The notes beneath the pieces were generated by a model that worked only from the letters and a program-made list of their open reading frames with translations, did not search any database and was not told where the DNA came from. Below are positions 1 to 64,000 of a stretch of 64,000 nt of DNA, in pieces. Origin of the DNA: Fimbriimonadaceae bacterium (GTDB lineage Bacteria > Armatimonadota > Fimbriimonadia > Fimbriimonadales > Fimbriimonadaceae); NCBI GenBank assembly GCA_023957775.1, contig JAMLGR010000003.1:1-64000 (forward strand), in the 5' to 3' direction. Position 1 is the first letter of the stretch. Each line of letters opens with the position of its first letter. The position numbers and the translations under genes were made by a program.

Positions 1-1
1 A

Positions 2-922
2 CGCAAGTGGGAAGGGCCTGCCACGCTGTTTCCCGAGTATGCCGACGTCAGGCAGGCGGCGAAATTCGCGGCGCTGCGTGGTACGGTGGCCGCCTGCGAG
101 GGGCGCGCTGCGGACGCGATCGCCGATGCGGATCGCCTCTTCGCGATGGCTGGACACCTCCGCGAGGAGCCGACCAACTTGGGAGCCTTGGTGGCGGAGT
201 CGATCGAGAGGATCGCTCTGCAGCACGTCGGCGAGTGGTCCTTCATCCGCCGGGACGAACCCGCCTACGCTCAGGCATTGGACCGTTTGGTGCGAGCGTT
301 GCCTCCTCCCGATCTGAAACGGGAGCACCGCGGGGACCTGTACGGAGTCCTGTCGTTGATCGAGCTCTGCTCCACGCCGAAAGGGCGTGCCGATCTGGGG
401 CTCAAGGAAGAGGACCTCCCGAGCGGCCCTGAGCAGATCTTCACACGCCTCCTCAGCCCCAGCAAGTCGAGGATCAAAATCGTTCAGTCGTTCCGAAGAT
501 CGTGGGCGGTCCTCGACCAGCCATCGAAGGAGAGGGACCCAATCCTCGAGGACGCCCGCCAGGAATTCTTCCAGGCGTTGGTCGCCTTTCCGACGGCGGC
601 GAGGATCTACCATGCGCTCGTTGCGGACACCGAGTTCACGATCGGCCGTGAGGAGGGGTGGCAGGCGCGCCGGCAGCAGTACCTGGCCCTGGCCCTTGCG
701 CTGCGGAGCCCCGTGATTCCACCCTCGATCGACACAAGGAGGTGGCCAAGTCCGTTCGACGGCAAGCCGATGGCCTACCGCTTCGACGGGAAGCAGATTC
801 AGATCGAAGTGAGTGGCCTTGAGGGGTCGACCGGGGTGCCTTCGATCCTCAAAGTGCCGCCTGATTGGGGTTTGGATCCCGCCGGGGAGCAAGCGGGATC
901 ACCCGCCCCGGCCGGCCGATAG
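2..922 (+). CDS. hypothetical protein, 5' end outside window
   Basis: The reading frame is open from base 2 to the TAG at 920-922, so the start lies upstream of the window and at least 306 residues are visible. The protein is soluble-looking, rich in Ala, Arg and Leu helices, with no membrane segment or recognised catalytic motif. The first visible half (about 100 residues of alternating helices) resembles solenoid-type helical proteins, but I see no clear TPR register. I do not recognise the family. It converges on the PilZ gene with a hairpin repeat between them. Coding status is supported by frame length and codon composition. Confidence 0.7.
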   Translation, partial: RKWEGPATLFPEYADVRQAAKFAALRGTVAACEGRAADAIADADRLFAMAGHLREEPTNLGALVAESIERIALQHVGEWSFIRRDEPAYAQALDRLVRALPPPDLKREHRGDLYGVLSLIELCSTPKGRADLGLKEEDLPSGPEQIFTRLLSPSKSRIKIVQSFRRSWAVLDQPSKERDPILEDARQEFFQALVAFPTAARIYHALVADTEFTIGREEGWQARRQQYLALALALRSPVIPPSIDTRRWPSPFDGKPMAYRFDGKQIQIEVSGLEGSTGVPSILKVPPDWGLDPAGEQAGSPAPAGR

Positions 923-930
923 CGGGGGCG

Positions 931-1007
931 GGGTGCCACGCGCGCTGGACGGACGTGTCCGGAAGGAGTGAAAGCGCGGATGAATCCGCGCAGTCCCATG
1001 GGCTAGC
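931..1007. repeat. dispersed hairpin repeat pair between convergent genes
   Basis: Bases 931-957 hold an imperfect copy of the hairpin whose core is GGTGCCACGCCCG-N-CGGGCGTG, seen again at 7995-8140 and 18335-18416. Bases 969-1007 hold a second element (AAAGCGCGGATGAA, then CATGGGCTAGCC) shared with 18466-18495, and here it folds as GCGCGGAT-GA-ATCCGCGC. The second element supplies the stop codon of the minus-strand PilZ gene, exactly as its other copy does for the small gene at 18490-18702. A REP-like or terminator role is inferred. Confidence 0.7.
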
Positions 1008-1371
1008 CCGCTAGGATTTCGCCTTGACGCTGGAACACGCCGTGGACGTACTCGGCGATCAGCACGCGCTGTTCGTGGCTGTCGGGGGCGAACTTGAATC
1101 CGCTCGTGTAGAGGTCGGAGTCCTTCACGGGTCGGCAGTACCGCACCTGGCCGCGCAAGGAGAGCGGTGTGCCGCCGTCCTGTCCGATCTCGAGCATGCA
1201 GATCTCGCTCACGGGCAACTGGTCCTTCGAACGAAGCTGGACGCCGCCGAGCCCGATGTCCACCAACATGGCGCGGTACGGTTCCTCGCGACCCTCTTGG
1301 TAGAGCAGGGCGCACTCCATGAATTCAAAGCGCGCGTAGTGTCTCAGGTCCGAATGTGCGTTGTCGTTCAA
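1003..1371 (-). CDS. PilZ domain protein
   Basis: This 122-residue protein is a stand-alone PilZ domain, the c-di-GMP receptor fold that adjusts motility, surface polysaccharide or secretion in response to the second messenger. The N-terminal RxxxR motif is visible as RHYAR (about residues 11-15), and the second motif appears as DIGLGG (about residues 38-43), with Gly where Ser is usual in D/NxSxxG. Binding is therefore likely but not certain. The start is TTG at 1371, preceded by AGGGTGGA. No ATG exists upstream of the arginine motif in this frame. No diguanylate cyclase lies in the window. Confidence 0.85.
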   Translation of the reverse strand: MNDNAHSDLRHYARFEFMECALLYQEGREEPYRAMLVDIGLGGVQLRSKDQLPVSEICMLEIGQDGGTPLSLRGQVRYCRPVKDSDLYTSGFKFAPDSHEQRVLIAEYVHGVFQRQGEILAG

Positions 1372-1391
1372 AGATCCACCCTCGTCGTCGG

Positions 1392-1407
1392 TGCCGCACG
1401 TGCGGCA
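1392..1407. promoter_or_regulatory. perfect 16-bp palindrome upstream of PilZ gene
   Basis: TGCCGCACGTGCGGCA is its own reverse complement and lies 21 bp upstream of the PilZ start. A weak -35/-10 pair on the minus strand (TTAAGA, 17 bp, GATCAT) lies just further upstream, so the palindrome would fall in the 5' UTR or initial transcribed region. An operator is plausible, but no regulator can be named. Confidence 0.35.
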
Positions 1408-1476
1408 TCTCTTCTAAGATGATCGGAAGGTCGCCCGGGAATCTTAAACGACGGTCCCCAAAAACGGCATCCGCGC

Positions 1477-1510
1477 AAAAAAAGGCGCCCTTTCGAGAAA
1501 AGGCGCCCTT
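1477..1510 (-). terminator. intrinsic terminator of the stalk-domain gene
   Basis: On the minus strand AAGGGCGCCTTTT, the tetraloop CTCG and AAAGGGCGCCTT form a 13-bp stem (two G-U pairs) that runs into seven T residues. It sits 20 bp after the stop codon of the gene at 1530-3008. Confidence 0.85.
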
Positions 1511-1529
1511 GGTGGTTCGAACCGGCGAT

Positions 1530-3008
1530 CTACTTCTTGGGAGCGGAAGTGATCAGCACGTGTCCGGTCTTGGCGTCGAATTCGATCTCGACGTCCAGGC
1601 TGTCGCGAAGGAAGCTCAGGGGAACGATCGTGCGGCCCCGCTCGAGGAACGGCGCGATCTCCATGCTGACCGGCAGGTTGTTGATGTGCGCGACCGTGTC
1701 GCCGATGTGGACGACGATCGTGCGGCCGTTCGCTTCGGCGGTCATCACCTTGGCGATGTTCTCCCAGGCGACCTTGCCGTCCGCGGCCTCGAGGAGGTGG
1801 CGGATCGGAGCGAGGGGGATGCCGTTCTCGACGCGCGGCTGCACGTCGAACTCGACGTACTTCGAGTCCATCAGAATTGCGTAGGTGCCGATGTTGGGCA
1901 CCCGATCACCCTTGGCGAGTCGAAGGAGGCCGACCCCGGCCTTGGCCGTCGTGGCGACCGACGTGCTCGGGGAACTCACATCGATCTTGGTCGCGACTTT
2001 GGATGTCACGACCGGCGGGGCCGTCCGGGCCACCTTCTCGGGGACCGTCGGCACGACCTTGGGCGCAACTTTCTCGACCGGTTTCGCTGGAGGAGCGGCC
2101 ACGCGCTGGCCCGTTGGGGTGAGGCTCTTCGCCCCGGTCGCGATGGCGTTTTCGACCTGGATGGGTTTGGTGCCCGCGGCCGCTGCCGGCTTGACTTCGA
2201 CGGGGTTCGCGCTCGTGAGGGGCTCGGTGGTCGGCACCTTGGGCGATCCTGGATTGCCGAGCACGGCCTTGCCCGGTTCGACGGTGGGTTTGATCGTCCC
2301 CGGATTGCCGGCGACGGGGAGGACCTTGTTTTCGGAGGTCGTGCCTTCGACCTTCTCCTCGGTCTTGCGGACCGTGCGGCCGCCGGGATTGTTCACGAAG
2401 ACGCGGATCTTCTTGGTCTTGAGCGTATTGCTGGAATCGTCCACGACCCAAGCCTCGAGCTCGTGCCAGCCGTTGGCGTCCCGCTGGGTGTCCCACAAAT
2501 AGCTGTAAGGCGGCACGTTCGTCATCGACTTGAACTGGTTGTCGATGAAGAAGCTCACGTACATGTTGCGGATGGACCGACCGAATCCGACCTTGATCTC
2601 GACGGGGCCTTGGACCGTGGAGCCCATCTTCGGCGCGGAGACGAAGACCGGCGACTGCGATCCGTCGTCGGCGCTGATCGTCGTCCGCTCGGTGCCCACG
2701 ACCTTGCCGGCCTTGTCGAACAGCCGCACCTCGACTTGGTTGTCGCCCAGGTTCAGGGCGCTCAGGTCGAGCGTGAAGTTCGTTTCGCCGCTGCTGCTTC
2801 CAGAGTTCAGCGTCCTCGTGCCGTAGCTCACGCCATTGACGCGGAGCTCGGCAAGGGCCGCCGATGCCCCCGTGTACCGAATGGTCAACGTCGGGCTGTT
2901 GAGCGCCCGGTCGATCAGAATCGTCGCGTCGTAAATGAACGCGTTGGCCACCATGCACGCAGCAAACGCGCCTGCGACAGCAAGCAGCTTAGTCCAGCAA
3001 TGTTTCAT
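1530..3008 (-). CDS. exported protein with C-terminal copper amine oxidase N-domain (stalk domain)
   Basis: The 492-residue product starts with a signal peptide (MKHCWTKLLAVAGAFAACM), then an Ig-like or bacterial-adhesin-like region with two beta-sandwich repeats (about 25-210). Next is a long Pro/Lys/Val/Thr-rich linker (about 215-370), and last a domain of the copper amine oxidase N-terminal type (PF07833-like; about 380-492, with RVENGIPLAPIRHLLEAADG and GRTIVPLSFLRDSLDVEI). In Armatimonadota and Firmicutes such domains occur in surface proteins rather than in oxidases. The start ATG at 3008 follows GGAG. A promoter with an internal inverted repeat lies upstream and a strong terminator downstream, so it is a single-gene unit. 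Confidence 0.8.
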   Translation of the reverse strand: MKHCWTKLLAVAGAFAACMVANAFIYDATILIDRALNSPTLTIRYTGASAALAELRVNGVSYGTRTLNSGSSSGETNFTLDLSALNLGDNQVEVRLFDKAGKVVGTERTTISADDGSQSPVFVSAPKMGSTVQGPVEIKVGFGRSIRNMYVSFFIDNQFKSMTNVPPYSYLWDTQRDANGWHELEAWVVDDSSNTLKTKKIRVFVNNPGGRTVRKTEEKVEGTTSENKVLPVAGNPGTIKPTVEPGKAVLGNPGSPKVPTTEPLTSANPVEVKPAAAAGTKPIQVENAIATGAKSLTPTGQRVAAPPAKPVEKVAPKVVPTVPEKVARTAPPVVTSKVATKIDVSSPSTSVATTAKAGVGLLRLAKGDRVPNIGTYAILMDSKYVEFDVQPRVENGIPLAPIRHLLEAADGKVAWENIAKVMTAEANGRTIVVHIGDTVAHINNLPVSMEIAPFLERGRTIVPLSFLRDSLDVEIEFDAKTGHVLITSAPKK

Positions 3009-3057
3009 CGTCACTCCAATCCACGCCCATCCGTCGATGGGACCCTCCGTCTTGCCT

Positions 3058-3086
3058 ATTCTCACACTTTGGCGTGTGAAAGTCAA
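3058..3086 (-). promoter_or_regulatory. sigma-70 promoter with inverted repeat in the spacer
   Basis: On the minus strand TTGACT (3081-3086) and GAGAAT (3058-3063) are separated by exactly 17 bp. Inside the spacer and overlapping the -10 lies TCACAC-N6-GTGTGA (3062-3079), a perfect inverted repeat placed as a classic repressor operator would be. It drives the gene at 1530-3008. Confidence 0.65.
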
Positions 3087-3188
3087 CCTCGCCCGTCGCC
3101 GCTCCCTGAAGGACGGATGGGAGGCGGGTAACGAGTGCTGGACGCGACGGAGCCCGGTTGAAGTTCGGGGGATGGTTCGACAGGTATC

Positions 3189-4481
3189 GTGGCCGCAAGA
3201 ACGATGTTCACAGGCCTCTTGATCGCTTTCGCCCTGACGCAGGTGCCGACCGAATTGCAGAACTACCTCGCGCTTCCCGCCCCCGAGTTTCGATGGACGG
3301 TCGTGCGCCGCGACGGCGACCGGACGGATCTCTCCGTGCTGTCGCATGCGTGGCATGGCCACACGATGCGCCACGGCGTGAGCGTCCTCCGTCCTTCGAA
3401 GGACGACCACCCGGGCGTGGCGATGCTGATCGTGACCGGGGGAGACGTCAACGAGAAGGACGTTGCGGAGGCGCGGACCCTCGCCCGGGAATCGGGCATG
3501 GTCGTCGCCACGGTGTTCGATATTCCCAACCAGCCCCTGTTTGGCGAACGCGAGGACGGCCTCATCGCGACGACGTTCGTCAAGTTCCTGGAGACGGGCG
3601 ATGCCACGTGGCCGCTGCTGTTCCCGATGGTCAAGGGCACCCTCCACGCGATGGATGCAGTGGAGCAGTGGAGCGAAACCGGCCGGCCGGCGCTTCGCAA
3701 GTTCGTTGTGACCGGGGCGAGCAAACGCGGTTGGACGAGCTGGCTGGTCGGCGCCAGCGGCGATCCGCGCGTGATCGGGATCGCGCCGGAGGTGTACGAC
3801 AACCTCGACATCCTGCCTCAGATGAAGCACCAGGTCGAGGCGTTCGGCGGCTATTCGGAGCGGATCGGCGACTACACGAGCAAGGATCTGATCGCAACGC
3901 TGGAAACCGAGGCGGGTCAGAAGCTGGCCCGCATGGTGGATCCGTTGAGTTACGTCTCGAAGATCTCGATTCCCGTCCTTCTGGTGACGGGCACGAACGA
4001 CCCCTATTGGCCGGCCGATGCGATGAGCCTCTACTGGAACAAGTTGCCGATGCCGAAGTGGGCGCGCATCTTGCCCAACAACGGCCACACGTTCCAAGAC
4101 AAAGATTTGGAGCACGCCGCGCTCGCCGCGTTCGCCCGCTCCTGCGCAGGCGAGTTCGCGATGCCCTCCGTGGCCTGGGACCTGAAGATCGACGGCGAGG
4201 CTGCGGTGGCCTCGTTCGACGTGGACGGCCAGGGGATGGTGGCGTGCCGGATCTGGACGGCGGGCAGCGCGTCGCAGGACTTCCGCGCTTCGGTCTGGAA
4301 GGAGGCCGCAAAGGTCCAAGTCGACCCTCCGTCGACCGAGTCGGGCAAGAGCCGCCCCGCGATCCGCTTCGTGCTGCCCGCCGAGCCCTGGAAGGCGATC
4401 CTCGCCGAGGTTTCCTACCGGCGGGCCGGGCGGACGTTCAGCGTGTGCCTGCCGGTCCGGGTGGTCGGGCCGGGGGCTTAG
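3189..4481 (+). CDS. PhoPQ-activated pathogenicity-related (PqaA-type) alpha/beta protein
   Basis: The 430-residue product matches the PqaA family (PF10142-type), an alpha/beta-hydrolase-like exported protein of unclear substrate. Visible features are the nucleophile-elbow-like GASKRGW at about residues 178-184, the family run WPADAMSLYWNKLP near 275-290, and an NNGHTF motif at about 300 that could carry the catalytic His. A short hydrophobic leader (MFTGLLIAFALTQV) is present. GTG at 3189 gives that leader an Arg-containing n-region, while ATG at 3204 is the alternative start. The gene diverges from the stalk-domain gene. Its stop codon abuts a heptad-repeat array. Confidence 0.8.
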   Translation: MAARTMFTGLLIAFALTQVPTELQNYLALPAPEFRWTVVRRDGDRTDLSVLSHAWHGHTMRHGVSVLRPSKDDHPGVAMLIVTGGDVNEKDVAEARTLARESGMVVATVFDIPNQPLFGEREDGLIATTFVKFLETGDATWPLLFPMVKGTLHAMDAVEQWSETGRPALRKFVVTGASKRGWTSWLVGASGDPRVIGIAPEVYDNLDILPQMKHQVEAFGGYSERIGDYTSKDLIATLETEAGQKLARMVDPLSYVSKISIPVLLVTGTNDPYWPADAMSLYWNKLPMPKWARILPNNGHTFQDKDLEHAALAAFARSCAGEFAMPSVAWDLKIDGEAAVASFDVDGQGMVACRIWTAGSASQDFRASVWKEAAKVQVDPPSTESGKSRPAIRFVLPAEPWKAILAEVSYRRAGRTFSVCLPVRVVGPGA

Positions 4482-4564
4482 TCCTTGGTCCTTCGTCCTT
4501 CGTCCTTAGGCCTTGGGCCTTGGGCCTTGGGCCTTGGGTGTTGGGCCTTGGGTGTTGGGCCTTG
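4481..4564. repeat. heptanucleotide tandem array (GGCCTTG family)
   Basis: Twelve consecutive 7-bp units: four GTCCTTN units, then GGCCTTG units with two GGTGTTG variants. The array begins on the last base of the preceding stop codon. The same family, in the opposite orientation, lies at 12565-12599 beside tRNA-His. Confidence 0.95.
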
Positions 4565-4582
4565 GTGTCGTTCCGCTTCCCG

Positions 4583-4797
4583 GTCATCCCGAGCGAAGTC
4601 GAGGGATCTGGAGGTCGGATCCGAGCGTGATCGGAGTGGTTGCTGCGATCCCGGGAGCCCTGCACAACCGGTTCCCTCGACAAGCTCGGGATGACGGGAG
4701 GGCCCGGGATGTCGGGAGGGCCCGGGATGTCGGGAGGGCCCGGGATGACGGGAGGGCCCGGGATGACGGGAGGGCCCGGGATGACGGGAGGGCCGGG
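4583..4797. repeat. inverted repeat plus 18-bp tandem array
   Basis: Two arms at 4583-4608 and 4670-4695 are imperfect inverted copies (GTCATCCCGAGCGAAGTCGA against TCGACAAGCTCGGGATGAC). They bracket 61 bp. Starting in the right arm, six units of ATGACGGGAGGGCCCGGG (some with GTC for GAC, the last shortened to 17 bp) run from 4691 to 4797. From 4811 to about 4885 there are further short CCTCCGCG repeats that reach the stop codon of queF. No gene is visible in the 398-bp gap 4482-4879. Confidence 0.9.
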
Positions 4798-4879
4798 ATG
4801 ACCGAGGAGGATCTCCGCGCCTCCGCGCCTCCGCGCCTCTGCGTGAGACCTTTTGGGGACCGTCTCCGCGCCTCCGCGC

Positions 4880-5224
4880 CTAGCGCGCGGGGGGTGCGCC
4901 GGTCTCGGCGACCACGGTGGACCCGATCCCGCCCCGCACGTTGAACTCCCCTGTGACCCGCATCCACCTGGGCGAGCACGCGGCGCCCAGCTCGTCGAGG
5001 ATGCGGTTGACCACGGCTTCGTAGAAGATCCCCTCGTTCCGGAACCCGTAGTAGTACAGCTTGAGGGCCTTGAGTTCGAGGCACAGGGCGTCGGGGACGT
5101 ACTCAAGGGTGATCGTGGCGAAATCCGGCTGGCCCGTTTTGGGGCAGACGCTGGTGAACTCGGGGCAGACGTGCGTGATGCGGTAGTCCCGCTGCGGCGC
5201 CGGGTTGGGGAAGGTCTCGACCAT
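4880..5224 (-). CDS. queF: NADPH-dependent 7-cyano-7-deazaguanine reductase QueF
   Basis: QueF reduces preQ0 to preQ1 in queuosine biosynthesis, using NADPH and a covalent thioimide on a cysteine. The 114-residue protein is the short unimodular (YkvM-like) form. It shows the signature [16 protein letters not shown], where the Cys (about residue 27) is the nucleophile and the Asp of PDF the proton donor, followed by [15 protein letters not shown], the QueF motif. It lies 3 bp behind lpd on the same strand. The other deazaguanine genes, queC and queE, are at 53.7-55.1 kb, so the pathway is split. The stop codon lies at the edge of GC-rich short repeats. Confidence 0.93.
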
Positions 5225-5227
5225 GGG

Positions 5228-6646
5228 CTACATCTTGTGGATCGCGTGGCCCGCCGCGTCCTCGTACGCCTCGAGCATCGCTTCGCCGAGGGTGGGGTGC
5301 GCGTGGATCGTGTCGGTCATCGCCTCGACCGTCGCCTCGAGCTTGATCGCGGCGGCGGCGGCGGCCACGAGGTCGGTCACGTGCGGGCCGATCATGTGCA
5401 CCCCGAGCACCTCGCCGTACTTCTTCTCGGCGACGACCTTGATGAACCCATCCTTTTCGTCGATCGCCATGGCCTTGCCGAAGATCTGGAATCGGGATTT
5501 CCCGATGACCACATCGTAGCCCTGAGCCTCCGCCTCGCTCTGCGTGAGACCGACGGAGGCGACTTCGGGAATCGTGTAGACGCAGTTCGGGACGACCTTG
5601 TAGTCCATCTTCCGCTCCTCGCCGCGGACCGCGTTGGTCACCGCGACGATGCCCTCCATCGAGGCGACGTGGGCGAGCTGGATCCTTCCGGTGACGTCGC
5701 CGATCGCGTAGACGTTCGGGCAGTGCGTGCGCAGCGAGTCGTCCGCGACCTCCACCCCGCGCCGGTGGAGCTTGACGCCGATCTTCTCAAGGTTCATGCC
5801 GTCGGTGTTGGCCTTGCGTCCCACCCCGAGCAGCACGACTTCGACCTCGACGATCTCGGTCTTGGTGCCTTGCTTGACGTGGCACTTCCAGCCGCCCTTG
5901 GCCTTCTCGCACTTCTCAAGAGTCGCTCCGGTCTGGATTTTGATCCCCTGTCGTCCCAGAAGCTTGGCAAGCTCGGTTCCCAGGTCGGCGTCCATCGTGG
6001 GGATGAGGCTGGGCATCATCTCGACGACCGTCGTCTCGGTTCCCAGACCGTTGAAGACGTAGGCGAACTCGGTTCCGACCGCACCGCCTCCCAGGATCAG
6101 CATGCTCTTGGGCACGAAGGGGGCGGTGACCGCCTCGTCGGACGTCCAGACGTTCTCCTTCACGCCGCCTTTCAAGCCCGGGATGTCGAGGTGGATGACC
6201 GACGAGCCCATGGCGAGAATGAAGTTCTTCGCCCGGATCTTCTCCTTCTTGCCGTCCTTGGTCACCTCGACCGTGTGCGGATCCACGAACGAGGCGAAGC
6301 CCTCGACGTGGCGCACCCCGTTCTTCTTGAAGAGCAGACCGATGCCTCCGCGCTGCGCCTGGACGATCTTGTCCTTGCGCGCCATCATCTTCTTGAAATC
6401 CATGCCGGCCTCGCCGCCAACGTCGATCCCCAGGTTGCCTGCGTGCTTGACGTGCTGGAGGCGTTCGACCGAGGCGATCATCGCCTTCGACGGGATGCAG
6501 CCCCAGTTCAGGCACGTGCCGCCCAGATACTCCTTTTCGACGCAAACGACCTTCGCCCCCATCTGGGCGGCTCGGATCGCGGCGACGTAGCCGCCCGGGC
6601 CGGCTCCGATCACGATCAGGTCAGCATCGAAGTTGTCGCTAGGCAT
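5228..6646 (-). CDS. lpdA: dihydrolipoyl dehydrogenase
   Basis: This is the FAD-dependent E3 component that reoxidises dihydrolipoamide in 2-oxoacid dehydrogenase or glycine cleavage complexes. From ATG 6646 it has 472 residues, the usual family length. FAD-binding GAGPGGYVAAIRAAQ is at about 14-28, the redox disulfide GGTCLNWGCIPSK at about 43-55, the NAD-binding GGGAVGTEFA near 185, and the C-terminal active-site HAHPTLGEA near 450. An AAGGAG lies 12 nt before 6646. An in-frame start at 6769 would add 41 Ser/Pro-rich residues with no better ribosome site. No E1 or E2 gene is nearby. queF follows 3 bp later. Confidence 0.93.
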   Translation of the reverse strand: MPSDNFDADLIVIGAGPGGYVAAIRAAQMGAKVVCVEKEYLGGTCLNWGCIPSKAMIASVERLQHVKHAGNLGIDVGGEAGMDFKKMMARKDKIVQAQRGGIGLLFKKNGVRHVEGFASFVDPHTVEVTKDGKKEKIRAKNFILAMGSSVIHLDIPGLKGGVKENVWTSDEAVTAPFVPKSMLILGGGAVGTEFAYVFNGLGTETTVVEMMPSLIPTMDADLGTELAKLLGRQGIKIQTGATLEKCEKAKGGWKCHVKQGTKTEIVEVEVVLLGVGRKANTDGMNLEKIGVKLHRRGVEVADDSLRTHCPNVYAIGDVTGRIQLAHVASMEGIVAVTNAVRGEERKMDYKVVPNCVYTIPEVASVGLTQSEAEAQGYDVVIGKSRFQIFGKAMAIDEKDGFIKVVAEKKYGEVLGVHMIGPHVTDLVAAAAAAIKLEATVEAMTDTIHAHPTLGEAMLEAYEDAAGHAIHKM

Positions 6647-6819
6647 GGTCTGGGGTTGCTCCTTGGATCCGGGAATCTCGGAAATCTGCTCGATGATCGA
6701 CCCGAAAGCGTTCGGAGCCGTGGAGGCGGCTCCGGGGCCGTTGACCGTGGGGCTGCCCTCGTTCGTCATCGTCGCTTGGCGCGGGACTCCGCGCGGAACC
6801 AGTGTACCTTCGGCGCCCG

Positions 6820-6828
6820 TGCTATAAA
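6820..6828 (+). promoter_or_regulatory. extended -10 of a leaderless promoter
   Basis: TGC-TATAAA occupies 6820-6828 and is followed by exactly six bases and then the ATG of the HIT gene at 6835. Initiation at the usual distance would begin on or beside the A of the start codon, and no Shine-Dalgarno site is present. Confidence 0.65.
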
Positions 6829-6834
6829 GGGTCC

Positions 6835-7335
6835 ATGGCGGAGCGACTGTGGGCGCCTTGGCGCCTGACCTATATCGAGAAGGCGACCCCGAGCGGCGAG
6901 TGCATTTTCGTCGATCTTCCGACGCTGGATGCCGATCGGGAGAACCTCATCCTCCACCGCGGTCGGCACGCCTTCGTGATGCTCAACGCCTTTCCCTACA
7001 CGAACGGCCACCTGATGGTCGCGCCGTTCAAGCACACGTCTTCGATGGGCGAGCTCGACGACGCCGAGCTGCTGGAAATCAACCAGCTCGTCGCCAAGTG
7101 CCTGCGGTGGATCGAAGAGGCGTACGCTCCGGACGGATTCAACATCGGCGTCAACCTCGGCTCGGCGGCGGGCGCGGGCATTCCCACCCACATCCACTGG
7201 CACATCGTGCCGCGTTGGACCGGGGACACCAACTTCATGTCGGTCGTGGGCGAGGTCCGCGTCTTGCCGCAGAGCTTGGAAGAGAGCTACGACCGGCTTC
7301 GCGCGATCGTCGAGCGCGAGGAAGCGGGGGCGTGA
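6835..7335 (+). CDS. HIT family protein
   Basis: This 166-residue histidine-triad protein has the catalytic motif HIHWH (about residues 119-123). It also has the N-terminal WAPWRLTYIEKA segment and the NAFPYTNGHLMVAP block typical of the bacterial Ap4A-phosphorylase-like branch of the HIT superfamily. Such enzymes hydrolyse or transfer nucleotidyl groups through a nucleotidyl-His intermediate; the exact substrate cannot be read from the sequence. The ATG at 6835 overlaps no ribosome site and appears leaderless. Its TGA shares a base with the ATG of the uracil-DNA glycosylase, so the two are translationally coupled. Confidence 0.9.
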   Translation: MAERLWAPWRLTYIEKATPSGECIFVDLPTLDADRENLILHRGRHAFVMLNAFPYTNGHLMVAPFKHTSSMGELDDAELLEINQLVAKCLRWIEEAYAPDGFNIGVNLGSAAGAGIPTHIHWHIVPRWTGDTNFMSVVGEVRVLPQSLEESYDRLRAIVEREEAGA

Positions 7336-7976
7336 TGCCCGGCGCGACGCTGGACGAGGTTCGCGCGGGGTGCCTCGCGTGCCGCGCGTGCGATCTCGCC
7401 GAAAGACGCCGCACCGTGGTCTTTGGCGAGGGAGACCCCGCCTCCCCGTTGGTCTTGGTGGGCGAGGGGCCTGGAGACACCGAGGACGCGACGGGGCGGC
7501 CGTTCGTGGGGCGTGCGGGACAGCTTCTCGACAGGGCTCTGGCCGATGCGGGCCTGGCGCGCGAAACCGTGTACATCACCAACACCGTGAAGTGCCGCGC
7601 GTGCGACTGGTCGACCGGTCGGCCGGTCAACCGTCCGCCGACGGAGGGGGAGACGGCGAACTGCCGTCGCTGGCTGGTGCCTCAGCTCGCGTCGATCGCC
7701 CCCGAGATGATCCTGTGCATCGGGGCTCCAAGCGCCAAGAACCTGATTCGAAAGGAGTTCAAGATCACCCGCGAGCGGGGGAAGTACTTCCCCTGCGAGT
7801 TCGCCCGAGCGGCGATGGCCACGCTGCACCCCGCCTACATCCTGCGCAATGCCGGAGCGTCCTCGGACGGGGGCTACAGCCTGCTCGTGCAGGACATCGC
7901 CCGGGCATGGGAGGCCGCGAATCGGCTCCGGGAGAAGGCAACGGCAAGAGCCGCAGAGCAACTGCGGCTTCTGTGA
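7335..7976 (+). CDS. uracil-DNA glycosylase, family 4 (4Fe-4S)
   Basis: This enzyme excises uracil from DNA to start base excision repair. The 213-residue protein shows cysteines expected to bind the 4Fe-4S cluster (CLACRAC near residues 13-19, and CRAC near 86). It also has the motif A region GEGPGDTEDATGRPFVGRAG (about 38-57) and a HPAYILR motif near 177, the family 4/5 equivalent of the HPSPLS loop. Family 4 is typical of bacteria lacking an Ung-type enzyme. It is the second gene of a two-gene unit with the HIT protein and ends in a region of three hairpin repeats. Confidence 0.92.
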   Translation: MPGATLDEVRAGCLACRACDLAERRRTVVFGEGDPASPLVLVGEGPGDTEDATGRPFVGRAGQLLDRALADAGLARETVYITNTVKCRACDWSTGRPVNRPPTEGETANCRRWLVPQLASIAPEMILCIGAPSAKNLIRKEFKITRERGKYFPCEFARAAMATLHPAYILRNAGASSDGGYSLLVQDIARAWEAANRLREKATARAAEQLRLL

Positions 7977-7994
7977 CGTCCGTGGGCCAAGCGG

Positions 7995-8140
7995 CACGCC
8001 CATCGAGCGGGTGTGGCACCCTTGGACCCTTGCTCTTCGCCGGTCACCCTTGACAGCACGCCCGTCGCGCGGGCGTGGCACCTCGCTCCGGCCGCCCTCT
8101 CGGGCCAGCGGATCCGCAAGCCCGTCGAGCGGGCGTGGCA
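7995..8140. repeat. three copies of the GGGCGTGGCACC hairpin repeat
   Basis: Copies lie at 7995-8020, 8057-8082 and 8117-8140. Each is an inverted repeat of the type CACGCCCGTCG-N-CGGGCGTGGCACC, all in the same orientation, and the spacers differ. They fill the gap between the convergent uracil-DNA glycosylase and ndk genes. Related copies lie at 931-957 and 18335-18416, again between convergent genes. Confidence 0.9.
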
Positions 8141-8162
8141 GTGCTCTTTCGACCGCCCTGGA

Positions 8163-8573
8163 TCAGACGACCCCTTCGGGAAACCAGAGAGCAAGCTCGC
8201 GGGCGGCGGCCTCCGGGTCGCTGCTGGAGTGGGTGAGATTGTCGTCGATCGAAAGGGCGAGGTCCCCTCGGATCGTTCCGGGTGTGGCCTCGATCGGGTT
8301 CGTGGCTCCCATCATCGCCCGGATCGCCTTGACGGCGTTGGTGCCGCGCACGGCCATGGCCACGACCGGTCCGCTCGTGAGGTAGTCGCACACGTCCTTG
8401 AAAAACGGGCGCTCGCGGTGCTCGGCGTAGTGCTGCTCCACCACGGGGCGCTCGGCGCGGATCAGCTTGAGGCCGACGAGGGTCAGGTCGCGCGCTTCGA
8501 TGCGCCGGGTGATTTCACCGATGAGGTTGCGGGAAACCCCGCCGGGCTTGATCAGAACGAGAGTCGTTTCCAT
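8163..8573 (-). CDS. ndk: nucleoside diphosphate kinase
   Basis: Ndk equilibrates nucleoside di- and triphosphates through a phospho-histidine. From ATG 8573 the protein has 136 residues, the standard length, beginning METTLVLIKPGG. The active-site segment reads NLTHSSSD, where most Ndk proteins have NxxHGSD: the catalytic His is kept, but the following Gly is Ser and there is one extra Ser before Asp. A weak GGAG lies 14 bases upstream of the start. It follows the sigma factor gene on the minus strand after 78 bp. Confidence 0.93.
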   Translation of the reverse strand: METTLVLIKPGGVSRNLIGEITRRIEARDLTLVGLKLIRAERPVVEQHYAEHRERPFFKDVCDYLTSGPVVAMAVRGTNAVKAIRAMMGATNPIEATPGTIRGDLALSIDDNLTHSSSDPEAAARELALWFPEGVV

Positions 8574-8651
8574 GCGTGTTCGTAGGTTCTCCAGAGGGTG
8601 GGAATAGCACTCAGGATACCCCCGGGGAACCACCGAACGACGACTCGGCCG

Positions 8652-9608
8652 CTACTGGCTGAGCATCTCGCGCAACCGACGCCGCTGCGCGAGGGCGCGC
8701 AACTTCTTGATGGCCTGGACCTCGATCTGTCGGATGCGTTCGCGCGACAGTTTCATCTCCTTGGCGAGCTCCTCCTGGACCAGGGGCTCGGAGTTTCCGT
8801 CCAGTCGAAACCGGAGCCGCATCACGCGCTGCTCGCGTTCGTTCAGCTCGAGAAGAATCCGCTGCAGTTCGAGCATCACCTCTTTGGTGAGCACCATCGA
8901 TTCGGGGTCGCCGCCATTCTCGTCCTTCAAGAGGCCGCCAAGGGTCATCCCGCCGCTGTCGCCGACCGTCATGTCCAGGCTGAGCAGCTCCTGCGAGGAT
9001 TGGATGAGCGACATCAATTTCTTGGAGCTGATGCCCATCGCCCGCGCGAGCTGTTCGGACGACGGCTCGTGGCCGAGGTCTCCCGCAAGCCGGATGCGCT
9101 CCTTCTCGATCTTCCGCAAGGATTGCGAGACGTGGGCGGGCAGGCGAATGGCTTTCGACTTGTTGTCGATGGCGCGCCCGATCGCCTGGCGGATCCAGTG
9201 CGTGGCGTAAGTGGAAAAACGGAATCCCTTCTCCGGATCGAACCGCTCGGCGGCCTGCATCAACCCGATCGCGCCTTCTTGAATGAGGTCTTCGAGGGCG
9301 ATGGCTCGGTTGCGGTAGGCCTTGGCGATATTGATCACCAGCCGCATGTTGGACTCGATCAGCCGCTTGCGGGCGGAGGCCCCTCGCTCGGCGACGCGCG
9401 CAAGGACCTCTGGGGTGACCTGCGCGGGGCAACCGAATTCGCGCAGGTCGGGATGTTTGAGCAGGCGCAACAACTCGTCGTGGCGTCCTTTGGCGACCAT
9501 CTCGCCTGCCTGGACCAGACGCGTGAAGCTGCCCTCCTCCTCGGGGGTGAGGAGCGGGGCTTGGGTCAAGCGGCCCAAGTAGCTTGGAATCCCGTCTTCG
9601 TAGTCCAT
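8652..9608 (-). CDS. RNA polymerase sigma-70 factor, RpoD/group 2 type
   Basis: The 318-residue protein has region 1.2 (YLGRLTQAPLLTPEEE), region 2 with NMRLVINIAKAYRNRAIALEDLIQEG, and the -10-reading region 2.4 FSTYATHWIRQAIGRAI. It also has region 3 (PSSEQLARAMGI) and region 4 with the helix-turn-helix LAKEMKLSRERIRQIEVQAI. The short N-terminus (no region 1.1) fits either a group 2 factor or the compact SigA of some phyla. Region 2.4 suggests recognition of TATAAT-like -10 elements, consistent with the promoters seen in this window. ATG 9608 is preferred to the TTG one codon earlier. The 258 bp upstream contain no gene. Confidence 0.9.
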   Translation of the reverse strand: MDYEDGIPSYLGRLTQAPLLTPEEEGSFTRLVQAGEMVAKGRHDELLRLLKHPDLREFGCPAQVTPEVLARVAERGASARKRLIESNMRLVINIAKAYRNRAIALEDLIQEGAIGLMQAAERFDPEKGFRFSTYATHWIRQAIGRAIDNKSKAIRLPAHVSQSLRKIEKERIRLAGDLGHEPSSEQLARAMGISSKKLMSLIQSSQELLSLDMTVGDSGGMTLGGLLKDENGGDPESMVLTKEVMLELQRILLELNEREQRVMRLRFRLDGNSEPLVQEELAKEMKLSRERIRQIEVQAIKKLRALAQRRRLREMLSQ

Positions 9609-9866
9609 CAATCAGTCCGTCGCACGCTTTCGAGGACCTCGCGAAACCCAACGGTGCCGAGGACCCATGCGCAAGATAACGGAGCAAGCATCATGCCAAA
9701 TCCCAACCGACTTCCCGGTGGTTTCTCCCACTTCTAGCTGACGCTCAAAGGAAAGCGATTGTTTCCCACCCGGGCCGGCGAGCCGACAGTTCAATCAAAT
9801 GTACGGGCAGTTTACCTGCCTATATCCCGGTGCCGGAGCCCGTTCTCCTGGGTATCGTCGGCATGG

Positions 9867-10865
9867 ATGAACGAGGCGCAGTTCTTGGCGAGCCGCGAGG
9901 CGGGTTGGTCCATGCTCCAGCGGCTTTGCGACCGCGCGGACGTGAGTCCGGCCAACCTCACGACCGGGGAGCTCCGGGAGCTTGTCCGGCTGTACCGGCA
10001 GGTTTCGCGCGATCTCGCGCTCGCTCGGACCCACTCGGTGAACGTCGACCTGATCGCCCATTTGAACAGCCTTTGCGCACGGGCGTACAGTCAGCTCTAC
10101 CGCACCCCGCGCAAGCCGTTCGGGGCCGCGCTTGGCGCGGCGCTGGCCTCCGCTGCGCAAACCGTTCGCCGGCGCGCGTGGTTCGTCGCGGCAAGCGCCA
10201 CGATCTTCGTTGCCGGGGTTCTATTTGCAGCGTGGGCGCTCCGCTCGGTACCCGAGGCGCGCGTCCACCTGATCCCGCCGATGATGGAGCCGGTCTTCGC
10301 CCAGTGGAAGAGCGGGCAGTTCGAGGAGCGATCGGCCTCGGAGGCCATTGCGATGTCCGGCTTCTACAGCTCCAACAACCCCTTCGTCGCCATTCTCTCG
10401 GGTGCGATCGCGGCGGCGACGTTTGGCGTCGGGACCGCGGAGCGGCTGTTCTCGAACGGCTTGATCCTGGGCTCGTTGGCGAGCGAAATGGCGGGCGTCG
10501 GGAAACTCGGCCACCTGCTGGTCTCCATCGCCCCGCACGGCGTGACGGAGATCAGCGGACTCGTCCTTTCGGGCGCCGGGGGGCTTGCGCTCGGCTGGGC
10601 GCTGATCGCCCCAGGGAGGCGCAGCCGCGGCGATGCGCTTCGCGAAGCGGGCCACGACGCGATCGTGCTGTTGGCAACCTCCGTGGTTCTGATGTTCATC
10701 GCGGCGCCGATTGAAGGGTTCTTCAGTTTCAACCCGTCGGTGCCCGGGTGGGCCAAGGTCGCGCTCGCGCTGGCCAGCGCGGCGGGATGGGCGGTCTTCT
10801 GGACGGGCTATGGCCGAGAGATCGAGGAGGCGCCGCTCAGCCAGAGACCGCCAGGGCGAGCATGA
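9867..10865 (+). CDS. SpoIIM/DUF95-like membrane protein
   Basis: The 332-residue protein belongs to the stage II sporulation protein M (DUF95) family, which is common in non-sporulating bacteria. A soluble helical N-terminus (about 1-95) is followed by a first membrane helix (WFVAASATIFVAGVLFAAWA). The conserved NNPFVAILSGAIAAATFGVG and APHGVTEISGLVLSGAGGLALGW segments follow, then two further helices. No other sporulation gene is in the window, and the role is unknown. ATG 9867 begins the recognisable family sequence, and a TATCGT lies nine bases upstream. Its 3' end overlaps the convergent CPBP gene by 29 bp. Confidence 0.82.
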   Translation: MNEAQFLASREAGWSMLQRLCDRADVSPANLTTGELRELVRLYRQVSRDLALARTHSVNVDLIAHLNSLCARAYSQLYRTPRKPFGAALGAALASAAQTVRRRAWFVAASATIFVAGVLFAAWALRSVPEARVHLIPPMMEPVFAQWKSGQFEERSASEAIAMSGFYSSNNPFVAILSGAIAAATFGVGTAERLFSNGLILGSLASEMAGVGKLGHLLVSIAPHGVTEISGLVLSGAGGLALGWALIAPGRRSRGDALREAGHDAIVLLATSVVLMFIAAPIEGFFSFNPSVPGWAKVALALASAAGWAVFWTGYGREIEEAPLSQRPPGRA

Positions 10866-12225
10866 GCGTCAGTCCGTTGTGCACCGCGTGCATGACGATG
10901 GCGGGGACGAGCGACTTGGTCTGATAGGTCAGCAGGGCGGCCATCGCGCCGACGCCTGCGAGCGCGGGCCACGCGGGAATTCCGGTCGGGTGAATCGAGG
11001 CGAAGACCAGGCTGGTCAGGAGGATTCCCGAGGGGACGTGCTTGAACGCCGCGCTGATCGCGGGCAGCAGCGTGCCTCGAAAGACGCTCTCCTCCACGAT
11101 CGGGGCGACCACGGAAGCCGCGAACAAGGTCGCCAGGATCGTCGCGAGGGAAGGGTTGTTCATCAGCTCGACCGAGGTCGGGTGCTCGGGCGGAGGAAGA
11201 AACCGGAACATCGTCACGCCGAGGATTCCGAGGATCAGCACGACGGGAAGGTTGGCCAAGGCGCCGGCCACGCCCCACATCACGTTCTTCCCCAATTCGG
11301 TCCCTCGAACGCCAATCCGCCTGAACGTGATTCGGCTCCCGTCGACGGGAACGAGGGTGAGGAGGACGACCATCACAAGCAGGGCCAGCGCGTAGGTGAC
11401 GCCGGCGGCCCATTTCGGAAGCCCCGTGGCCTCGCCTCCCAGCAGGTACGAGAGGGCGACCATGCCCAACAGCACCTGCGCCGCGCGCATGGCGTGACGA
11501 TCCGAGTCGCGCGGCGTGAGCTGCCCGACGGGATGGCCGAGCGGCTTGAGGCGCCCGTTCGCACGTGCCACGAAGTAGGCGGGCCAAAGAAGGAGCCCGA
11601 AGAGCATGCCGAATGCCCCTACGGCTCCGGCTGTGAGGAGAAGGGCGGCCTTCCCGGCGGAGAGGAGTTCGCCGCGGGGGTCCTTGACCCCGGCCCGTTC
11701 GCGCGCATGGGCGCGGGCGAGTTTGAGGAGGAAATTCGACCCGGACAGCGCTTTCTCGACCGCCGCGAGTTGCTCGGAATCGAGTTTTTTGGAGCCGTAG
11801 ATCGTGGCAAAGGCTTTGTTTTCGGGCGTGGGGACCGCCTTGATGGCTTGGAGGTCCCCGGGGACGATCTCCTTGCCGGTTTCGGTTCGCATCGCGACGT
11901 AGAGCTTGGCGGCCTCGGCGTTCTTGGTCCGCAGCGGGGCGAGGTCCGAGATGGCGTTCTCGAGCGCCTCGTCTCCCGGGTTCTTCTCGAGCTGCTTGTT
12001 CGGAACGGCGAGCACCTCGCCGACTTTGCGAAGCGCCTCGCGCTGGCGCACGCCCATTTCGAGGACGGTCTCGTACGGTTTGAGATCGTGGTCGTCGGGG
12101 GTCGATCGGCTGAGGTACTGCTCCAGTTGAGCAAGAACGAGGAAGGAGACGACGGCGATCAGCAGCGCCCACCCGAGCCGGTTGCGCTTTTCAGGTTCGG
12201 GGAGATCGAAGGTGGGAAGAGTCAC
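10837..12225 (-). CDS. CPBP family intramembrane metalloprotease
   Basis: This is a multi-pass membrane protease of the CPBP (Rce1/Abi-like) family. The C-terminal half carries the family motifs EESVFRG (metal-binding and catalytic Glu), FASIHPTG and HAVHNG. The N-terminal half has one membrane helix (LGWALLIAVVSFLVLAQLEQYL), then an extracytoplasmic helical region of about 150 residues, which is unusual for the family. Substrates are unknown. Start GTG 12225 (462 residues) is the first plausible start before the membrane helix, with no clear ribosome site, so the N-terminus is uncertain. It converges on and overlaps the SpoIIM-like gene. Confidence 0.85.
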   Translation of the reverse strand: MTLPTFDLPEPEKRNRLGWALLIAVVSFLVLAQLEQYLSRSTPDDHDLKPYETVLEMGVRQREALRKVGEVLAVPNKQLEKNPGDEALENAISDLAPLRTKNAEAAKLYVAMRTETGKEIVPGDLQAIKAVPTPENKAFATIYGSKKLDSEQLAAVEKALSGSNFLLKLARAHARERAGVKDPRGELLSAGKAALLLTAGAVGAFGMLFGLLLWPAYFVARANGRLKPLGHPVGQLTPRDSDRHAMRAAQVLLGMVALSYLLGGEATGLPKWAAGVTYALALLVMVVLLTLVPVDGSRITFRRIGVRGTELGKNVMWGVAGALANLPVVLILGILGVTMFRFLPPPEHPTSVELMNNPSLATILATLFAASVVAPIVEESVFRGTLLPAISAAFKHVPSGILLTSLVFASIHPTGIPAWPALAGVGAMAALLTYQTKSLVPAIVMHAVHNGLTLMLALAVSG

Positions 12226-12413
12226 GGGTCCGGAGAGCGGTCGTCGGGTTGGTGGAGATGGCTCGCTGCGGCTTCGCGAACACGGCCTACGGACGACTCG
12301 GGTTCGCGCAACGAGTCCCAGTTTGTCATAACGCGAGGGCCGACGGCGCGCGGGGCGACGTCGCCCGGCGATGAAAACGGAACCCTTTGTGCGCGGATCG
12401 GCTTCTAGGAGAT

Positions 12414-12556
12414 GTGGATTGGCCGTGGATCGTGGGTTTTCTCGTCGCGTACTTGGGCTGGCAGTTTTGGCTGGGACCCAAGCTGGGCGTGCCCACCTGA
12501 ATGTCCAGCGCCCCGACGTGATCGTCGGGTTCCAGCTCGAAGTCTTCGAGCGATGA
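12414..12556 (+). other. possible decayed small membrane-protein gene in a 383-bp gap
   Basis: The gap 12226-12608 has no intact gene. A short frame from GTG 12414 encodes 28 residues that read like a membrane anchor (MDWPWIVGFLVAYLGWQF, then LGPKLGVPT) and stops at 12500. Continuing in the next frame gives HLNVQRPDVIVGFQLEVFER to a stop at 12556. Together they look like the start and part of a single-pass membrane protein broken by a frameshift. This is a weak call: no Shine-Dalgarno site with workable spacing is present and I cannot name the parent family. Confidence 0.3.
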
Positions 12557-12564
12557 ACACTCCC

Positions 12565-12599
12565 CCAAGGCCTAAGGCCCAAGGCCCAAGGCCCAAGGA
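12565..12599. repeat. heptad array (CCAAGGC) next to tRNA-His
   Basis: Five 7-bp units (CCAAGGC, CTAAGGC, CCAAGGC twice, CCAAGGA), the reverse complement of the GGCCTTG family at 4481-4564. It starts 10 bp beyond the 3' end of tRNA-His on that gene's strand. Confidence 0.9.
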
Positions 12600-12608
12600 C
12601 CAACTTGG

Positions 12609-12682
12609 GGCGGATGATGGGGATCGAACCCACGACCTCCTCAGCCACAGTGAGGCGTTCTAGCCACTGAACTACACCCGCC
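12609..12682 (-). tRNA. tRNA-His (anticodon GTG)
   Basis: The minus strand folds into a full cloverleaf: acceptor GCGGGTG with CATCCGC, D stem GTTC/GAAC, anticodon stem CCTCA/TGAGG around the loop CTGTGGC (anticodon GTG), and T arm GTGGG-TTCGATC-CCCAT. An extra G at -1 (base 12682) faces C73 (base 12609), the identity pair of tRNA-His. CCA is not encoded. Heptad-repeat arrays lie on both sides. Confidence 0.97.
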
Positions 12683-12729
12683 GCGAGGCTCTGATTGTGG
12701 CGTTTGCCGGGCGGGGAAGTCAAGTTGCG

Positions 12730-12862
12730 GGGAACCGGGAGACGGGAATCGGGAGACGGGAATCGGGAACCGGGAGACGGGAATCGGGAATCGGGAATCG
12801 GGAGACGGGAATCGGGAATCGGGAATCGGGAATCGGGAGTCGGGAGTCGGGAATCGGGAGGC
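12730..12862. repeat. 19-unit heptad array (GGGAATC family)
   Basis: Nineteen uninterrupted 7-bp units, mostly GGGAATC with GGGAGAC, GGGAACC, GGGAGTC and GGGAGGC variants, followed by a partial unit. It fills the space between tRNA-His and folK. Regularly spaced GGG runs could form G-quadruplex structures on the plus strand. The same family occurs at 55095-55129 and, inverted, inside dnaE2 at 57738-57765. Confidence 0.97.
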
Positions 12863-12893
12863 GGGAGCGCGCGCAACCGGGTAAACCGCTGCC

Positions 12894-13406
12894 GTGGTTC
12901 GCGTGTGCATCGCACTGGGATCGAACGTTGGGGATCGTGCGTTGCACCTGCAGCGTGCCGTGGCGGCGTTGGCCTTGGAGCTTCGCCTGTTGCGCGGCAG
13001 CCCGGTTTACGAGACCGCTCCGATGTACGTCGAGGACCAGCCCGTCTTCTTCAATGCCGCTTTGCTCGCCGAGACCGCACTGGGTCCTCTGGCGCTCCTC
13101 CGTCTTCTGAAGCGGACCGAGGCCGAAGTGGGGCGGACCCCTCGGGAGCGGAACGGGCCGCGGGAGATCGACCTCGACCTCATCGCCTACGGCGCGCTCG
13201 CGTACCGGTTCGTCGACCGTGGTCGAACCGTGCTGGAGATCCCGCATCCCCGCCTCGCTGAGCGGCTCTTCGTGTTGCAGCCGATGCTGGATCTCGACCC
13301 CGCGTGGCATCTCCCGGGCCTCGGATCGGTGCGATCCGCCATCGACGCCGCCGAAACCGACCCGCAATCCGTCCGAAAGCTGGACCATGTCGTTCTTTCG
13401 CTATAG
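12894..13406 (+). CDS. folK: 2-amino-4-hydroxy-6-hydroxymethyldihydropteridine pyrophosphokinase
   Basis: HPPK transfers pyrophosphate from ATP to 6-hydroxymethyl-7,8-dihydropterin in folate synthesis. The 170-residue protein has the N-terminal ALGSNVGDR motif, the substrate-binding SPVYETAPM, and the signature RNGPREIDLDLIAYG with the two magnesium-binding Asp residues, followed by EIPHPRLAERLFVL. The start is GTG 12894, just beyond the heptad array, with no obvious ribosome site. folB and folP are not adjacent. The 3' end overlaps the first gspF-like gene by 20 bp. Confidence 0.93.
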   Translation: MVRVCIALGSNVGDRALHLQRAVAALALELRLLRGSPVYETAPMYVEDQPVFFNAALLAETALGPLALLRLLKRTEAEVGRTPRERNGPREIDLDLIAYGALAYRFVDRGRTVLEIPHPRLAERLFVLQPMLDLDPAWHLPGLGSVRSAIDAAETDPQSVRKLDHVVLSL

Positions 13407-14637
13407 CGCGCGCGATGCGCAGGGCAAGATCCTCGAAGGCACGATCGAGGCTCCCGACGTACGCGAGGCGTCGAGGCTGCTGGTCGATCGCGGTTACCGC
13501 GTGGACCACATCCAGCCCTCGGGTGCGGCCACGCGCGTGCCGGTCGATGCGGTGCCGGACGGACCGACGATCCGCACGAAGCGCGCGACGGACAAGGACC
13601 GGTTTCTCCTGTTTTCGCAACTGGCGTCGCTGCTGCGCAGCGGCGTCAATCCGCACCAGGCCTGCGAGACGCTCGCCCGCAGGACCCGCCACTCGGGGAT
13701 GCAGCGCGCGTGCCAGGACGTGGCGACGTCGGCGCGCGAAGGGGCTCCGATCAGCTCGGTGCTGGAACGCTATCCCTACCTGTTCCCGCCCCACGTCGTC
13801 GGGATCGTGCGGGCGGGCGAGGCCGCGGGCTTTCTTCCGGAGGCGTGCGAGCGGATTGCGGACCAGGCCGAGTCCAGCCACAAGTTCGGCCGGGCGATGT
13901 GGATGGCCACGGCCGTGTTCCTCCACGCGCTCCTGATCATCCCCGGCGCGTGGCTTGCCACGCGCGGGGTCTCCACCGCGTGGGACAAGATCGACGCCTC
14001 GGGCGGCGCCGGGGGCGCGGCCGGCGGTCTGCGCCTGATGCTCGACTCGATGATCGAGCGCCTTCGTTGGCCGGTGGGTCCGATCACGCTCGGTGTGTAC
14101 GTGCTCCTCTGGTTGGGGTGGCTGGTCTGGAAGTCGATGCCGCTGCGCCCGCTCCGCCATCGGATGGGGCTGCAGTGGGTGGCCTACGGGCCCCGCGCCC
14201 GGCAAGAAGGGCTCGCCATCTTCGCGTGGGCCCTGTCCCGGATTTCGAACGCTGGGATCGCGCCCCAGGCGGCGTGGCGGATGGCGGTCGACTGCGTCCC
14301 GAATCTCGAGCTTCAGGAGAGGATTCGCGACGCCGGCAGCCGGCTGCGGGAGAACCAGCCGATGTCCGAGGCGTTCTTCGAGAGTCGGCTCTTCCCCGAG
14401 GAGTACGCGCCCATGATGGCGACGGGGGAGCAGACGGGCGATATCCCCGGAACGTTGTCCCGCCTGGCCGAGGCGGGGCGCAGCGAGTTTGAGTCCGCGA
14501 CGGGGAAGGCCAAGTGGCGGACGGGGTGTTGGAGCTCCCTCGGCTGCTTCGTCGCTTCGGCCGTGGTCTTCGCGCTCTTCATCTACATGTGGCTTTACGA
14601 GATTCCCAACAAGGTCTTGCCGGGATTCTCCGACTAG
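13387..14637 (+). CDS. type II secretion/type IV pilus inner-membrane protein, GspF/PilC family (copy 1)
   Basis: The 416-residue protein has the N-terminal SFFRYSARDAQGKILEGTIEA module and two T2SSF cytoplasmic helical domains, each followed by membrane helices. The first domain is recognisable from LFSQLASLLRSGVNPHQACETLA through GIVRAGEAAGFLPEACERIADQ, and the second from IFAWALSRISNAGIAPQAAWRMA. It would form the inner-membrane platform that couples the GspE/PilB ATPase to pilin assembly. ATG 13387 lies within folK, suggesting coupling. It is diverged from the second copy just downstream, and no ATPase gene is adjacent. Confidence 0.88.
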   Translation: MSFFRYSARDAQGKILEGTIEAPDVREASRLLVDRGYRVDHIQPSGAATRVPVDAVPDGPTIRTKRATDKDRFLLFSQLASLLRSGVNPHQACETLARRTRHSGMQRACQDVATSAREGAPISSVLERYPYLFPPHVVGIVRAGEAAGFLPEACERIADQAESSHKFGRAMWMATAVFLHALLIIPGAWLATRGVSTAWDKIDASGGAGGAAGGLRLMLDSMIERLRWPVGPITLGVYVLLWLGWLVWKSMPLRPLRHRMGLQWVAYGPRARQEGLAIFAWALSRISNAGIAPQAAWRMAVDCVPNLELQERIRDAGSRLRENQPMSEAFFESRLFPEEYAPMMATGEQTGDIPGTLSRLAEAGRSEFESATGKAKWRTGCWSSLGCFVASAVVFALFIYMWLYEIPNKVLPGFSD

Positions 14638-14675
14638 TGTTGAGCACCAACGGCGGGGTTTCGACGTCTTTGTTA

Positions 14676-14698
14676 CCAGGCGCCGGATCGGCGCCTGG
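14676..14698. other. intercistronic hairpin between the two gspF-like genes
   Basis: CCAGGCGCC-ggatc-GGCGCCTGG is a perfect 9-bp stem with a 5-nt loop, ending 8 bp before the ATG of copy 2. No T-run follows, so it is more likely an RNA-stability or translation-control element than a terminator. It lies where a ribosome-binding site should be, and no good Shine-Dalgarno is seen. Confidence 0.6.
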
Positions 14699-14706
14699 AC
14701 CTTGCC

Positions 14707-16005
14707 ATGCCGATCTTTGAATACCAGGCCCGCGACGAGCGGGGGCAGGACGTGCGGGGGACGCTGCACAGCAGCTCGCTCTCGGCCGCTGCGGAGGATT
14801 TGGCCAAGCGGGGGTTCGAGGTCGAGCACGTGGGAATCGCCCAGGGGCTCGACGATCCCGTGCCGCGCGAGTTCGCGGGCCGTTCGGAGGCGGCGAGTCC
14901 GCCCGAAACTCCCGCCCGGGAGCGGTCGCCCTCGGTTCAGCCCGAGATCGACCGCACCACCCAGCAGCGCTCCTACATGCAGACGCACGTGGTGGGGCAA
15001 CTCGTGGGCCGGGTCCCGCTCGCGCAGCAGCTCTTCTTCTTCCGCCAGTTGGGCACCATGCTCAACGCCGGCGTGAGCATCATCCAGTCGCTGGACACGC
15101 TGGCCGGACAGGCGCGCGACCCCCGGCTCGCGCGCATCGTGCGGGAGCTCGCCCACCACGCGCGCGAGGGTCGGCCGCTCAGCGTGGGCATGCAGCGCTA
15201 CCCCGAAGTGTTTTCGCCCCTCATGCTCAGCTTGATCCGCGCGGGCGAGGAGGGCGGCATGCTCGAGGGCTCGGTCAAGCAGATCGCGGAGTATCTCGAG
15301 CGCGAGATCGAACTGCGCAACCTCATGCGCCGCGTCACGATCTACCCGAAACTGGTCGTCGGCGCATCGATCGTCATCGTGCTGGCCACGAACTCGATCA
15401 TCGCTTCGCTGGGCAAGAGCGGGGGATTGAGTTCGCCGCTCACGCAACCGGCTACCTGGTTCGTGCTCGGTCCGCTGCTCGTCGCGATCTACCTTTTCGT
15501 GCGTTTGGGGTTGCCCAACCCGCGGATCAAATACAACTACGATCAGGTGGTCCTTTCGATACCCGGACTGGGCAACACGGTCAAGCAGCTCTGCATGGCG
15601 AAGTTCGGACGGGCGTTCGGTGCGCTCTACTCCGGCGGGGTGCCCGTGCCCAAGGCCACCCAACTGGCCGCCGACGCCTGTGGCAACGAGTACCTGCGCG
15701 CGAGGATCTACCCCGCTGCCAAGCGTCTCGAAGAGGGTTCGGGGATCACCGAGACGTTCCGAGCCACCGGCGCGTTTTCACCCATCGTGTTGGACATGAC
15801 GCACACGGGGGAGACCACCGGCAACCTCGATGCGATGCTGCAGAAGATGGCCGAGTTCTACGAGGACGAGGCGCAGACGCGCTCGGTGCAGTTCGCCTAC
15901 GCGTTCGGCATCCTGGCATTATTGCTGGTTGCCGCCTATGTGGGTTACGTGGTGGTCACGTTTTATGTAGGCTATTTCAGCGGGATCACCAAGGCCGCCG
16001 GATGA
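14707..16005 (+). CDS. type II secretion/type IV pilus inner-membrane protein, GspF/PilC family (copy 2)
   Basis: The 432-residue protein begins MPIFEYQARDERGQDVRGTL and carries two GspF domains (LFFFRQLGTMLNAGVSIIQSLDTLA through LIRAGEEGGMLEGSVKQIAEYLE, then FGRAFGALYSGGVPVPKATQLAADA through DMTHTGETTGNLDAMLQKMAEFYEDE), with membrane helices after each. Compared with copy 1 it is closer to the family consensus. A Pro/Glu-rich insert of about 40 residues (residues 55-95) separates the N-terminal module from domain 1. The pair could form a heteromeric platform. Neither ATPase nor pilin gene lies beside them, though a pseudopilin gene is at 47.1 kb. Confidence 0.9.
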   Translation: MPIFEYQARDERGQDVRGTLHSSSLSAAAEDLAKRGFEVEHVGIAQGLDDPVPREFAGRSEAASPPETPARERSPSVQPEIDRTTQQRSYMQTHVVGQLVGRVPLAQQLFFFRQLGTMLNAGVSIIQSLDTLAGQARDPRLARIVRELAHHAREGRPLSVGMQRYPEVFSPLMLSLIRAGEEGGMLEGSVKQIAEYLEREIELRNLMRRVTIYPKLVVGASIVIVLATNSIIASLGKSGGLSSPLTQPATWFVLGPLLVAIYLFVRLGLPNPRIKYNYDQVVLSIPGLGNTVKQLCMAKFGRAFGALYSGGVPVPKATQLAADACGNEYLRARIYPAAKRLEEGSGITETFRATGAFSPIVLDMTHTGETTGNLDAMLQKMAEFYEDEAQTRSVQFAYAFGILALLLVAAYVGYVVVTFYVGYFSGITKAAG

Positions 16006-16049
16006 GAGCGTCGGTCCTCGTGGCACCGCGAGCATTCAATTCCACCAGG

Positions 16050-16149
16050 TTGTCGGAGAAACCCGGTATTTATAACGGCGAACCCATTTCCGACCGAGGA
16101 TAAGGGTGTCGCATACTGAAATGGGAGGCCCGTTGGCAAGTACCAACGG
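16050..16149 (+). promoter_or_regulatory. promoter and folded leader of the J-domain gene
   Basis: TTGTCG (16050) and TATAAC (16071) are 15 bp apart. The predicted leader then contains CCCATTTC (16083-16090) pairing perfectly with GAAATGGG (16118-16125), with a nested CGAC/GTCG pair inside. A second hairpin follows, CCGTTGG-caagta-CCAACGG (16130-16149), ending 6 bp before the ATG and partly covering the weak ribosome site GGCGGA. It does not match a riboswitch class that I recognise. Confidence 0.5.
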
Positions 16150-16155
16150 CGGATC

Positions 16156-17235
16156 ATGGCGAAACGATCGCACTACGACGTGCTTGGGGTGTCGCGCAAC
16201 TTCTCGTCGACGGAGTTGCGCTCCGCTTATCGTCGCCAGGTCTTACAGTATCACCCCGACCGGTCGAAGGCGCCCGACGCCGTAGAGCGGTTCATCGCGG
16301 TCACCGCGGCCTACGAAGTGCTGAGCGATCCGGCTCGCCGCGCCAGCTACGATCGGTTGATCGCGGTCGAGGGAGGGCAGGCGGCGGTTCGGGTGGGGCC
16401 GCAGCAGCGAGAGCGCCAACCTGCCGGCCAGCGGGCGCGCGGGGGCGCGAAGGTGCGCGAGAAGCCCGACTTCGACCATCTCACGCGGCTTTTCGCCACT
16501 GGCAGGTACGCGGACGCCGAGCGTCTGGCTCGGGGCCTCATCAAGGCGCACCCCAAGAATCCGGTGCCGTATGCGGTTTTGGGCGACGTGCTTCGCGGGC
16601 GCAACGACCTCGAGGGCGCGGCTCGCATGTACGCCTACGCGTACCAGATGGAGCCGCGGAACGCGGTCTACGCCCGTCGCCACGAGGAGCTCATGGACAA
16701 ACTGGCGCGGCGCGGTTCTCCCGTGGGGTTCGGCCACCACCCGGTGGGATCGTTGCTGATCGCCCTCGTGATCACCGTGCTGTTGGCCACGTACCTCGCC
16801 GTGAGCAAGGAGCCCGCGCTGCTGCCCATGTTCAGTTGGGTTTCCACGTGGACCCTCGGACTCGTGATGTCCTTGTTCATCGCCGGTTTGGTGTGCGGCG
16901 CGGCGCTTTCGCACGCAGAACTCCTCGACCGATTCCAGGCGGCGATCTCGGCCTCTGCCGGCCGGCCGTCGCCGACCGTGGCCCTCGCGTTCGTGGCGGC
17001 GGTGAATTTCTGGGCGGCCGGCGCGATGTACGTGGCGATCGGCCAATCTCAGAACGCCTACCAGTACTCGACGTCCCGCCTCGTGGGTGGCACGGCGATG
17101 GCCACGGTCCTACTTGCGCTTGCCGCGGCCATGGGAGAACACGTCGATCCTCTCCAAACGTTGCTTTGGGGCGGGAACCTCGTGTATCTCGGCGCGGTTT
17201 CGGGCTGGATGGTGGCGGACTCGTTGCGCGGCTAG
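16156..17235 (+). CDS. membrane-anchored J-domain protein
   Basis: The N-terminal J domain (about residues 5-68) has the HPD motif in YHPDRSK, so the protein should stimulate a DnaK-type Hsp70. A basic linker leads to a TPR-like helical segment (about 100-185, LFATGRYADAERLARGLIKAHPKNPVPYAVLGDVLRG). The C-terminal half contains about five membrane helices. DnaJ zinc-finger and C-terminal substrate domains are absent, making this a class III J protein tied to the membrane. A folded leader RNA precedes it. The partner Hsp70 and clients are not in the window. Confidence 0.82.
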   Translation: MAKRSHYDVLGVSRNFSSTELRSAYRRQVLQYHPDRSKAPDAVERFIAVTAAYEVLSDPARRASYDRLIAVEGGQAAVRVGPQQRERQPAGQRARGGAKVREKPDFDHLTRLFATGRYADAERLARGLIKAHPKNPVPYAVLGDVLRGRNDLEGAARMYAYAYQMEPRNAVYARRHEELMDKLARRGSPVGFGHHPVGSLLIALVITVLLATYLAVSKEPALLPMFSWVSTWTLGLVMSLFIAGLVCGAALSHAELLDRFQAAISASAGRPSPTVALAFVAAVNFWAAGAMYVAIGQSQNAYQYSTSRLVGGTAMATVLLALAAAMGEHVDPLQTLLWGGNLVYLGAVSGWMVADSLRG

Positions 17236-17321
17236 AAGGGTGCCGCCTGCCCGTCTTTCCGTGAGCACGAAAGGGCCTACATTTCGGCGCTCCCTTGTCT
17301 GGGTTTGCGCCCGGTGCCAAG

Positions 17322-17370
17322 TGCCATAATGAGGGCCGACCCCCGGCACGCTTGGCCGGGGCTTAAGGAG
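17322..17370 (+). promoter_or_regulatory. extended -10 promoter, leader hairpin and ribosome site of mdh
   Basis: TGC-CATAAT at 17322-17330 is an extended -10. The short leader forms CCCCGG-N9-CCGGGG (17341-17361) and then presents AAGGAG at 17365-17370, ten bases before ATG 17381. Confidence 0.55.
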
Positions 17371-17380
17371 TTTCCATCGA

Positions 17381-18304
17381 ATGAAGGTAAGCATTATCGG
17401 CGGCGGCGGCCGCGTGGGTTCGGACGCTGCGTTTGCGATGCAGCTGGGCGGGATCGTGCGCGAGATCGCGCTGATCGACATGAACCAGGACATGGCCGCG
17501 GGCGAGGCGCTCGACCTGCGCCACGGCGCCGCTCTCACCGCAAGCCAGACATTTACCAGCGGAGGGTACGAGGTCGCCGACGGCAGCGACTGCGTCGTGA
17601 TCACGGCGGGCCTTCGCCGCAAGCCCGACGAGAGCCGGCTCGAACTGATCAATCGCAACGTGGGACTGTTCAAGCAGATCCTCGATTCCCTCAAGGGCGC
17701 GAAGCTCGCCTCGGGCGCCACGATCTTGGTCGTGTCGAATCCCGTGGACATCCTCACCCAGCTCGCCGTCCAGAGCGGCATCGTCCCGTCCAGCCAGGTG
17801 CTGGGGCTGGGGACCGTGCTGGACACGTGCCGGTTCCGCTCGCTGCTCGCCGACCACTTCCACGTCGGCGCTCGCGACGTGCACGCGCTGATCCTTGGCG
17901 AACATGGGGATTCGATGGTGCCCATCTGGTCGTCGGCGACCGTCAACGGCGTGTCGATCCAGAGCCTTCCGGGCTACACGGAGGAGGAGGTGAAGGGCGT
18001 GTTCGAGTTCACGAAGAAGTCCGGAGCCGAAGTGATCCGCCTCAAGGGCGGCGCGGGCCGCGCCGTGGGCGTCTCGATTGCCGAGGTGGTCCACGCGATG
18101 GCGCTGGACTCGGGCGCGATCCTGCCCGTGAGTTCGCACCAAGAGGGCAAACTCGGCATCTCCGGCGTGTGTCTCTCCCTGCCCACGCAGGTGGTCCGCA
18201 ACGGGGTGGGAAGCGTCCTGGAGCCTGTGGTCAGCGACGAGGAGCGGGAGGGTCTGCACAAGTCCGCCCAGAGCCTCAAAGACGTGTTGGCGCAACTGGG
18301 GTGA
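17381..18304 (+). CDS. mdh: malate dehydrogenase (LDH-like type)
   Basis: The 307-residue NAD-dependent 2-hydroxyacid dehydrogenase has the Rossmann motif IIGGGGRVGS at the N-terminus, the substrate loop TAGLRRKPDESR (about 75-86), VSNPVDILT, and the catalytic GEHGDSMVP. In the loop the position that is Gln in lactate dehydrogenase is Arg, which favours malate and oxaloacetate, so I call it malate dehydrogenase. Pro-to-Arg and Gly-to-Asp changes flank that position and leave some doubt about specificity. It catalyses the last step of the TCA cycle. A strong AAGGAG precedes the ATG. Confidence 0.85.
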   Translation: MKVSIIGGGGRVGSDAAFAMQLGGIVREIALIDMNQDMAAGEALDLRHGAALTASQTFTSGGYEVADGSDCVVITAGLRRKPDESRLELINRNVGLFKQILDSLKGAKLASGATILVVSNPVDILTQLAVQSGIVPSSQVLGLGTVLDTCRFRSLLADHFHVGARDVHALILGEHGDSMVPIWSSATVNGVSIQSLPGYTEEEVKGVFEFTKKSGAEVIRLKGGAGRAVGVSIAEVVHAMALDSGAILPVSSHQEGKLGISGVCLSLPTQVVRNGVGSVLEPVVSDEEREGLHKSAQSLKDVLAQLG

Positions 18305-18334
18305 GAGTCTGGGAGTGCGCGCAGTGAAGGCTCC

Positions 18335-18495
18335 GGGTGCCACGCCCGCTGGACGGGCGTGAGTTCAAGGTTGTAGCTGAAAGCCCCCGCACACCCGCCA
18401 AGCGGGCGTGGCACCCAGGGTTTTGCGACTGTCTCTTCATCGGCGCTTTGAGGTGCCTGAGGTTCAAAGCGCGGATGAAGTCCCCTGGGTTAGCC
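18335..18495. repeat. composite hairpin-repeat block between convergent genes
   Basis: Two copies of the CACGCCCG/CGGGCGTG hairpin repeat lie in opposite orientation at 18335-18361 and 18390-18416. After them CTTCATCGGCGCTTTGA (18435-18451) and TCAAAGCGCGGATGAAG (18464-18480) form a 17-bp stem with one mismatch and a 12-nt loop. The right arm is the AAAGCGCGGATGAAG element also found at 969-1007, and it runs into the stop codon of the next gene. It may terminate transcription from both sides. Confidence 0.85.
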
Positions 18496-18702
18496 GGCGA
18501 GGCTTTCCGCATCGGGTGCCAGCGCCACGGTGAGCTCCCTGCCCAACAGGGGGCCGTCGAATTCGCTGAGGTGGGCGTGGCCGATCGAGGGCGTCTGGAC
18601 CAACCGCGTGAGGTAGCTGGCCAGCTCGCTCGCCTCGTCGCGCGTCAACGTGATCTCCACGTCGCTCAGCGTGCTTCCTGATTCGTAGTCCCAGATCTTC
18701 AT
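18490..18702 (-). CDS. small conserved-looking protein, 70 residues
   Basis: ATG 18702 is preceded by AAGGAG at a spacing of eight bases, which is strong support for a real gene despite its length. The acidic product (MKIWDYESGSTLSDVEITLT onward) has an alternating strand-helix pattern with a central DEASELASYLTRLVQT helix and no membrane segment or cysteine. I do not recognise it. It lies 87 bp downstream of fabH on the same strand and ends in the repeat element shared with the PilZ gene terminus; both proteins end Leu-Ala-Gly. Confidence 0.7.
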   Translation of the reverse strand: MKIWDYESGSTLSDVEITLTRDEASELASYLTRLVQTPSIGHAHLSEFDGPLLGRELTVALAPDAESLAG

Positions 18703-18789
18703 CGGCCCACTCCTTTGCGCCGGAGCTCATAAGGCTTGAACGCCCTGGAGAGCGCCAAGGTCACCCGGGTGGGTCGAAAGTCTGGGCGG

Positions 18790-19776
18790 CTACCAGCGGA
18801 TGAGGTTGGCGCCCCACGTCAGTCCCGCGCCGAAGCCCACCGTCATCACGACGTCGCCCCGTTTGAGACGGCCGGATTGCTCGGCCTCGTAGAGCGCCAG
18901 GGGGATCGATCCGCCGCTCGTGTTTCCGTAGCGGTCCACGTTGACGAAGACCTTCTCATCGGGCAGCTCGAGCCTCTTGGCAGCCGATTCGATGATTCGG
19001 AGGTTGGCCTGGTGGGGCACGAACAGGTCGATCTCGGAGACGCTCATCTTCGCCTCGTCCAGCACGCGCGTGCACGCGTCGCCCATCGCGCCGACCGCGA
19101 ACCGGTACACCTCGGCGCCCGCCATGTAGATGTACTGACGGACGTCCTTCGTGCTCGCGTGGGCCGTCGGGTGCTTGGATCCGCCGACCTGGAGATCGAT
19201 GTGCCCGGCGCCGGCGCCGTCGGCATAGAGCACGGTCTTGATCAGCCCGCGGTCTGTGTTCTCCTCGGCGCGGAGAACCACGGCCCCGCTTCCGTCTCCA
19301 AAGAGGACGCACGTGGCCCGGTCCGACCAATCGACGAACTTCGAGAGGGCATCGACCCCGATGACGAGAGCCGTGTCCGCGTGCCCGGCTTCGAGCATTG
19401 AGGCCCCCACCGAGAGCGAGTAGATGAACCCTGCGCACGCGGCTCCCAAGTCGAACGCTCCGGCCCGCTTCGCCCCCAGCCGCTCCTGGATCAGACAGGC
19501 GGTCGACGGGAACAGCATGTCGCCCGTGACCGTCCCGCAAATCACGATGTCGATCTCCATCGGGTCGATGCCCGACTTGGCCACGGCCTCGCTCGCCGCG
19601 CCGTAGCCGAGGTCGCTCGTCGTTTGGTCGGGAGTGCAGACCCGTCGCTCGCGGATGCCCGTCCGCTGGCGAATCCACTCGTCGTTCGTATCGACGACCT
19701 TCGCGAGGTCGTCGTTCGTGATGATCTGATCGGGAACCTTGTGTCCGATCGCCTGGACCACCGCCCGTCTAGCCAC
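18790..19776 (-). CDS. fabH: 3-oxoacyl-[acyl-carrier-protein] synthase III
   Basis: FabH condenses acetyl-CoA (or another short acyl-CoA) with malonyl-ACP to start fatty-acid synthesis. The 328-residue protein shows NDEWIRQRTGIRERR near the N-terminus, the catalytic Cys in DLGAACAGFIYSL, the His in LFVPHQANLRI, and the Asn in NVDRYGNTSGGS. The start GTG 19776 has AGGAG eight bases upstream and overlaps the end of plsX by 8 bp. This start gives the normal length, and the longer upstream frame is part of plsX. It is the last gene of yceD-plsX-fabH. Confidence 0.95.
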   Translation of the reverse strand: MARRAVVQAIGHKVPDQIITNDDLAKVVDTNDEWIRQRTGIRERRVCTPDQTTSDLGYGAASEAVAKSGIDPMEIDIVICGTVTGDMLFPSTACLIQERLGAKRAGAFDLGAACAGFIYSLSVGASMLEAGHADTALVIGVDALSKFVDWSDRATCVLFGDGSGAVVLRAEENTDRGLIKTVLYADGAGAGHIDLQVGGSKHPTAHASTKDVRQYIYMAGAEVYRFAVGAMGDACTRVLDEAKMSVSEIDLFVPHQANLRIIESAAKRLELPDEKVFVNVDRYGNTSGGSIPLALYEAEQSGRLKRGDVVMTVGFGAGLTWGANLIRW

Positions 19777-20776
19777 CTGCTTGCTCCTGTCCCATCGCGT
19801 CTTGCTGGACCTTAGCACGGATGGACTCGACAAGGTCCGTGTCGATTGCCTTTTGCGCCAGCAGAAGCGCGTTGGCGATCGCCTTCGCGTTGCTGCGTCC
19901 GTGGCCGATGATGCAAAGCCCGTTAAGCCCGAGGAGGGGCGAGCCGCCGTACTCGGCGTAGTCCATCTGCTTCTTGAGGGGAAGGAGGACCTTGCGCAGC
20001 GGCAGGTAGGCGAGCCGGATCATCTTGTTCGTGGGGACCTGGTCTTTGATCACCTGCAGAATGAGCTCGGCGACGCCCTCGCTGGTCTTCAACACGATGT
20101 TCCCGACGAACGCATCGCACACGACGACGTCGCACGGTTTGCTGTACATGTCCTTGCCCTCGATGTTCCCGGCAAACCAGGGATAGCGGGCCAGAAGTTG
20201 GTGGGCCTGTTTGGCGAACGCGTTGCCCTTCCCGGGTTCCTCACCGATGTTCAGGAGATGTACTTTGGGGCGGGACCGGCCCATGATCTTTTCGGCGTAG
20301 GCGCGCCCCATCTCGGCGAACTCGACCAAGTGCTCGGGGTCCACGTCCGGACTGGCGCCCGCATCGAGAAGCAGAAACTGGCCGTGCCGGTTGGGGATCG
20401 TGCTGGCGATGGCCGGCCGGTGGATGCCGGGAAGCTGCCGCCAGCTCAGAAGCGAAGCGGCGGTGGCCGCTCCCGTGTTGCCGGCGGAAACGAACGCTTG
20501 GCCACGCCCGATCTTCACGAGTTCGACGCCCACGGCCATCGACGAGTCCTTCTTGCTGCGAAGGGCCTCGAGCGGCTTGTCGTGCATCTCGATGACTTGG
20601 GAGGCGGGGTGGATCTCGATGTTGGTGGGACAGGGCGTGGGAAGCTCTGCCTGGATGCGGGCGGGATCTCCGACGAGCACGATCGAGTGGTGGATCTTTG
20701 GCGCCGCCTGAACCGCGCCCGAGACGATTTCACGGGGCGCGTGGTCGCCTCCCATGGCGTCGAGGATGATGCTCAC
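19769..20776 (-). CDS. plsX: phosphate acyltransferase PlsX
   Basis: PlsX converts acyl-ACP to acyl-phosphate, the donor for the PlsY glycerol-3-phosphate acyltransferase in phospholipid synthesis. The 335-residue product begins with the diagnostic ILDAMGGDHAPREIV, includes VSAGNTGAATAAS and LLDAGASPDVDPEHLVEFA, and has VVCDAFVGNIVLKTSEG in the second half. GTG 20776 overlaps the yceD stop codon as GTGA, so translation is coupled. Its order between yceD and fabH is the common one, but rpmF (ribosomal protein L32), usually between yceD and plsX, is missing here. Confidence 0.96.
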   Translation of the reverse strand: MSIILDAMGGDHAPREIVSGAVQAAPKIHHSIVLVGDPARIQAELPTPCPTNIEIHPASQVIEMHDKPLEALRSKKDSSMAVGVELVKIGRGQAFVSAGNTGAATAASLLSWRQLPGIHRPAIASTIPNRHGQFLLLDAGASPDVDPEHLVEFAEMGRAYAEKIMGRSRPKVHLLNIGEEPGKGNAFAKQAHQLLARYPWFAGNIEGKDMYSKPCDVVVCDAFVGNIVLKTSEGVAELILQVIKDQVPTNKMIRLAYLPLRKVLLPLKKQMDYAEYGGSPLLGLNGLCIIGHGRSNAKAIANALLLAQKAIDTDLVESIRAKVQQDAMGQEQAGG

Positions 20777-21318
20777 GGGCCGGCGTCCTCGTCGGGCTCG
20801 AGCAGCTCCGAGAGCTTGGCGAACGCTCCCGTAGCGGGGGCCGAACGATCCCTCGCCTTGGCTTCTCGGGCTTGTTCGGCCGGACACGGCTCCTCCCACC
20901 CGTGGGGGCAGAGCGGCTGGAGCGGCAGGCTCAACAGCACCCCCTGGCGAAGCAGGGCCTCCACCATCAGGGTGTTGCCCTCGAACATGGCCTCGGGCTC
21001 GTCGGACGTCACCCGCGCAAAATCCTGCGAGCTGTAGCTGCTGGGCACGCCTTCGACGGGAAACTGCTCGTCCATCTCGAAGGCGACGTCCTTCTCCAAC
21101 GGCTCGCCGCAACGGGCGCACTCGACCACGGCGCGGGTTCGAAATGTTCCCTTGATCAGGAGGAGGTTGCCCGTGCTGACCGCATCGAGGGTGCCTTCGA
21201 GCGGAGAAACAAGGTCGAGTTCGCCTTCTTCCTGAAGTTCCGTGGAAATATCGACCTCAAGCCTTCTTCCAGGGTGTTGAAGCACATCGTTGAGATCGAG
21301 GAGGTCGTCCCGCTTCAT
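20773..21318 (-). CDS. YceD/DUF177 family protein
   Basis: This 182-residue protein (from ATG 21318) belongs to the YceD family, linked in other bacteria to 23S rRNA accumulation and ribosome assembly. It has the two expected cysteine pairs, VECARCGEPLEKDV (about 65-78) and LCPHGWEEPCP (about 150-160), which may bind zinc. A GTG 15 codons upstream is an alternative start, and neither has a good ribosome site. It opens the yceD-plsX-fabH unit. The lipoprotein-proteasome operon starts divergently beyond it. Confidence 0.85.
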   Translation of the reverse strand: MKRDDLLDLNDVLQHPGRRLEVDISTELQEEGELDLVSPLEGTLDAVSTGNLLLIKGTFRTRAVVECARCGEPLEKDVAFEMDEQFPVEGVPSSYSSQDFARVTSDEPEAMFEGNTLMVEALLRQGVLLSLPLQPLCPHGWEEPCPAEQAREAKARDRSAPATGAFAKLSELLEPDEDAGP

Positions 21319-21441
21319 GTGGTGGATGCTGATTCTACCCGTGGCCGGGTCCGCCGGCTCCACGTCCCGTTCCGTAAGATTTCGGGGAAGGGCAAACTAT
21401 CCGCGACTCTGCGCCGTCGTTACAACGGCAGGGACAATACT

Positions 21442-21490
21442 TGCTATACTAACGCGCGGCAACGTCCGTGTGCCGATACGTGGCGAGGTG
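21442..21490 (+). promoter_or_regulatory. extended -10 promoter and ribosome site of the lipoprotein-dop operon
   Basis: TGC-TATACT (21442-21450) is an extended -10 with five of six consensus bases. A leader of about 42 nt follows, ending in GAGGTG (21485-21490), eight bases before the TTG start at 21499. Confidence 0.6.
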
Positions 21491-21498
21491 ATTCTGAT

Positions 21499-22806
21499 TT
21501 GAGGAAGTGGGCTTTACTATTGGCGTCCGTTGCGGTGGCGGTGACCGGCTGCGGAGGCAACGGTCACGATGCTGGCGGAGCTGGCGGCGGCGGCGGCGGG
21601 CCGTTGGTTTCGCGGGTCAACGACGCCAAGATGAGCAGCCCCGGCGTCATCTACACGACGTACCTTTCCGGCCAGGGCCGGGCACCCGGTTCGCAGAGCG
21701 CGCAGTTGAAGCGCCTGACGTACACGCCCCTCGATTTCGACAATCCGGTGGAGACGGTTCTCAATCCCGCGGTGTTGGTCCAGCTCGACGGCTACACGCA
21801 CAACACGATCACGCTCGCCAACGCGCAGACGCTTCCCGGCAACGACTCCCGGCTCTACGACACGTTCACGCTGAGCATCCAGAAGATTCTTCAGGACACC
21901 GGCGATCCCTCCAACCCGTACGTCGAGTTCGGGAATCCCAACGATCCCAACGCCCCGATCCTGGAGGAGCCGTTCCCGCTGCATCTGCGCTCGTTCAACG
22001 GGCGACAATCGATCGTCCAGATCTTCCTCGACGACGCGATGGTGCACCACGACGGCGTGAGCCTGTCCTTCGACCAGGCGCTTTTCGAACTGGCCAACAT
22101 CGACCCGACCGACGGCGTCATCAAGGGCTTCCTTTCCGACTACCTCCGGTTCGATCTCACGTCGATGCCGGCCGGCCAGCGACCGAACCTCATTTCGCCG
22201 GAAGGCATGGGCGCGACCGCGGACGCGGTGTACTTCAGCGGGGATTCGATCGCGATGAGCGCCGACGTGGGCGGAGACCGGGTGTTCGAGGTGCTCACCC
22301 CCCTCGGACATATTGCCGGACAGTGGCGGTTGCCGACCCCGTTGACTCCCGACTTTGGCACCTACACGCTGCTCGAGGTCGATCCTCGGATCCTCCCGGT
22401 TCCCAACGCGCAGCGCATCGTGTCCCTCCAGGGGATCTGGCGCAACTACTCGGACATGATTCTGGATCTCGGCACCGTCGAGATGTTCGCGCTCCCCAAC
22501 AGCGACGACAGCGACGACCAGGATGCGGTGATGATCCAGCGTGACGGTTCCGGAGCCATCTCGGCCATGTACTTCGGATTCGTGAACTACGGCACGGGCC
22601 AGTTCAGCATGTTCCCCATCGACCAGGTAGACGATGGAGCGGCCGGCAACGAACTCACCGGCACCGTTTCGGGATTCCTCGATGCGGGCGGTGGCTCGGT
22701 TGCGGGCGCCAATCCAACCAAGATCCGCTCCGGCACGTTCACGTTCTCGGGCGGAGCGCCCGCCGGGTTCCCGGCTTCGGGCCGCTTCCTCGTGTTTCGC
22801 AAGTAG
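21499..22806 (+). CDS. lipoprotein of unknown function, upstream of dop
   Basis: A TTG start with GAGGTG eight bases upstream gives a 435-residue protein with a lipoprotein signal peptide. The charged MRKW is followed by ALLLASVAVAVTG and a lipobox Cys at about residue 18, then a Gly-rich flexible stretch. The mature part is rich in beta-forming and Asn/Asp-containing segments, with a C-terminal half that reads like a sandwich domain. No catalytic motif is recognised. The TAG is followed at once by the ATG of dop (TAGATG), so it is the first gene of the proteasome operon, an unusual partner. Confidence 0.82.
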   Translation: MRKWALLLASVAVAVTGCGGNGHDAGGAGGGGGGPLVSRVNDAKMSSPGVIYTTYLSGQGRAPGSQSAQLKRLTYTPLDFDNPVETVLNPAVLVQLDGYTHNTITLANAQTLPGNDSRLYDTFTLSIQKILQDTGDPSNPYVEFGNPNDPNAPILEEPFPLHLRSFNGRQSIVQIFLDDAMVHHDGVSLSFDQALFELANIDPTDGVIKGFLSDYLRFDLTSMPAGQRPNLISPEGMGATADAVYFSGDSIAMSADVGGDRVFEVLTPLGHIAGQWRLPTPLTPDFGTYTLLEVDPRILPVPNAQRIVSLQGIWRNYSDMILDLGTVEMFALPNSDDSDDQDAVMIQRDGSGAISAMYFGFVNYGTGQFSMFPIDQVDDGAAGNELTGTVSGFLDAGGGSVAGANPTKIRSGTFTFSGGAPAGFPASGRFLVFRK

Positions 22807-24273
22807 ATGACCCCGATCCTCGCCGGCATCGAGACGGAGTACGGACTCCTGATCGAAGGCCGAACCCCCGAGGATCAGGTGGACGACGCGGCGGCACTCG
22901 TTCGGAGTTATCCGGACGAGTGCCTCGCTGTTTGGGACGCCTCCGACGAGTCGCCCAGAACCGATCTGCGAGGATTTCAAGTCGAACGGCTCGCCCACGA
23001 TCCCGTGGACGCCCGGTTCGATGAGGGCCGGCCGCCCGAGCCCATCGCCGTCGTGCGCGCCGACCGCATCCTGCCCAATGGCGCGCGCTTTTACAACGAC
23101 CACGGACATCCGGAGTACGCGACCCCCGAGTGCTGGAGCGACCACGAGCTCGCCCTGCACGATCGGGCGGGGGAGCGGGCCGTGCTCGCGGCGGCCCACG
23201 CCTATGCCGGGGAAACCGGGAAGGTCGTCAGGGTCTACAAGAACAACACGGACTACCACGGAGCGTCCTACGGCACGCACGAGAGCTACCTCGTGCCCCG
23301 CATGCCGTTCGAGCCGCTCTTTGCCGCGCTCACGCCCATGCTGGTCGCGCGCACGCTGCTGTGCGGCGCGGGAAAGGTGGGCTCGGAATCGGGCGCCCCG
23401 GTGGAGTTCCAGCTCAGCCAGCGGGCCGACTTCTTCACCGAAGCCGCGAGCGTCGACACGCTCTACCGCCGCCCCGTGTTCAACACGCGCGACGAGCCCC
23501 ATGCCGACGCGAAGGTGTGGATGCGCGTGCACGTGATCTCCGGGGATGCGAACATGTCGATCCCGGCCACCGAGTGCAAGATCGGGTTGGCCAAGCTCGC
23601 GTTGGCGCTTCTGATCGAAGGGGCGTGCCCCACATGGAAGTTGGCGGACTCGGCCGGGGCGATGCGCAGCGTGAGCCGAGGGCTGGGATCGGGATTCGAG
23701 ATTCAGCTCGATGGCGGCGGAACCTCCAACGCCGAGGAGGTGCTTCTCTCCTACCTCGATGCGGGGGACCGCGTGTTCGGCGACGAGGGTCGCGCGGCAC
23801 GCGCGAGCTGGCGCCGACTGCTGGCGGACCGCGAAGGGTGCCCGGAGCGGTTCGCGGCACACGTGGACTGGGCGGCGAAGAAGCGCATGCTCGACGAATA
23901 CCGCGCCTCCGAGGGCGTTGCGTGGACCGACCCGTGGGTTCGGGCGTTCGATCTGGAGTACCACAACGTGGATCCCGAGGCCAGCCTGTTCTACGGCCTC
24001 CAGGCGATAGGCAGGGTGTCGCCCGATCCGGAACCCGAAACTCTGGCCCGGTGTCTTCGCCATCCCCCCTCGGACTCGCGTGCCGCGGCGCGGGGCGCCG
24101 CGATCCACCGCTTCCGCGACGACGTGGTCACCGCGTCTTGGCGCACCTTGACCCTCCGCGTGGGAGGAGGCGTGCAAACCGTCGAACTCCACCCGGATAT
24201 GCGCCCTTCGCAAGCTTTCGAGGCCGCTTCCGACGTAGAATCGTTTATGACCCTGCTTCGAGGTGGACGATGA
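22807..24273 (+). CDS. dop: Dop-like deamidase/depupylase of the Pup/UBact ligase family
   Basis: The 488-residue protein belongs to the Dop/PafA family related to glutamine synthetase. Diagnostic segments are GIETEYG (about 7-13), with the Glu residues that bind Mg-ATP, NGARFYNDHGHPEY (about 91-104), YKNNTDYHGASYGTHESYL (about 140-158), NTRDEPHAD and VISGDANMS. Between residues 14 and 90 there is an insertion with WDASDESPRTDLRGF, matching the Dop-specific loop region rather than PafA, so I call it Dop. Dop converts the C-terminal Gln of the modifier to Glu and removes modifiers from substrates. ATGA overlap couples it to ubact. No second ligase gene (PafA) lies in the window. Confidence 0.9.
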   Translation: MTPILAGIETEYGLLIEGRTPEDQVDDAAALVRSYPDECLAVWDASDESPRTDLRGFQVERLAHDPVDARFDEGRPPEPIAVVRADRILPNGARFYNDHGHPEYATPECWSDHELALHDRAGERAVLAAAHAYAGETGKVVRVYKNNTDYHGASYGTHESYLVPRMPFEPLFAALTPMLVARTLLCGAGKVGSESGAPVEFQLSQRADFFTEAASVDTLYRRPVFNTRDEPHADAKVWMRVHVISGDANMSIPATECKIGLAKLALALLIEGACPTWKLADSAGAMRSVSRGLGSGFEIQLDGGGTSNAEEVLLSYLDAGDRVFGDEGRAARASWRRLLADREGCPERFAAHVDWAAKKRMLDEYRASEGVAWTDPWVRAFDLEYHNVDPEASLFYGLQAIGRVSPDPEPETLARCLRHPPSDSRAAARGAAIHRFRDDVVTASWRTLTLRVGGGVQTVELHPDMRPSQAFEAASDVESFMTLLRGGR

Positions 24274-24455
24274 CCCGTGGCGACGACCGATTGAGAAAAC
24301 CCGCTCAGCCGGGGCCGACAAGGAAAGGCTCCGACCAACCCGGACCCGCCAAGCCGGACGTGCAGCGGCCGGATGGCGGCAACGAGCTGTTGCGGCGGAT
24401 GCGAAAGGTCGATCCCGATCAGGCGCGCAAGTACCGCCAAAGGTCGGGTCAGTGA
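24270..24455 (+). CDS. ubact: prokaryotic ubiquitin-like protein UBact (Pup-like modifier)
   Basis: This 61-residue protein overlaps dop by ATGA and prcB by GTGA. It is extremely hydrophilic, rich in Arg, Lys, Asp, Pro and Gln, with no hydrophobic core, as expected for a disordered Pup-type modifier. The C-terminal part (NELLRRMRKVDPDQ onward) could form the helix recognised by the proteasomal ATPase. The protein ends Arg-Ser-Gly-Gln. The terminal Gly-Gln is the Pup/UBact hallmark, and RSGQ fits UBact of diderm bacteria. Gln would need deamidation to Glu before ligation, matching the adjacent Dop. Identity rests on context and C-terminus because the rest is low-complexity. Confidence 0.92.
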   Translation: MTRGDDRLRKPAQPGPTRKGSDQPGPAKPDVQRPDGGNELLRRMRKVDPDQARKYRQRSGQ

Positions 24456-25201
24456 AGATCGAGGGACCCAAAGGGTTTGCCGAGATGGTCGGCTTCCCGG
24501 GGCCGCTGGCGGCTCAGGGCGGCGGGGACGAGACGCACGGCACGACCGTTCTGGCGTTGCGGTACGACCAGGGAGTGCTCATGCTTGCGGACCGCCGGGC
24601 GACCGTCGGCAACCTCATCATGTTCGACCATGCCGAGAAGGTCTTTCCCCTCGACGACGACACCCTCATCGCGATCAGCGGCGCCTTTGCGCGATCCGTG
24701 GAAGTCTGCCGCTACTTGCGGCACTCGTTCAAATACTATCGGCGCATGACCCTGACCGACATGTCCCTGGAAGGGAAGATGATGGAGATCACGAAGGCCC
24801 TTGCGGCGAACATGCCGATGGCGATGCAGGGCATCGGCGTGTTCCTTCCCATCGTCGCGGCCTACGATCGCGGCCGGGACCAGTTCGGAATCTACTTCTT
24901 CGACGGGGCGGGCGCGCGGTTTGAGAACGGCCACTACGCGTGCGCGGGTTCCGGCAGCGAACGGATCCGGGGTGTGTTCGAGTATCTCGGTCGGAAGAAG
25001 GAATCGTGGGACAAGCGCTCACTCGACGACGTGCTCGAAGACGGCCTCCAAATGCTCGACATCGCGGCCGATCTCGACTCGGCCACAGGAGGCATGAGCA
25101 AGATCCCTCCCATTGCGTGCGTGCAAGAGCGGGAAGGCAATCGACCGGTTCCGCAGGCCCAACTCGAGAAGGCCGTGCGCAAGGTGCTCAAAGGCGACTA
25201 G
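24452..25201 (+). CDS. prcB: proteasome beta subunit
   Basis: The 249-residue precursor starts at GTG 24452, overlapping the ubact stop. A propeptide of about 30 residues ends in HG, and autoprocessing would expose Thr31 of TTVLALRYDQGVLMLADRRAT. The catalytic Asp17 equivalent lies in ADRRAT and Lys33 in AEKVFPL, and the later SGSERI and GGMSKIPP segments fit the family. It degrades proteins delivered by the modifier and the ring ATPase. No prcA follows: a terminator comes 18 bp after the stop, so the alpha subunit, if present, is encoded elsewhere. Confidence 0.95.
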   Translation: MKIEGPKGFAEMVGFPGPLAAQGGGDETHGTTVLALRYDQGVLMLADRRATVGNLIMFDHAEKVFPLDDDTLIAISGAFARSVEVCRYLRHSFKYYRRMTLTDMSLEGKMMEITKALAANMPMAMQGIGVFLPIVAAYDRGRDQFGIYFFDGAGARFENGHYACAGSGSERIRGVFEYLGRKKESWDKRSLDDVLEDGLQMLDIAADLDSATGGMSKIPPIACVQEREGNRPVPQAQLEKAVRKVLKGD

Positions 25202-25218
25202 CCCCAGGAACCAACGAG

Positions 25219-25248
25219 AAGGCCCCGACGGTCATCCATCGGGGCCTT
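25219..25248. terminator. terminator of the proteasome operon
   Basis: AAGGCCCCGA and TCGGGGCCTT form a perfect 10-bp stem with a 10-nt loop between prcB and the convergent gene at 25257. It can serve both strands, although the T-run is short. Confidence 0.85.
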
Positions 25249-25256
25249 TGGGAGAC

Positions 25257-25778
25257 CTAGAAGCGGTATCCGAGATACACGCCGACGTTGCTGGGATTCC
25301 TCGTGCCGGCCTCGCCGGACAAGACCAGCGCCGCTTCGACGAAGGTGGACGCGTTCAGCATTCGGCCCGCGCCGATCCGCCCGCCGAACACGCTGTCCGA
25401 AGGCCCGCCGTCAAAGAAGATGACGCCGAGCCCCACAAAGGTGTAGTTCTGGCCGTCCTCCATGGCGAACTTCTGATTGAGCATGAGCGGGAACACGTTG
25501 TACGGCTGACCGTCGAGGCTGCGTCCCATCCAGTCGAAGGACGCGTAGGTCTCGCCGTCCTTCAGGAGGGACTTGCTGAACCGGTAGTCCAGGCCGATCG
25601 CGCCCCAGACGTCGCTCAGATCACGAAGATCCGAGTCGAACGGCACGAGGATGCCACCGCGAACATTGAACTGGTAGGGCGTCGCATCCATGGTGTGGGT
25701 GCCGCCGAATTGGGCGAACGCGCCCGTGCTGAGCGCCATGCATGCCGCGCCGGCGGCCACAGTCAGAAATCGCTTCAT
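25257..25778 (-). CDS. small outer-membrane beta-barrel-like protein
   Basis: ATG 25778 follows GGAGG and starts a clear signal peptide (MKRFLTVAAGAACMALSTG, then AFA). The 173-residue product has alternating hydrophobic and polar strands with many Gly and aromatic residues, and ends VGVYLGYRF, with the terminal Phe typical of outer-membrane barrels. It is short enough for an 8-stranded barrel. I cannot assign a function. It has its own consensus promoter and shares a bidirectional terminator with the proteasome operon. Confidence 0.78.
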   Translation of the reverse strand: MKRFLTVAAGAACMALSTGAFAQFGGTHTMDATPYQFNVRGGILVPFDSDLRDLSDVWGAIGLDYRFSKSLLKDGETYASFDWMGRSLDGQPYNVFPLMLNQKFAMEDGQNYTFVGLGVIFFDGGPSDSVFGGRIGAGRMLNASTFVEAALVLSGEAGTRNPSNVGVYLGYRF

Positions 25779-25839
25779 AGTTTCCAAACCTCCGTTTCGG
25801 GACTCGAGCCTCGATGCGCTCAATCCCTGAGCAATCTGT

Positions 25840-25868
25840 ATTGTACTGTTTCGAAGGTGCAAGGTCAA
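25840..25868 (-). promoter_or_regulatory. consensus sigma-70 promoter
   Basis: On the minus strand TTGACC (25863-25868) and TACAAT (25840-25845) are separated by exactly 17 bp, giving a leader of about 55 nt before the barrel gene at 25778. This is among the best-matching promoters in the window. Confidence 0.8.
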
Positions 25869-26131
25869 TGAAACCACCGGTGCGGCAGGCAGCCGACGAG
25901 GGAATCCAAGCGGAGAGGGATGGCTGGTGCGGATGGGCCAACCTTCGAATCACGGCCCCCGGCATCGAATATCGCAGGGTCAACGGCCGGACTTCTACGG
26001 ATTTCGAACGTGGATCTCAAGATTCCAACGCCTCTCTTATGGCCTCCCCCGTATCTTGAAGCCAATGAGGAGCCCGAAGCGCCGCACGCGGAAGTTGTTG
26101 CGGCCTGGGGGCCAAGAACTGGAGGTAGATG

Positions 26132-27172
26132 ATGAGGAAACTGAAATTCATGTCCGCGGTCGCGATGTTCGCCTTTGCGGGCAGCGTTGGAGCGCAGATG
26201 ATCCGAACGACCATCGATGGCAAGGCCGTCTCGTTTCACGATGTTCAGCCGATGATGATGAACGGTCGGGTGATGGTGCCTTGGCGCGGCGTTCTGGAGA
26301 ACTTGGGCGCGACCGTCAACTGGAATCCGGCGGCGAGAAGCGTCACGGCCGAAGTTCCCGGCACGACCGTGCGAATGTTCCTGGGCAGCAACGAAGCGTG
26401 GGTGAACGGGGAGGCGGTGGCTCTCGACACGCCCGCAACCATCTACCGCGGCCGCACGATGGTGCCGCTGCGCTTCATCAGCGAATCCCTCGGCAACGAC
26501 GTGACTTGGGTCGCGCAAACCCGAACCGTCGAGATCAACACGGGCGCGTTGGATTCGGCCTACTACAACGAGATCGACCATGGAACCGGCTCCCACGAGG
26601 TGAACCCGAACGGCCGACTGGTCAGCCTGGATGCCCGTACGGTCATCCCGTTCAAGCTGGACACGCGCTTGGACTCCGACACGGCCTATCGCGGCAAGAC
26701 GTTCACGGCGACCTTGGACGCGGCCGGCGGGGACTATCTCGGACTCCCGGACAACACGCGGATCGAGGGTCACGTTGATTCGGTCAAGAAACGCGACGGG
26801 GCGACCCCAGGCGTCCTTGGCCTCACGTTCGACACGATCCGACTTCCCAACGGAAACACCTACGCCGTCTACGGTTCGCTGACTTCGCTCGACGAGGACA
26901 GCGTGGAACATCGGGACGACGGCCGCATGGTCGCCAAGATGACGAGCAAGGACAACCTGAAATACGTGGGTTACGGAGCCGGCGGAGGCGCGCTCATCGC
27001 GATCCTCACGAAGGGCAACGTGCTGTCCAATTCGCTGATCGGAGGCGCTCTTGGATACCTTTACAACGAACTGGTGAAAGCCCCGGACAAGGCGCACGAC
27101 GTGCACCTGAAGGCAGGCACCGAGTTTGGCGTGCGCCTTGATCGCGACCTGGTCGTTCGAGCAGGCGCCTAG
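26132..27172 (+). CDS. exported protein with copper amine oxidase N-domain (stalk domain)
   Basis: The start ATG 26132 has GGAGG six bases upstream; the ATG one codon earlier is too close. The 346-residue protein has a signal peptide (MRKLKFMSAVAMFAFAG) and then a PF07833-type domain (about 25-140, with GRVMVPWRGVLENLGA and GRTMVPLRFISESLG). A beta-rich middle region follows (about 150-270). A glycine-rich hydrophobic stretch near the C-terminus (YVGYGAGGGALIAILTKG) could be a glycine-zipper membrane element. It shares the domain with the protein at 1530-3008 but places it at the opposite end. The function is probably at the cell surface. Confidence 0.8.
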   Translation: MRKLKFMSAVAMFAFAGSVGAQMIRTTIDGKAVSFHDVQPMMMNGRVMVPWRGVLENLGATVNWNPAARSVTAEVPGTTVRMFLGSNEAWVNGEAVALDTPATIYRGRTMVPLRFISESLGNDVTWVAQTRTVEINTGALDSAYYNEIDHGTGSHEVNPNGRLVSLDARTVIPFKLDTRLDSDTAYRGKTFTATLDAAGGDYLGLPDNTRIEGHVDSVKKRDGATPGVLGLTFDTIRLPNGNTYAVYGSLTSLDEDSVEHRDDGRMVAKMTSKDNLKYVGYGAGGGALIAILTKGNVLSNSLIGGALGYLYNELVKAPDKAHDVHLKAGTEFGVRLDRDLVVRAGA

Positions 27173-27190
27173 AGCATCGTAAAGGGAGTT

Positions 27191-27245
27191 TTCGGCACGG
27201 ATGCCGAATTGCCGGGCCGCCTTCGATCGAGGGCGGCCCTTCGTT
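27191..27245 (+). terminator. double-hairpin terminator
   Basis: TTCGGC-N6-GCCGAA (27191-27208) is followed by GGGCCGCC-N10-GGCGGCCC (27214-27239) and TTCGTT. They sit just after the stop of the stalk-domain gene. Confidence 0.75.
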
Positions 27246-27258
27246 ACGGGTGCGGGCG

Positions 27259-27287
27259 TTGCGTTTTCGCGTCGGTTGGCCTATGAT
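27259..27287 (+). promoter_or_regulatory. leaderless sigma-70 promoter
   Basis: TTGCGT (27259-27264), 17 bp, TATGAT (27282-27287), six bases, then ATG 27294. The geometry places the transcription start on the A of the start codon. Confidence 0.7.
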
Positions 27288-27293
27288 GGGGCG

Positions 27294-27785
27294 ATGAAAG
27301 GTCTCGCTCTCGCACTCTCGCTCCTGGCGGTCGCCCTCGCGGGCAGCGTGGCCGCGCAACAGAACGCCGGCGCCGCCGCCAAGGGGCTTCCGAAGGTTTT
27401 CGACCCAGCGAGAGATCCGGCAACGGACTTGCGCGTCGCGCTTGCCGAAGCGAAACGAACCGGGCGGCGTGTCCTCGTCGACGTGGGTGGCGAGTGGTGC
27501 GGGTGGTGCCACCTGATGGACAAGTTCCTCGAGGAGCACACCGACTTGAAAGGGCTCCGAGACAAAGGGTTCGTCTGGCTCAAGGTTAACTTCAGCCAAG
27601 AGAACAAGAACGAGAAGTTCCTTTCGGCGTATCCCGCGATCAAGGGCTACCCGCATCTCTTCGTTCTCGATTCCGAAGGCAAACTGCTGCACTCGCAGGA
27701 CACCGGAGAGCTGGAGGAAGGGAAGGGATACAACCTGGCGAAGTACACGGCGTTCCTCAAAGCGTGGAGCCCGAAGAAGAACTGA
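27294..27785 (+). CDS. exported thioredoxin-fold protein
   Basis: The 163-residue protein has a signal peptide (MKGLALALSLLAVALAG, then SVAAQ) and a thioredoxin fold with the redox motif EWCGWCHLMD (about 66-75), the WCGWC type found in DUF255/thioredoxin_7-like proteins. YPAIKGYPHLFVLDSEGKLL supplies the conserved cis-Pro region. It probably acts as a disulfide reductase or isomerase outside the cytoplasm. No Shine-Dalgarno is present and the promoter geometry indicates leaderless translation. Confidence 0.88.
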   Translation: MKGLALALSLLAVALAGSVAAQQNAGAAAKGLPKVFDPARDPATDLRVALAEAKRTGRRVLVDVGGEWCGWCHLMDKFLEEHTDLKGLRDKGFVWLKVNFSQENKNEKFLSAYPAIKGYPHLFVLDSEGKLLHSQDTGELEEGKGYNLAKYTAFLKAWSPKKN

Positions 27786-27829
27786 ACACCTGCGGGTTGT
27801 GGGGCCCGAGACATGGAATACAGTGGTCG

Positions 27830-28642
27830 ATGGCGGACACGACACGCGGACGACCGACCTTGCTTCCCATGCTGGCCCTCCTGCTTGTGGCCGGCGCCCG
27901 CGACAGCGGGGTCCAGCAACCCGGGCGCGCACACTTCCAGACCGTTCGCGGAGCTCTTAGTCGCGAGTACGGGCTGGAACTCATCTCCAAGCCCGAACTT
28001 CCCGTCTCGGTGAATGCGGGAACCATCGAAGGCAAGGCCGGGAGCGAGGAGAACAACGACACCTACGCCGATCTTCTCTGGACCGAGTGGAGCCTCTACC
28101 CGCCCACCCTCATGCGCAACGTGGGGCTGAAGCGCATCGTTCTGGCCGAGGAGTTGGCGTTCGGCGGACAACTTCGCACGGCGGTCCCAGACTTCATGCG
28201 GGGGGACCTTTACCTCGACACCGCGCGCGGTAGATACGACGACGCGTACGTGAGGCGCGTCATCCACCACGAGTTCTTCCACATGATCGACACTCGTGAC
28301 GACGGCGTCTTGTATGGCGACTCGGCGTGGAGCAGGCTGAACCCCAAGGGGTTCCAATACGGCTCGGGTGGAAAGAACGCACAGGGCGATTCCCAAGCCG
28401 GAGTCGCGCGCGACGATCTTCCCGGTTTCATCGATACCTACGCGATGACGGGAGTGGAGGAGGACAAAGCCGAGGTCTTCGCGTTCCTCATGGTCGATCC
28501 TGCTGGTTTCGATGCCCGGGCCGCGCGCGACCGGGTGCTGCAAGCGAAAGGTCGGGCCATGCGCGCGCTCTTGCTTGCGTTCTGCCCCGAGATGGACGCG
28601 GCGTTTTGGCGCCGGGTCGCGCTCGCGCGTCAGGCGAAGTGA
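27830..28642 (+). CDS. putative exported zinc metallopeptidase (HExxH)
   Basis: ATG 27830 begins a 270-residue protein with an N-terminal hydrophobic segment (LLPMLALLLVAGA) and the zinc motif HHEFFHMID at about residues 145-153 (HEFFH). A downstream EEDKAEVFAFLM could give the third ligand, as in gluzincin-like peptidases. The overall layout resembles putative zinc-binding metallopeptidases of bacterial lipoprotein type, but I cannot assign a named family. TACAGT ends six bases before the ATG with TTGTGG 16 bp further up, so the mRNA may have almost no leader. It converges on the next gene with a gap of only 4 bp. Confidence 0.7.
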   Translation: MADTTRGRPTLLPMLALLLVAGARDSGVQQPGRAHFQTVRGALSREYGLELISKPELPVSVNAGTIEGKAGSEENNDTYADLLWTEWSLYPPTLMRNVGLKRIVLAEELAFGGQLRTAVPDFMRGDLYLDTARGRYDDAYVRRVIHHEFFHMIDTRDDGVLYGDSAWSRLNPKGFQYGSGGKNAQGDSQAGVARDDLPGFIDTYAMTGVEEDKAEVFAFLMVDPAGFDARAARDRVLQAKGRAMRALLLAFCPEMDAAFWRRVALARQAK

Positions 28643-28646
28643 GCCG

Positions 28647-30242
28647 CTAGGCAAGCCGAACCGGCAGCACGCGCAGGCGCCGGTTCGGGTCTTCGCCCAC
28701 GCTTTCGCTGGCGACGCGCCTCGCCTCGGTTACCTGGTGCTGCATCTTACGGATCGTCGCAGGCTGAGGACTGAGCTCGTAGGGCTTGCCACTCTGCATG
28801 ACGATGTCGATCGCAGCAAGCACCTCGTCCATCGCCTGGGCCTCGCTGTCCTTCTGCTCGCCCGCCCCGCGAAGGATCTCGTCCAAGGCCGCGGCGATCT
28901 GCGAGAAGGTGTTCGACTTCACGACGACCGTGGTGACGGGTTTGCCGGCAAGGTCCCGGATCTTGCGGGGCCGGTTCTGGTAGCTCGAGCGGATGGCCAT
29001 CACGGCATCGGCCTGGGTCACGTCCGTGCAGACGTAGGCCGGGGCGCGCTTTTCACGGATCGCCCGTTCGAGACGCGTTCTGGCAATCCCGTACGGGAAG
29101 ATCTTGACGAGCTGGGGCGGCCGCTCTCCCGCCTCGGCGTCGCCTCGGTCGATCCGATCGACGGGCTCGGCCTCGGTCTCCGGTTTGCGGGCCAGGCTCG
29201 GGAACCTGCTGTTGAACGCCGCATCCGTCAGCTCTTTCGTCTCCTCCTTCTGAACGACTTCGACCTTGCCCTGGTCGGTCCGCACCCGGATCTCGGGCCG
29301 AGCGGCCACGCCTCGCAGAATCATATCCACGGTCTTCTGCACGTTGTGGTGTACGGCGAGCCGGTCGAAGTCCAAGAGCTCGATCACGACGTCGAACGTG
29401 GGAGGCGCTTTGCGCTCGAGCACGGTCTTTTGGGTGCCACGCCGCCGGGCCTCGTCGTCCGACAGAGTCACGGCCTGGATCCCTCCGATGAGGTCGGCCA
29501 AGGTTGGATTGAGCATCAGGTTCTCGAGCGTTTGGCCGTGGGCGGTGCCGACGAGCTGCACGCCGCGCTCGGCGATCGTGCGTGCCGCCATGGCCTCGGC
29601 CTCGGTCCCGATCTCGTCGATCACGATCACCTCGGGCATGTGGTTCTCGACCGCTTCGATCATGACCTGGTGCTGCTCCACGGGCACGCGCACCTGCATG
29701 CGGCGCGCGGTGCCGATTCCGGGGTGCGGGACGTCGCCATCGCCTGCGATCTCGTTCGACGTGTCGACGATGATCACGCGTTTCTCGACCTCGTCGGCGA
29801 GCACCCGCGCGACCTCCCGCAGCTTGGTGGTCTTGCCGACACCGGGCTTTCCAAGGAGCAGGATCGACTGCCCGGAGCGCACGATGTCGTCGATGATGTC
29901 GATCGTTCCCTCCAGGGCGCGTCCGGCGCGGCAAGTGAGCCCGATCACCTTGCCGTGACGGTTTCGGATCGCGCTGATGCGGTGGAGCGTTCGTTCGATG
30001 CCCGCGCGGTTGTCGAACCCGAATTCGCCGATCGACTTCATCACGAACTCGATGTCCTTTTCCGAGACGATCAGGTCGAGCATGCGCTCGACGTGGTCGC
30101 GGTAGCGGGCCTCGGCGGGCCGGCCGTAATCCAAAACGATCTCGATCAGGCTCTCCAAGCCCGCGCCGCGCTCAAGGCGCTCGCGGACGGCGCTCGGAAG
30201 AATCTCGAGAAGCTGCGTCAGTCCGTCGGTGAGAAGAGACAT
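28647..30242 (-). CDS. Ycf45/SpoIIIAA-like AAA ATPase
   Basis: The 531-residue protein has a P-loop GKPGVGKTT (about residue 137), the [11 protein letters not shown] segment, a Walker B-like [13 protein letters not shown], and the arginine-rich GTARRMQVR. This is the signature of the SpoIIIAA-related ATPases also known as Ycf45 in plastids and cyanobacteria. The N-terminal half resembles a nucleic-acid-binding module, and the C-terminal region (about 390-475) carries the family's [14 protein letters not shown] segment. An RNA- or DNA-linked role has been proposed for relatives but not settled. ATG 30242 is chosen over TTG three codons earlier. A small GGGGG/CCCCC hairpin lies upstream. Confidence 0.82.
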
Positions 30243-30306
30243 GGTTTTCAAAGGGCTGGGGGCAGGCCCCCCTTTAAGATACGACGAGTTTCGAGTGCCG
30301 CGCGCA

Positions 30307-31431
30307 TCAAGAGTCGGTTAAGGTGACCTGGACCGTCCGTTCCTTGCCTTTCGACCAGAACTTCACCTTCACCCTGTCGCCGGGCTGCTTGTCCACGACG
30401 GCCTTGATGTAGTCGAAGGGCTCGAGAAGCTTCACTCCGTCCAGTTCGAGCAGGACGTCGAGCTCGCCGATCCCGGCACCCGCGGCGGGACCGTTGGGCA
30501 TCACCGTCCGCACGATCAACCCCTCGTCCGGGGGCGTCGCACCGATGGTCTGGCGGATCGAATCCCGCACGGAAGCCCTCGCGAGCATCCCGGATCGAGA
30601 GAAGATGCGCAGTCCCAGCGTTCCGTATCGCGCGCGTCCATACTTGAGGATGTCGTCCACGATGCGCCGGACCCGGTTGATGGGGATGGCGAAGCCAAGC
30701 CCCATGTTGCCCCCCGTAGTTGTCGCAATGATCGAGTTGATCCCGACGACTTGGCCGGCGACGTTGGCCAACGCTCCTCCCGAGTTGCCCTGGTTGATGG
30801 CCGCATCCGTCTGGATGCTGTCCACGAGGACCGAACCGTTCTCCGTGGGGAGCGTGCGGTTGACGCTGCTGACCACGCCGACGCTCACCGTGTTGGAAAA
30901 CCCGAGGGGATTCCCCATCGCCAACACCCACTCGCCGGGCTCCAGCTTGGAGTTGTCCCCGAGCTCGGCGGGCACCAAACCTGGCGCATCGATCTTCAGG
31001 ACGGCCAGGTCGCTGATGGAGTCCGATCCCACGACCTTGGCATCGAACGTCCGGCCGTCGGCCAGGCGGACTTGAACCGAGTAGGCGTTCTCGACCACGT
31101 GGTGGTTGGTCACGATATGCCCCGCCGCGCTTACGATGACCCCGGACCCCGTGCTGGTCTGGGCGATCTCGTACGAGTCCGAGAAGAATCCACGCGACAC
31201 CTGTTCCAGCTTGTCGACCGACACCACGGAGGGCGCAAGCCGCTTGACGGCGTCCCGAAAGTCGATCGGCTGCCCCGGCGCACCGAAGGTCGCGCTGCGG
31301 ATAGGCACCGACATGGTCGCAGGGCCGGCGGGTGCATCGGTGCGGGTCAACAGGCGGTCCACGCGAAGTGCGAGCAATGCCGCGGCGAAACAAGCGGCCA
31401 GGACGCCCAGAATCGGTATCGCTTTCTTCAT
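30307..31431 (-). CDS. HtrA/DegP-like serine protease (S1C) with PDZ domain
   Basis: The 374-residue protein has an N-terminal membrane anchor ([22 protein letters not shown]) and a trypsin-like domain with the triad His in TNHHVVENA, Asp in SDLAVLKID and Ser in GNSGGAL. One C-terminal PDZ domain (about 275-370, with [20 protein letters not shown]) follows. It should degrade or refold damaged envelope proteins. A single PDZ resembles DegS-type proteins more than DegP. TATAAG lies six bases before the ATG, suggesting a leaderless transcript; a purine-rich GGAGGG fills the gap. Confidence 0.93.
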
Positions 31432-31437
31432 CCCTCC

Positions 31438-31443
31438 CTTATA
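31438..31443 (-). promoter_or_regulatory. -10 hexamer of likely leaderless promoter
   Basis: On the minus strand TATAAG is followed by six bases (GGAGGG) and the ATG of the HtrA-like gene. No convincing -35 is present. Confidence 0.45.
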
Positions 31444-31483
31444 GAACGTCGCGAACCCCGCCCGTTGTGGCGACACCAAAAAG

Positions 31484-31516
31484 AAAGAACGGACCCGCGC
31501 TGCGGATCCGTTCTTT
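31484..31516 (-). terminator. intrinsic terminator of the PEP-CTERM gene
   Basis: AAAGAACGGA pairs perfectly with TCCGTTCTTT, the stem continues inward through TCCGC/GCGGG, and on the minus strand it is followed by CTTTTT. It lies just after the stop at 31540 and before the HtrA-like gene. Confidence 0.9.
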
Positions 31517-31539
31517 GTTTCGAACTCGGAGCGTGGCGG

Positions 31540-32154
31540 TTACGCCTTCTTGGCGCGACGTCGCAAGAGCGCTCCGGCGCCCAGGGCGAGGGCCACCATC
31601 GAGGCGGGCTCCGGAACCGGCGCCGCGCCCGTGTAGACGTGGTCCGCAAGGACGTAATCGTCCGCCGCGGAGACCGCGACGATGGACGCCGAGGTCAGGA
31701 CGTCGTTGCCAACCCAGCCGACGAACGTCTCGTTCGCGCCCACCGTCAGGGTGTTCGATTGGCCATTGCTCAGGTCGAGCGTGACATCGCCGGGAATGAA
31801 GTTGCCATCAAAGTCCGTATCCGACAGGTTCATGCCGAACGCCGTGACGGGGGCTCCGGTGAACGTGAAGTCGATCGGATCTTCGGGCGAGTTGGTGGAG
31901 AGCCCGCCGGGCAGCGAATAGAGTCCGTTGCTCGCGGCCGCGTCCCAGCCGTAACCGTTGCCCCCGGGGGCCGACCACGTGAGGTCTCCGCCAAGCGGGT
32001 TTCCGAAGCTCCAGCCGTCGAAGTTCTCCAGGTAGTACGTGCCGTCGATCGCGGCAAGGAACGAGGCCTCGTCGGTGAACCAGGTCGCGTGCGCGCCGGC
32101 GCTCGCGATCGTGAAGACCGCTCCAGCGGCCAGAAGTTTGATGGAATGATTCAT
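31540..32154 (-). CDS. PEP-CTERM sorting domain protein
   Basis: The 204-residue protein has a signal peptide (MNHSIKLLAAGAVFTIASAG, then AHA), a beta-rich body, and a C-terminal PEP-CTERM signal. The signal is VPEP followed by a hydrophobic helix (ASMVALALGAGALL) and RRRAKK. Exosortase would cleave the signal and pass the protein to the envelope or extracellular matrix. No exosortase gene lies in the window. GAGGGAG precedes the ATG. The upstream region holds a GCCTGCC/GGCAGGC hairpin and a 12-bp palindrome. Confidence 0.9.
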   Translation of the reverse strand: MNHSIKLLAAGAVFTIASAGAHATWFTDEASFLAAIDGTYYLENFDGWSFGNPLGGDLTWSAPGGNGYGWDAAASNGLYSLPGGLSTNSPEDPIDFTFTGAPVTAFGMNLSDTDFDGNFIPGDVTLDLSNGQSNTLTVGANETFVGWVGNDVLTSASIVAVSAADDYVLADHVYTGAAPVPEPASMVALALGAGALLRRRAKKA

Positions 32155-32211
32155 AGTTCTCCCTCTTTTCGGTGCCTGCCATCAAAGGCAGGCGAAGTCC
32201 AGTCGATCGTT

Positions 32212-32223
32212 CACTGTACAGTG
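32212..32223. promoter_or_regulatory. 12-bp palindrome between PEP-CTERM gene and rlmN
   Basis: CACTGTACAGTG is a perfect palindrome 58 bp upstream of the PEP-CTERM start and 113 bp upstream of rlmN. It may be an operator for either divergent gene; no regulator can be assigned. Confidence 0.35.
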
Positions 32224-32335
32224 TGTCGCGCCGTTTGTGGGATGTACCCCCTCGAAAACCGGCAGGATTGCTGCCAGATACAGCGAAAATACCGGGGTTT
32301 GCGCGGGGGGCCATGCGCTCTGCGGTTGAACTCCC

Positions 32336-33460
32336 ATGCCCGCACGACTCCGCATCCACGCTCCCGCAGGTACATTGAAGGGGTTGGTCGATCGTCATCC
32401 GAGTCTCGTGGGCATGTCCTCGTCGGAGCTTGCGCTGTTTCTCGGCGAACGCTCCGATGCCCGATGGCGCGGCAAGCAGATCGCCGCCTGGGTCTACGGA
32501 CGCGCCACATCGAGTTTTGGCGACATGACGGACCTCCCCCATGCGTTGCGCGAGACGCTGGCCGAGCGCGCGGTGGTCAACCCCCTGACCGTGGAGCGCC
32601 ACCTCCGGTCGACGGACGACGTGGACAAACTGCTCGTCCACGGTGGGGATGGCGAGGTCTTTGAGTGCGTCCTGCTCCCCTATCCGGACCGGGTTTCCTG
32701 CTGCATCTCCTCGCAAGTGGGCTGTCCGATGGGATGCACGTTTTGCGCCACGGGATTGGGCGGCTTCGACCGGAACTTGTCCGTGGGAGAGATCGTTGGC
32801 CAGTACCTGCTCCTCCAAGGGCTCTCCGAGCGCCGCGTTTCGCACGTCGTGTTCATGGGCATGGGCGAACCCCTGCTGAACCTCCAGAACGTGGTCAAAA
32901 GCCTGAAGCTTCTGCACGAGGAGGTCGGGCTCAGCTACCGCCATCTCACGGTCTCGACCGTGGGGCTGGTTCCGCAAATCTACGAGCTGGCCGACATGGG
33001 ACTTCCGATCCACCTGGCGCTTTCCCTGCACTCTCCTCGCGACGAGGTGCGTTCGCGGCTCATGCCCGTCAACCACCGGTGGCCGGTCCGCGAGGTCCTT
33101 TCGGCGATGCGCGCCTACCAGCGCGCGACAGGCCGCAAGATCACGATCGAATACCTGTTGATCGACGGCCTCAACGACACGGTCGAACAAGCCGACGAGT
33201 TGGCCCAACTGCTCCAAGGGGTGCCCTCGTTCGTCAACGTGATCCCCTTCAACCATGTCGATACGATCCAAGGCTACGCGCGCCCATCCCGCGCCAACGT
33301 CAGGGCGTTCAAGGCGGCGCTCGAGAAACGCGGCGTGAGCGTCGCGGAACGGGTCGAGCGGGGCCACGACATCGCAGCGGCCTGCGGGCAGCTTGCGGGA
33401 GAGCACACCGGCAGGTTTGCAAGGAGGGCGGCATCCGCGGCTTTGCCCTTGCGCTCGTGA
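32336..33460 (+). CDS. rlmN: 23S rRNA (adenine(2503)-C(2))-methyltransferase
   Basis: RlmN is a radical-SAM enzyme that methylates C2 of A2503 in 23S rRNA and A37 in some tRNAs. The 374-residue protein has the cluster motif CPMGCTFCATG (about residues 131-141), the SAM-binding FMGMGEPL, LALSLHSPRDEVRSRLMPVN, and the C-terminal RGHDIAAACGQL, with the Cys that forms the methyl-transfer intermediate. It heads a tightly overlapping run of Lpt-like genes: the next reading frame starts before its TGA. Confidence 0.93.
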   Translation: MPARLRIHAPAGTLKGLVDRHPSLVGMSSSELALFLGERSDARWRGKQIAAWVYGRATSSFGDMTDLPHALRETLAERAVVNPLTVERHLRSTDDVDKLLVHGGDGEVFECVLLPYPDRVSCCISSQVGCPMGCTFCATGLGGFDRNLSVGEIVGQYLLLQGLSERRVSHVVFMGMGEPLLNLQNVVKSLKLLHEEVGLSYRHLTVSTVGLVPQIYELADMGLPIHLALSLHSPRDEVRSRLMPVNHRWPVREVLSAMRAYQRATGRKITIEYLLIDGLNDTVEQADELAQLLQGVPSFVNVIPFNHVDTIQGYARPSRANVRAFKAALEKRGVSVAERVERGHDIAAACGQLAGEHTGRFARRAASAALPLRS

Positions 33461-33981
33461 GCGTGGCATTGGTGGCGTGCGGGACCTCTCCGCCGCGCCC
33501 GGGGGCCAAAGGGACGCCAAAACCTCCCGTCCCCGAGCGCACGGTCCATTCCGGCCCCGGGGAGGCCACGCGCCGGTCTGAAGAGGTCGGACGCCCGAAG
33601 GAGTGGACGCTCTCGTGGGAGTCGGCGGTCTTGGACGTTGGGTCCGATGGCGCAATCGGGGGATCCATGGCAAGGGTGTCAGGCGTCCTGTTCCGTGATG
33701 ACCAGCCTGCGAGCCATTTTTCCGCCGAGCGCGCGGAGGCGGACCGCGCCACGGGAATACTCAGGCTGGCGGGAGCCGTGCACGTGGTGTCCGAAGGTGA
33801 AGGGTCCGAATTGATGTGCGAGACATTGGAGTGGCGAGGCGAAGACCGCTTGATCGTGGCGCGGGGAAACGTCCGGGTCGAGAGCCCGGATTGGAAGATG
33901 GGTCCGGAGGGCGAACTCTGGGCCAACGCCGACCTGACACGAGTGGGGACGCCCGAAGAGTTCAAGGGAGGCAAGCCTTGA
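33433..33981 (+). CDS. LptC-like lipoprotein
   Basis: This frame encodes a small lipoprotein with a lipobox ending LVAC, followed by a Pro/Lys-rich linker and a beta-jelly-roll-like part (VLDVGSDGAIGGSMARVSGVLF, AERAEADRATGILRLAGAVHV) resembling LptC/OstA repeats. Its position before lptA and lptB supports an LptC role, bridging the inner-membrane LptBFG complex and LptA. The start is unusual. AAGGAGG at 33421-33427 is ideally placed for an ATC codon at 33433, giving MRGFALALVSVALVAC and 182 residues. The only standard start, GTG 33457 (overlapping the rlmN stop as GTGA), would leave a signal peptide of just seven residues. Confidence 0.7.
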   Translation: MRGFALALVSVALVACGTSPPRPGAKGTPKPPVPERTVHSGPGEATRRSEEVGRPKEWTLSWESAVLDVGSDGAIGGSMARVSGVLFRDDQPASHFSAERAEADRATGILRLAGAVHVVSEGEGSELMCETLEWRGEDRLIVARGNVRVESPDWKMGPEGELWANADLTRVGTPEEFKGGKP

Positions 33982-34781
33982 GGAGATTCAGAACCGGGTT
34001 CCTGTGTGCGCTGGTCCCGATCGTCGCCTTCGCGGCACAGGATGTGACGGTCAACTTCCAGGACCGCGCGCGCAACATGACCCTGAAGCGCTTTGACGGG
34101 TTCGTGATCACCACTCAGAAGGACGGATCGTTGGCGTTCAGCGGCTCGGGTTCCCCAGCGGTGGGCGAGTGGCGTTCCCAGGGCCTGACGATCGAGGCCC
34201 GCGTGTGGAAGGGACGGGCGACCAAGGGAGACGGCAAGGCCTACCTGCTGGAAACGGCAGACGTGCAGGGGGCGGTCGTCGTTCAAGCGGCTGCCGACGG
34301 CAAGCCCGTGATCTTGCGAACGCCGCGGGCCACCTTCGACGGGCCGGCGCGGCGGGTGGCGTGTCCGGGCGCGCTCACGATCGAGCAGACGACGGCAAAC
34401 GGCACGATCACCGCCAAGGGCGCCTCGGGTTACGCGGAACTCTTCGAGTCGCAGCCCGCATCGGCGCCGAGCCTGCTGCGCAAGGCGGGCTTGGGGGGTC
34501 CCGTGCACCTTGAGATGCGCACCCGCAAAGTGGTGGACAAAGTCGAGCGCGTTCAGACGCTGACCGCAGACGCGGCGCAACTGGAATACGATGCGCTGGC
34601 CCGCACCGTGACCTTGAGCGGGGGAGTCTTCCTGAGCGGGGACGACGACGTGATGACCGCCGACGCCCGCGGCGCCGCGGCCGTCATCACCCTGGACGCG
34701 ACCGGAAAGCCGATCCGCGTCGAGATGAAGGGCGATCCGGGCGTTTCGCACCTGACCCGCCGCGGGGGAGGGGCGCGTTGA
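33978..34781 (+). CDS. LptA/OstA-domain protein
   Basis: A TTG start overlapping the previous stop as TTGA, with AAGGGAGG six bases upstream, yields 267 residues. An N-terminal leader (MRRFRTGFLCALVPIVAFAAQ) is followed by tandem OstA-like beta repeats that read as alternating strand pairs (NMTLKRFDGFVITTQKDGSL, AQLEYDALARTVTLSGGVFL). LptA proteins form the periplasmic bridge that carries LPS from the inner to the outer membrane. At 267 residues it is longer than the enterobacterial LptA. The next gene, lptB, again overlaps as TTGA. Confidence 0.82.
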   Translation: MRRFRTGFLCALVPIVAFAAQDVTVNFQDRARNMTLKRFDGFVITTQKDGSLAFSGSGSPAVGEWRSQGLTIEARVWKGRATKGDGKAYLLETADVQGAVVVQAAADGKPVILRTPRATFDGPARRVACPGALTIEQTTANGTITAKGASGYAELFESQPASAPSLLRKAGLGGPVHLEMRTRKVVDKVERVQTLTADAAQLEYDALARTVTLSGGVFLSGDDDVMTADARGAAAVITLDATGKPIRVEMKGDPGVSHLTRRGGGAR

Positions 34782-35521
34782 AGATCCGCGCGGCCGGGCT
34801 CGTCAAGGCCTACCGCGGACGGCGCGTGGTCGACCACGTCACCTTCGAGATCTCCCAGGGAGAGATCGTGGGTTTGCTGGGCCCGAACGGGGCGGGGAAG
34901 ACCACGACGTTCTACATGGTCACCGGCCTGGTCCGCCCCAACGAGGGAACCGTGCATCTCGATGACACGGACGTCACGCACTGGCCGATGTTCAAGCGCG
35001 CGCGGGCCGGCGTGGGCTACCTTCCGCAAGAGCCCAGCGTGTTCCGGAAGTTGAGCGTCGAAGACAATCTGCGGCTCGTGCTGGAGCTTGCGGGCCGTTC
35101 GCGCAAGGAGATCGACGCCAAGGTCGAGGAGCTTGCCGAAGAGCTGCACATCACGCGCATTCTCAGAAGCGCGGGCAACGTGCTGTCCGGAGGGGAGCGG
35201 CGGCGCGTCGAGATCGCCCGCGCCCTTGCCACCGAACCCAAGTTCATCCTCCTCGACGAGCCGTTCACGGGCATCGACCCGGTCACGATCGAGGAGATCC
35301 AAGAGATCGTGTTTCGGCTCAAAGACCAAGATATCGGCATCCTGATCACCGATCACAACGTCGCTGCGACGTTCGGGATCACCGATCGCAACTACATCCT
35401 CATCGACGGGAAGATCATCGCGCAGGGAAGCGGCCGCGAGATCTCCGCCGATCCGAAGGTGCGCAGCCACTATCTCGGGCAGCAGTTCCGTTCGGACAGC
35501 CTCCCCGAGGACCGGGCATGA
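34778..35521 (+). CDS. lptB: LPS export ABC transporter ATP-binding protein LptB
   Basis: The 247-residue ATPase has Walker A GPNGAGKTTTF (about 35-45), Q-loop YLPQEPSVFRKLSVEDN, signature LSGGERRRVEIARAL, Walker B FILLDEPFTGIDP and switch His in LITDHNV. This is the LptB subgroup pattern (GVGYLPQE and DPVTIEEIQ). It powers LPS extraction by LptFG. Its start is TTG overlapping the lptA stop, with GGAGGG upstream, and its TGA overlaps the ATG of lptF. Confidence 0.95.
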   Translation: MKIRAAGLVKAYRGRRVVDHVTFEISQGEIVGLLGPNGAGKTTTFYMVTGLVRPNEGTVHLDDTDVTHWPMFKRARAGVGYLPQEPSVFRKLSVEDNLRLVLELAGRSRKEIDAKVEELAEELHITRILRSAGNVLSGGERRRVEIARALATEPKFILLDEPFTGIDPVTIEEIQEIVFRLKDQDIGILITDHNVAATFGITDRNYILIDGKIIAQGSGREISADPKVRSHYLGQQFRSDSLPEDRA

Positions 35522-36627
35522 GGCGGATCGACCGCCTGATCCTCGGCGAGTTGATCGGGCCCTGGCTGTTCGGCACGGCCATCTTCACCGTGCTCATCAT
35601 GGCGGGCACGTACCTGTTCAAGATCACGGATTACATGGCCCAGGGCGTTCCGTTCGGGACCGTCATCGAGTTGACCCTGCTGCTGCTGCCCGGGGTCATG
35701 GCCAAGACGTTTTCGATGGCGGCGCTCCTCGCCGCGCTCTTGGCCTTCGGGCGACTCAGCAGCGACAGCGAAATCGTGGCCCTCAAGGCGGCTGGGGCAA
35801 GCTTGGGACGCATGATGATGCCGGTGGCGGCGTTTGGCCTCGTGATCTCGCTGGTGACGTTCTGGTTCAACGAGACGCTGGTTCCCGGAGCGGCCATGCG
35901 CGCGACCTCGTTGCAGACCGATGTGGCGAAGCAGCTCAAGGGGACGTCGCTGCAACCGATCGGACAACCCGTGTACGAGGGCGGAGTGCTCAAGGCGATG
36001 GTCGTAGCTCGAGACTTCAGCCTTCGCGCGAGGACGCTGAGGGGAGCCCAGATCACGACGTACGACGCGCAGGGCGATCCCACGTTCGTGCTGTTTGCAA
36101 ACGAACTGGAGTATCAAGGGCCAGACAATTGGCGGTTGCGCGGTGGCGGTCGGTTGCTCTCCGCGGACGGGCGGACCTTGGTGTATATCGACGGGGACGC
36201 CTGGCCCGAACAGATCGAGAAGCTTTCGCTGACTTTCGAAGACTTGGTGGCTGGGATGATCAAGGACCTCGACTCGCTCAGCATGAAGCAGATGCGGGAG
36301 CAGATCAAACGGGCGAGGGAGAACACGCGGATCAGTCCGGGCCAGATCGCCAATCTGGAGTACGGCTACTACAACAAGATCACGCTTCCCCTGGCCGCGT
36401 TGATCTTCGGCTTGGTGGGTGCTCCGTTGGGCATCCGGAACCACCGAACGGGGGCCGCCGCCGGTTTCTGGCTGTCCGTGGTGATTATTTTCGGGTACAT
36501 GTTGTTAACGAACTTCATGGCCATTTACGCCCAAGGAGGGGCGATCCCACCGTACGCGGCCAGTTTCACCCCTTTGCTCTTGGGCTTGATTTTCGCGGCG
36601 GTGACGATTCGTATGAAGAATCGGTAA
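35518..36627 (+). CDS. LptF/LptG family permease
   Basis: The 369-residue protein has the YjgP/YjgQ layout: three membrane helices in the first 110 residues (starting MRRIDRLILGELIGPWLFG), a periplasmic jelly-roll domain of about 160 residues, and three helices at the C-terminus (LPLAALIFGLVGAPLGIRN onward). It would form the transmembrane part of the LPS exporter with LptB. Only one such gene is present, so the second half-transporter is encoded elsewhere or the protein forms a homodimer. It is the fifth gene of the rlmN-lpt run. Confidence 0.92.
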   Translation: MRRIDRLILGELIGPWLFGTAIFTVLIMAGTYLFKITDYMAQGVPFGTVIELTLLLLPGVMAKTFSMAALLAALLAFGRLSSDSEIVALKAAGASLGRMMMPVAAFGLVISLVTFWFNETLVPGAAMRATSLQTDVAKQLKGTSLQPIGQPVYEGGVLKAMVVARDFSLRARTLRGAQITTYDAQGDPTFVLFANELEYQGPDNWRLRGGGRLLSADGRTLVYIDGDAWPEQIEKLSLTFEDLVAGMIKDLDSLSMKQMREQIKRARENTRISPGQIANLEYGYYNKITLPLAALIFGLVGAPLGIRNHRTGAAAGFWLSVVIIFGYMLLTNFMAIYAQGGAIPPYAASFTPLLLGLIFAAVTIRMKNR

Positions 36628-36637
36628 GGGACGAACG

Positions 36638-38137
36638 TTGGATCTGACCAGTATTGGCTTTGTGGGATTGGTTATCGTGCTGGGAGGCATTATCGCCTTC
36701 TACGCGGACCGTCTTGGCCGGTACCTCGGCAAGAAGCGGCTTCGGCTCCTCGGTCTCCGCCCCCGCCATACCGCGGCAGTGTTGACGGTGGGAGCGGGCG
36801 TGCTCATTCCCCTGGTGACGGTCGCGATCGTGTTTGCGGCCAGTCAGGACGTTCGGCTGTGGCTGATCGAGGGCCGGCAGGCGATCGAACAGGTCAAGGT
36901 GTTGCGCGGCGAAGTCGGCACCCTGAAATCGCAAGGCACCGAGCTGGACCAGCAGATCCAATCCAAGACCACCCAAGTGGCGGAACTGGACGCGAAGTTG
37001 CAGCAATCCTTGGCGGACCTCAAGAAGTTTCGCGACGCCGCCGCGGTGTCGGCGGAGCGCGCGCGCCAGGCGGGGCTCAAGGTCGCGGCGCTGACCAGGC
37101 AGGCAAAAAACCTCACCGAGTCGCTGACCAAGCAGGCGGCGGCGTTGGCTGCGACGACCAAGGATCTCGGGTCGGCCGAAGCGGACCTGGTCAAAGCGCG
37201 CCAAGAGTACAAAGGCTTGAGCGACGCTTTCGCGATCCTCCAGAAGGAGCAGAACGACGCGTACGTCGAGAACCGGCGGCTGGGCATGGAGAACGATCAG
37301 CTCATTCGGGACTCGGAGAGGCTCAAGCAGGACATCTCTGGCCTTTCGGCCGACAAGGAGCGGCTCTTGGCCGAGCAGGAACGTCTCAGCAAGGACCTGG
37401 GCGACACCAAGGGAGAGCTCGAAAGGGGCAAGCTCGAACTCGACGACCTTCGCGCGCGGCTCTCGACCGCCTCGAACATGCTCGCGCAGAACCTCAATGC
37501 GAGCCGCACCATGCCGCTCACGTTCGCCATGGGCGAGGAGTTGGCCCGGCTGTCCGTCCCGAACAACCTCACCGAAGAGGCGGCCCGCGCCGCCTTGACG
37601 AGCCTGTTGCGCTCCGCGAGGATCCTCGCGGACCAGCGCGGGGCACGGGGCGACCCCTCGTGCGGCCTGTGGTACCGCGAAACGCCCGACCGCATCGTCA
37701 CGATCGAGGAGCAGGAGAATGCGATCGTCAAAGGGATCACCGGTCAACGGGACGACCTGGTGCTGATCGCGTCCTCGATGCTCAACGCGTTCCAGGGGGA
37801 GTTCGTGGCGCTCGACGTCAAGGCCTACCGCAATCCCATCGTGTACCAAGAGGGACAGGTCGTCGCGGAGGGCCGGATCAACGGGCAGCAGTCGGAGGAC
37901 CGGGTTCTGCAGCAGATCAACGAGTTCCTGACCGGGACCGTTCGCCCCAAGGCTTTGGAGGCCAAGATGATCCCGGTGCGCGGCGCGAGCAGCCCGCTCG
38001 GAGAAGTGTCGCAGGAGGATGTGCTCGCCTTGATGCGCCAGATCCTCCAGGTATCGCGGGAGGTCCGGGTCCAGGCGTTGGCGGCCCAGACGACGCGCGC
38101 CGCGGATTCGCTCAAACTCACCTTCCGACTCCGTTGA
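36638..38137 (+). CDS. DUF3084-type coiled-coil membrane protein
   Basis: The 499-residue protein has two N-terminal membrane helices (TSIGFVGLVIVLGGIIAFYADRL and HTAAVLTVGAGVLIPLVTVAIVFAA), then a long coiled coil (about 80-285), and a C-terminal globular region with SRTMPLTFAMGEELAR. The layout matches the DUF3084 family of cyanobacteria and relatives, of unknown function. A TTG start at 36638 follows TAAGGG and lies 10 bp after lptF, so it continues that operon. A RuvC-fold gene follows, a neighbour pairing I recall from other DUF3084 loci. Confidence 0.78.
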   Translation: MDLTSIGFVGLVIVLGGIIAFYADRLGRYLGKKRLRLLGLRPRHTAAVLTVGAGVLIPLVTVAIVFAASQDVRLWLIEGRQAIEQVKVLRGEVGTLKSQGTELDQQIQSKTTQVAELDAKLQQSLADLKKFRDAAAVSAERARQAGLKVAALTRQAKNLTESLTKQAAALAATTKDLGSAEADLVKARQEYKGLSDAFAILQKEQNDAYVENRRLGMENDQLIRDSERLKQDISGLSADKERLLAEQERLSKDLGDTKGELERGKLELDDLRARLSTASNMLAQNLNASRTMPLTFAMGEELARLSVPNNLTEEAARAALTSLLRSARILADQRGARGDPSCGLWYRETPDRIVTIEEQENAIVKGITGQRDDLVLIASSMLNAFQGEFVALDVKAYRNPIVYQEGQVVAEGRINGQQSEDRVLQQINEFLTGTVRPKALEAKMIPVRGASSPLGEVSQEDVLALMRQILQVSREVRVQALAAQTTRAADSLKLTFRLR

Positions 38138-38179
38138 GCGTCGCCGGGCCTCCCTTGGGTGGGCCATCATCGAGACAAC

Positions 38180-38593
38180 ATGGATGTGAAGACCGTTTTG
38201 GCCGTGGATCCGGGGAGTTCCAAATGCGGGTTCGCCCTCGTTCGGCGGGAGGCCGAAGGGCATTTGACGTTGCTCTGGCGGGGAGTGTTCGGCAAAGACG
38301 AGATCGCCAAACGGATCGACGAGGCGAATGCGGTTCAGCACTTCAACATGGTCATCGTAGGCGCCGGGACTCGCTCGCGAGACGTCGTGAACGCGATCCG
38401 GGACGCGATGCCGAGCGTCGGCGTGCTGGTCGTGGACGAGAAGAACACGACGCTGGAGGCACGCGAGCGCTACTGGGAGCACCATCGGCGCCGCGGGTGG
38501 AGACGGTTCCTGCCGTCGACGATGCAGGTTCCGCCCGATCCGGTGGACGACTTCGTCGCGCTGATCCTGGCCGAGAGGGTGTTGCTCGCCTGA
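38180..38593 (+). CDS. RuvC/YqgF-like RNase H-fold protein
   Basis: This 137-residue protein starts MDVKTVLAVDPGSSKCGFALV, the first strand and acidic residue of the RNase H/RuvC fold. It has a second acidic strand at VLVVDEKNTTLEARERYW, and a C-terminal PPDPVDDFVALILAERVL with the paired Asp residues of RuvC-type nucleases. It may resolve branched DNA or process RNA; the substrate cannot be read. It lies 42 bp after the DUF3084 gene. Confidence 0.72.
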   Translation: MDVKTVLAVDPGSSKCGFALVRREAEGHLTLLWRGVFGKDEIAKRIDEANAVQHFNMVIVGAGTRSRDVVNAIRDAMPSVGVLVVDEKNTTLEARERYWEHHRRRGWRRFLPSTMQVPPDPVDDFVALILAERVLLA

Positions 38594-38611
38594 GCGCTGG
38601 AAGAGAATCCA

Positions 38612-39094
38612 ATGAGTGAAACTCCCAGCGGACCCCGGTCGATCCATCCTGCGATTCAAGGCGTCTGGAGGTTCTCCGCGGCGACCACCAGTGTGTTCCT
38701 CGTCGCGGGCGCCGCCCTTTTCGAGGGTCTGGTCTTGATGCCGATCCATGGGTGGCCCTTTCGGGTACCCGTCGTGCTCCCGGGCGTCTTTGTGGCGCTC
38801 GGCATCCTCTCGCAGTGGATGGTTCGGAGGCAGTGGCAGCGATGGACCTACGAGGTGCGCGAACACGACTTGGTGCTCTCGTGGGGAGTGATCTGGCAAA
38901 CGCGCCGCGTGGTCGCTCGCGACCGGATTCAGCACCTCGACATCAACTCGGGGCCGCTCGATCGTCGCTTTGGGCTCGTCCAAGTCGTCGTCTACGTCGC
39001 TGGGGGGTCCGTTGGCGCCATTCCAGGCTTAACCCCCCAAGAAGCGGAGTTGCTGCGATCCGTTCTCCTGGCCGGACGCGGGGACGACGTGTGA
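38612..39094 (+). CDS. bacterial PH-domain membrane protein (YdbS-like)
   Basis: The 160-residue protein has two membrane helices (ATTSVFLVAGAALFEGLVL and VPVVLPGVFVALGIL) followed by a bPH2 domain (RWTYEVREHDLVLSWGVIWQTRRVVARDRIQHLDI). It resembles YdbS, which in Bacillus pairs with YdbT, as here with the next gene (overlap GTGA). The role in other bacteria is linked to envelope or antibiotic stress but remains undefined. Confidence 0.83.
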   Translation: MSETPSGPRSIHPAIQGVWRFSAATTSVFLVAGAALFEGLVLMPIHGWPFRVPVVLPGVFVALGILSQWMVRRQWQRWTYEVREHDLVLSWGVIWQTRRVVARDRIQHLDINSGPLDRRFGLVQVVVYVAGGSVGAIPGLTPQEAELLRSVLLAGRGDDV

Positions 39095-40518
39095 CGGGCA
39101 TGCGGCGGTTGCATGGGGCCACGATGCTGGTGGAGGCGATCGAGTTCCTCCGCCGCTTCCTCTTTACCGTGATCGTCGTGCTGGCCGCGGGATCCAGGCG
39201 CGAGGGCATGGGTGAGATCGTGATCGCGGGCGTGGGTGCGCTCACCGTCGCCGTGTCCGTCTTCCGGTACGCGACGACCCGCTACGGATTCGAGGGAGCG
39301 GCGTTTGTCGTCACCTCCGGGCTCGTGTGGAAGCAGAACCGAACGATCCCGCTTGCCCGCATCCAAAACGTGAACGTCCAGCGCAACGTGCTTCACAGGA
39401 TCCTCGGAGTCAGCCAGGTCGACATCCAAACGGCGAGCGGCTCGGCTGCCGAAGCCAGCCTCAAGGTGCTTTCCGAGGCCGACGCCCAAGAGCTGAAGCA
39501 TGCTCTGCTCGGCCAAACGCCCGGTCCGGCGTTCGAGGTTCGGGAGACTCCGCCCTCGCTCTTTCAGGTCGAACTGCGCGATCTCATGTTGGCGGGTGCG
39601 TTTCAAAATCGGTCGTTGTACTTGGTGTTCGCGGTGCTCGGGTTGATGCAGGGGCCCGAGCTGATGGGCTTCGTGCGCCGCGCCTCGGGCCCCGCAACCC
39701 ACCTTGCCCGCAGCTTGGGAGTCGGCGCCTTGGTGCTCGCCGGCTTTCTGCTGCTTCTCGTCGGGTGGTTCCTCGCCATCGCGGGCACCGTGACGAAGTA
39801 CTACGGCTTCCACATCGCGCGCCACGAGAAGGGGCTCAAGGTGGGTTTCGGGCTCCTCACCCAGATCGAGCACGTCATTCCGCTGCGCCGAGTGCAGTAT
39901 GTGAGGGTCGTGCAGCCCTGGCTCTATCGGCTCCTCGGTCTGTGCGAAATGGATGTGGCGACCGCGGGTTCGTTCGGCAAGGAGGAGGGTGGGGGCACGA
40001 CCAAGCTCGCGCCGGTCGTGCGCGAAGAGAACGCGGGGCGCCTGGGTCGGCACGTGTTCGCCGACCTTCCCTTGGGGGAGGTGGAGTGGTCGGGTGTCAG
40101 CCCGCTCACCATTCGACGCGGGTTTCTCGCCATTTTCTGGCCGTGTCTGCTTGGAACGGGGCTGTTGGCTAGGACGCTCGGCCCGTGGATGGGCGCCCTG
40201 CTCCCCGTGTTCCTCGCGCTGGGCTGGATCTATGCCAGGAAACGGCATGCCGCACTGGGCTACGCCATCCGGGAACGGTTTCTCTGCGTGCGAGGCGGCG
40301 TCCTCAAGCGCTCGATCGTGTTCATCCCTCTCGAGCGCGTCCAGTACGTCGAGGCCGGGTCGAGCCCCTTTCAACGGGCGCTGGGGTTGGCGACGTTGCG
40401 CGTGCGTACGGCTTCCTCGTTTGCGACCCCCGACGCCGTCATCCCCGATCTCCCGGCACCCGTCGCGCACCGGCTTCAGGACGAGATCGTGAAAGGGGCG
40501 CGCGTCTCAGGGCTCTAG
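39091..40518 (+). CDS. bacterial PH-domain membrane protein (YdbT-like)
   Basis: The 475-residue protein (GTG 39091, overlapping the previous stop) carries three bPH2 domains between pairs of membrane helices. The domain cores are YGFEGAAFVVTSGLVWKQNRTIPLARIQNVNVQ, YGFHIARHEKGLKVGFGLLTQIEHVIPLRRVQYVRV and LGYAIRERFLCVRGGVLKRSIVFIPLERVQYVEA. This is the YdbT arrangement. The repeated I/V-P-L-x-R-I/V-Q motif marks each domain. Function is unknown; it probably forms a complex with the upstream protein. Confidence 0.85.
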   Translation: MTGMRRLHGATMLVEAIEFLRRFLFTVIVVLAAGSRREGMGEIVIAGVGALTVAVSVFRYATTRYGFEGAAFVVTSGLVWKQNRTIPLARIQNVNVQRNVLHRILGVSQVDIQTASGSAAEASLKVLSEADAQELKHALLGQTPGPAFEVRETPPSLFQVELRDLMLAGAFQNRSLYLVFAVLGLMQGPELMGFVRRASGPATHLARSLGVGALVLAGFLLLLVGWFLAIAGTVTKYYGFHIARHEKGLKVGFGLLTQIEHVIPLRRVQYVRVVQPWLYRLLGLCEMDVATAGSFGKEEGGGTTKLAPVVREENAGRLGRHVFADLPLGEVEWSGVSPLTIRRGFLAIFWPCLLGTGLLARTLGPWMGALLPVFLALGWIYARKRHAALGYAIRERFLCVRGGVLKRSIVFIPLERVQYVEAGSSPFQRALGLATLRVRTASSFATPDAVIPDLPAPVAHRLQDEIVKGARVSGL

Positions 40519-40550
40519 AGCGCTTCGCGAGGGGTACCCTGTGCCCTTCG

Positions 40551-41552
40551 ATGATACGTGTTGCGGTCGTGGGGGCAACGGGTTATGGAGGCGCCGAGGC
40601 GGTGCGGCTGTTGGCGGCGCACCCCGGTGCCGAGGTCGTCGCGGTCACCTCCGCCCGGTTGGAGGGCACACCCCTCCGGGATGCGTGCCCCTGGTTGGAC
40701 ACCGACCTGGTTCTCTCCCGCTTCGAAGCCGCCTCGCTGCCGGGCGATGTGGCGTTGCTTTGCCAAGAATCGGGATTTGCCATGGAGCATGCCCACCAGC
40801 TCTTGGAGCGGATGCGGGTGATCGACTTCTCGGCGGACTTCCGTTTGCGGGACCGCGCGGATTATCCGCGCTGGTACGGACGGGAGCATTCGTCCCCGGA
40901 GGTGGAAGCGGTGTACGGATTGCCTGAGCTCGAGTCTCGGGACGCGATCGCTCGTGCGGCGCTGGTCGCAAACCCGGGCTGCTATCCGACGGCGGCACTG
41001 CTGGCCCTTGTTCCGCTCGAGCGGGCGGGATTGATCGACGGAACGCCCGTCGTCGACGCCAAATCCGGCGTGTCCGGCGCAGGGCGTTCGCGCACGGAGA
41101 CCGACTATCTGCTCGGCGAACTCGAGGGGGGATTCAAGGCGTACGGGGTGACGGGCCACCGCCACACCCCCGAGATCGAGCAGGGCCTGGGCCGTCCCGT
41201 GCGCTTCACGCCCCACCTCCTGCCATTCGCACGCGGGATCCACGCGACGTGCCACGTTCCGCTCCGTCAGGGAGCGGACCGTGAGGACGTCCTGACGGCT
41301 TGGGCGAAAACCTATGCCGAAGCGCCGTTCGTGCGCATTCGCGAAGAGGGATGGCCTTCGACCAAGGAGGTGCGCGGCACCAATGCGTGCGTTCTGGCCG
41401 CCGCGTTCGACGGGAGGACGGGCCACGCGGTCGTTGTCTCGGTCCTCGACAACCTGGTGAAGGGTGCCGCGGGTCAGGCCGTGCAGAATCTCAACGTGAT
41501 GTTTGGGCTGGACGAGGCGACAGGGTTGACCGTTCACGGAGTGTGGCCATGA
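40551..41552 (+). CDS. argC: N-acetyl-gamma-glutamyl-phosphate reductase
   Basis: ArgC reduces N-acetylglutamyl phosphate to the semialdehyde in arginine synthesis, with NADPH. The 333-residue protein has the Rossmann start VAVVGATGYGGAEAVRLL, the catalytic Cys in ANPGCYPTAALLAL (about residue 145), and the substrate region YGVTGHRHTPEIEQ. Its TGA overlaps the ATG of argJ. A TACCCT hexamer ends 10 bases before the ATG and no strong ribosome site is present, so the leader is probably only a few bases long. argB and argD are not in the window. Confidence 0.95.
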   Translation: MIRVAVVGATGYGGAEAVRLLAAHPGAEVVAVTSARLEGTPLRDACPWLDTDLVLSRFEAASLPGDVALLCQESGFAMEHAHQLLERMRVIDFSADFRLRDRADYPRWYGREHSSPEVEAVYGLPELESRDAIARAALVANPGCYPTAALLALVPLERAGLIDGTPVVDAKSGVSGAGRSRTETDYLLGELEGGFKAYGVTGHRHTPEIEQGLGRPVRFTPHLLPFARGIHATCHVPLRQGADREDVLTAWAKTYAEAPFVRIREEGWPSTKEVRGTNACVLAAAFDGRTGHAVVVSVLDNLVKGAAGQAVQNLNVMFGLDEATGLTVHGVWP

Positions 41553-42691
41553 CGCCCACAGGCTTTCGGTTCGCAGGGGTCCGTTGCGGATTAAAGAACA
41601 AGCGGCGCGATTTGGGACTGATCGTCAGCGATCGACCCGCGGCCGTGGCGGGGGTGTTCACGCAGAATCTCGTGCGGGCGGCCTGCATCGATTTCACCCG
41701 CGCGGTCGTGGGCACGGGCTCCCTTCGGGCGGTCGTCGTGAACAGCGGCAACGCGAACTGCGCCACGGGCGAGCAAGGGGTGCGCGACACGGCTCGCATG
41801 GCCGAATTGGCGGCCGGCGCCCTGGGACTCGGAGACGGAGATGTGGCGGTGGCCCACACCGGGGTGATCGGCCATCTGATCGACATGGCGAAGGTCCAGC
41901 GCGGCGTCGAGGACGCGGCCGATGCCTTGAGCGAGGACCCCAAGCCCTTTCTCGAGGCCATCCTTACCACCGACCTGGTCGAGAAGCAAGCCGAGCGCGA
42001 GGTGGGCGGCGCGAGGTTCCTCGGTGCGGGCAAGGGAAGCGGGATGATCGCGCCCAACATGGCCACGATGCTGGCGTTCGTGGCGACCGACGCCGTGGCC
42101 GCACCGGACGTCCTCGACCGCGCCCTGCGCGCGGCCGTGGACGCGAGTTTCCACTGCCTGACCGTCGACGGAGACACGAGCACGAACGACATGGTGTTGG
42201 TGCTTGCCAATGGGGCGAGCGGGGTGGAGCTGGACGAGGAGGCGTTGGTCGAGGCCCTCACGGACCTGTGCGTGGATCTGGCCAAACAGATCGCCCGCGA
42301 CGGCGAGGGTGCGACGAAGTTGCTGGAGATTCGGGTGACCGGATCCGACGACCCGCGCCGGGCGGCGCTGGCGATCGCGAACTCGCCCCTGGTCAAGACC
42401 GCCATGTTCGGCTGCGATCCGAACTGGGGCCGGATCATGGCGGCGGCGGGGCGGTCGGGTGCGCGGTTCGATCCGGCCCAGGCCACGCTCGTGATCGCCT
42501 CCCAGGGTGAGGAACACCTCCTGTTCGAGAACGGGACCCCCTCCTCCTTCGACCCGAAGCGCGCCTCGACGGCCCTCAAGAGCGACCACGTGGTGATCGC
42601 TTTGGACCTGGGGCCAGGCGAGACCGCGACGATGTACACGTGCGACTTCGGCTACGGTTACGTCCGCATCAACGCGGAGTACCACACTTGA
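41549..42691 (+). CDS. argJ: bifunctional ornithine acetyltransferase/N-acetylglutamate synthase
   Basis: ArgJ transfers the acetyl group from N-acetylornithine to glutamate, recycling acetate in the arginine pathway. The 380-residue precursor has VVNSGNANCATG, the oxyanion-hole HTGVIG, and GKGSGMIAPNMATMLAF, where autoproteolysis before Thr (about residue 178) yields two chains and the nucleophile. DGDTSTNDMVL and the C-terminal AEYHT also match. An ATGA overlap joins it to argC. The cyclic pathway is thus used. Confidence 0.96.
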   Translation: MTPTGFRFAGVRCGLKNKRRDLGLIVSDRPAAVAGVFTQNLVRAACIDFTRAVVGTGSLRAVVVNSGNANCATGEQGVRDTARMAELAAGALGLGDGDVAVAHTGVIGHLIDMAKVQRGVEDAADALSEDPKPFLEAILTTDLVEKQAEREVGGARFLGAGKGSGMIAPNMATMLAFVATDAVAAPDVLDRALRAAVDASFHCLTVDGDTSTNDMVLVLANGASGVELDEEALVEALTDLCVDLAKQIARDGEGATKLLEIRVTGSDDPRRAALAIANSPLVKTAMFGCDPNWGRIMAAAGRSGARFDPAQATLVIASQGEEHLLFENGTPSSFDPKRASTALKSDHVVIALDLGPGETATMYTCDFGYGYVRINAEYHT

Positions 42692-42692
42692 T

Positions 42693-43310
42693 CTAGCCCT
42701 CGATCAGCTTCTTGAGGCGGTCGCAGGCCTCGCCCCACGCTTCCCGCACTCCATCGGCTTCGGCTTTGGTCTGAAGCCGCTGGTGGAGGATGTAGACCAT
42801 CGTTTTCTTGCCGGCCTTGTCGTGAAACTGCACGTCGATCACGCTGGGCGCCGTGAAATCCGGGTGTTCGAACGAGAGGCGCAGGTCCTTGTTTTCGCGC
42901 ACGCGGGTGAGGGTGGCCTTCTCGCCGTCCGGGCCGGTCAGCGACCCGCCGTCTTTGATCTCCGCGCGGGTGCCTTCACCCATCCAGGCGGCGAGCCCCT
43001 CGGGGGAGGTGAACTTGCGGTACGTGTCGGCGAGGGGCGCCCCAATGGTCTTGGTCGCGCAGATGAAGTAGCCCTCGAGGAGCCCGTCCTTCTTCCGCAC
43101 GTCGCGCGCCGCCTCGTATTCGACGGAGATCGTGTTGCACCACCACGGATCCACGCCGGCCTCGTTCAGATAGACGCTGAGTGCGCGTCGCCCTTTCTTC
43201 AGACCGTCCATGGCGTCGAACTCCGCGAACCACTCGTCGAGGGTCTTGCCGGTCTCCTTCTTGGACGTTGCGTTGTCGATAGGGAAGTCTGGCTTCAGGT
43301 TGTATTTCAC
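42693..43310 (-). CDS. SRPBCC/AHSA1-like domain protein
   Basis: The 205-residue protein has an N-terminal helical segment (ETGKTLDEWFAEFDAMDG, about 20-65) resembling DUF4287-type modules. A START-like activator-of-Hsp90/SRPBCC domain (about 75-205, GYFICATKTIGAPLADTYRKFTSPEGLAAWMG) follows. Such domains bind hydrophobic ligands, and the function here is unknown. A GTG start at 43310 lies 4 bp after the stop of the upstream gene on the same strand. It converges on argJ with no terminator between. Confidence 0.72.
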   Translation of the reverse strand: MKYNLKPDFPIDNATSKKETGKTLDEWFAEFDAMDGLKKGRRALSVYLNEAGVDPWWCNTISVEYEAARDVRKKDGLLEGYFICATKTIGAPLADTYRKFTSPEGLAAWMGEGTRAEIKDGGSLTGPDGEKATLTRVRENKDLRLSFEHPDFTAPSVIDVQFHDKAGKKTMVYILHQRLQTKAEADGVREAWGEACDRLKKLIEG

Positions 43311-43314
43311 GATC

Positions 43315-43836
43315 TCACTGCTTCTTGAAGATCGCCTCTCCAGCCTTGACCCAATCGTCCCCCGCTTTGAATTCGAGGACGAACTTGAGCTCTGTGTCGG
43401 ACAATTTGGTCATCGAGGCACGGCTCACCGTGGCCTCCCCGTTGGGATCGGTTTTCCACGGTTCGCTGGTGAACACCACCGTGTCGCCTTGCGCCACGCC
43501 CCATTCGATGCGCGGCGTCGGGGCCAGGTTCGTAAACGTGTAGGAGCTGTACTTGCCTTTCTCGGGGTCCCAACCCATGAAGAACTCCTCGTTCATGGTG
43601 AAGCCCTCCATCTCCCACTTGCTGGTGCCTCGGAGGAACGGGCCGCTCCACTCGGCATGGTGGGTCATTTTGCCCTCCATCTCCATGCCTTCCATCGACA
43701 TCTTCATCGTGCCGGACCAGTTGCCGACCATCCACTCAAACTTCTTGAGTTCGGGTGCGGGACCCATGTCGGGTACCTGGGAGTTGGCGAGAGCGCATAC
43801 GAGCAGCAGCGTTGCTGCGAGAGTCCATCGAGTCAT
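43315..43836 (-). CDS. exported DUF1579-like protein
   Basis: ATG 43836 follows AGGAGG. The 173-residue protein has a signal peptide (MTRWTLAATLLLVCALAN), then a lipocalin-like beta-barrel starting ELKKFEWMVGNWSGTMKM, the W-x-G opening typical of DUF1579 and related proteins. A Met-rich stretch (MEGMEMEGKM) is notable. It probably binds a small ligand. It is the first gene of a pair with the SRPBCC protein. Confidence 0.72.
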   Translation of the reverse strand: MTRWTLAATLLLVCALANSQVPDMGPAPELKKFEWMVGNWSGTMKMSMEGMEMEGKMTHHAEWSGPFLRGTSKWEMEGFTMNEEFFMGWDPEKGKYSSYTFTNLAPTPRIEWGVAQGDTVVFTSEPWKTDPNGEATVSRASMTKLSDTELKFVLEFKAGDDWVKAGEAIFKKQ

Positions 43837-43864
43837 CGTCGACCTCCTATTGGTGCTGTCGAAA

Positions 43865-44293
43865 CTACCTGGTGCGGGCGACGAGACGCAACGACCGCTT
43901 GATCAGATTGATCTGGCCGAGGTGGTAGGCATCGTGGATCGCGATCGCAACCAGGGTTTTGGCGATCTCCGGCTCCGGCCCGGAATTGGCGAGGCCGCAC
44001 GCCTCGTCAAATCCGGACAGGAACGCCGCACGCAGATCAGGGAACTCCGAGGCCTCGGGAATGCGCCAGTCGCCCTCGAGGAAACGGGGAAGTTTTTCGC
44101 GCCGGATCTTCTTGAGCCAGAGGTCCTGCCAGAAGTGCATGTGGGCGAGGTTCGTGAGAAGCGAGTAGGGCATCCCCGGCAACACGCGCGCCGCGTCCTC
44201 GGGCTTGATGCGGCTGAGCAGCTTCCCGGGGGCCGGAATGTCCACTCCGGAAGCGAGCTGGCGGAAGAGCTCCGCGGTGGGATTTGGGGCCAT
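43865..44293 (-). CDS. DinB-like protein
   Basis: The 142-residue protein is a four-helix bundle of the DinB/YfiT type, with putative metal ligands in AHMHFWQDLWL (about residues 50-60) and AIHDAYHLGQI (about 117-127). DinB proteins include thiol transferases and stress proteins; no catalytic role can be assigned. It follows folD by 9 bp on the same strand and is probably the last gene of the accB-like to folD run. Confidence 0.75.
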   Translation of the reverse strand: MAPNPTAELFRQLASGVDIPAPGKLLSRIKPEDAARVLPGMPYSLLTNLAHMHFWQDLWLKKIRREKLPRFLEGDWRIPEASEFPDLRAAFLSGFDEACGLANSGPEPEIAKTLVAIAIHDAYHLGQINLIKRSLRLVARTR

Positions 44294-44302
44294 GCCGGGA
44301 GG

Positions 44303-45172
44303 TTAGCAGGTCGCCAGGGACATGCCAACGAGTTCCGCCGCCTCGATCGTGTTCGCCAAGAGGCTGGCGACGGTCATAGGCCCAACCCCGCCGGGGACGG
44401 GGGTGATCCAGGAGGCGACCTCCGACGCGCTTTCGAAGTGGACATCGCCCACGTCTCCTTGGCGCCCCTCGACCTTGTTGTAGCCCGCATCGATCACCAC
44501 CGCACCGGGTTTGAGCCATTCGCCGCGGATCATCTCGGCGCGCCCTACGGCCGCGACCAGGACGTCTGCGGTCCGGCACAAGGCGGGAAGGTCCTGGGTG
44601 CGCGAGTGGGCGATCGTGACGGTCGCATGTTTCTGCAACAGCATGAGGGCTGCCGGCTTGCCGAGGATCACGCTGCGCCCGACCACCACGGCGTGCCGTC
44701 CTTCGAGCGGAATCTTGTAATGGTCGAGGATCCGCATGATGCCCATGGGGGTTGCGCAGCGAAATCCCGGCAGGTCGCACACAAGCCTTCCCGCGGATTG
44801 CGAGGTGATGCCGTCCACGTCTTTCTCGGGACCCAGAGCTTCGAGGGCCTTCGGCTCGTCCAGGTGCGGGGGCAGCGGGTGTTGGATCAGCACGCCGTGT
44901 ACCGCGGGATCGGCGTTCAGGGCGGCGATGTGGGCCATCAAGGCCTCCTGCGTCGTGGAGGCGTCCGCTTCGAACACGCCGGACTCGATGCCTGCCTTCT
45001 CGCACCACTTCCGTTTCATGCGTACGTACGCGAGGCTGGCCGGGTCCTGGGCGGCCACGACCGCCTCGAGACGCGGCACCACGCCTCGGGCGCGCAGGGC
45101 TTCGGTGCGGACGCGCACCTCCTCGCGAACGATCTTCGATAACTCCAACCCATCGAGAATCTGAGCGCTCAC
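44303..45172 (-). CDS. folD: methylenetetrahydrofolate dehydrogenase/cyclohydrolase
   Basis: FolD interconverts methylene-, methenyl- and formyl-tetrahydrofolate. The 289-residue protein has YVRMKRKWCEKAGI with the catalytic Lys, LIQHPLPPHLDE, KDVDGIT, the NADP loop VVVGRSVILGKPAA, and the C-terminal TPVPGGVGPMTVASLL. GTG 45172 overlaps the nusB stop as GTGA. It is co-transcribed with accC and nusB. Confidence 0.95.
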   Translation of the reverse strand: MSAQILDGLELSKIVREEVRVRTEALRARGVVPRLEAVVAAQDPASLAYVRMKRKWCEKAGIESGVFEADASTTQEALMAHIAALNADPAVHGVLIQHPLPPHLDEPKALEALGPEKDVDGITSQSAGRLVCDLPGFRCATPMGIMRILDHYKIPLEGRHAVVVGRSVILGKPAALMLLQKHATVTIAHSRTQDLPALCRTADVLVAAVGRAEMIRGEWLKPGAVVIDAGYNKVEGRQGDVGDVHFESASEVASWITPVPGGVGPMTVASLLANTIEAAELVGMSLATC

Positions 45173-45741
45173 TGGGGCGTCTCCTCCTTCCTCACCGTCC
45201 ACAACCCGGCCCGCGCCAACTCCTGGGCCTCCTCTGAATCCTCGGTGACGGTCTCCACTTCCGGTTCAGGCTCGGGCGCCGCCGCTCCCACCCGTTCGTC
45301 CGGGGGCGCGCTCGCGGGGTCCCACTCGTGCTTGGGGGTCCGTTCCAGAAGGTTCCCGAGCACTCCGTTCACAAATCGGCCGCTCTCCGCCGTGCTGTAC
45401 TTCTTCGCGAGGTCCACGGCCTCGTTGATCGTCACGGCGGGAGGGATCGGGGGGCAGTGGAACAACTCGTACGCGGCGAGGCGCAGGATGTTGCGATCGA
45501 CCGTCGCGACGCGCGAAAGGTCCCAATCCCTCAGACTCTGCGCGAGGGCGCCGTCGAGCGCGTTCAGGTGCGCCAGCACGCCCTTGATGGCGGCCCGGGC
45601 GAACTCGGCGAGCTCCGGCTCGAGCTCGGCATGCTCCAGGGTGTCCTCGATCGCGGCATCGGTCGGGGTGTGGCCAACTTCGATTTCGTAAAGGGCCCGG
45701 AGGATCGCTTCGCGGGCCGGTCGTCGCGAGCTACCCCGCAT
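45169..45741 (-). CDS. nusB: transcription antitermination factor NusB
   Basis: NusB with NusE (S10) loads onto boxA during rRNA antitermination. The 190-residue protein starts MRGSSRRPAREAILRALYEIEVG, contains VATVDRNILRLAAYELFHCPPIPPAVTINEAVDLAKKYSTAESGRFVNGVLGN (family core), and has an acidic C-terminal tail of about 50 residues not found in short homologues. ATG 45741 lies inside the end of accC (11-bp overlap). Confidence 0.92.
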   Translation of the reverse strand: MRGSSRRPAREAILRALYEIEVGHTPTDAAIEDTLEHAELEPELAEFARAAIKGVLAHLNALDGALAQSLRDWDLSRVATVDRNILRLAAYELFHCPPIPPAVTINEAVDLAKKYSTAESGRFVNGVLGNLLERTPKHEWDPASAPPDERVGAAAPEPEPEVETVTEDSEEAQELARAGLWTVRKEETPQ

Positions 45742-47092
45742 GGACCTTCTCCGCAAGAAACTTGGGAACGAAGGACGTATTGAGATCTCCCGAGACGAAG
45801 TCGGGGTGTTCGACGAGCCGGCGGAGGAACGGGATGTTGGTTTGGATGCCCTCGACCTCGAACTCGTGCAGGGCGCCTTGGAGCTTGGCGACCGCTTCTG
45901 GGCGCGAATTGGCCACGACGATCAGTTTGGCGAGCATGGGGTCGTAAAACGGACTCACCGAAAAGCCCGCGTAGCAGTGCGTGTCCATCCGGACGCCGCG
46001 CCCGCCCGGAGCGCGCCACATCGTGATCAGGCCGGTGCTGGGCGCAAAGTCGTTGTCGGGGTCCTGGGCGGTGATTCTCGCCTCGATGGCGTGCCCCGAC
46101 AGCGACACCTCCTCTTGGCGGATTGGGAGCTTCTCGCCCGACGCGACCCGGAGCATCAGTTGCACGAGGTCGATTCCGGTCACCTCCTCCGTGACGGGAT
46201 GCTCGACCTGCAGCCGGGTGTTCATCTCGAGGAAGTAGAAGTTGAAGTCGGCGTCGACCAAGAACTCGACGGTGCCTGCGTTCTGATAGCCGACGGACCA
46301 GGCCACCTTGACGGCGGCCTCTCCCATGCGGCGCCGAAGGTCGGCGGGCATTTCTGCGTAGGGAGCCTCTTCGAGCAGCTTCTGGTGGCGCAGATTCTGG
46401 ACGGAGCACTCGCGCTCGCCGAGGTGGATCATGTTGCCGTGCGCATCGCCCAGCACCTGGATCTCGACGTGGCGCGGGTTGAGCACGCACTTCTCGACCA
46501 GCATCTCGCCGCTCCCGAAGCTCGCTTGCGCTTCCGCTTGGGCGGTCTTCCACAGCGCGGACAGCTCGTCCGGGGAGTTCACGCGGCGGATTCCTCGGCC
46601 CCCGCCGCCCGCCACGGCTTTGAGCAGCACGGGATAGCCGATGCTGTCGGCGACCTTAAGCGCTTCGGAATCGCTCGGCACGGCGCCTGCGGACCCGGGC
46701 ACGACGGGGCAGCCCGACTCGATCGCCGCCTTCTTGGCGCTGGCCTTGTCGCCCATCGCCTCGATGGCGGACACCGGCGGCCCGATGAAGGTGACGCCCA
46801 ACGACTCGAGCGCCTCCGCGAAGCTCGCCCGCTCGCTGAAGTAGCCGTAGCCCGGGTGGACGGCCTCGGCCCCCGAGATCTGGGTGGCCATCAGCACGTT
46901 CCCAAGACTGAGGTAGCTGTCGCCGTTGCTCCCGGCGCCCACGCAAATCGTCTCGTCCGCGATCTTGACGTGCAGGCTCTCGCGATCGGCCTCCGAGTAG
47001 ATCGCGACGCTGCGCACGCCGAGTTCGCGGCACGCGCGAATGACTCGGCAGGCGATCTCCCCACGGTTGGCGATCAGCACTTTGCGGAACAT
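45731..47092 (-). CDS. accC: acetyl-CoA carboxylase biotin carboxylase subunit
   Basis: AccC carboxylates biotin on BCCP with ATP and bicarbonate, the first half of malonyl-CoA synthesis. The 453-residue protein starts FRKVLIANRGEIACRVIRAC and contains HPGYGYFSE, the Gly-rich ATP lid KAVAGGGGRGIRRV, RHVEIQVLGDAHGNMIHLGERECSVQNLRHQKLLEEAP, and the catalytic EMNTRLQVEHPVTE. GGAGG lies six bases before the ATG. The two genes upstream are a pseudopilin and an accB-like gene, both coupled by overlaps. accA and accD are not in the window. Confidence 0.96.
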   Translation of the reverse strand: MFRKVLIANRGEIACRVIRACRELGVRSVAIYSEADRESLHVKIADETICVGAGSNGDSYLSLGNVLMATQISGAEAVHPGYGYFSERASFAEALESLGVTFIGPPVSAIEAMGDKASAKKAAIESGCPVVPGSAGAVPSDSEALKVADSIGYPVLLKAVAGGGGRGIRRVNSPDELSALWKTAQAEAQASFGSGEMLVEKCVLNPRHVEIQVLGDAHGNMIHLGERECSVQNLRHQKLLEEAPYAEMPADLRRRMGEAAVKVAWSVGYQNAGTVEFLVDADFNFYFLEMNTRLQVEHPVTEEVTGIDLVQLMLRVASGEKLPIRQEEVSLSGHAIEARITAQDPDNDFAPSTGLITMWRAPGGRGVRMDTHCYAGFSVSPFYDPMLAKLIVVANSRPEAVAKLQGALHEFEVEGIQTNIPFLRRLVEHPDFVSGDLNTSFVPKFLAEKVHAG

Positions 47093-47454
47093 CAGAATCC
47101 TCCGTGGCCGGGGTGCGCGCAGCGAACCTTGCCGGTGGCCGGATCGTAGACGTAGGGCTCCTTTCCGACCGGGCAGCGCTCGAAGGAGCTTCCCAGCTTG
47201 AGCTGCGCAAGCGATTCGGGGTTGGGGTCTTCGCCCATGTTGGTGAAGATCGTCATGGACTGTCGGATTTGGGAGAGCTGGTTCTGGCACTCACTGTCCA
47301 ACGCCTTGGCGCGGACGGCTCCCGGAACGGTTTTTCCCAGGCCGTCCGCCCGAGAAGAACCCGCGCCGGTGCCCCGCAAGAAGAACACGGCCAGCCCCAG
47401 GATGATCACCAGCGTGATCATCGTCGAGACGAGGGTGAAGCCGGCGCGTCTCAC
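47092..47454 (-). CDS. pseudopilin-like protein inside the acc operon
   Basis: The 120-residue protein begins MRRAGFTLVSTMITLVIILGL, a type IV prepilin leader with peptidase cleavage expected between Gly and Phe. The usual Glu at mature position 5 is Ser, as in some minor pseudopilins. The short globular part ends CPVGKEPYVYDPATGKVRCAHPG, with two cysteines that could form a C-terminal loop like those of ComGC/GspG-type pilins. GTG 47454 overlaps the accB-like stop as GTGA, and its TGA shares a base with the accC ATG. Translation is thus coupled to fatty-acid genes, an odd location. The gspF-like pair at 13-16 kb could serve it. Confidence 0.82.
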   Translation of the reverse strand: MRRAGFTLVSTMITLVIILGLAVFFLRGTGAGSSRADGLGKTVPGAVRAKALDSECQNQLSQIRQSMTIFTNMGEDPNPESLAQLKLGSSFERCPVGKEPYVYDPATGKVRCAHPGHGGF

Positions 47455-47858
47455 GGAGCCACCCTGACCTTGGCGATCGTCTGGCCGTATTCGACGGGCG
47501 AGTCCGGCTCGACGAGCACTTCCACGACCTCGCCGTCAAACGGACACTCCACGTCGTTGGCGAGCCCCAGGGCGGAGACGACGGCCACGACGCTCCCTTT
47601 CGACACCGTTTGACCGACGGTCAGGGCCTCCTTGGCGGAGTTCAGATAGCCCACGAGGGGGGAAACGATGGACTTGAGCTCGTCGCCATCCGAAGGTTCG
47701 CGGTGCTCGGCCGAGGCGAGGACCCGCGTCGGGGCCGGGCGTGGCGAGAGGGTGGCGGAGAAGGCGAGGTCGCCTACCTCCAGTTCGAGTTCGGCGATGC
47801 CGTTGGCCCGGGCCACTTCCAAGGCGTGCCGGATCAGTTCGAGGTCCTGATTCGCCAT
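47451..47858 (-). CDS. BCCP-like protein lacking the biotinylated lysine
   Basis: The 135-residue protein has the layout of acetyl-CoA carboxylase biotin carboxyl carrier protein: an N-terminal helix (DLELIRHALEVARANGIAELELEVGD), a linker, and a biotinyl-like hammerhead domain (KSIVSPLVGYLNSAKEALTVGQTV through ECPFDGEVVEVLVEPDSPVEYGQTI). At the hairpin where BCCP has E-A-M-K-M/L the sequence reads S-A-L-G-L, so Gly replaces the biotin-accepting Lys. It therefore cannot carry biotin in the normal way. It lies two genes upstream of accC. Plant BADC proteins are a precedent for lysine-less BCCP relatives that modulate the enzyme. Confidence 0.85.
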   Translation of the reverse strand: MANQDLELIRHALEVARANGIAELELEVGDLAFSATLSPRPAPTRVLASAEHREPSDGDELKSIVSPLVGYLNSAKEALTVGQTVSKGSVVAVVSALGLANDVECPFDGEVVEVLVEPDSPVEYGQTIAKVRVAP

Positions 47859-47864
47859 CGATCC

Positions 47865-47873
47865 AGTGTACCA
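47865..47873 (-). promoter_or_regulatory. extended -10 of a leaderless promoter for the acc operon
   Basis: On the minus strand TGG-TACACT is followed by six bases (GGATCG) and the ATG at 47858. No Shine-Dalgarno is present. This placement is the same as at the HIT and thioredoxin genes. Confidence 0.6.
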
Positions 47874-47910
47874 GCGGGGCTCGGATTCGAACCTGGGGAG
47901 GCGGACGCAA

Positions 47911-47962
47911 AAAAAGAGGGAACGGCGCCAAGGGGAGGGGGAGGGGAGGATGGGCCGTTCCC
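47911..47962 (-). terminator. hairpin with T-run upstream of the acc promoter
   Basis: GGGAACGGC (47918-47926) and GCCGTTCCC (47954-47962) form a perfect 9-bp stem with a 27-nt pyrimidine-rich loop (on the minus strand). It is followed on the minus strand by CTC and seven T residues. No minus-strand gene lies to its right. It either ends a small untranslated transcript from 47963-48170 or shields the acc promoter from antisense read-through. The rest of the 312-bp gap 47859-48170 holds no gene that I can support. Confidence 0.65.
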
Positions 47963-48170
47963 GAGGGAGAGGGTTGATTGCGTTTCTTGCTTCTTATTGC
48001 TGCGTCCTAAGAAAATCCGAGGATCTTCGAGGAGTCGCCCATTGCAACGCGATTCGGCCGGGAATCGTTCCCGGTGGGCCATCAGTCCCAGTTTGAATCT
48101 GGGAACCAGGGCGCTACCAGTTTTTGGGCTCGCCAAAAAGATTCCACGGTCGGCAACCAATGATTGAACT

Positions 48171-48725
48171 GTGCGGCTTGGTTTGGGCTTTGCTGGGCGC
48201 GGGGATTGCCTGACGCCGGAAGAGTGTCGATCGCTGTTGGGCGATTTGGCGGCCGCCTGCGCGCGCCAGGACCCGCCGCTTGGAGCCTCGGGGCTCGCCT
48301 GCCGGGCTCCGTCTCGCGATCTGGCGTTCGGTTTCGAGGCGGAAAGGCCGTGCGCCGCCGTCTGCTTTCCCTTGGTCGGACCGTTGGAAGGCTGGGTGTC
48401 CTGGGTGACGCCTTGGTGCCCGATCGATCCGCCGACGCCGCCGAACGAGGGCTTGGTCGAGCAGGCGCGGCTCGTGGTGCGGACCTTCCTCGACGGCGTG
48501 TTCCCGAGCCCGAACGAGATCGGCTTGGACCAACCCATCGCGGCCCTGGACTCCGCGGCTTCGATCGAGGGTGCACTCGCAGCGCTCATGAAGACGACGG
48601 TGCCGCTGGTCCAACTGGTGGCGACGATCTCGACGGCCGATGGTTTGGACTCGCATCTCCACGTCCAATGCCCCCTCGAGACGTTGCGAGCGCTCCGCGC
48701 CGCCTTCTTGGAGGAGTGCGCATGA
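48171..48725 (+). CDS. unknown protein heading the chemotaxis operon, weakly CheC-like
   Basis: The 184-residue protein starts at GTG 48171 with no clear ribosome site. Its C-terminal part (VPLVQLVATISTADGLDSHLHVQCPLETLRALRAAFL) reads like the last strand-helix unit of the CheC/CheX/FliY fold. The E-x2-N phosphatase motif is not evident, so catalytic activity is doubtful. The N-terminal half is rich in Cys and Pro and not recognised. Its TGA overlaps the ATG of cheD, which ties it to the chemotaxis unit. The function is unknown. Confidence 0.6.
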   Translation: MRLGLGFAGRGDCLTPEECRSLLGDLAAACARQDPPLGASGLACRAPSRDLAFGFEAERPCAAVCFPLVGPLEGWVSWVTPWCPIDPPTPPNEGLVEQARLVVRTFLDGVFPSPNEIGLDQPIAALDSAASIEGALAALMKTTVPLVQLVATISTADGLDSHLHVQCPLETLRALRAAFLEECA

Positions 48726-49234
48726 ACGCGGTGACGTCGATCGTGACGATGGCGGAGATCGAGACCTACCGCGGTTCGGCCCGCTTCAGCTGCCTGGGAT
48801 TGGGAAGCTGCATCGCCCTGTGCATGCTGGATCCGGAAAGCCACGTGTGCGGGATGGCGCACATCTTGTTGCCCACGTCCTTTCATTCGGGCGAGCCGGA
48901 AAAAGCTGGGCGCTACGCGGATCTCGCCGTGCCGATGCTCGTGCAGATGCTCGAGCGAATCGGAGGGGCGCGCGACCGCTTGGTGGCCGCCTACGCCGGC
49001 GGAGCGCAGGTTTTCAACATCAGCGGAGCGTCCATGTGCCTCGACATCGGCGCCCGCAACGCCGCCGAGGTGGCACGTCAGTTGGACGAACTGGGCATTC
49101 GTTGCCTGGGACATGAGGTCGGCGGATCGCTGGGACGAACCGTGACCTTCGATTCGGAAACAGGTGAAGTCAGAGTCCGCACGGTGACGCAGGGCGACCG
49201 CGTGCTCTGCCGATTGAGAGGAACGACACGATGA
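48722..49234 (+). CDS. cheD: chemoreceptor glutamine deamidase CheD
   Basis: CheD deamidates Gln residues in chemoreceptor helices and binds CheC. The 170-residue protein has the catalytic Cys in LGLGSCIALCMLD (about 25-37), the His in CGMAHILLPTS, and GGAQVFNIS. The C-terminal GGSLGRTVTFDSETGEV is also typical. It overlaps neighbours on both sides by 4 bp. No receptor gene is present in the window. Confidence 0.93.
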   Translation: MNAVTSIVTMAEIETYRGSARFSCLGLGSCIALCMLDPESHVCGMAHILLPTSFHSGEPEKAGRYADLAVPMLVQMLERIGGARDRLVAAYAGGAQVFNISGASMCLDIGARNAAEVARQLDELGIRCLGHEVGGSLGRTVTFDSETGEVRVRTVTQGDRVLCRLRGTTR

Positions 49235-50103
49235 GTACAACCTCGTTGAGCATTGAAGAGATCGTCGACAAGACGACCGATCTCCCATCGATCCCCGCCG
49301 CCGCACTCGCGGTGATCCGGGAAGCCGAGTCGGAAACGGGCTCGGCGAACTCGGTGGCGCACCACATCGCGCAGGACCAGGCGTTGGCGGCCCGGGTTCT
49401 GCGGCTCTCGAACAGCGCGTTCTACGGGCTTTCGGGCGAGGTGACCGACTTGCAGGAGTCCGTCGTGGTGCTCGGCATGCGCTGTGTCCGCAACCTGGCC
49501 ATGGTCGCCTCGACCTATCCTTGGATGATCCGTCCGCTGAAGGGTTACTGCCTGGGCCCAAAGGAGATGTGGACGCACTCGTTCGGCGTCGCGATCGCCG
49601 CCCAGGAGATCACCAAGATGACGAGGACCGGGGACCCGGACATGGCGTTCACGGCGGGGCTGCTGCACAACCTCGGCAAGGTCGCGCTCAGCATCTGGCT
49701 CGAGAACAAGGTGCCGATGCTGATCGCCATCGCGAACCAGGAGGATCTCACGTTCAACGAGGTCGAGCGCAAGGTGCTGGGATACGACCACGCGGAGGTC
49801 GGCGAGTTCCTGGGTCAGCGCTGGAACCTGCCGAAACAGATCCGTGCGGCGATCCGCTACCACCACGAACCAAGCGCGGCCACTCCCCACAATCCCATCG
49901 TCGACAGCGTCCACGTTGGCGACTTCCTGACCATGAGCATGGGTTTCGGCCTCGGCGGCGATGGACTTCGTTACGACTACGATCCCGAGGCGTGGACGCG
50001 GCTCAACCTCGAGCCCGAGAACATGGACCAGATCGCCGATCGCTTTGTGACCTCGTACCAGGAGTACGAGAAGCTGTTCGAGGTCATGAACCAGGCGGCG
50101 TGA
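49231..50103 (+). CDS. HDOD domain protein
   Basis: The 290-residue protein has a single HDOD domain (about 10-210) with LPSIPAAALAVIREAE, VLRLSNSAFYGLSG, ESVVVLGMRCVRNLA, TAGLLHNLGKVAL and a late YHHEP. HDOD proteins are HD-like regulators found in signalling and chemotaxis clusters; the HD pair is only partly kept (HN in place of HD), so hydrolysis is unlikely. It sits between cheD and cheB with overlapping stops and starts, so it is translated as part of the chemotaxis unit. Confidence 0.9.
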   Translation: MSTTSLSIEEIVDKTTDLPSIPAAALAVIREAESETGSANSVAHHIAQDQALAARVLRLSNSAFYGLSGEVTDLQESVVVLGMRCVRNLAMVASTYPWMIRPLKGYCLGPKEMWTHSFGVAIAAQEITKMTRTGDPDMAFTAGLLHNLGKVALSIWLENKVPMLIAIANQEDLTFNEVERKVLGYDHAEVGEFLGQRWNLPKQIRAAIRYHHEPSAATPHNPIVDSVHVGDFLTMSMGFGLGGDGLRYDYDPEAWTRLNLEPENMDQIADRFVTSYQEYEKLFEVMNQAA

Positions 50104-51134
50104 TGCAGCGGGTGCTCATCGTCGACGACTCGCCCGTGATCCGTCGCCTGCTGGGCGACATGATCGGCGGGGAGCCCGATCTCGAAGTCGTGGGCTACGC
50201 CCCCGACGGCGAGGAGGCGGTGGCGAAGGTGCGCGAACTGCGCCCCGACGTCGTGACGATGGACGTCGAAATGCCTCGGTGCACCGGCCTCGAGGCGCTG
50301 CGCAGGATCATGGCCGAATCGCCGGTGCCGGTCCTGATGGTCAGCAGCCTCACGCGAAGCGGCGCCCGCGAGACGATCGAGGCGCTCCAATGCGGGGCGT
50401 TCGATGTCGTTGCGAAGCCCGCACTGGGGCCCGCCGAGTTCCCGCGCGTTCGCGAGGAGCTGATCCAGAAGATCCGCTTGGCGCGATTCGCCCAGGTCAA
50501 AGCCCCCGTCGCCGCCCCATCCAGACCTCCTTCGAAGCCGTCGCTCGAGGGAGTGGACGGGTCCCGCATCGTCCTGATCGCCAGTTCGACGGGTGGTCCT
50601 CGCGCCCTCACGATGTTGTTCGAACGGCTGCCGTCGGGGTTTCCCGCACCGATTCTGCTTGTTCAGCACATGCCGCCGGGGTTCACCGAGAGCCTGGCGC
50701 TCAGGCTTGGCCGGGTGGGGCCGATCCACTGCCGCGAGGCCCGGGACGCCGAACATCCGGCACCGGGGGAAGCGCTCATCGCACCGGGAGGACGCCACCT
50801 CGTCGTCGATTCCGGTGGCACGCTGAGGTTGGAGGACGGTCCGACCGTCCATGGGGTGCGCCCGTCGGCCGATCGGCTGTTCCTCTCGGCGGCGACCCAC
50901 TACGGATCGCGTTGCCTCGCCCTCGTGCTGACGGGAATGGGTCGGGACGGCGCGGAAGGGGCCCAGGCCCTTCGGGCGGCTGGAGCGACCGTGTTCGGCG
51001 AAGCGGAGAGCACCTGCACGATTTACGGCATGCCTCGCGCGGCGAAGGCGGTCGGAGGCATCGACGCCGAGTTCCCGATCCACGACATGGCCGACGCGCT
51101 CGTCCGCGCGATGCGAGGTGCCCGTGCAGCTTGA
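50103..51134 (+). CDS. cheB: chemotaxis protein-glutamate methylesterase CheB
   Basis: CheB removes methyl groups from receptors when phosphorylated. The 343-residue protein has a receiver domain (about 1-120; acidic DDS near the start, phospho-Asp in MDVEMPRCTG, Lys in VAKPA) and a methylesterase domain with catalytic Ser in IASSTGGP, His in LVQHMPPGF and Asp in GMGRDGAEG. Its ATG shares a base with the HDOD stop. cheR follows with a 17-bp overlap. Confidence 0.96.
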   Translation: MQRVLIVDDSPVIRRLLGDMIGGEPDLEVVGYAPDGEEAVAKVRELRPDVVTMDVEMPRCTGLEALRRIMAESPVPVLMVSSLTRSGARETIEALQCGAFDVVAKPALGPAEFPRVREELIQKIRLARFAQVKAPVAAPSRPPSKPSLEGVDGSRIVLIASSTGGPRALTMLFERLPSGFPAPILLVQHMPPGFTESLALRLGRVGPIHCREARDAEHPAPGEALIAPGGRHLVVDSGGTLRLEDGPTVHGVRPSADRLFLSAATHYGSRCLALVLTGMGRDGAEGAQALRAAGATVFGEAESTCTIYGMPRAAKAVGGIDAEFPIHDMADALVRAMRGARAA

Positions 51135-51936
51135 CGAACGCCACTGGGACCTCTTCTACCGGGATTTGCGGGCGCAGACGGGGCTCGACCTCGCGCTCTA
51201 CAAGCAGGAGCAGACCCGCCGCCGCCTCGTCAGCCTCGCGAAGTCGATGGGATGCGAGACACTATTGGATTTCGGCAGGGAGTTGGCCCGGGACCCCGAA
51301 GGCGTCTCGAAGCTTCTGGATCACCTCGCGATCAACGTGACCTCGATGTTCCGCAATCCGGAGAAGTGGCGCGTCCTCGAGCAGGAGGTGCTGCCGGAAC
51401 TCCTCCAACGCGCGCCCTCGCTGAGCGTGTGGAGCGCCGGGTGCAGCCACGGATCCGAACCCTACTCGCTCGCCGCGCTTCTCCAGGCAACGCGGCCCGG
51501 CCTGCACCGCATCCTCGCGACCGATGTGGACCCCGGAGCCCTGCGGTGCGCCCGGGAAGGGCTCTTTTCACCGGCGGCACTGGAGGCGTTGCCCCGACCG
51601 GAGCTCCGAGCCATGTTCGAGCCCGCCGACGGCGTGTTTCGCGCCAACGCCGTCCTGCGGAGGACGGTCGCGGTGGTCGAACACAACCTTCTGTCCGAGC
51701 CGCCTCGGACCGGATTCGACCTCATCCTGTGCCGCAACGTCACGATCTACTTCAACGAGGAGGCCAAGGCGATGCTCTATCGTCGGTTCTATTCCGCCCT
51801 GCGAGAGGGCGGCTATCTGCTCATCGGAAACACGGAGCGCATCTTCGACAGCCGCGAGATTGGTTTTGAGGCGCCCTACACCTGCTTCTATCGAAAGCCC
51901 GGAGGAGGGGCTGGACTATGGCGAAACGCATCTTGA
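51118..51936 (+). CDS. cheR: chemotaxis protein methyltransferase CheR
   Basis: CheR methylates receptor Glu residues with SAM. The 272-residue protein has the N-terminal helical domain, INVTSMFRNPEKW, the SAM-binding VWSAGCSHGSEPYSLAALL, LATDVDPGALRCAREGLF, and FDLILCRNVTIYFNEE. GTG 51118 lies inside cheB; GTG 51124 is an alternative start. A GGAGGAGG near its 3' end serves the following cheY-like gene. Confidence 0.95.
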   Translation: MPVQLDERHWDLFYRDLRAQTGLDLALYKQEQTRRRLVSLAKSMGCETLLDFGRELARDPEGVSKLLDHLAINVTSMFRNPEKWRVLEQEVLPELLQRAPSLSVWSAGCSHGSEPYSLAALLQATRPGLHRILATDVDPGALRCAREGLFSPAALEALPRPELRAMFEPADGVFRANAVLRRTVAVVEHNLLSEPPRTGFDLILCRNVTIYFNEEAKAMLYRRFYSALREGGYLLIGNTERIFDSREIGFEAPYTCFYRKPGGGAGLWRNAS

Positions 51937-52280
51937 TCAGTGACGATGCGCTCTTCATGCGGACCGCGCTGAAGAACATCCTGTCGGAGAATGGCTACGA
52001 AATCGTCGGCGAGGCCGAAAACGGGGCGGAGGCCGTGGAGATGTACCGGTCGCTCCACCCCGACGTCGTTTTGATGGACATCACGATGCCGGAGATGGAT
52101 GGGATCGAGGCCCTCAAGGCGATTCGGTCCGAGTTTCCGGAGGCCGCGATCGTCATGTGCACGGCCATGGGTCAGAAGGCGTTGGTCATCCAAGCCATCG
52201 GCGCCGGCGCACGAGACTTCATTGTCAAGCCCTTCGAGGCCAGGCGGGTTCTGGAGGCCGTCCAGCGCGCCGCCGCGTGA
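51918..52280 (+). CDS. cheY: CheY-like response regulator
   Basis: A stand-alone 120-residue receiver domain with acidic pair SDDA, phospho-Asp in VVLMDITMPEMDG (about residue 54), Thr/Ser in MCTAMGQ, and Lys in FIVKPF. The spacing and sequence match CheY. It overlaps cheR by 19 bp and its TGA overlaps the GTG of the CheX-like gene, whose product is the expected phosphatase. Confidence 0.93.
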   Translation: MAKRILISDDALFMRTALKNILSENGYEIVGEAENGAEAVEMYRSLHPDVVLMDITMPEMDGIEALKAIRSEFPEAAIVMCTAMGQKALVIQAIGAGARDFIVKPFEARRVLEAVQRAAA

Positions 52281-52762
52281 AGCGTATGAGGGTCGAGCAC
52301 GTCCGCCCGTTTGCGGAGGCCTCGGTCGAGGTCTGCAAGAGCCTTCTGGGGATCGATCCCCAGCGGGGCGAGCTTGCGGTGCGTCCCGTCCTCGAGACCG
52401 CTCGGCAGATCAACGCCGTCTGTTCGATCGGCGGCGGGCTCGCCGGGTTCGTGATGCTGAGCATGTCGGCCCGCACGGCCAACCAGATCGCCGGGCGTCT
52501 GATCGGCAGCCCCGTTGTCACCTTCGACCAGATGGCCGCCAGCGCCGTGGCCGAGTTCGGCAACATGATCGGGGGAAGGAGCCTCACCCTGCTCGCCGAT
52601 GCCGGAGTCGAGTGCACGCTCTCGCCGCCGACCGTGATCCGGGGCACGCAAGCACCCATCCAGGGAGCCCCGGGGCCTGCGATCCTCATCCCGCTGCTTC
52701 TGGGCCCGTTCGGGACCGTCGACGTGGTGGTCAGCCTCGCTTCCATCGCCCAAGCCGCTTAG
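52277..52762 (+). CDS. cheX: CheX/CheC-family chemotaxis phosphatase
   Basis: The 161-residue protein has the CheX-like start RVEHVRPFAEASVEVCKSLLGI and the phosphatase motif E-x2-N in VAEFGNMIGGRS (about residues 93-104). A single such motif, as here, is typical of CheX. It should dephosphorylate CheY-P. GTG 52277 overlaps the cheY stop. It is the last gene of the chemotaxis unit. Confidence 0.87.
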   Translation: MKRMRVEHVRPFAEASVEVCKSLLGIDPQRGELAVRPVLETARQINAVCSIGGGLAGFVMLSMSARTANQIAGRLIGSPVVTFDQMAASAVAEFGNMIGGRSLTLLADAGVECTLSPPTVIRGTQAPIQGAPGPAILIPLLLGPFGTVDVVVSLASIAQAA

Positions 52763-52820
52763 CGGCCGAAAGACCCTGGTGCCCGCAACCCGCGGGCCGC
52801 GCGCGCGTACACTACTCCTG

Positions 52821-53684
52821 ATGGCCAAGCGCAAGATACTGACCGGCATCCCAGCCTCGGCGTTCGTGGCGGACACGGACCGGATCGCCCTGGAAGCGCT
52901 CAAGCGCGTCCCGCTGCTGCCCCAGCTCATCCAGAAGTTCTACGAGGTGGGCCTCGATCGCTGGATGTACTGCTACAACATGTCGATGTCCGTCCGGTGC
53001 GGACCCAAGCAGTACAAGACGCTCTACGCGATCCTCAAGGAGTCCTCCGCGATCCTGGACATGCCCGAGCCCGAGCTGTACATCACCAACAATCCCTTCC
53101 CGAACGCGTTTGCCGGCGGGGTCGAGCGCCCGTACATCACGCTTCGTTCGTCGATGATCGACACGCTGACCGACGAGCAGCTCTACCACCTGATGGGACA
53201 CGAGCTGGGGCACATCAAGGCGGGCCACATCCTGTACAAGTCGGTGGCCTCGGTGCTGCTGCCGCTTCTGGAGCTCCTGGGTCGTCGAACGTTCGGATTG
53301 GGCGACGTGGCGAGCGTCGGCATCATGCTCGCCTTCTACGAGTGGTCGCGCCAGGCCGAGCTCACGGCGGATCGCGCGGGTCTCCTGGTCTCGCAGTCTC
53401 TCGACCTCTCGATCGACGCCAACCTGGCGCTCACGGCCGGCCCCAACCGGCTTTCCGGCGAGATGAACCGCGACGCGTTCATGGAGCAGGCCCGCGCGTA
53501 TCAGGACGCGGGAACCTTGGAATCGATCGGGAAGGTGCTGATCTTCATGTTGATGAGCAGCACGTACACGCACCCGATGCCGGTGCACCGAACGCAGGAG
53601 CTCGAGCGCTGGGTGCAAACCGGCGCGTACGACCGAATCCTGGCCGGCGACTACGCCCGTGTCGGCGACGCCAAGGCGGGGTAG
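52821..53684 (+). CDS. M48 family metallopeptidase
   Basis: The 287-residue protein has the zinc motif HELGHIKAGH (HExxH, about residue 127) and the third-ligand segment RQAELTADRAGLL. A hydrophobic stretch between them (SVLLPLLELLGRRTFGLGDVASVGIMLAFY) may enter the membrane. It resembles HtpX/Ste24-type peptidases without their N-terminal helices. TACACT lies seven bases before the ATG and no ribosome site is visible, suggesting a nearly leaderless mRNA. queC follows 6 bp after the stop. Confidence 0.88.
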   Translation: MAKRKILTGIPASAFVADTDRIALEALKRVPLLPQLIQKFYEVGLDRWMYCYNMSMSVRCGPKQYKTLYAILKESSAILDMPEPELYITNNPFPNAFAGGVERPYITLRSSMIDTLTDEQLYHLMGHELGHIKAGHILYKSVASVLLPLLELLGRRTFGLGDVASVGIMLAFYEWSRQAELTADRAGLLVSQSLDLSIDANLALTAGPNRLSGEMNRDAFMEQARAYQDAGTLESIGKVLIFMLMSSTYTHPMPVHRTQELERWVQTGAYDRILAGDYARVGDAKAG

Positions 53685-53690
53685 CGGCCG

Positions 53691-54368
53691 ATGCCCAAAG
53701 CCGTCGTGCTGTTGAGCGGCGGGCTGGACTCCGCCACCGTACTCGCGATCGCGCGTGCGCAAGGGTTCGATCCCTACGCCTTGACCGTCGTCTACGGGCA
53801 GCGCCACGAGATCGAGGTCGAGGCGGCCCGCCGCGTGGCGGAGTCGATCGGCGTCGCCGAGCACCGGTTCGTGCGGGTCGAGCTCGACGTCATCGGCGGT
53901 TCCGCGCTGACGGACGCCATCGACGTCCCCAAGGACGCGGCCGATGCGGGTGGCATTCCCGTGACGTACGTGCCGGCCCGAAACACGGTGTTCCTCTCCC
54001 TGGGGTTGGGGTACGCGGAGGTGGTCGGGGCGACGGACCTCTTCGTCGGCGTCAACGCGGTCGACTACAGCGGATATCCCGATTGCCGCCCGGCGTTCGT
54101 GGCGGCGTTCGAAGAGCTGGCGAACGTGGCCACCAAGGCCGGGGTCGAGGGCGCCCGGTTTCGGATCCACGCGCCGCTGATGACCTGGACGAAGCCCGAG
54201 ATCATCCGGAGAGGAATGGAGTTGGGGGTCGACTACGGATTGACGCACTCGTGCTACGACCCGGACCCCTGGGGCCGGGCGTGCGGGCGGTGCGACGCCT
54301 GCGTGATTCGGGCGCGGGCGTTCGAAGCGATGGGCCTGCCCGATCCCTCGTTGGCTTCCCATGGCTAG
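53691..54368 (+). CDS. queC: 7-cyano-7-deazaguanine synthase QueC
   Basis: QueC turns 7-carboxy-7-deazaguanine into preQ0 with ATP and ammonia. The 225-residue protein has the PP-loop [13 protein letters not shown], the [18 protein letters not shown] segment, [31 protein letters not shown], and the C-terminal zinc site [19 protein letters not shown]. It overlaps queE by 8 bp. Its product feeds QueF at 4.9 kb. Confidence 0.96.
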
Positions 54369-55089
54369 CCTGCGCATCGCCGAGATCTTCGCCTCCATCC
54401 AGGGCGAGGGCCGTTGGGCAGGCACCCCCTCCACGTTCGTGCGCGTGAGTGGATGCAACCTGCGGTGCGCGTGGTGCGACACGCCGTACGCCTCCTGGTC
54501 GCCCGAAGGGCCATCGATGGACGTTGGGGCCATCGCCGCGCGCGTGGCCGAACTCGGCGTTCGGCACGTCGTGCTGACCGGGGGGGAGCCGATGCTGTTC
54601 GAGGGGGTGGTGCCCTTGGCGGAGCGGCTCGCCGAGGGCGAGCACGTGGTGACGGTCGAGACGGCGGGAACGGTGTTTCGCGAGCTGCCGTGCGCCCTGA
54701 TGTCGATCAGCCCGAAGCTCGCCAATTCGACGCCGGTCGAGTCGGGGACGGCGGGTACGAACGGCCCGGCTCCCAGGGGCTGGCGCGAGCGGCACGAGGC
54801 CATCCGCTCGAATCTCGAGCCTCTTCGCCGGCTCGTTGCGGCTTACGACGTCCAACTGAAATTCGTGGTGGATCCCGAAGGCTCGGGCGACGACCTGACG
54901 GAGATCGAGGAGGTGCTTCGGCGTCTTGGCGGAATCCCCTCCGACCGCGTGATGTTGATGGCCGAGGGAACCGACTCGGAGACGCTCGCCCGCAGGGAGC
55001 GCCTCCTCGTCCCGGTGTGCCTCGAGCGGGGGTTCCGACTCAGTCCGCGGCTCCACGTGCACTGGTTCGGCAACACGCGGGGGACGTAA
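54361..55089 (+). CDS. queE: 7-carboxy-7-deazaguanine synthase QueE
   Basis: QueE is a radical-SAM enzyme that contracts carboxy-tetrahydropterin to 7-carboxy-7-deazaguanine. The 242-residue protein has [20 protein letters not shown], the cluster motif [13 protein letters not shown] (CxxxCxxC), and LTGGEPML. A Gly/Pro-rich segment (about 125-145) is an insertion also seen in longer homologues. It ends just before a GGGAATC heptad array. Confidence 0.95.
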
Positions 55090-55094
55090 GGGAC

Positions 55095-55138
55095 GGGAAT
55101 CGGGAATCGGGAATCGGGAATCGGGAATCGGGGGGGGG
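55095..55138. repeat. GGGAATC heptad array
   Basis: Five perfect GGGAATC units (55095-55129) followed by nine G residues, immediately after queE and a truncated unit (GGGAC). Same family as 12730-12862. Confidence 0.95.
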
Positions 55139-55201
55139 CTTGTCCTCCAAAATCACTACAGGCAAGGGGTCGTCATCTGGTTCAAACGGCGGGGCGGGGA
55201 G

Positions 55202-55612
55202 ATGGGGCATAACTTGGGTGTGGCGAAGCCGCTGGCACCCTCGAGCCGTACTGCCCGGGCGGTCTATCTTGGACTCGGATTTCTCTGCGTGGCCATCGGC
55301 ATGGTGAACCTCGCGATTCCCGGGTTGCCCTCCACGGTGTTCTTCATCGTGGCCTTGGCGGCGTTCGAGCGCAGCAGCCCTCGCATGGAGAGGTGGCTGC
55401 TCGAGCATCGGCTCTTTGGATCGACGTTGCGGAACTGGCGGCAGTCGGGATCGATCGCCCCACGGACCAAGGTCGTCGCCATCACGGCGATCTGGGTCTG
55501 CATCGGCATTTCGGCCTGGGTCGTGGGCCCGATGTGGCTCAAGGGGCTGTTGCTCGCGATCGCGCTCGCGCTGACCGCCTATCTCGCGACGCGGCCGAGC
55601 GCCTGCGGCTAG
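55202..55612 (+). CDS. DUF454 (YbaN-like) membrane protein
   Basis: The 136-residue protein has three to four membrane helices and the DUF454 pattern: VYLGLGFLCVAIGMVNLAIPGLPSTVFFIVALAAF, then SSPRMERWLLEHRLFGSTLRNW, SGSIAPRTKVVAI. The function of this family is unknown. The ATG at 55202 has GGGGAG directly before it, too close for ideal spacing, so the GTG six codons later is possible. It converges on the glycosylase gene with a 4-bp overlap. Confidence 0.87.
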   Translation: MGHNLGVAKPLAPSSRTARAVYLGLGFLCVAIGMVNLAIPGLPSTVFFIVALAAFERSSPRMERWLLEHRLFGSTLRNWRQSGSIAPRTKVVAITAIWVCIGISAWVVGPMWLKGLLLAIALALTAYLATRPSACG

Positions 55613-56208
55613 CGACCGGGCAACGGCCGCGACACCCAGCGGAGCGCGTCGGCGTCGACGTAGCGCCACTCGAAGAGGTCTCCCTTGCCCGGCGCCATGC
55701 CGATCCGCCGCCCGGTGAGCACGTGGGTGGAGCGGGTGCCCGCTTCGAGTCGGAGGGGGCTCGCGGGATCGAGGAGATCGAGGCGGTTGTCCGCGCCGGT
55801 GACGCCGAAAGCCGCGGCGAGTTTGCCCGGGCCGGAGAGGAGGTCCTCGTCGCGCCGGGCTTTGGGGCGGAGGGGGCGCATGGCGGCGAGCCCTTCCAGG
55901 GGCCGCGCCGCTCGAATCAACACGGCGGCCCCTTCGCCTTTGGGGTGCGCGACGACGTTGAGCATCCAGTGGTTGCCGTAGGTGAAGTACGCGTAGGCGA
56001 GGCCCGGGCGTTCGAACATCGGCGCGTTGCGGGGAGTGAGCCTTCGGTGGGCGTGGCTGCCGGGGTCGTCCGCGTTGCGGTACGCCTCGGTTTCGACGAT
56101 GCGGGCCAGGCGGTCGCCGCGGACGAGGACCGCGCCGAGAAGGGCGCGCGCGCCTTCGCGCGCATCGTGGAGAAGGGCGTTCCGCAGATCGTCGCTCCAG
56201 TCGGCCAT
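55609..56208 (-). CDS. DNA-3-methyladenine glycosylase (AAG/MPG family)
   Basis: This enzyme removes alkylated purines to start base excision repair. The 199-residue protein has ALLGAVLVRG, the catalytic RIVETEAYRNADDPGSHAHRRLTPRN (Glu of ETEAY), YAYFTYGNHWMLNVV and LLSGPGKLAAAFGV, all MPG hallmarks. TACACT ends five bases before the ATG (56208), again suggesting a leaderless or nearly leaderless mRNA. It is divergent from imuB, placing two DNA-damage functions back to back. Confidence 0.94.
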   Translation of the reverse strand: MADWSDDLRNALLHDAREGARALLGAVLVRGDRLARIVETEAYRNADDPGSHAHRRLTPRNAPMFERPGLAYAYFTYGNHWMLNVVAHPKGEGAAVLIRAARPLEGLAAMRPLRPKARRDEDLLSGPGKLAAAFGVTGADNRLDLLDPASPLRLEAGTRSTHVLTGRRIGMAPGKGDLFEWRYVDADALRWVSRPLPGR

Positions 56209-56280
56209 GGGCGAGTGTAGCTTTCGACGGCCGCTGGGGGCAGGCAGTTTTTCACACTCCCATTTTCGGGGCGGGCATCC

Positions 56281-56306
56281 TATAATAGTAGACAGAGTTC
56301 TACTAT
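56281..56306 (+). promoter_or_regulatory. TATAAT -10 and palindromic operator of imuB-dnaE2 (LexA-type candidate)
   Basis: A perfect TATAAT (56281-56286) is overlapped by ATAGTAGA-N6-TCTACTAT (56285-56306), a palindrome with two exact 8-bp arms that extends over the start site into the ATG of imuB (56305). Binding here would block transcription. imuB-dnaE2 cassettes are SOS-regulated by LexA in other bacteria, so a lineage-specific LexA box is the leading explanation. No recognisable -35 is present. Confidence 0.7.
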
Positions 56307-57474
56307 GATTGCCTTCCTGGACCTCGACAGCTTTTACATCTCGACGCTCGCGCTCGCAGGGCCGACGCTCGTGCATGCGGAGAAGCGCGTGTTGGATGCG
56401 TCGGACGAGGTGCGCGCGCTCGGGGTGGGGGTTGGGATGGTGCTTGCGGAGGCGAGGGCGGTCGCGCGCGGGGTTCGCTGCGTCGCCTGGGAGGAGGAGC
56501 CGTACCGCGCGGCGCAGGCTGCGTGGCTCGACGTCTGCGCGGAGTTTTCGGATGCGATCGAGCCCGATCGGCAACATGCGGCCTGGGTCGACCTGCACGG
56601 GCACCCGGACGCCTCCTCGGTGGCGGTGGCGATGGCGGAGGCGCTCGGGTCGCGGCTGGGGCATCGGGTGCGGCTGGGTCTCGCGCGGACGAAATGGATC
56701 GCGGTGGTGGCCGCCCGCACGGCGCACCCTTCGGTGCGCGGCCTCGAGGAGCCGTGTCTGGACGCGGCGGGTTTCCTCGCGCCCCTGGACGTGGAGCAGT
56801 TGCTCCCCGTATTGCCCGAGCATCGCGAGCGGTTGAGATTCTTAGGGTACCGAACGATTGGCGAGGTTGCGGGACTGCCCTATCCCACGCTTGTCGAGCA
56901 GTTTGGGGCAGAGGGGCGTCGGATGCTCGACGCGGCGCACGGGAGGTGTTTCGAGCCCGTTCGCCCGGTCTATCCGCCCGACGCGCTGTTGGAGCGGTTC
57001 GTGTTCGAGGGCGCGACGGAGGATCTCGCCGTGTTGGACGCCGGGCTGCACGCGCTCGCGGCGCGTTTGGCCGCGCGGCTTGAGGCGAAGGACCGCTGCG
57101 GGTCCCAGATGCACGTGTGGATCGAGCGCGAGTCCGGGGCGGTGGAGGAGCGTTCGCGGCGGTTCGTGCATCCGTTGCGCACGCGCATGGCGCTGTTGGC
57201 CGCCTTACGCGCGTTGTGCGGCGGGCCTGCAAAGGACTGGGAAGGACCCATCGCCGCCGTGCGGGTTCGCCTGCCCGGACTGGTGCGCGCCAAGCGGCTT
57301 CAGCCCCAGTTGCACACCGCCCAATCCGCGGCGCCCGCAGCGAGTGCGGAGCATGCGCTCGACAAGGTGCGCGCGGTTTTTGGCGACGGTTCGGTGATGC
57401 GGGGTGCCGAGGTGTCGGTGCCGCGCCGCGTCGCGGTGCTGAAGGCGTGGAGAGATGTCACAGGCTGGGCGTGA
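56305..57474 (+). CDS. imuB: ImuB-like Y-family polymerase relative
   Basis: The 389-residue protein begins MIAFLDLDSFYISTLALAG, the first Y-family strand. Where active Y polymerases have SxDE before the Y/F-LD strand, it reads DRQHAAWVDLHG, so the paired acidic residues are missing, as in ImuB, which acts as a beta-clamp-bound scaffold for DnaE2. A helix-hairpin-helix segment (about 170-195, LGYRTIGEVAGLPYPTLVEQFG) and a little-finger-like region follow. It overlaps dnaE2 by 20 bp. No imuA precedes it. ATG 56305 lies in the palindromic operator. Confidence 0.87.
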   Translation: MIAFLDLDSFYISTLALAGPTLVHAEKRVLDASDEVRALGVGVGMVLAEARAVARGVRCVAWEEEPYRAAQAAWLDVCAEFSDAIEPDRQHAAWVDLHGHPDASSVAVAMAEALGSRLGHRVRLGLARTKWIAVVAARTAHPSVRGLEEPCLDAAGFLAPLDVEQLLPVLPEHRERLRFLGYRTIGEVAGLPYPTLVEQFGAEGRRMLDAAHGRCFEPVRPVYPPDALLERFVFEGATEDLAVLDAGLHALAARLAARLEAKDRCGSQMHVWIERESGAVEERSRRFVHPLRTRMALLAALRALCGGPAKDWEGPIAAVRVRLPGLVRAKRLQPQLHTAQSAAPAASAEHALDKVRAVFGDGSVMRGAEVSVPRRVAVLKAWRDVTGWA

Positions 57475-60400
57475 GATCCTCGCGCGCTGGCGCGAGTCAG
57501 GCGAGTGGTGGAGCGGCGAAACCCCGAAGGAGTTCGTGCGCTTCATCGACGCCAAAGGGGTGCGAAGGGAAGTGGCAATCGAGGTGGACGACGCTCCTGT
57601 TCGCCCGACAAACGACAAACGACCAACGACAAGCGACGAAGATCTCCGCGAAGAGATCGTCCTCCGCCTGGCCAAGACGCGCGACGAGAAGGTCGCCAAG
57701 GCGTGCGGCTTCGCACGCGAAGCCACCTCCCTTTACCGACTCCCGTCTCCCGATTCCCGATTCCCGGCATCTTACGTTCCCCTGCACGCGGTGAGCGGCT
57801 ACGCGTTCGGAAGGGGAACGATGCTGGCGGACGAGGTGGCGCGGCTCGCCGCGGTGCACGAGCTGCCTGCGGCGGTGCTGGCGGACCCCCATTCGCTCGT
57901 GGGGGCGGTCGAGTTCTCCCGCGCGGCGCGCGGCGCGGGGGTGAAGCCGCTGATCGGCGCGACGGTCGAGCTTCCCGAAGGGGGCGAACTCGTCCTGATC
58001 GCGCGGACACCGCGCGGATACCGCAACCTTTCTCGTCTGGTGACCGAGTGCCATCTCGGGGAGCCTCGATTGTTCCCGCTCGGCTCGTGGGAGCGGCTGG
58101 AGGGTTGCGCCGAGGATCTTCTCTGTCTCACGGGCGGCGATCTCGGCCCGATCAACCGCTTGCTCGCCCAACGGCGGGACGCCGAGGCGTCCCGTCTGCT
58201 CGATCGCCTCGTCGCGACCTACGGCCGCGAGAACGTGGTGGTGGAGATCGAGCGCTCGTTCGTGCCTTGGGAGCTGTCGGTCAACACGCGCCTGCTCCAG
58301 ATGGCGGAGGCCAAGCGGTTGCTCGCTGCCGCGGGCGGGATCGCGACCCACTCCCGCCCCGAGGATTTCCCCGTGCAGGACATCATCGTGTGCGCGGAGT
58401 CGCTGTGCGTCGTGGACGAGGTGGTGGGTCGGAAGCCGCGCCGCGCCCCCGGCCAGCGGGAGTGTCCCCGAGCACCCGACCGCGCGCTCAACGCCGAGCG
58501 GTTTCTGAAAAGCGCGCACGAGATGGCGGAGCTGTTCGCCGATCGCCCCGACCTCCTGGCCAACACCTTGCGCGTCGCCGAGCGGTGCGAGGACGACGTG
58601 CTTCCGCCCCGTACGCGACTCCCCCAACTGTACGACGACGACGCCCACGCGCTCCGGGAGATCACGCTCGCCGGCGCGCACCGCCGCCATCCCCGCATCG
58701 ATCCGAAGCTGAAGAAGCGCATCCACCACGAGCTCGAGCGGATCGTGCGCCTCGGGTTCGCGGGGCACTTCCTCACGATTTGGGACGCGTGCAACTGGGC
58801 GCGCCAGCAGGGCATCCTGTTCAGCGCGCGCGGGTCGGTCGTCGACGCGGCCGTCGCGTACTGCCTCGGGCTTTCGCGCATCGACGCGCACGCGCACAAG
58901 CTGCACTTCGACCGGTTCCTTCCCGCCGACGGCAGCAAACGCCCGGACATCGATATCGATTTCGAAGCCAAGCACCGCGACGCGGTGCGCGACTACCTCA
59001 CGCGCAAGTACGGCGAGGACCGCGTGGCGACGGTGTGCGCGGTCGGCGCGTACTGCACGCGCGGCATCGTGCGCGAGGTGGGCAAAGCGTTGGGTCTTTC
59101 GAGCGAGACGATCGGGTTCCTCGCCAAGAGGCTGCACGGAGGCATCTCCCCCGCCAAGCTCGAAGCGGCCCTCGACGCGCGTCCAGAACTGCGGGGAAGC
59201 GCCGTGCCGCGCGAGCGTTTCCGCTGGGTGTTCGAACTCGCCGAACGGCTGACCGACATCCCGCGCAACATGCGTGCCCACTCCTCCGGCGTGGTGATCT
59301 CGGATCGACCGATGCACGAGACGGTGCCCGTGATGGCGTCGGGGGCGTTCGAGCCTGGGGAGGGGTCGCAGCCGATCCGGATCATCCAGTGGGACAAGCG
59401 CAGCGCGAAGCACTTTTTCGACAAGTTCGACCTGTTGTGTCTGCGAGGCCAGGACGTGCTGGCAGGAGCGCAGGAGCGGATTCGCGTCTCCGACGCGGAC
59501 TTCCACGTCGAACAGATCCCGCTCGACGATCCCGAGACGTATCGCGCGATGCGTTCGGGCGAGCTGATCGGGATCCCGCAGTCGGCGTCCCCGGCGATGC
59601 GGCAGGCGCACATACGGCTGCGCACCGAGAACCTCCACGACGCCAGCCTGGTGCAGGCGGGCATCCGCCCCGGAGTCGGCGGTGCGGTGAAGATCAACGA
59701 GCTGATCATGCGCCGAAGGGGGCTGCAGGCGTACTCGTTCGCGCACCCCGAACTCGAGCGCATCATGGGGCTGACCTACGGCATCGTGGTGTTCCAGGAA
59801 CAGGTGGACCAACTGCTCCAGACGTTCTGCGGTTATACGTCGGGCGAGGCGGAGGACATCCGCGACGGCATCCACAAGCGTCGGCGCGAGGCGTATGCCA
59901 AGGCCAAGCGCGACGAGATCGTCGCCCGCATCATGGACCAGGGGCATGGCATGCAGCTCGCCAGCGAGGTGTACGACCTGATCGCGGGCTTCGAAGGCTA
60001 CGGTTTCGCGCAAGGGCACGCGTTGGCGTTTGCCGAGATCTCCATTCGGTCGATCCACTGCCAGCAGAACTTTCCCGCCGAGTACTTCGCCTCGATCCTC
60101 AGCGCCCAGCCCGCGGGCTATTACGGCCCCTGTACGCTCGCAAACGAGGCGCGGTGCCGCGGTGTGGCGGTGCTGCTCCCCGACGTGAACCGCAGCAAGG
60201 TCGAATTCACCGTCGAAGCCGTCCGCTCGGCGATGGATCCGCAGATCGTGCTGCCCAGCGGGGGGGTGCGCACGGGGCTCATGCAGGTGATGGGGCTCTC
60301 GAAAGAGACGCGCGCGCGCATCCTCGACGCGCGGTTCGACGGCCCCTACCGCAGCGTGTTCGACTTCGCCGCCCGAGTGCGCCCCGAACGCGACGAACTG

Positions 60401-61021
60401 GAGCGCCTGATCCTGTGCGGCGCGCTCGACGCGCTGCACGCCAACCGGCGCGCCATGCTGTGGGCCGTGCCCTCCGCGTTGCGCCACGCGCACGCCGTGC
60501 ACCAGGGGCGAGGGGCGGACGTCCTGCCGTTCGAGATTCCCGAACCGCCCTTCGAGGACTCTCTGGACGACTTCTCGAAAGCCGAAAAGGCCGTGTACGA
60601 GCGGATGTTCCTCGATCTCGACGCATCGGCCCACCTCATGGCGTTCGAACGCGAACGGGTGTCGGCCAAGGGGGGCATCACCGCCGCCGAAGCGCGCGCG
60701 TTGCCCCATCGGCGCAAGGCGGTCGTGGTCGGCCATGCGATTCGGCTGCGCTTTCCGCCCACGAAGAGCGGGAAGCGGGTCGTCTTTTTCGACCTCGAAG
60801 ACGAGACCGGGCTGCTCAACGTCACCTGTTTCGACGACGTGTACCAACGCGACGGACACGCGATCGTCTGCTCGGGCTACGTGACGCTCATTGGGGAGGC
60901 GCAGGACCGGGACGGCCACACCGCGTTCCTCGCGCATCGAGTGTTCCCCTACCGCCCCACGCTCGCTGGACGCGTCTCCCAGGCGCTGCCGGTCGTCACC
61001 GCGGACTTTCTGGTGGGTTGA
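57455..61021 (+). CDS. dnaE2: error-prone DNA polymerase DnaE2, with N-terminal extension
   Basis: The 1188-residue C-family polymerase has a PHP domain starting near residue 110 (YVPLHAVSGYAFGRGTMLADE, where the usual HxH is HA, so metal sites are degenerate). The catalytic core has GRDID-type PDIDIDFEAKHRDAV at about 497-511. It also has AHSSGVVISDRP, GIPQSASPAMRQ, YGIVVFQEQVDQLL, and an OB-fold at the C-terminus (KRVVFFDLEDETGLLNVTCF). About 108 residues precede the PHP domain. Residues 1-48 (GEWWSGETPKEFVRFIDAKG) resemble the small DUF6504-type module encoded near ImuB elsewhere, and two heptad arrays lie between it and the PHP domain. The pair imuB-dnaE2 performs damage-induced mutagenic synthesis. 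Confidence 0.93.
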   Translation: MSQAGREILARWRESGEWWSGETPKEFVRFIDAKGVRREVAIEVDDAPVRPTNDKRPTTSDEDLREEIVLRLAKTRDEKVAKACGFAREATSLYRLPSPDSRFPASYVPLHAVSGYAFGRGTMLADEVARLAAVHELPAAVLADPHSLVGAVEFSRAARGAGVKPLIGATVELPEGGELVLIARTPRGYRNLSRLVTECHLGEPRLFPLGSWERLEGCAEDLLCLTGGDLGPINRLLAQRRDAEASRLLDRLVATYGRENVVVEIERSFVPWELSVNTRLLQMAEAKRLLAAAGGIATHSRPEDFPVQDIIVCAESLCVVDEVVGRKPRRAPGQRECPRAPDRALNAERFLKSAHEMAELFADRPDLLANTLRVAERCEDDVLPPRTRLPQLYDDDAHALREITLAGAHRRHPRIDPKLKKRIHHELERIVRLGFAGHFLTIWDACNWARQQGILFSARGSVVDAAVAYCLGLSRIDAHAHKLHFDRFLPADGSKRPDIDIDFEAKHRDAVRDYLTRKYGEDRVATVCAVGAYCTRGIVREVGKALGLSSETIGFLAKRLHGGISPAKLEAALDARPELRGSAVPRERFRWVFELAERLTDIPRNMRAHSSGVVISDRPMHETVPVMASGAFEPGEGSQPIRIIQWDKRSAKHFFDKFDLLCLRGQDVLAGAQERIRVSDADFHVEQIPLDDPETYRAMRSGELIGIPQSASPAMRQAHIRLRTENLHDASLVQAGIRPGVGGAVKINELIMRRRGLQAYSFAHPELERIMGLTYGIVVFQEQVDQLLQTFCGYTSGEAEDIRDGIHKRRREAYAKAKRDEIVARIMDQGHGMQLASEVYDLIAGFEGYGFAQGHALAFAEISIRSIHCQQNFPAEYFASILSAQPAGYYGPCTLANEARCRGVAVLLPDVNRSKVEFTVEAVRSAMDPQIVLPSGGVRTGLMQVMGLSKETRARILDARFDGPYRSVFDFAARVRPERDELERLILCGALDALHANRRAMLWAVPSALRHAHAVHQGRGADVLPFEIPEPPFEDSLDDFSKAEKAVYERMFLDLDASAHLMAFERERVSAKGGITAAEARALPHRRKAVVVGHAIRLRFPPTKSGKRVVFFDLEDETGLLNVTCFDDVYQRDGHAIVCSGYVTLIGEAQDRDGHTAFLAHRVFPYRPTLAGRVSQALPVVTADFLVG
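57606..57640. repeat. CGACAAA heptad array inside dnaE2
   Basis: Five 7-bp units (CGACAAA twice, CGACCAA, CGACAAG, CGACGAA) coding for residues 51-62 of DnaE2. Seven is not a multiple of three, so gain or loss of one unit would shift the frame. Confidence 0.85.
57738..57765. repeat. GGGAATC-family heptad array inside dnaE2 (inverted)
   Basis: Four units reading GACTCCC, GTCTCCC, GATTCCC, GATTCCC, the reverse complement of the GGGAATC family at 12730-12862 and 55095-55129. They encode residues 95-104, directly before the PHP domain. Confidence 0.9.
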
Positions 61022-61151
61022 AGGAAGCCGGTCAAAGTACGGAATCCTCTAATCTAGTAAATTTGCTAGGCATCAGATCGCGCCAAAGTCCTACACTGCG
61101 GACATAGGCCAAGAATAGGCCCCGCAAAAAGACCAGAAAAGGAGTTGGACC

Positions 61152-62003
61152 ATGAAACGAGTCTTCGTCGCGTTCACGCTGCTGGGTGCAGCCCTTCAAG
61201 CGAACGCTTTCCTCATCACCGGGTTCGAATCGCCGACCTACACCGGCTCGGCTGCCGGAACGATGCTTAACGGTCAGGACGGTTGGTACAACCCCGTCGC
61301 CGGCAGCATCGAGCCAAACGTCTTCACCTACGCGGGGAACGCCCCCGGGTTTGCCGCGAATCCGAATGGCGGCGACCAGTTCGCCAGCGGAACGGCGGCC
61401 ACCGTCAATGGAGTTGGCACCAACTCGCGCGGCCAGCACGACGTCGATTTCAGCGTCTCGGACCAGTGGACCCTCGCCTACGACTTTGCGGGCATCTACA
61501 CGGGTCAACCGCCGTCCGCCCAGAACCTCGGGAGTTTCTCGACCCAAAACCCGGCGACGGCCGCTGTGCAGTACATCGCGCTCAACACCTGGGTGGACAT
61601 CAATGACCCATCGGCCGGTTGGAACGCCCAGTACAACGTGTTCGATGCGGCCGGCACCGCGCTGAACAACCAAAGCGCGGGCGCAGCGTGGAACGGTTTG
61701 GCCGTCAACCACTGGTACCGCCAATCGACCAAGCTGAACTTCGTGACCAACCTGATCACCGAGGTTTCGATCACGGACCTGACCACCAACACGACGACGA
61801 CCGTCAACCCGAACGGTTGGTACCTCACGGGTGGAGCCAGTCCCACGCTTCCCCGGCCGACCGCGGTCCGAATCTTCTCGGGATTCGGCGCCGATGGCAA
61901 CACGATGGGTTGGGACAACCTGAACGTCGTCCCCGAGCCTGCGACCATGCTGGTCCTTGGAGTCGGCGCGGCATTCCTCGCTCGCCGACGACGCAAGGCG
62001 TAG
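61152..62003 (+). CDS. PEP-CTERM sorting domain protein
   Basis: ATG 61152 follows AAAGGAG. The 283-residue protein has a signal peptide (MKRVFVAFTLLGAALQANA), a large beta-sandwich-like body beginning FLITGFESPTYTGSAAGT and ending with WDNLNV, and a C-terminal sorting signal: VPEPATMLVLGVGAAFLARRRRK. The body resembles concanavalin-like secreted domains with many Asn, Thr and Gly residues. It is the second exosortase substrate in the window and is unrelated in its body to the one at 31540-32154. The 130 bp upstream contain a TACACT and a direct repeat of ATAGGCC but no clear -35. Confidence 0.9.
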   Translation: MKRVFVAFTLLGAALQANAFLITGFESPTYTGSAAGTMLNGQDGWYNPVAGSIEPNVFTYAGNAPGFAANPNGGDQFASGTAATVNGVGTNSRGQHDVDFSVSDQWTLAYDFAGIYTGQPPSAQNLGSFSTQNPATAAVQYIALNTWVDINDPSAGWNAQYNVFDAAGTALNNQSAGAAWNGLAVNHWYRQSTKLNFVTNLITEVSITDLTTNTTTTVNPNGWYLTGGASPTLPRPTAVRIFSGFGADGNTMGWDNLNVVPEPATMLVLGVGAAFLARRRRKA

Positions 62004-62027
62004 CTTCGGGACGAGGAAAGGAAAGGG

Positions 62028-62057
62028 GGACCGGGCTTTGGCCGGGTCCTCCTCTTT
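62028..62057. terminator. bidirectional terminator
   Basis: GGACCGGGC-tttg-GCCGGGTCC forms an 8-of-9 bp stem, extended by GAAAGG and CCTCTTTC flanks, between the PEP-CTERM gene and the convergent DUF1080 gene. Confidence 0.75.
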
Positions 62058-62065
62058 CGTGTTCG

Positions 62066-62716
62066 CTACATCTCGACGATCCAGATGTTGCGGTAGTGCA
62101 CGGGAGCGCCGTGGTTCTGCAACAGAATCGGCCCCTTGGCTACGGGCGGGCCCTCGATGCCGGACGTGGTGGCGTTCCCCTGAAGCTCCACATCGCGATG
62201 GATCCGGATCCCGTTGTGCCACACCGAGATGCGGGGCTTCTCGGTAACCGCACCCGCCGCGTCGAACCGGGGTGCGCGGTAGAGGATATCGTAGGTGTTC
62301 CACCACCCCGGCGGGACGATCGCATCGGTGTCGGGATCCTTCTGACCATAGATCGCGCCGCACCCTCCGAACTTGTAGGTGGGGTTGTTGTAGGAGTCCA
62401 GCACCTGGATCTCGTAGCGCCCCTGATTGTAGACGCCGCTGTTGGCGCGGCCCTGGTCCTTGGCGTCCGGCATGAGCGGCAACTGGAATTCGATGTGAAG
62501 GCGGTAATCGCCAAAGGTGCGCACCGTTTGGATGTCGGGGGTGCCGGCCTTGACGACCAAGGCGCCATCCACCACGTCCCACTTGACGGGTTCGCCCGAG
62601 CCGCGGTGAACCCAGGCGGAGGTGTCCTTCCCGTCAAACAGCACGATGGCCCCCGGCGGCGGAGCACCTGGAGCGGAAGACAATTGCGCCAAAGCGCAGA
62701 CGAAAGCGACGAGCAT
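62066..62716 (-). CDS. exported DUF1080 (3-keto-disaccharide hydrolase-like) protein
   Basis: The 216-residue protein has a short signal peptide (MLVAFVCALAQLSSAPG) and a concanavalin-like jelly-roll typical of DUF1080: IVLFDGKDTSAWVHRGSGEPVKWDVVDGALVV, FGDYRLHIEFQLP, ANSGVYNQGRYEIQVLDSY, and the C-terminal PILLQNHGAPVHYRNIWI. Members act on or bind glycans, and some cleave 3-keto-glycosides. Its ATG shares a base with the stop of the sugar-isomerase gene (TAATG), suggesting a joint role in sugar use. Confidence 0.9.
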   Translation of the reverse strand: MLVAFVCALAQLSSAPGAPPPGAIVLFDGKDTSAWVHRGSGEPVKWDVVDGALVVKAGTPDIQTVRTFGDYRLHIEFQLPLMPDAKDQGRANSGVYNQGRYEIQVLDSYNNPTYKFGGCGAIYGQKDPDTDAIVPPGWWNTYDILYRAPRFDAAGAVTEKPRISVWHNGIRIHRDVELQGNATTSGIEGPPVAKGPILLQNHGAPVHYRNIWIVEM

Positions 62717-63462
62717 TAGATCAACCCCCTGTTGCGGAAGAAAGCGACCGACGTCCTCACCGATGCGATGGCGTCGCCCGGCGGATGGTCCATTTCGACG
62801 ATACCGAACTCCACGCCCGATTCGTTGCAAGCGTCCAGCACGGAATCCCAATCGACGGTGCCTTCGCCCGGCGGCACGTCGATCGGGTCGGTTCCGGCCG
62901 CAAAATCCTTGAGGTGGACGAGCGGGACGCGCCCCGCGAGCGACCGGACCCAGTCGGCTGGATCTTGGCCCGCGTGCTGGATCCATCCCAAGTCGAGTTC
63001 GGCTTTCACGACGGCGGGATCGGCGGTCGCAAAGAGCCGTTCGAGCCCCGTTTCTCCGTTCGCCGGCGCCAGTTCAAAAGCATGGTTGTGGTACGCGAAA
63101 GCCAAACCCTGGGCGTGGAGACGATGGCCGATGGCGGTCAGGGATCGCCCCAGGGCATCCCACCCGTTCTGATACGCCTCCTCGCCGATCCAAGGCAGAA
63201 CGAGCGTGGACACGCCGAGGACCTGGGCCTCCTGGACGACGGAGTCCAAGCGGTCCACCAAGTCTGGCAGCGACACGTGGGAGCCGCAGGTGGTCAGACC
63301 GTGCGCGTCGAGGCGCCCCCGAAACTCGGAAGCAGGGAAGCCATAGGTGCCGGCGAGTTCGACGTGGGCGACTCCCATGCCGGCGATCGACGCAAGGGTC
63401 CCGTCGAGGTCGTTCGCCAGGGCTTCCCGCAAGGTGTAGAGTTGAAGCCCGAGCCGCATCAT
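62716..63462 (-). CDS. sugar phosphate isomerase/epimerase (xylose-isomerase-like TIM barrel)
   Basis: The 248-residue protein is an AP-endonuclease-2/xylose-isomerase-like TIM barrel: RLGLQLYTLREALANDLDGTLASIAGMG at the start, AYHNHAFEL (metal-binding His), VKAELDLGWIQHAGQDP (acidic ligands and His), VHLKDF, and GIVEMDHP at the end. The substrate is unknown, though genes next to DUF1080 proteins often act on keto- or amino-sugars. The first ATG (63462) overlaps the previous stop. Confidence 0.88.
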   Translation of the reverse strand: MMRLGLQLYTLREALANDLDGTLASIAGMGVAHVELAGTYGFPASEFRGRLDAHGLTTCGSHVSLPDLVDRLDSVVQEAQVLGVSTLVLPWIGEEAYQNGWDALGRSLTAIGHRLHAQGLAFAYHNHAFELAPANGETGLERLFATADPAVVKAELDLGWIQHAGQDPADWVRSLAGRVPLVHLKDFAAGTDPIDVPPGEGTVDWDSVLDACNESGVEFGIVEMDHPPGDAIASVRTSVAFFRNRGLI

Positions 63463-64000
63463 TCGGGTGCCCCGGCCGCCCCGTTCAACGGGGCGCTCCA
63501 CTCGTTCGTCATCAGGCGATCGATCCAGAGATCGGGGTTGTTGGCGGACTCTTCCCGAAAGCCCGGGCTCGCGATGGCGATGGCCCGTTCGCGTGTCGCG
63601 TCCCCCACGTAGACGAGCCTTCCGTCCGCAATCACGCGCACCGTGGCGGTGGAGACGGTCGCTCGGCTCAGCGCCGAAAGACCGATGTGCGCGGCCAGGG
63701 TACGGAACGGTTCGTCCGTGGTCGCGGCGACCGTGAGGGTCAGCACCTGGGTCCGCGGGTCCTGCCACGCGTCGAGCAGTTGGGAGCCCCGCTCGAGTTG
63801 TCCGCGGAGCGACTCGAGCAGCGTGGAATCGACCCATGGCCCAGGGGTGCTTGGAATGGGATGGACATCGGCGGGAGCCTTCTCCGGGACGATGGCGGGG
63901 GCGGGTTCGGGCTCCTGCGTCGACACGTCGATGCGGGTATCCATCACCGGCGGCGCGGGCCGAGTCCTTGCACCGAAGAAGTAGGAAGCCGCGCCGACGG
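63459..64000 (-). CDS. hypothetical envelope protein, 5' end outside window
   Basis: The frame is open from the TGA at 63459-63461 to the window edge, at least 179 residues. Near the edge it reads ASYFFGARTRPAPPVMDTRI, like the end of a membrane anchor, followed by a Pro/Glu-rich linker. Then comes a globular domain with TQVLTLTVAATTDEPFRTLAAHIGLSALS and ATVRVIADGRLVYVG. The GTG and ATG at 63942-63947 are internal candidates but would lose the anchor. I do not recognise the family. Its stop overlaps the ATG of the sugar isomerase. Confidence 0.65.
   Translation of the reverse strand, partial: VGAASYFFGARTRPAPPVMDTRIDVSTQEPEPAPAIVPEKAPADVHPIPSTPGPWVDSTLLESLRGQLERGSQLLDAWQDPRTQVLTLTVAATTDEPFRTLAAHIGLSALSRATVSTATVRVIADGRLVYVGDATRERAIAIASPGFREESANNPDLWIDRLMTNEWSAPLNGAAGAPE

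Follow-up and report, generated by a model that had tools for sequence, protein, structure and literature searches.

The window analysed here is a 64,000-nucleotide stretch of DNA from a Fimbriimonadaceae bacterium, and it encodes a BCCP-like protein, a pseudopilin-like protein and the biotin carboxylase of acetyl-CoA carboxylase (ACC) in close succession on the minus strand:

47451 to 47858, minus strand: lysine-less BCCP-like ("carrier-like") protein of 135 amino acids, the accC-locus copy, assigned from its Biotin_lipoyl domain, BCCP family match and homologues
47751 to 47852, minus strand: its N-terminal helix and beta hairpin, residues 3-36, from the AlphaFold2 model and a profile alignment to 4hr7_B residues 21-175
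47616 to 47648, minus strand: its thumb loop (residues 71-81), short at 11 residues where canonical BCCP has 16, from the thumb count and the 4hr7 alignment
47565 to 47567, minus strand: its Gly98 codon (GGG) in the biotin-lysine column, at the tip of the hairpin between strands 90-96 and 99-104, from alignment and model
47092 to 47454, minus strand: pseudopilin-like protein of 120 amino acids, with a weak N-methylation motif and a C-terminal CPxGxxPYxYDPxTGxVxCPHPGH conserved across the phylum
45731 to 47095, minus strand: accC, the biotin carboxylase of ACC, starting MFRKVLIANR (PRK08591, 645.6 bits; TIGR00514, 620.1 bits)
45169 to 45756, minus strand: nusB, downstream of accC in the same direction (Pfam NusB, 1.3e-35)
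44303 to 45202, minus strand: folD, further downstream in the same direction (Pfam THF_DHG_CYH, 4.3e-35, and THF_DHG_CYH_C, 7.9e-63)

The carrier-like open reading frame starts with ATG and is read from 47858 to 47451. Its product contains a Pfam Biotin_lipoyl domain (PF00364; E 1.6e-9, passing the cut-off), and its best family is the NCBIfam BCCP model (TIGR00531), which it matches with 57.8 bits, below the cut-off of 115.2. As described in the initial annotation of this locus, SALGL occupies the place of E-A-M-K-M/L in this BCCP homologue, with glycine, residue 98, at the lysine column. The translational linkage to accC through the pseudopilin gene, proposed at the same time, is borne out by two 4-base overlaps, the first between the carrier-like stop and the pseudopilin-like start (47451-47454), and the second between the pseudopilin-like stop and the accC start (47092-47095). 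Upstream of the carrier-like gene, a cluster with CheD, HDOD and CheR genes begins on the opposite strand; downstream, nusB and folD follow accC, as they do in Bacillus.

The rest of the ACC machinery is dispersed through the same genome. Searching the assembly, which is 3.5 Mb long and 96.6% complete, recovered an unlinked canonical BCCP with the motif EAMKVFNE on contig 22 (G000:C22:20539-20979), confirming the expectation that a true BCCP must be encoded elsewhere, and ruling out that this genome has no other BCCP. Both a lysine-less BCCP homologue and a true BCCP therefore coexist in one genome, as would be expected of a BADC-like arrangement. On contig 14 lies accD, adjoined by a frame identified by eye as accA, and birA is on contig 8. 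The accC in the window is the genome's top match to the ACC-type family; a second biotin carboxylase, which follows an enoyl-CoA-hydratase-like frame on contig 22, is probably of the methylcrotonyl-CoA carboxylase type.

The carrier-like protein is widespread among related bacteria. When AccC was scanned against named genomes, its closest named relatives belonged to Armatimonadota, with two carrying the name Fimbriimonadaceae. Of 61 relatives, 58 have homologues of the carrier-like protein at E<=1e-5, and the order carrier-like, pseudopilin-like, accC was observed in 29 of the first 30 loci; at locus L022 (L085 when re-read with longer flanks), the carrier-like and pseudopilin-like genes are retained together, and no accC was seen within ~5 kb downstream. 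Across the phylum, 120 of 121 genomes matched the family profile, which also catches canonical BCCPs, and therefore the loci themselves were read. This reading turned up an accC-locus-type copy in 116 of 121 sampled Armatimonadota genomes, many of the genomes searched being fragmented, and a few of the loci possibly being contaminants. Four of the other five genomes gave at most one match (a canonical BCCP or nothing), and the fifth (G086) was outside the reading; a canonical BCCP was detected at E below 1e-30 in 118 of the 121. The probable contaminant contig (L051, contig C238 of G054) carries an ordinary pair of accB (EAMKIMNEI) and accC, unlike the rest of its family. In family f2, the carrier-like protein is mostly unlinked from accC, with a lysine-less protein (VEVLGIPNEV) lying away from accC at L369 (8425-8898), L357 and L366; in L369 it is flanked by a frame starting MRFDKLTIKAQEAVQDAL, Clp-like by eye, and by a long membrane-protein-like frame. 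In one genome of family f3 (G038, L048, 2776-4278), the BCCP-like stretch lies inside a 501-codon open frame, either a fusion or a mere open frame. Judged from these sequences, nearly all sampled Armatimonadota appear to keep a carrier copy, usually adjacent to accC, that in most lineages would be unable to hold biotin.

The biotin-lysine column was read in the accC-locus copies of 160 genomes, comprising the phylum genomes in which a copy was read and nearer relatives. Lysine was missing from 122 copies, in which the residue was glycine (84), arginine (20), histidine, asparagine or aspartate (four each), or threonine or serine (three each), and was kept in the remaining 38, which may still be biotinylated. 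In the same run, all 43 canonical BCCPs had the lysine. Similarly, 30 further canonical loci read EAMK in 29 cases and EANK in one, the rare variants that keep the lysine being LLEANKVFSE (one locus among L326-L355) and IIMAMKVMSE (L320). As a control, 76 accC loci of other phyla, mostly Pseudomonadota, were inspected, and ExMK was present in all 72 readable accB neighbours. The alignment across relatives that had been suggested as a check found glycine fixed in 42 of 42 Fimbriimonadaceae genomes, ruling out a sequencing error at Gly98, since every member of the family that was read has the same residue; glycine is also fixed in families f5, f8 and f18.

Mapped on an AccC tree (110 sequences), the presence or absence of the lysine changes at least 14 times, and 10 of these changes are unavoidable given the strongly supported branches. 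Without any regain of lysine, the minimum is 16 losses, wherever the root is placed. These changes, together with the residue states, rule out a single lysine-to-glycine event. That the lysine has been replaced by glycine, arginine, aspartate, histidine, asparagine, threonine or serine in many separate losses, is kept in a minority of copies, and is accompanied by a short thumb even where it is kept, marks the carrier-like copy, on the sequences compared, as a second carrier-like subunit with a dispensable lysine, rather than the product of one recent change.

The thumb, measured as the number of residues between two fixed glycines, is exactly 16 residues long with a proline motif in 43 of 43 canonical copies. 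In the accC-locus copies it is usually 11, averaging 11.8 residues in those with lysine and 11.5 in those without, and the 16-residue form is retained in 25 of 160. That lysine-bearing copies also have a short thumb suggests that its shortening usually preceded loss of the lysine. Work cited in PMC11926652 reports that thumb mutations disrupt E. coli BCCP. The top PDB sequence match of the window protein, over nearly its whole length, is the E. coli BCCP of the BC-BCCP complex, and alignment to this protein in the crystal (4hr7) leaves a five-residue gap at the thumb and places L-G on M-K. An AlphaFold2 model (29 sequences; mean pLDDT 87, with a pTM of 0.54 because the linker is loose) consists of a helix (3-18), a hairpin (23-36) and a barrel (61-133) with Gly98 at the turn. 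BCCP domains head the PDB matches to this model, with that of E. coli first and Arabidopsis BCCP1 next. A tree was also built from 107 BCCP-type sequences after removal of the hairpin-tip and thumb columns. The canonical copies group together in one clade (99), and monophyly of the accC-locus copies is compatible with the AU test (p 0.83); the alignment is short and the resolution poor.

We consider it fairly probable, by analogy, that the carrier-like protein is a non-catalytic ACC subunit acting like plant BADC, and that it probably arose separately in bacteria, which would be a simpler reading than shared descent with the plant proteins. The broader proposition stands a little above even chances: that the ACC of the whole phylum combines a biotinylated carrier-like subunit with a structural one, and that the structural subunit became independent of biotin early, with a shortening of the thumb preceding, in most lineages, more than 10 losses of the lysine, and is a separately arisen counterpart of plant BADC. 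Its ancestor was most likely an accB gene in front of accC, an order that is seen in the accC loci of other phyla. An unlinked second BCCP, with EAMKVFNE and a full thumb, would then have assumed the carrier work, while the old copy stayed as a structural subunit, losing its thumb loop first in most lineages, and its biotin lysine later and many times. As the barrel and N-terminal helix-hairpin are kept, the protein probably still docks on AccC and mixes with the true BCCP. A biotin-free protein in BCCP-like places of the BC-BCCP subcomplex could thereby determine how ACC assembles, in what stoichiometry, or how fast it works, as has been suggested for BADC in plastids. We infer the origin by replacement or duplication, the binding to AccC and BCCP, and the direction of the effect, whether as glue or brake.

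The link to ACC itself draws on one reduced Fimbriimonadaceae genome (G028; 1.5 Mb, 97% complete), in which a search found ACC-type accC, accD, the canonical BCCP and the carrier-like protein to be absent together; its sole biotin carboxylase follows an enoyl-CoA-hydratase-like gene, and its carboxyltransferase matches are far weaker than the accD of its relatives. On gene content, this co-loss, a single case, ties the carrier-like protein to ACC. This bacterium apparently has no acetyl-CoA carboxylase at all, while keeping methylcrotonyl-CoA-type carboxylase genes (L364, L365). The same co-loss suits a narrower version of the preferred explanation equally well, in which the protein acts purely as a dominant-negative brake, competing with BCCP for AccC in some conditions and having no assembly role. 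For plant BADC, such competition has been put forward as one of two roles (PMC7712654, PMC11926652), but it is inseparable by sequence from the role as glue, and we regard a pure brake as rather unlikely.

The neighbouring gene raises a different prospect, that the carrier-like protein is no enzyme subunit, but regulates gene expression (for example that of accC) or an envelope process together with the pseudopilin-like protein. A conserved pseudopilin-like gene lies between the carrier-like gene and accC in most of the phylum, its reading frame overlapping both, and the explanation through BADC leaves this neighbour without a place. However, the pseudopilin-like gene is missing in family f37, part of f12 and most f2 loci, where the carrier-like protein is retained. 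Furthermore, the conserved part of the pseudopilin-like protein should be outside the cytoplasm, and direct contact between the two proteins is therefore unlikely; hence a regulatory function seems improbable. Among homologues of the pseudopilin-like protein, the C-terminal motif is conserved in L013-L042, and the N-terminus resembles a lipoprotein signal, not a pilin, in L027, L029, L032 and L049.

Still less probable is that the carrier-like protein is a redundant old accB, drifting since a second BCCP took over, with the barrel kept because misfolding is harmful or through some minor role. The many different residues at the lysine column would fit drift, as would the pace of evolution: AccC omega is ~0.01-0.14, below that of the carrier-like protein, and part of the pattern could therefore be relaxed constraint. 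Yet barrel omega (dN/dS), computed on trimmed ends for pairs of close relatives, is ~0.04-0.31, well below 1 with lysine-less lineages included, the copy persists in those 116 of 121 phylum genomes, and glycine is fixed in all 42 Fimbriimonadaceae as well as in f5, f8 and f18. The same omega range and near-universal retention rule out a pseudogene. The initial annotation saw a specific loss of the lysine without general decay; the protein is under purifying selection, but the loss extends beyond this lineage, and the thumb was shortened as well. That the protein is still a carrier, with biotin or another group on a different residue, is very improbable and was rejected despite the intact barrel-sandwich fold of the model, given the glycine at the hairpin tip and the finding of no conserved lysine or cysteine column, even among Fimbriimonadaceae copies.

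A non-catalytic subunit of ACC hence remains the preferred explanation, and the bacterial counterpart of BADC that was originally suggested for this one protein is partly upheld, in that it is lysine-less, linked to accC, under selection and accompanied by a true BCCP elsewhere; it is amended in that the pattern extends across the phylum, and involves a short thumb too. Non-catalytic BCCP-like subunits have been described as special to plant plastids, and a phylum-wide bacterial case would show that they evolved repeatedly. The natural series from lysine-bearing to lysine-less copies includes intermediate lineages that are tests of the separate roles of thumb and lysine, and a small bacterial system could decide between an assembly-promoting and an inhibitory role for such subunits. 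Among open-licence papers, no earlier report of a bacterial BADC-like protein, or work on ACC in Fimbriimonas, was found.

Three known systems bear comparison. Firstly, like AccB/BCCP (TIGR00531), the window protein is predicted to have an N-terminal helix-hairpin, linker and biotinyl barrel, and its gene precedes accC, though the pseudopilin-like gene intervenes; unlike AccB, it lacks the biotin lysine, has a thumb of 11 rather than 16 residues, and scores only half of the family's 115.2-bit cut-off, at 57.8 bits. Secondly, the AccE-type subunits of actinobacterial acyl-CoA carboxylases are small, non-catalytic and have an assembly role (PMC7835884), as may the carrier-like protein by analogy; unlike it, AccE is 8.7 kDa, has no biotinyl domain described, and binds the carboxyltransferase rather than the BC-bearing subunit. 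Thirdly, plant BADC proteins are BCCP-like with the biotin motif absent, have been proposed either as aids to assembly or as competitors of BCCP for BC (PMC11926652, PMC7712654), and were called unique to the plant enzyme in 2025 (PMC11926652). The window protein resembles them in its homology to BCCP over the biotinyl domain, in having Gly98 where the lysine of the AMKL motif would be, beside true BCCPs, and, by analogy, in its putative place in a BC-BCCP subcomplex (PMC11926652). In contrast to BADC, the Armatimonadota protein is bacterial, known from sequence and usually encoded with accC, its thumb is usually short, and some lineages have kept the lysine.
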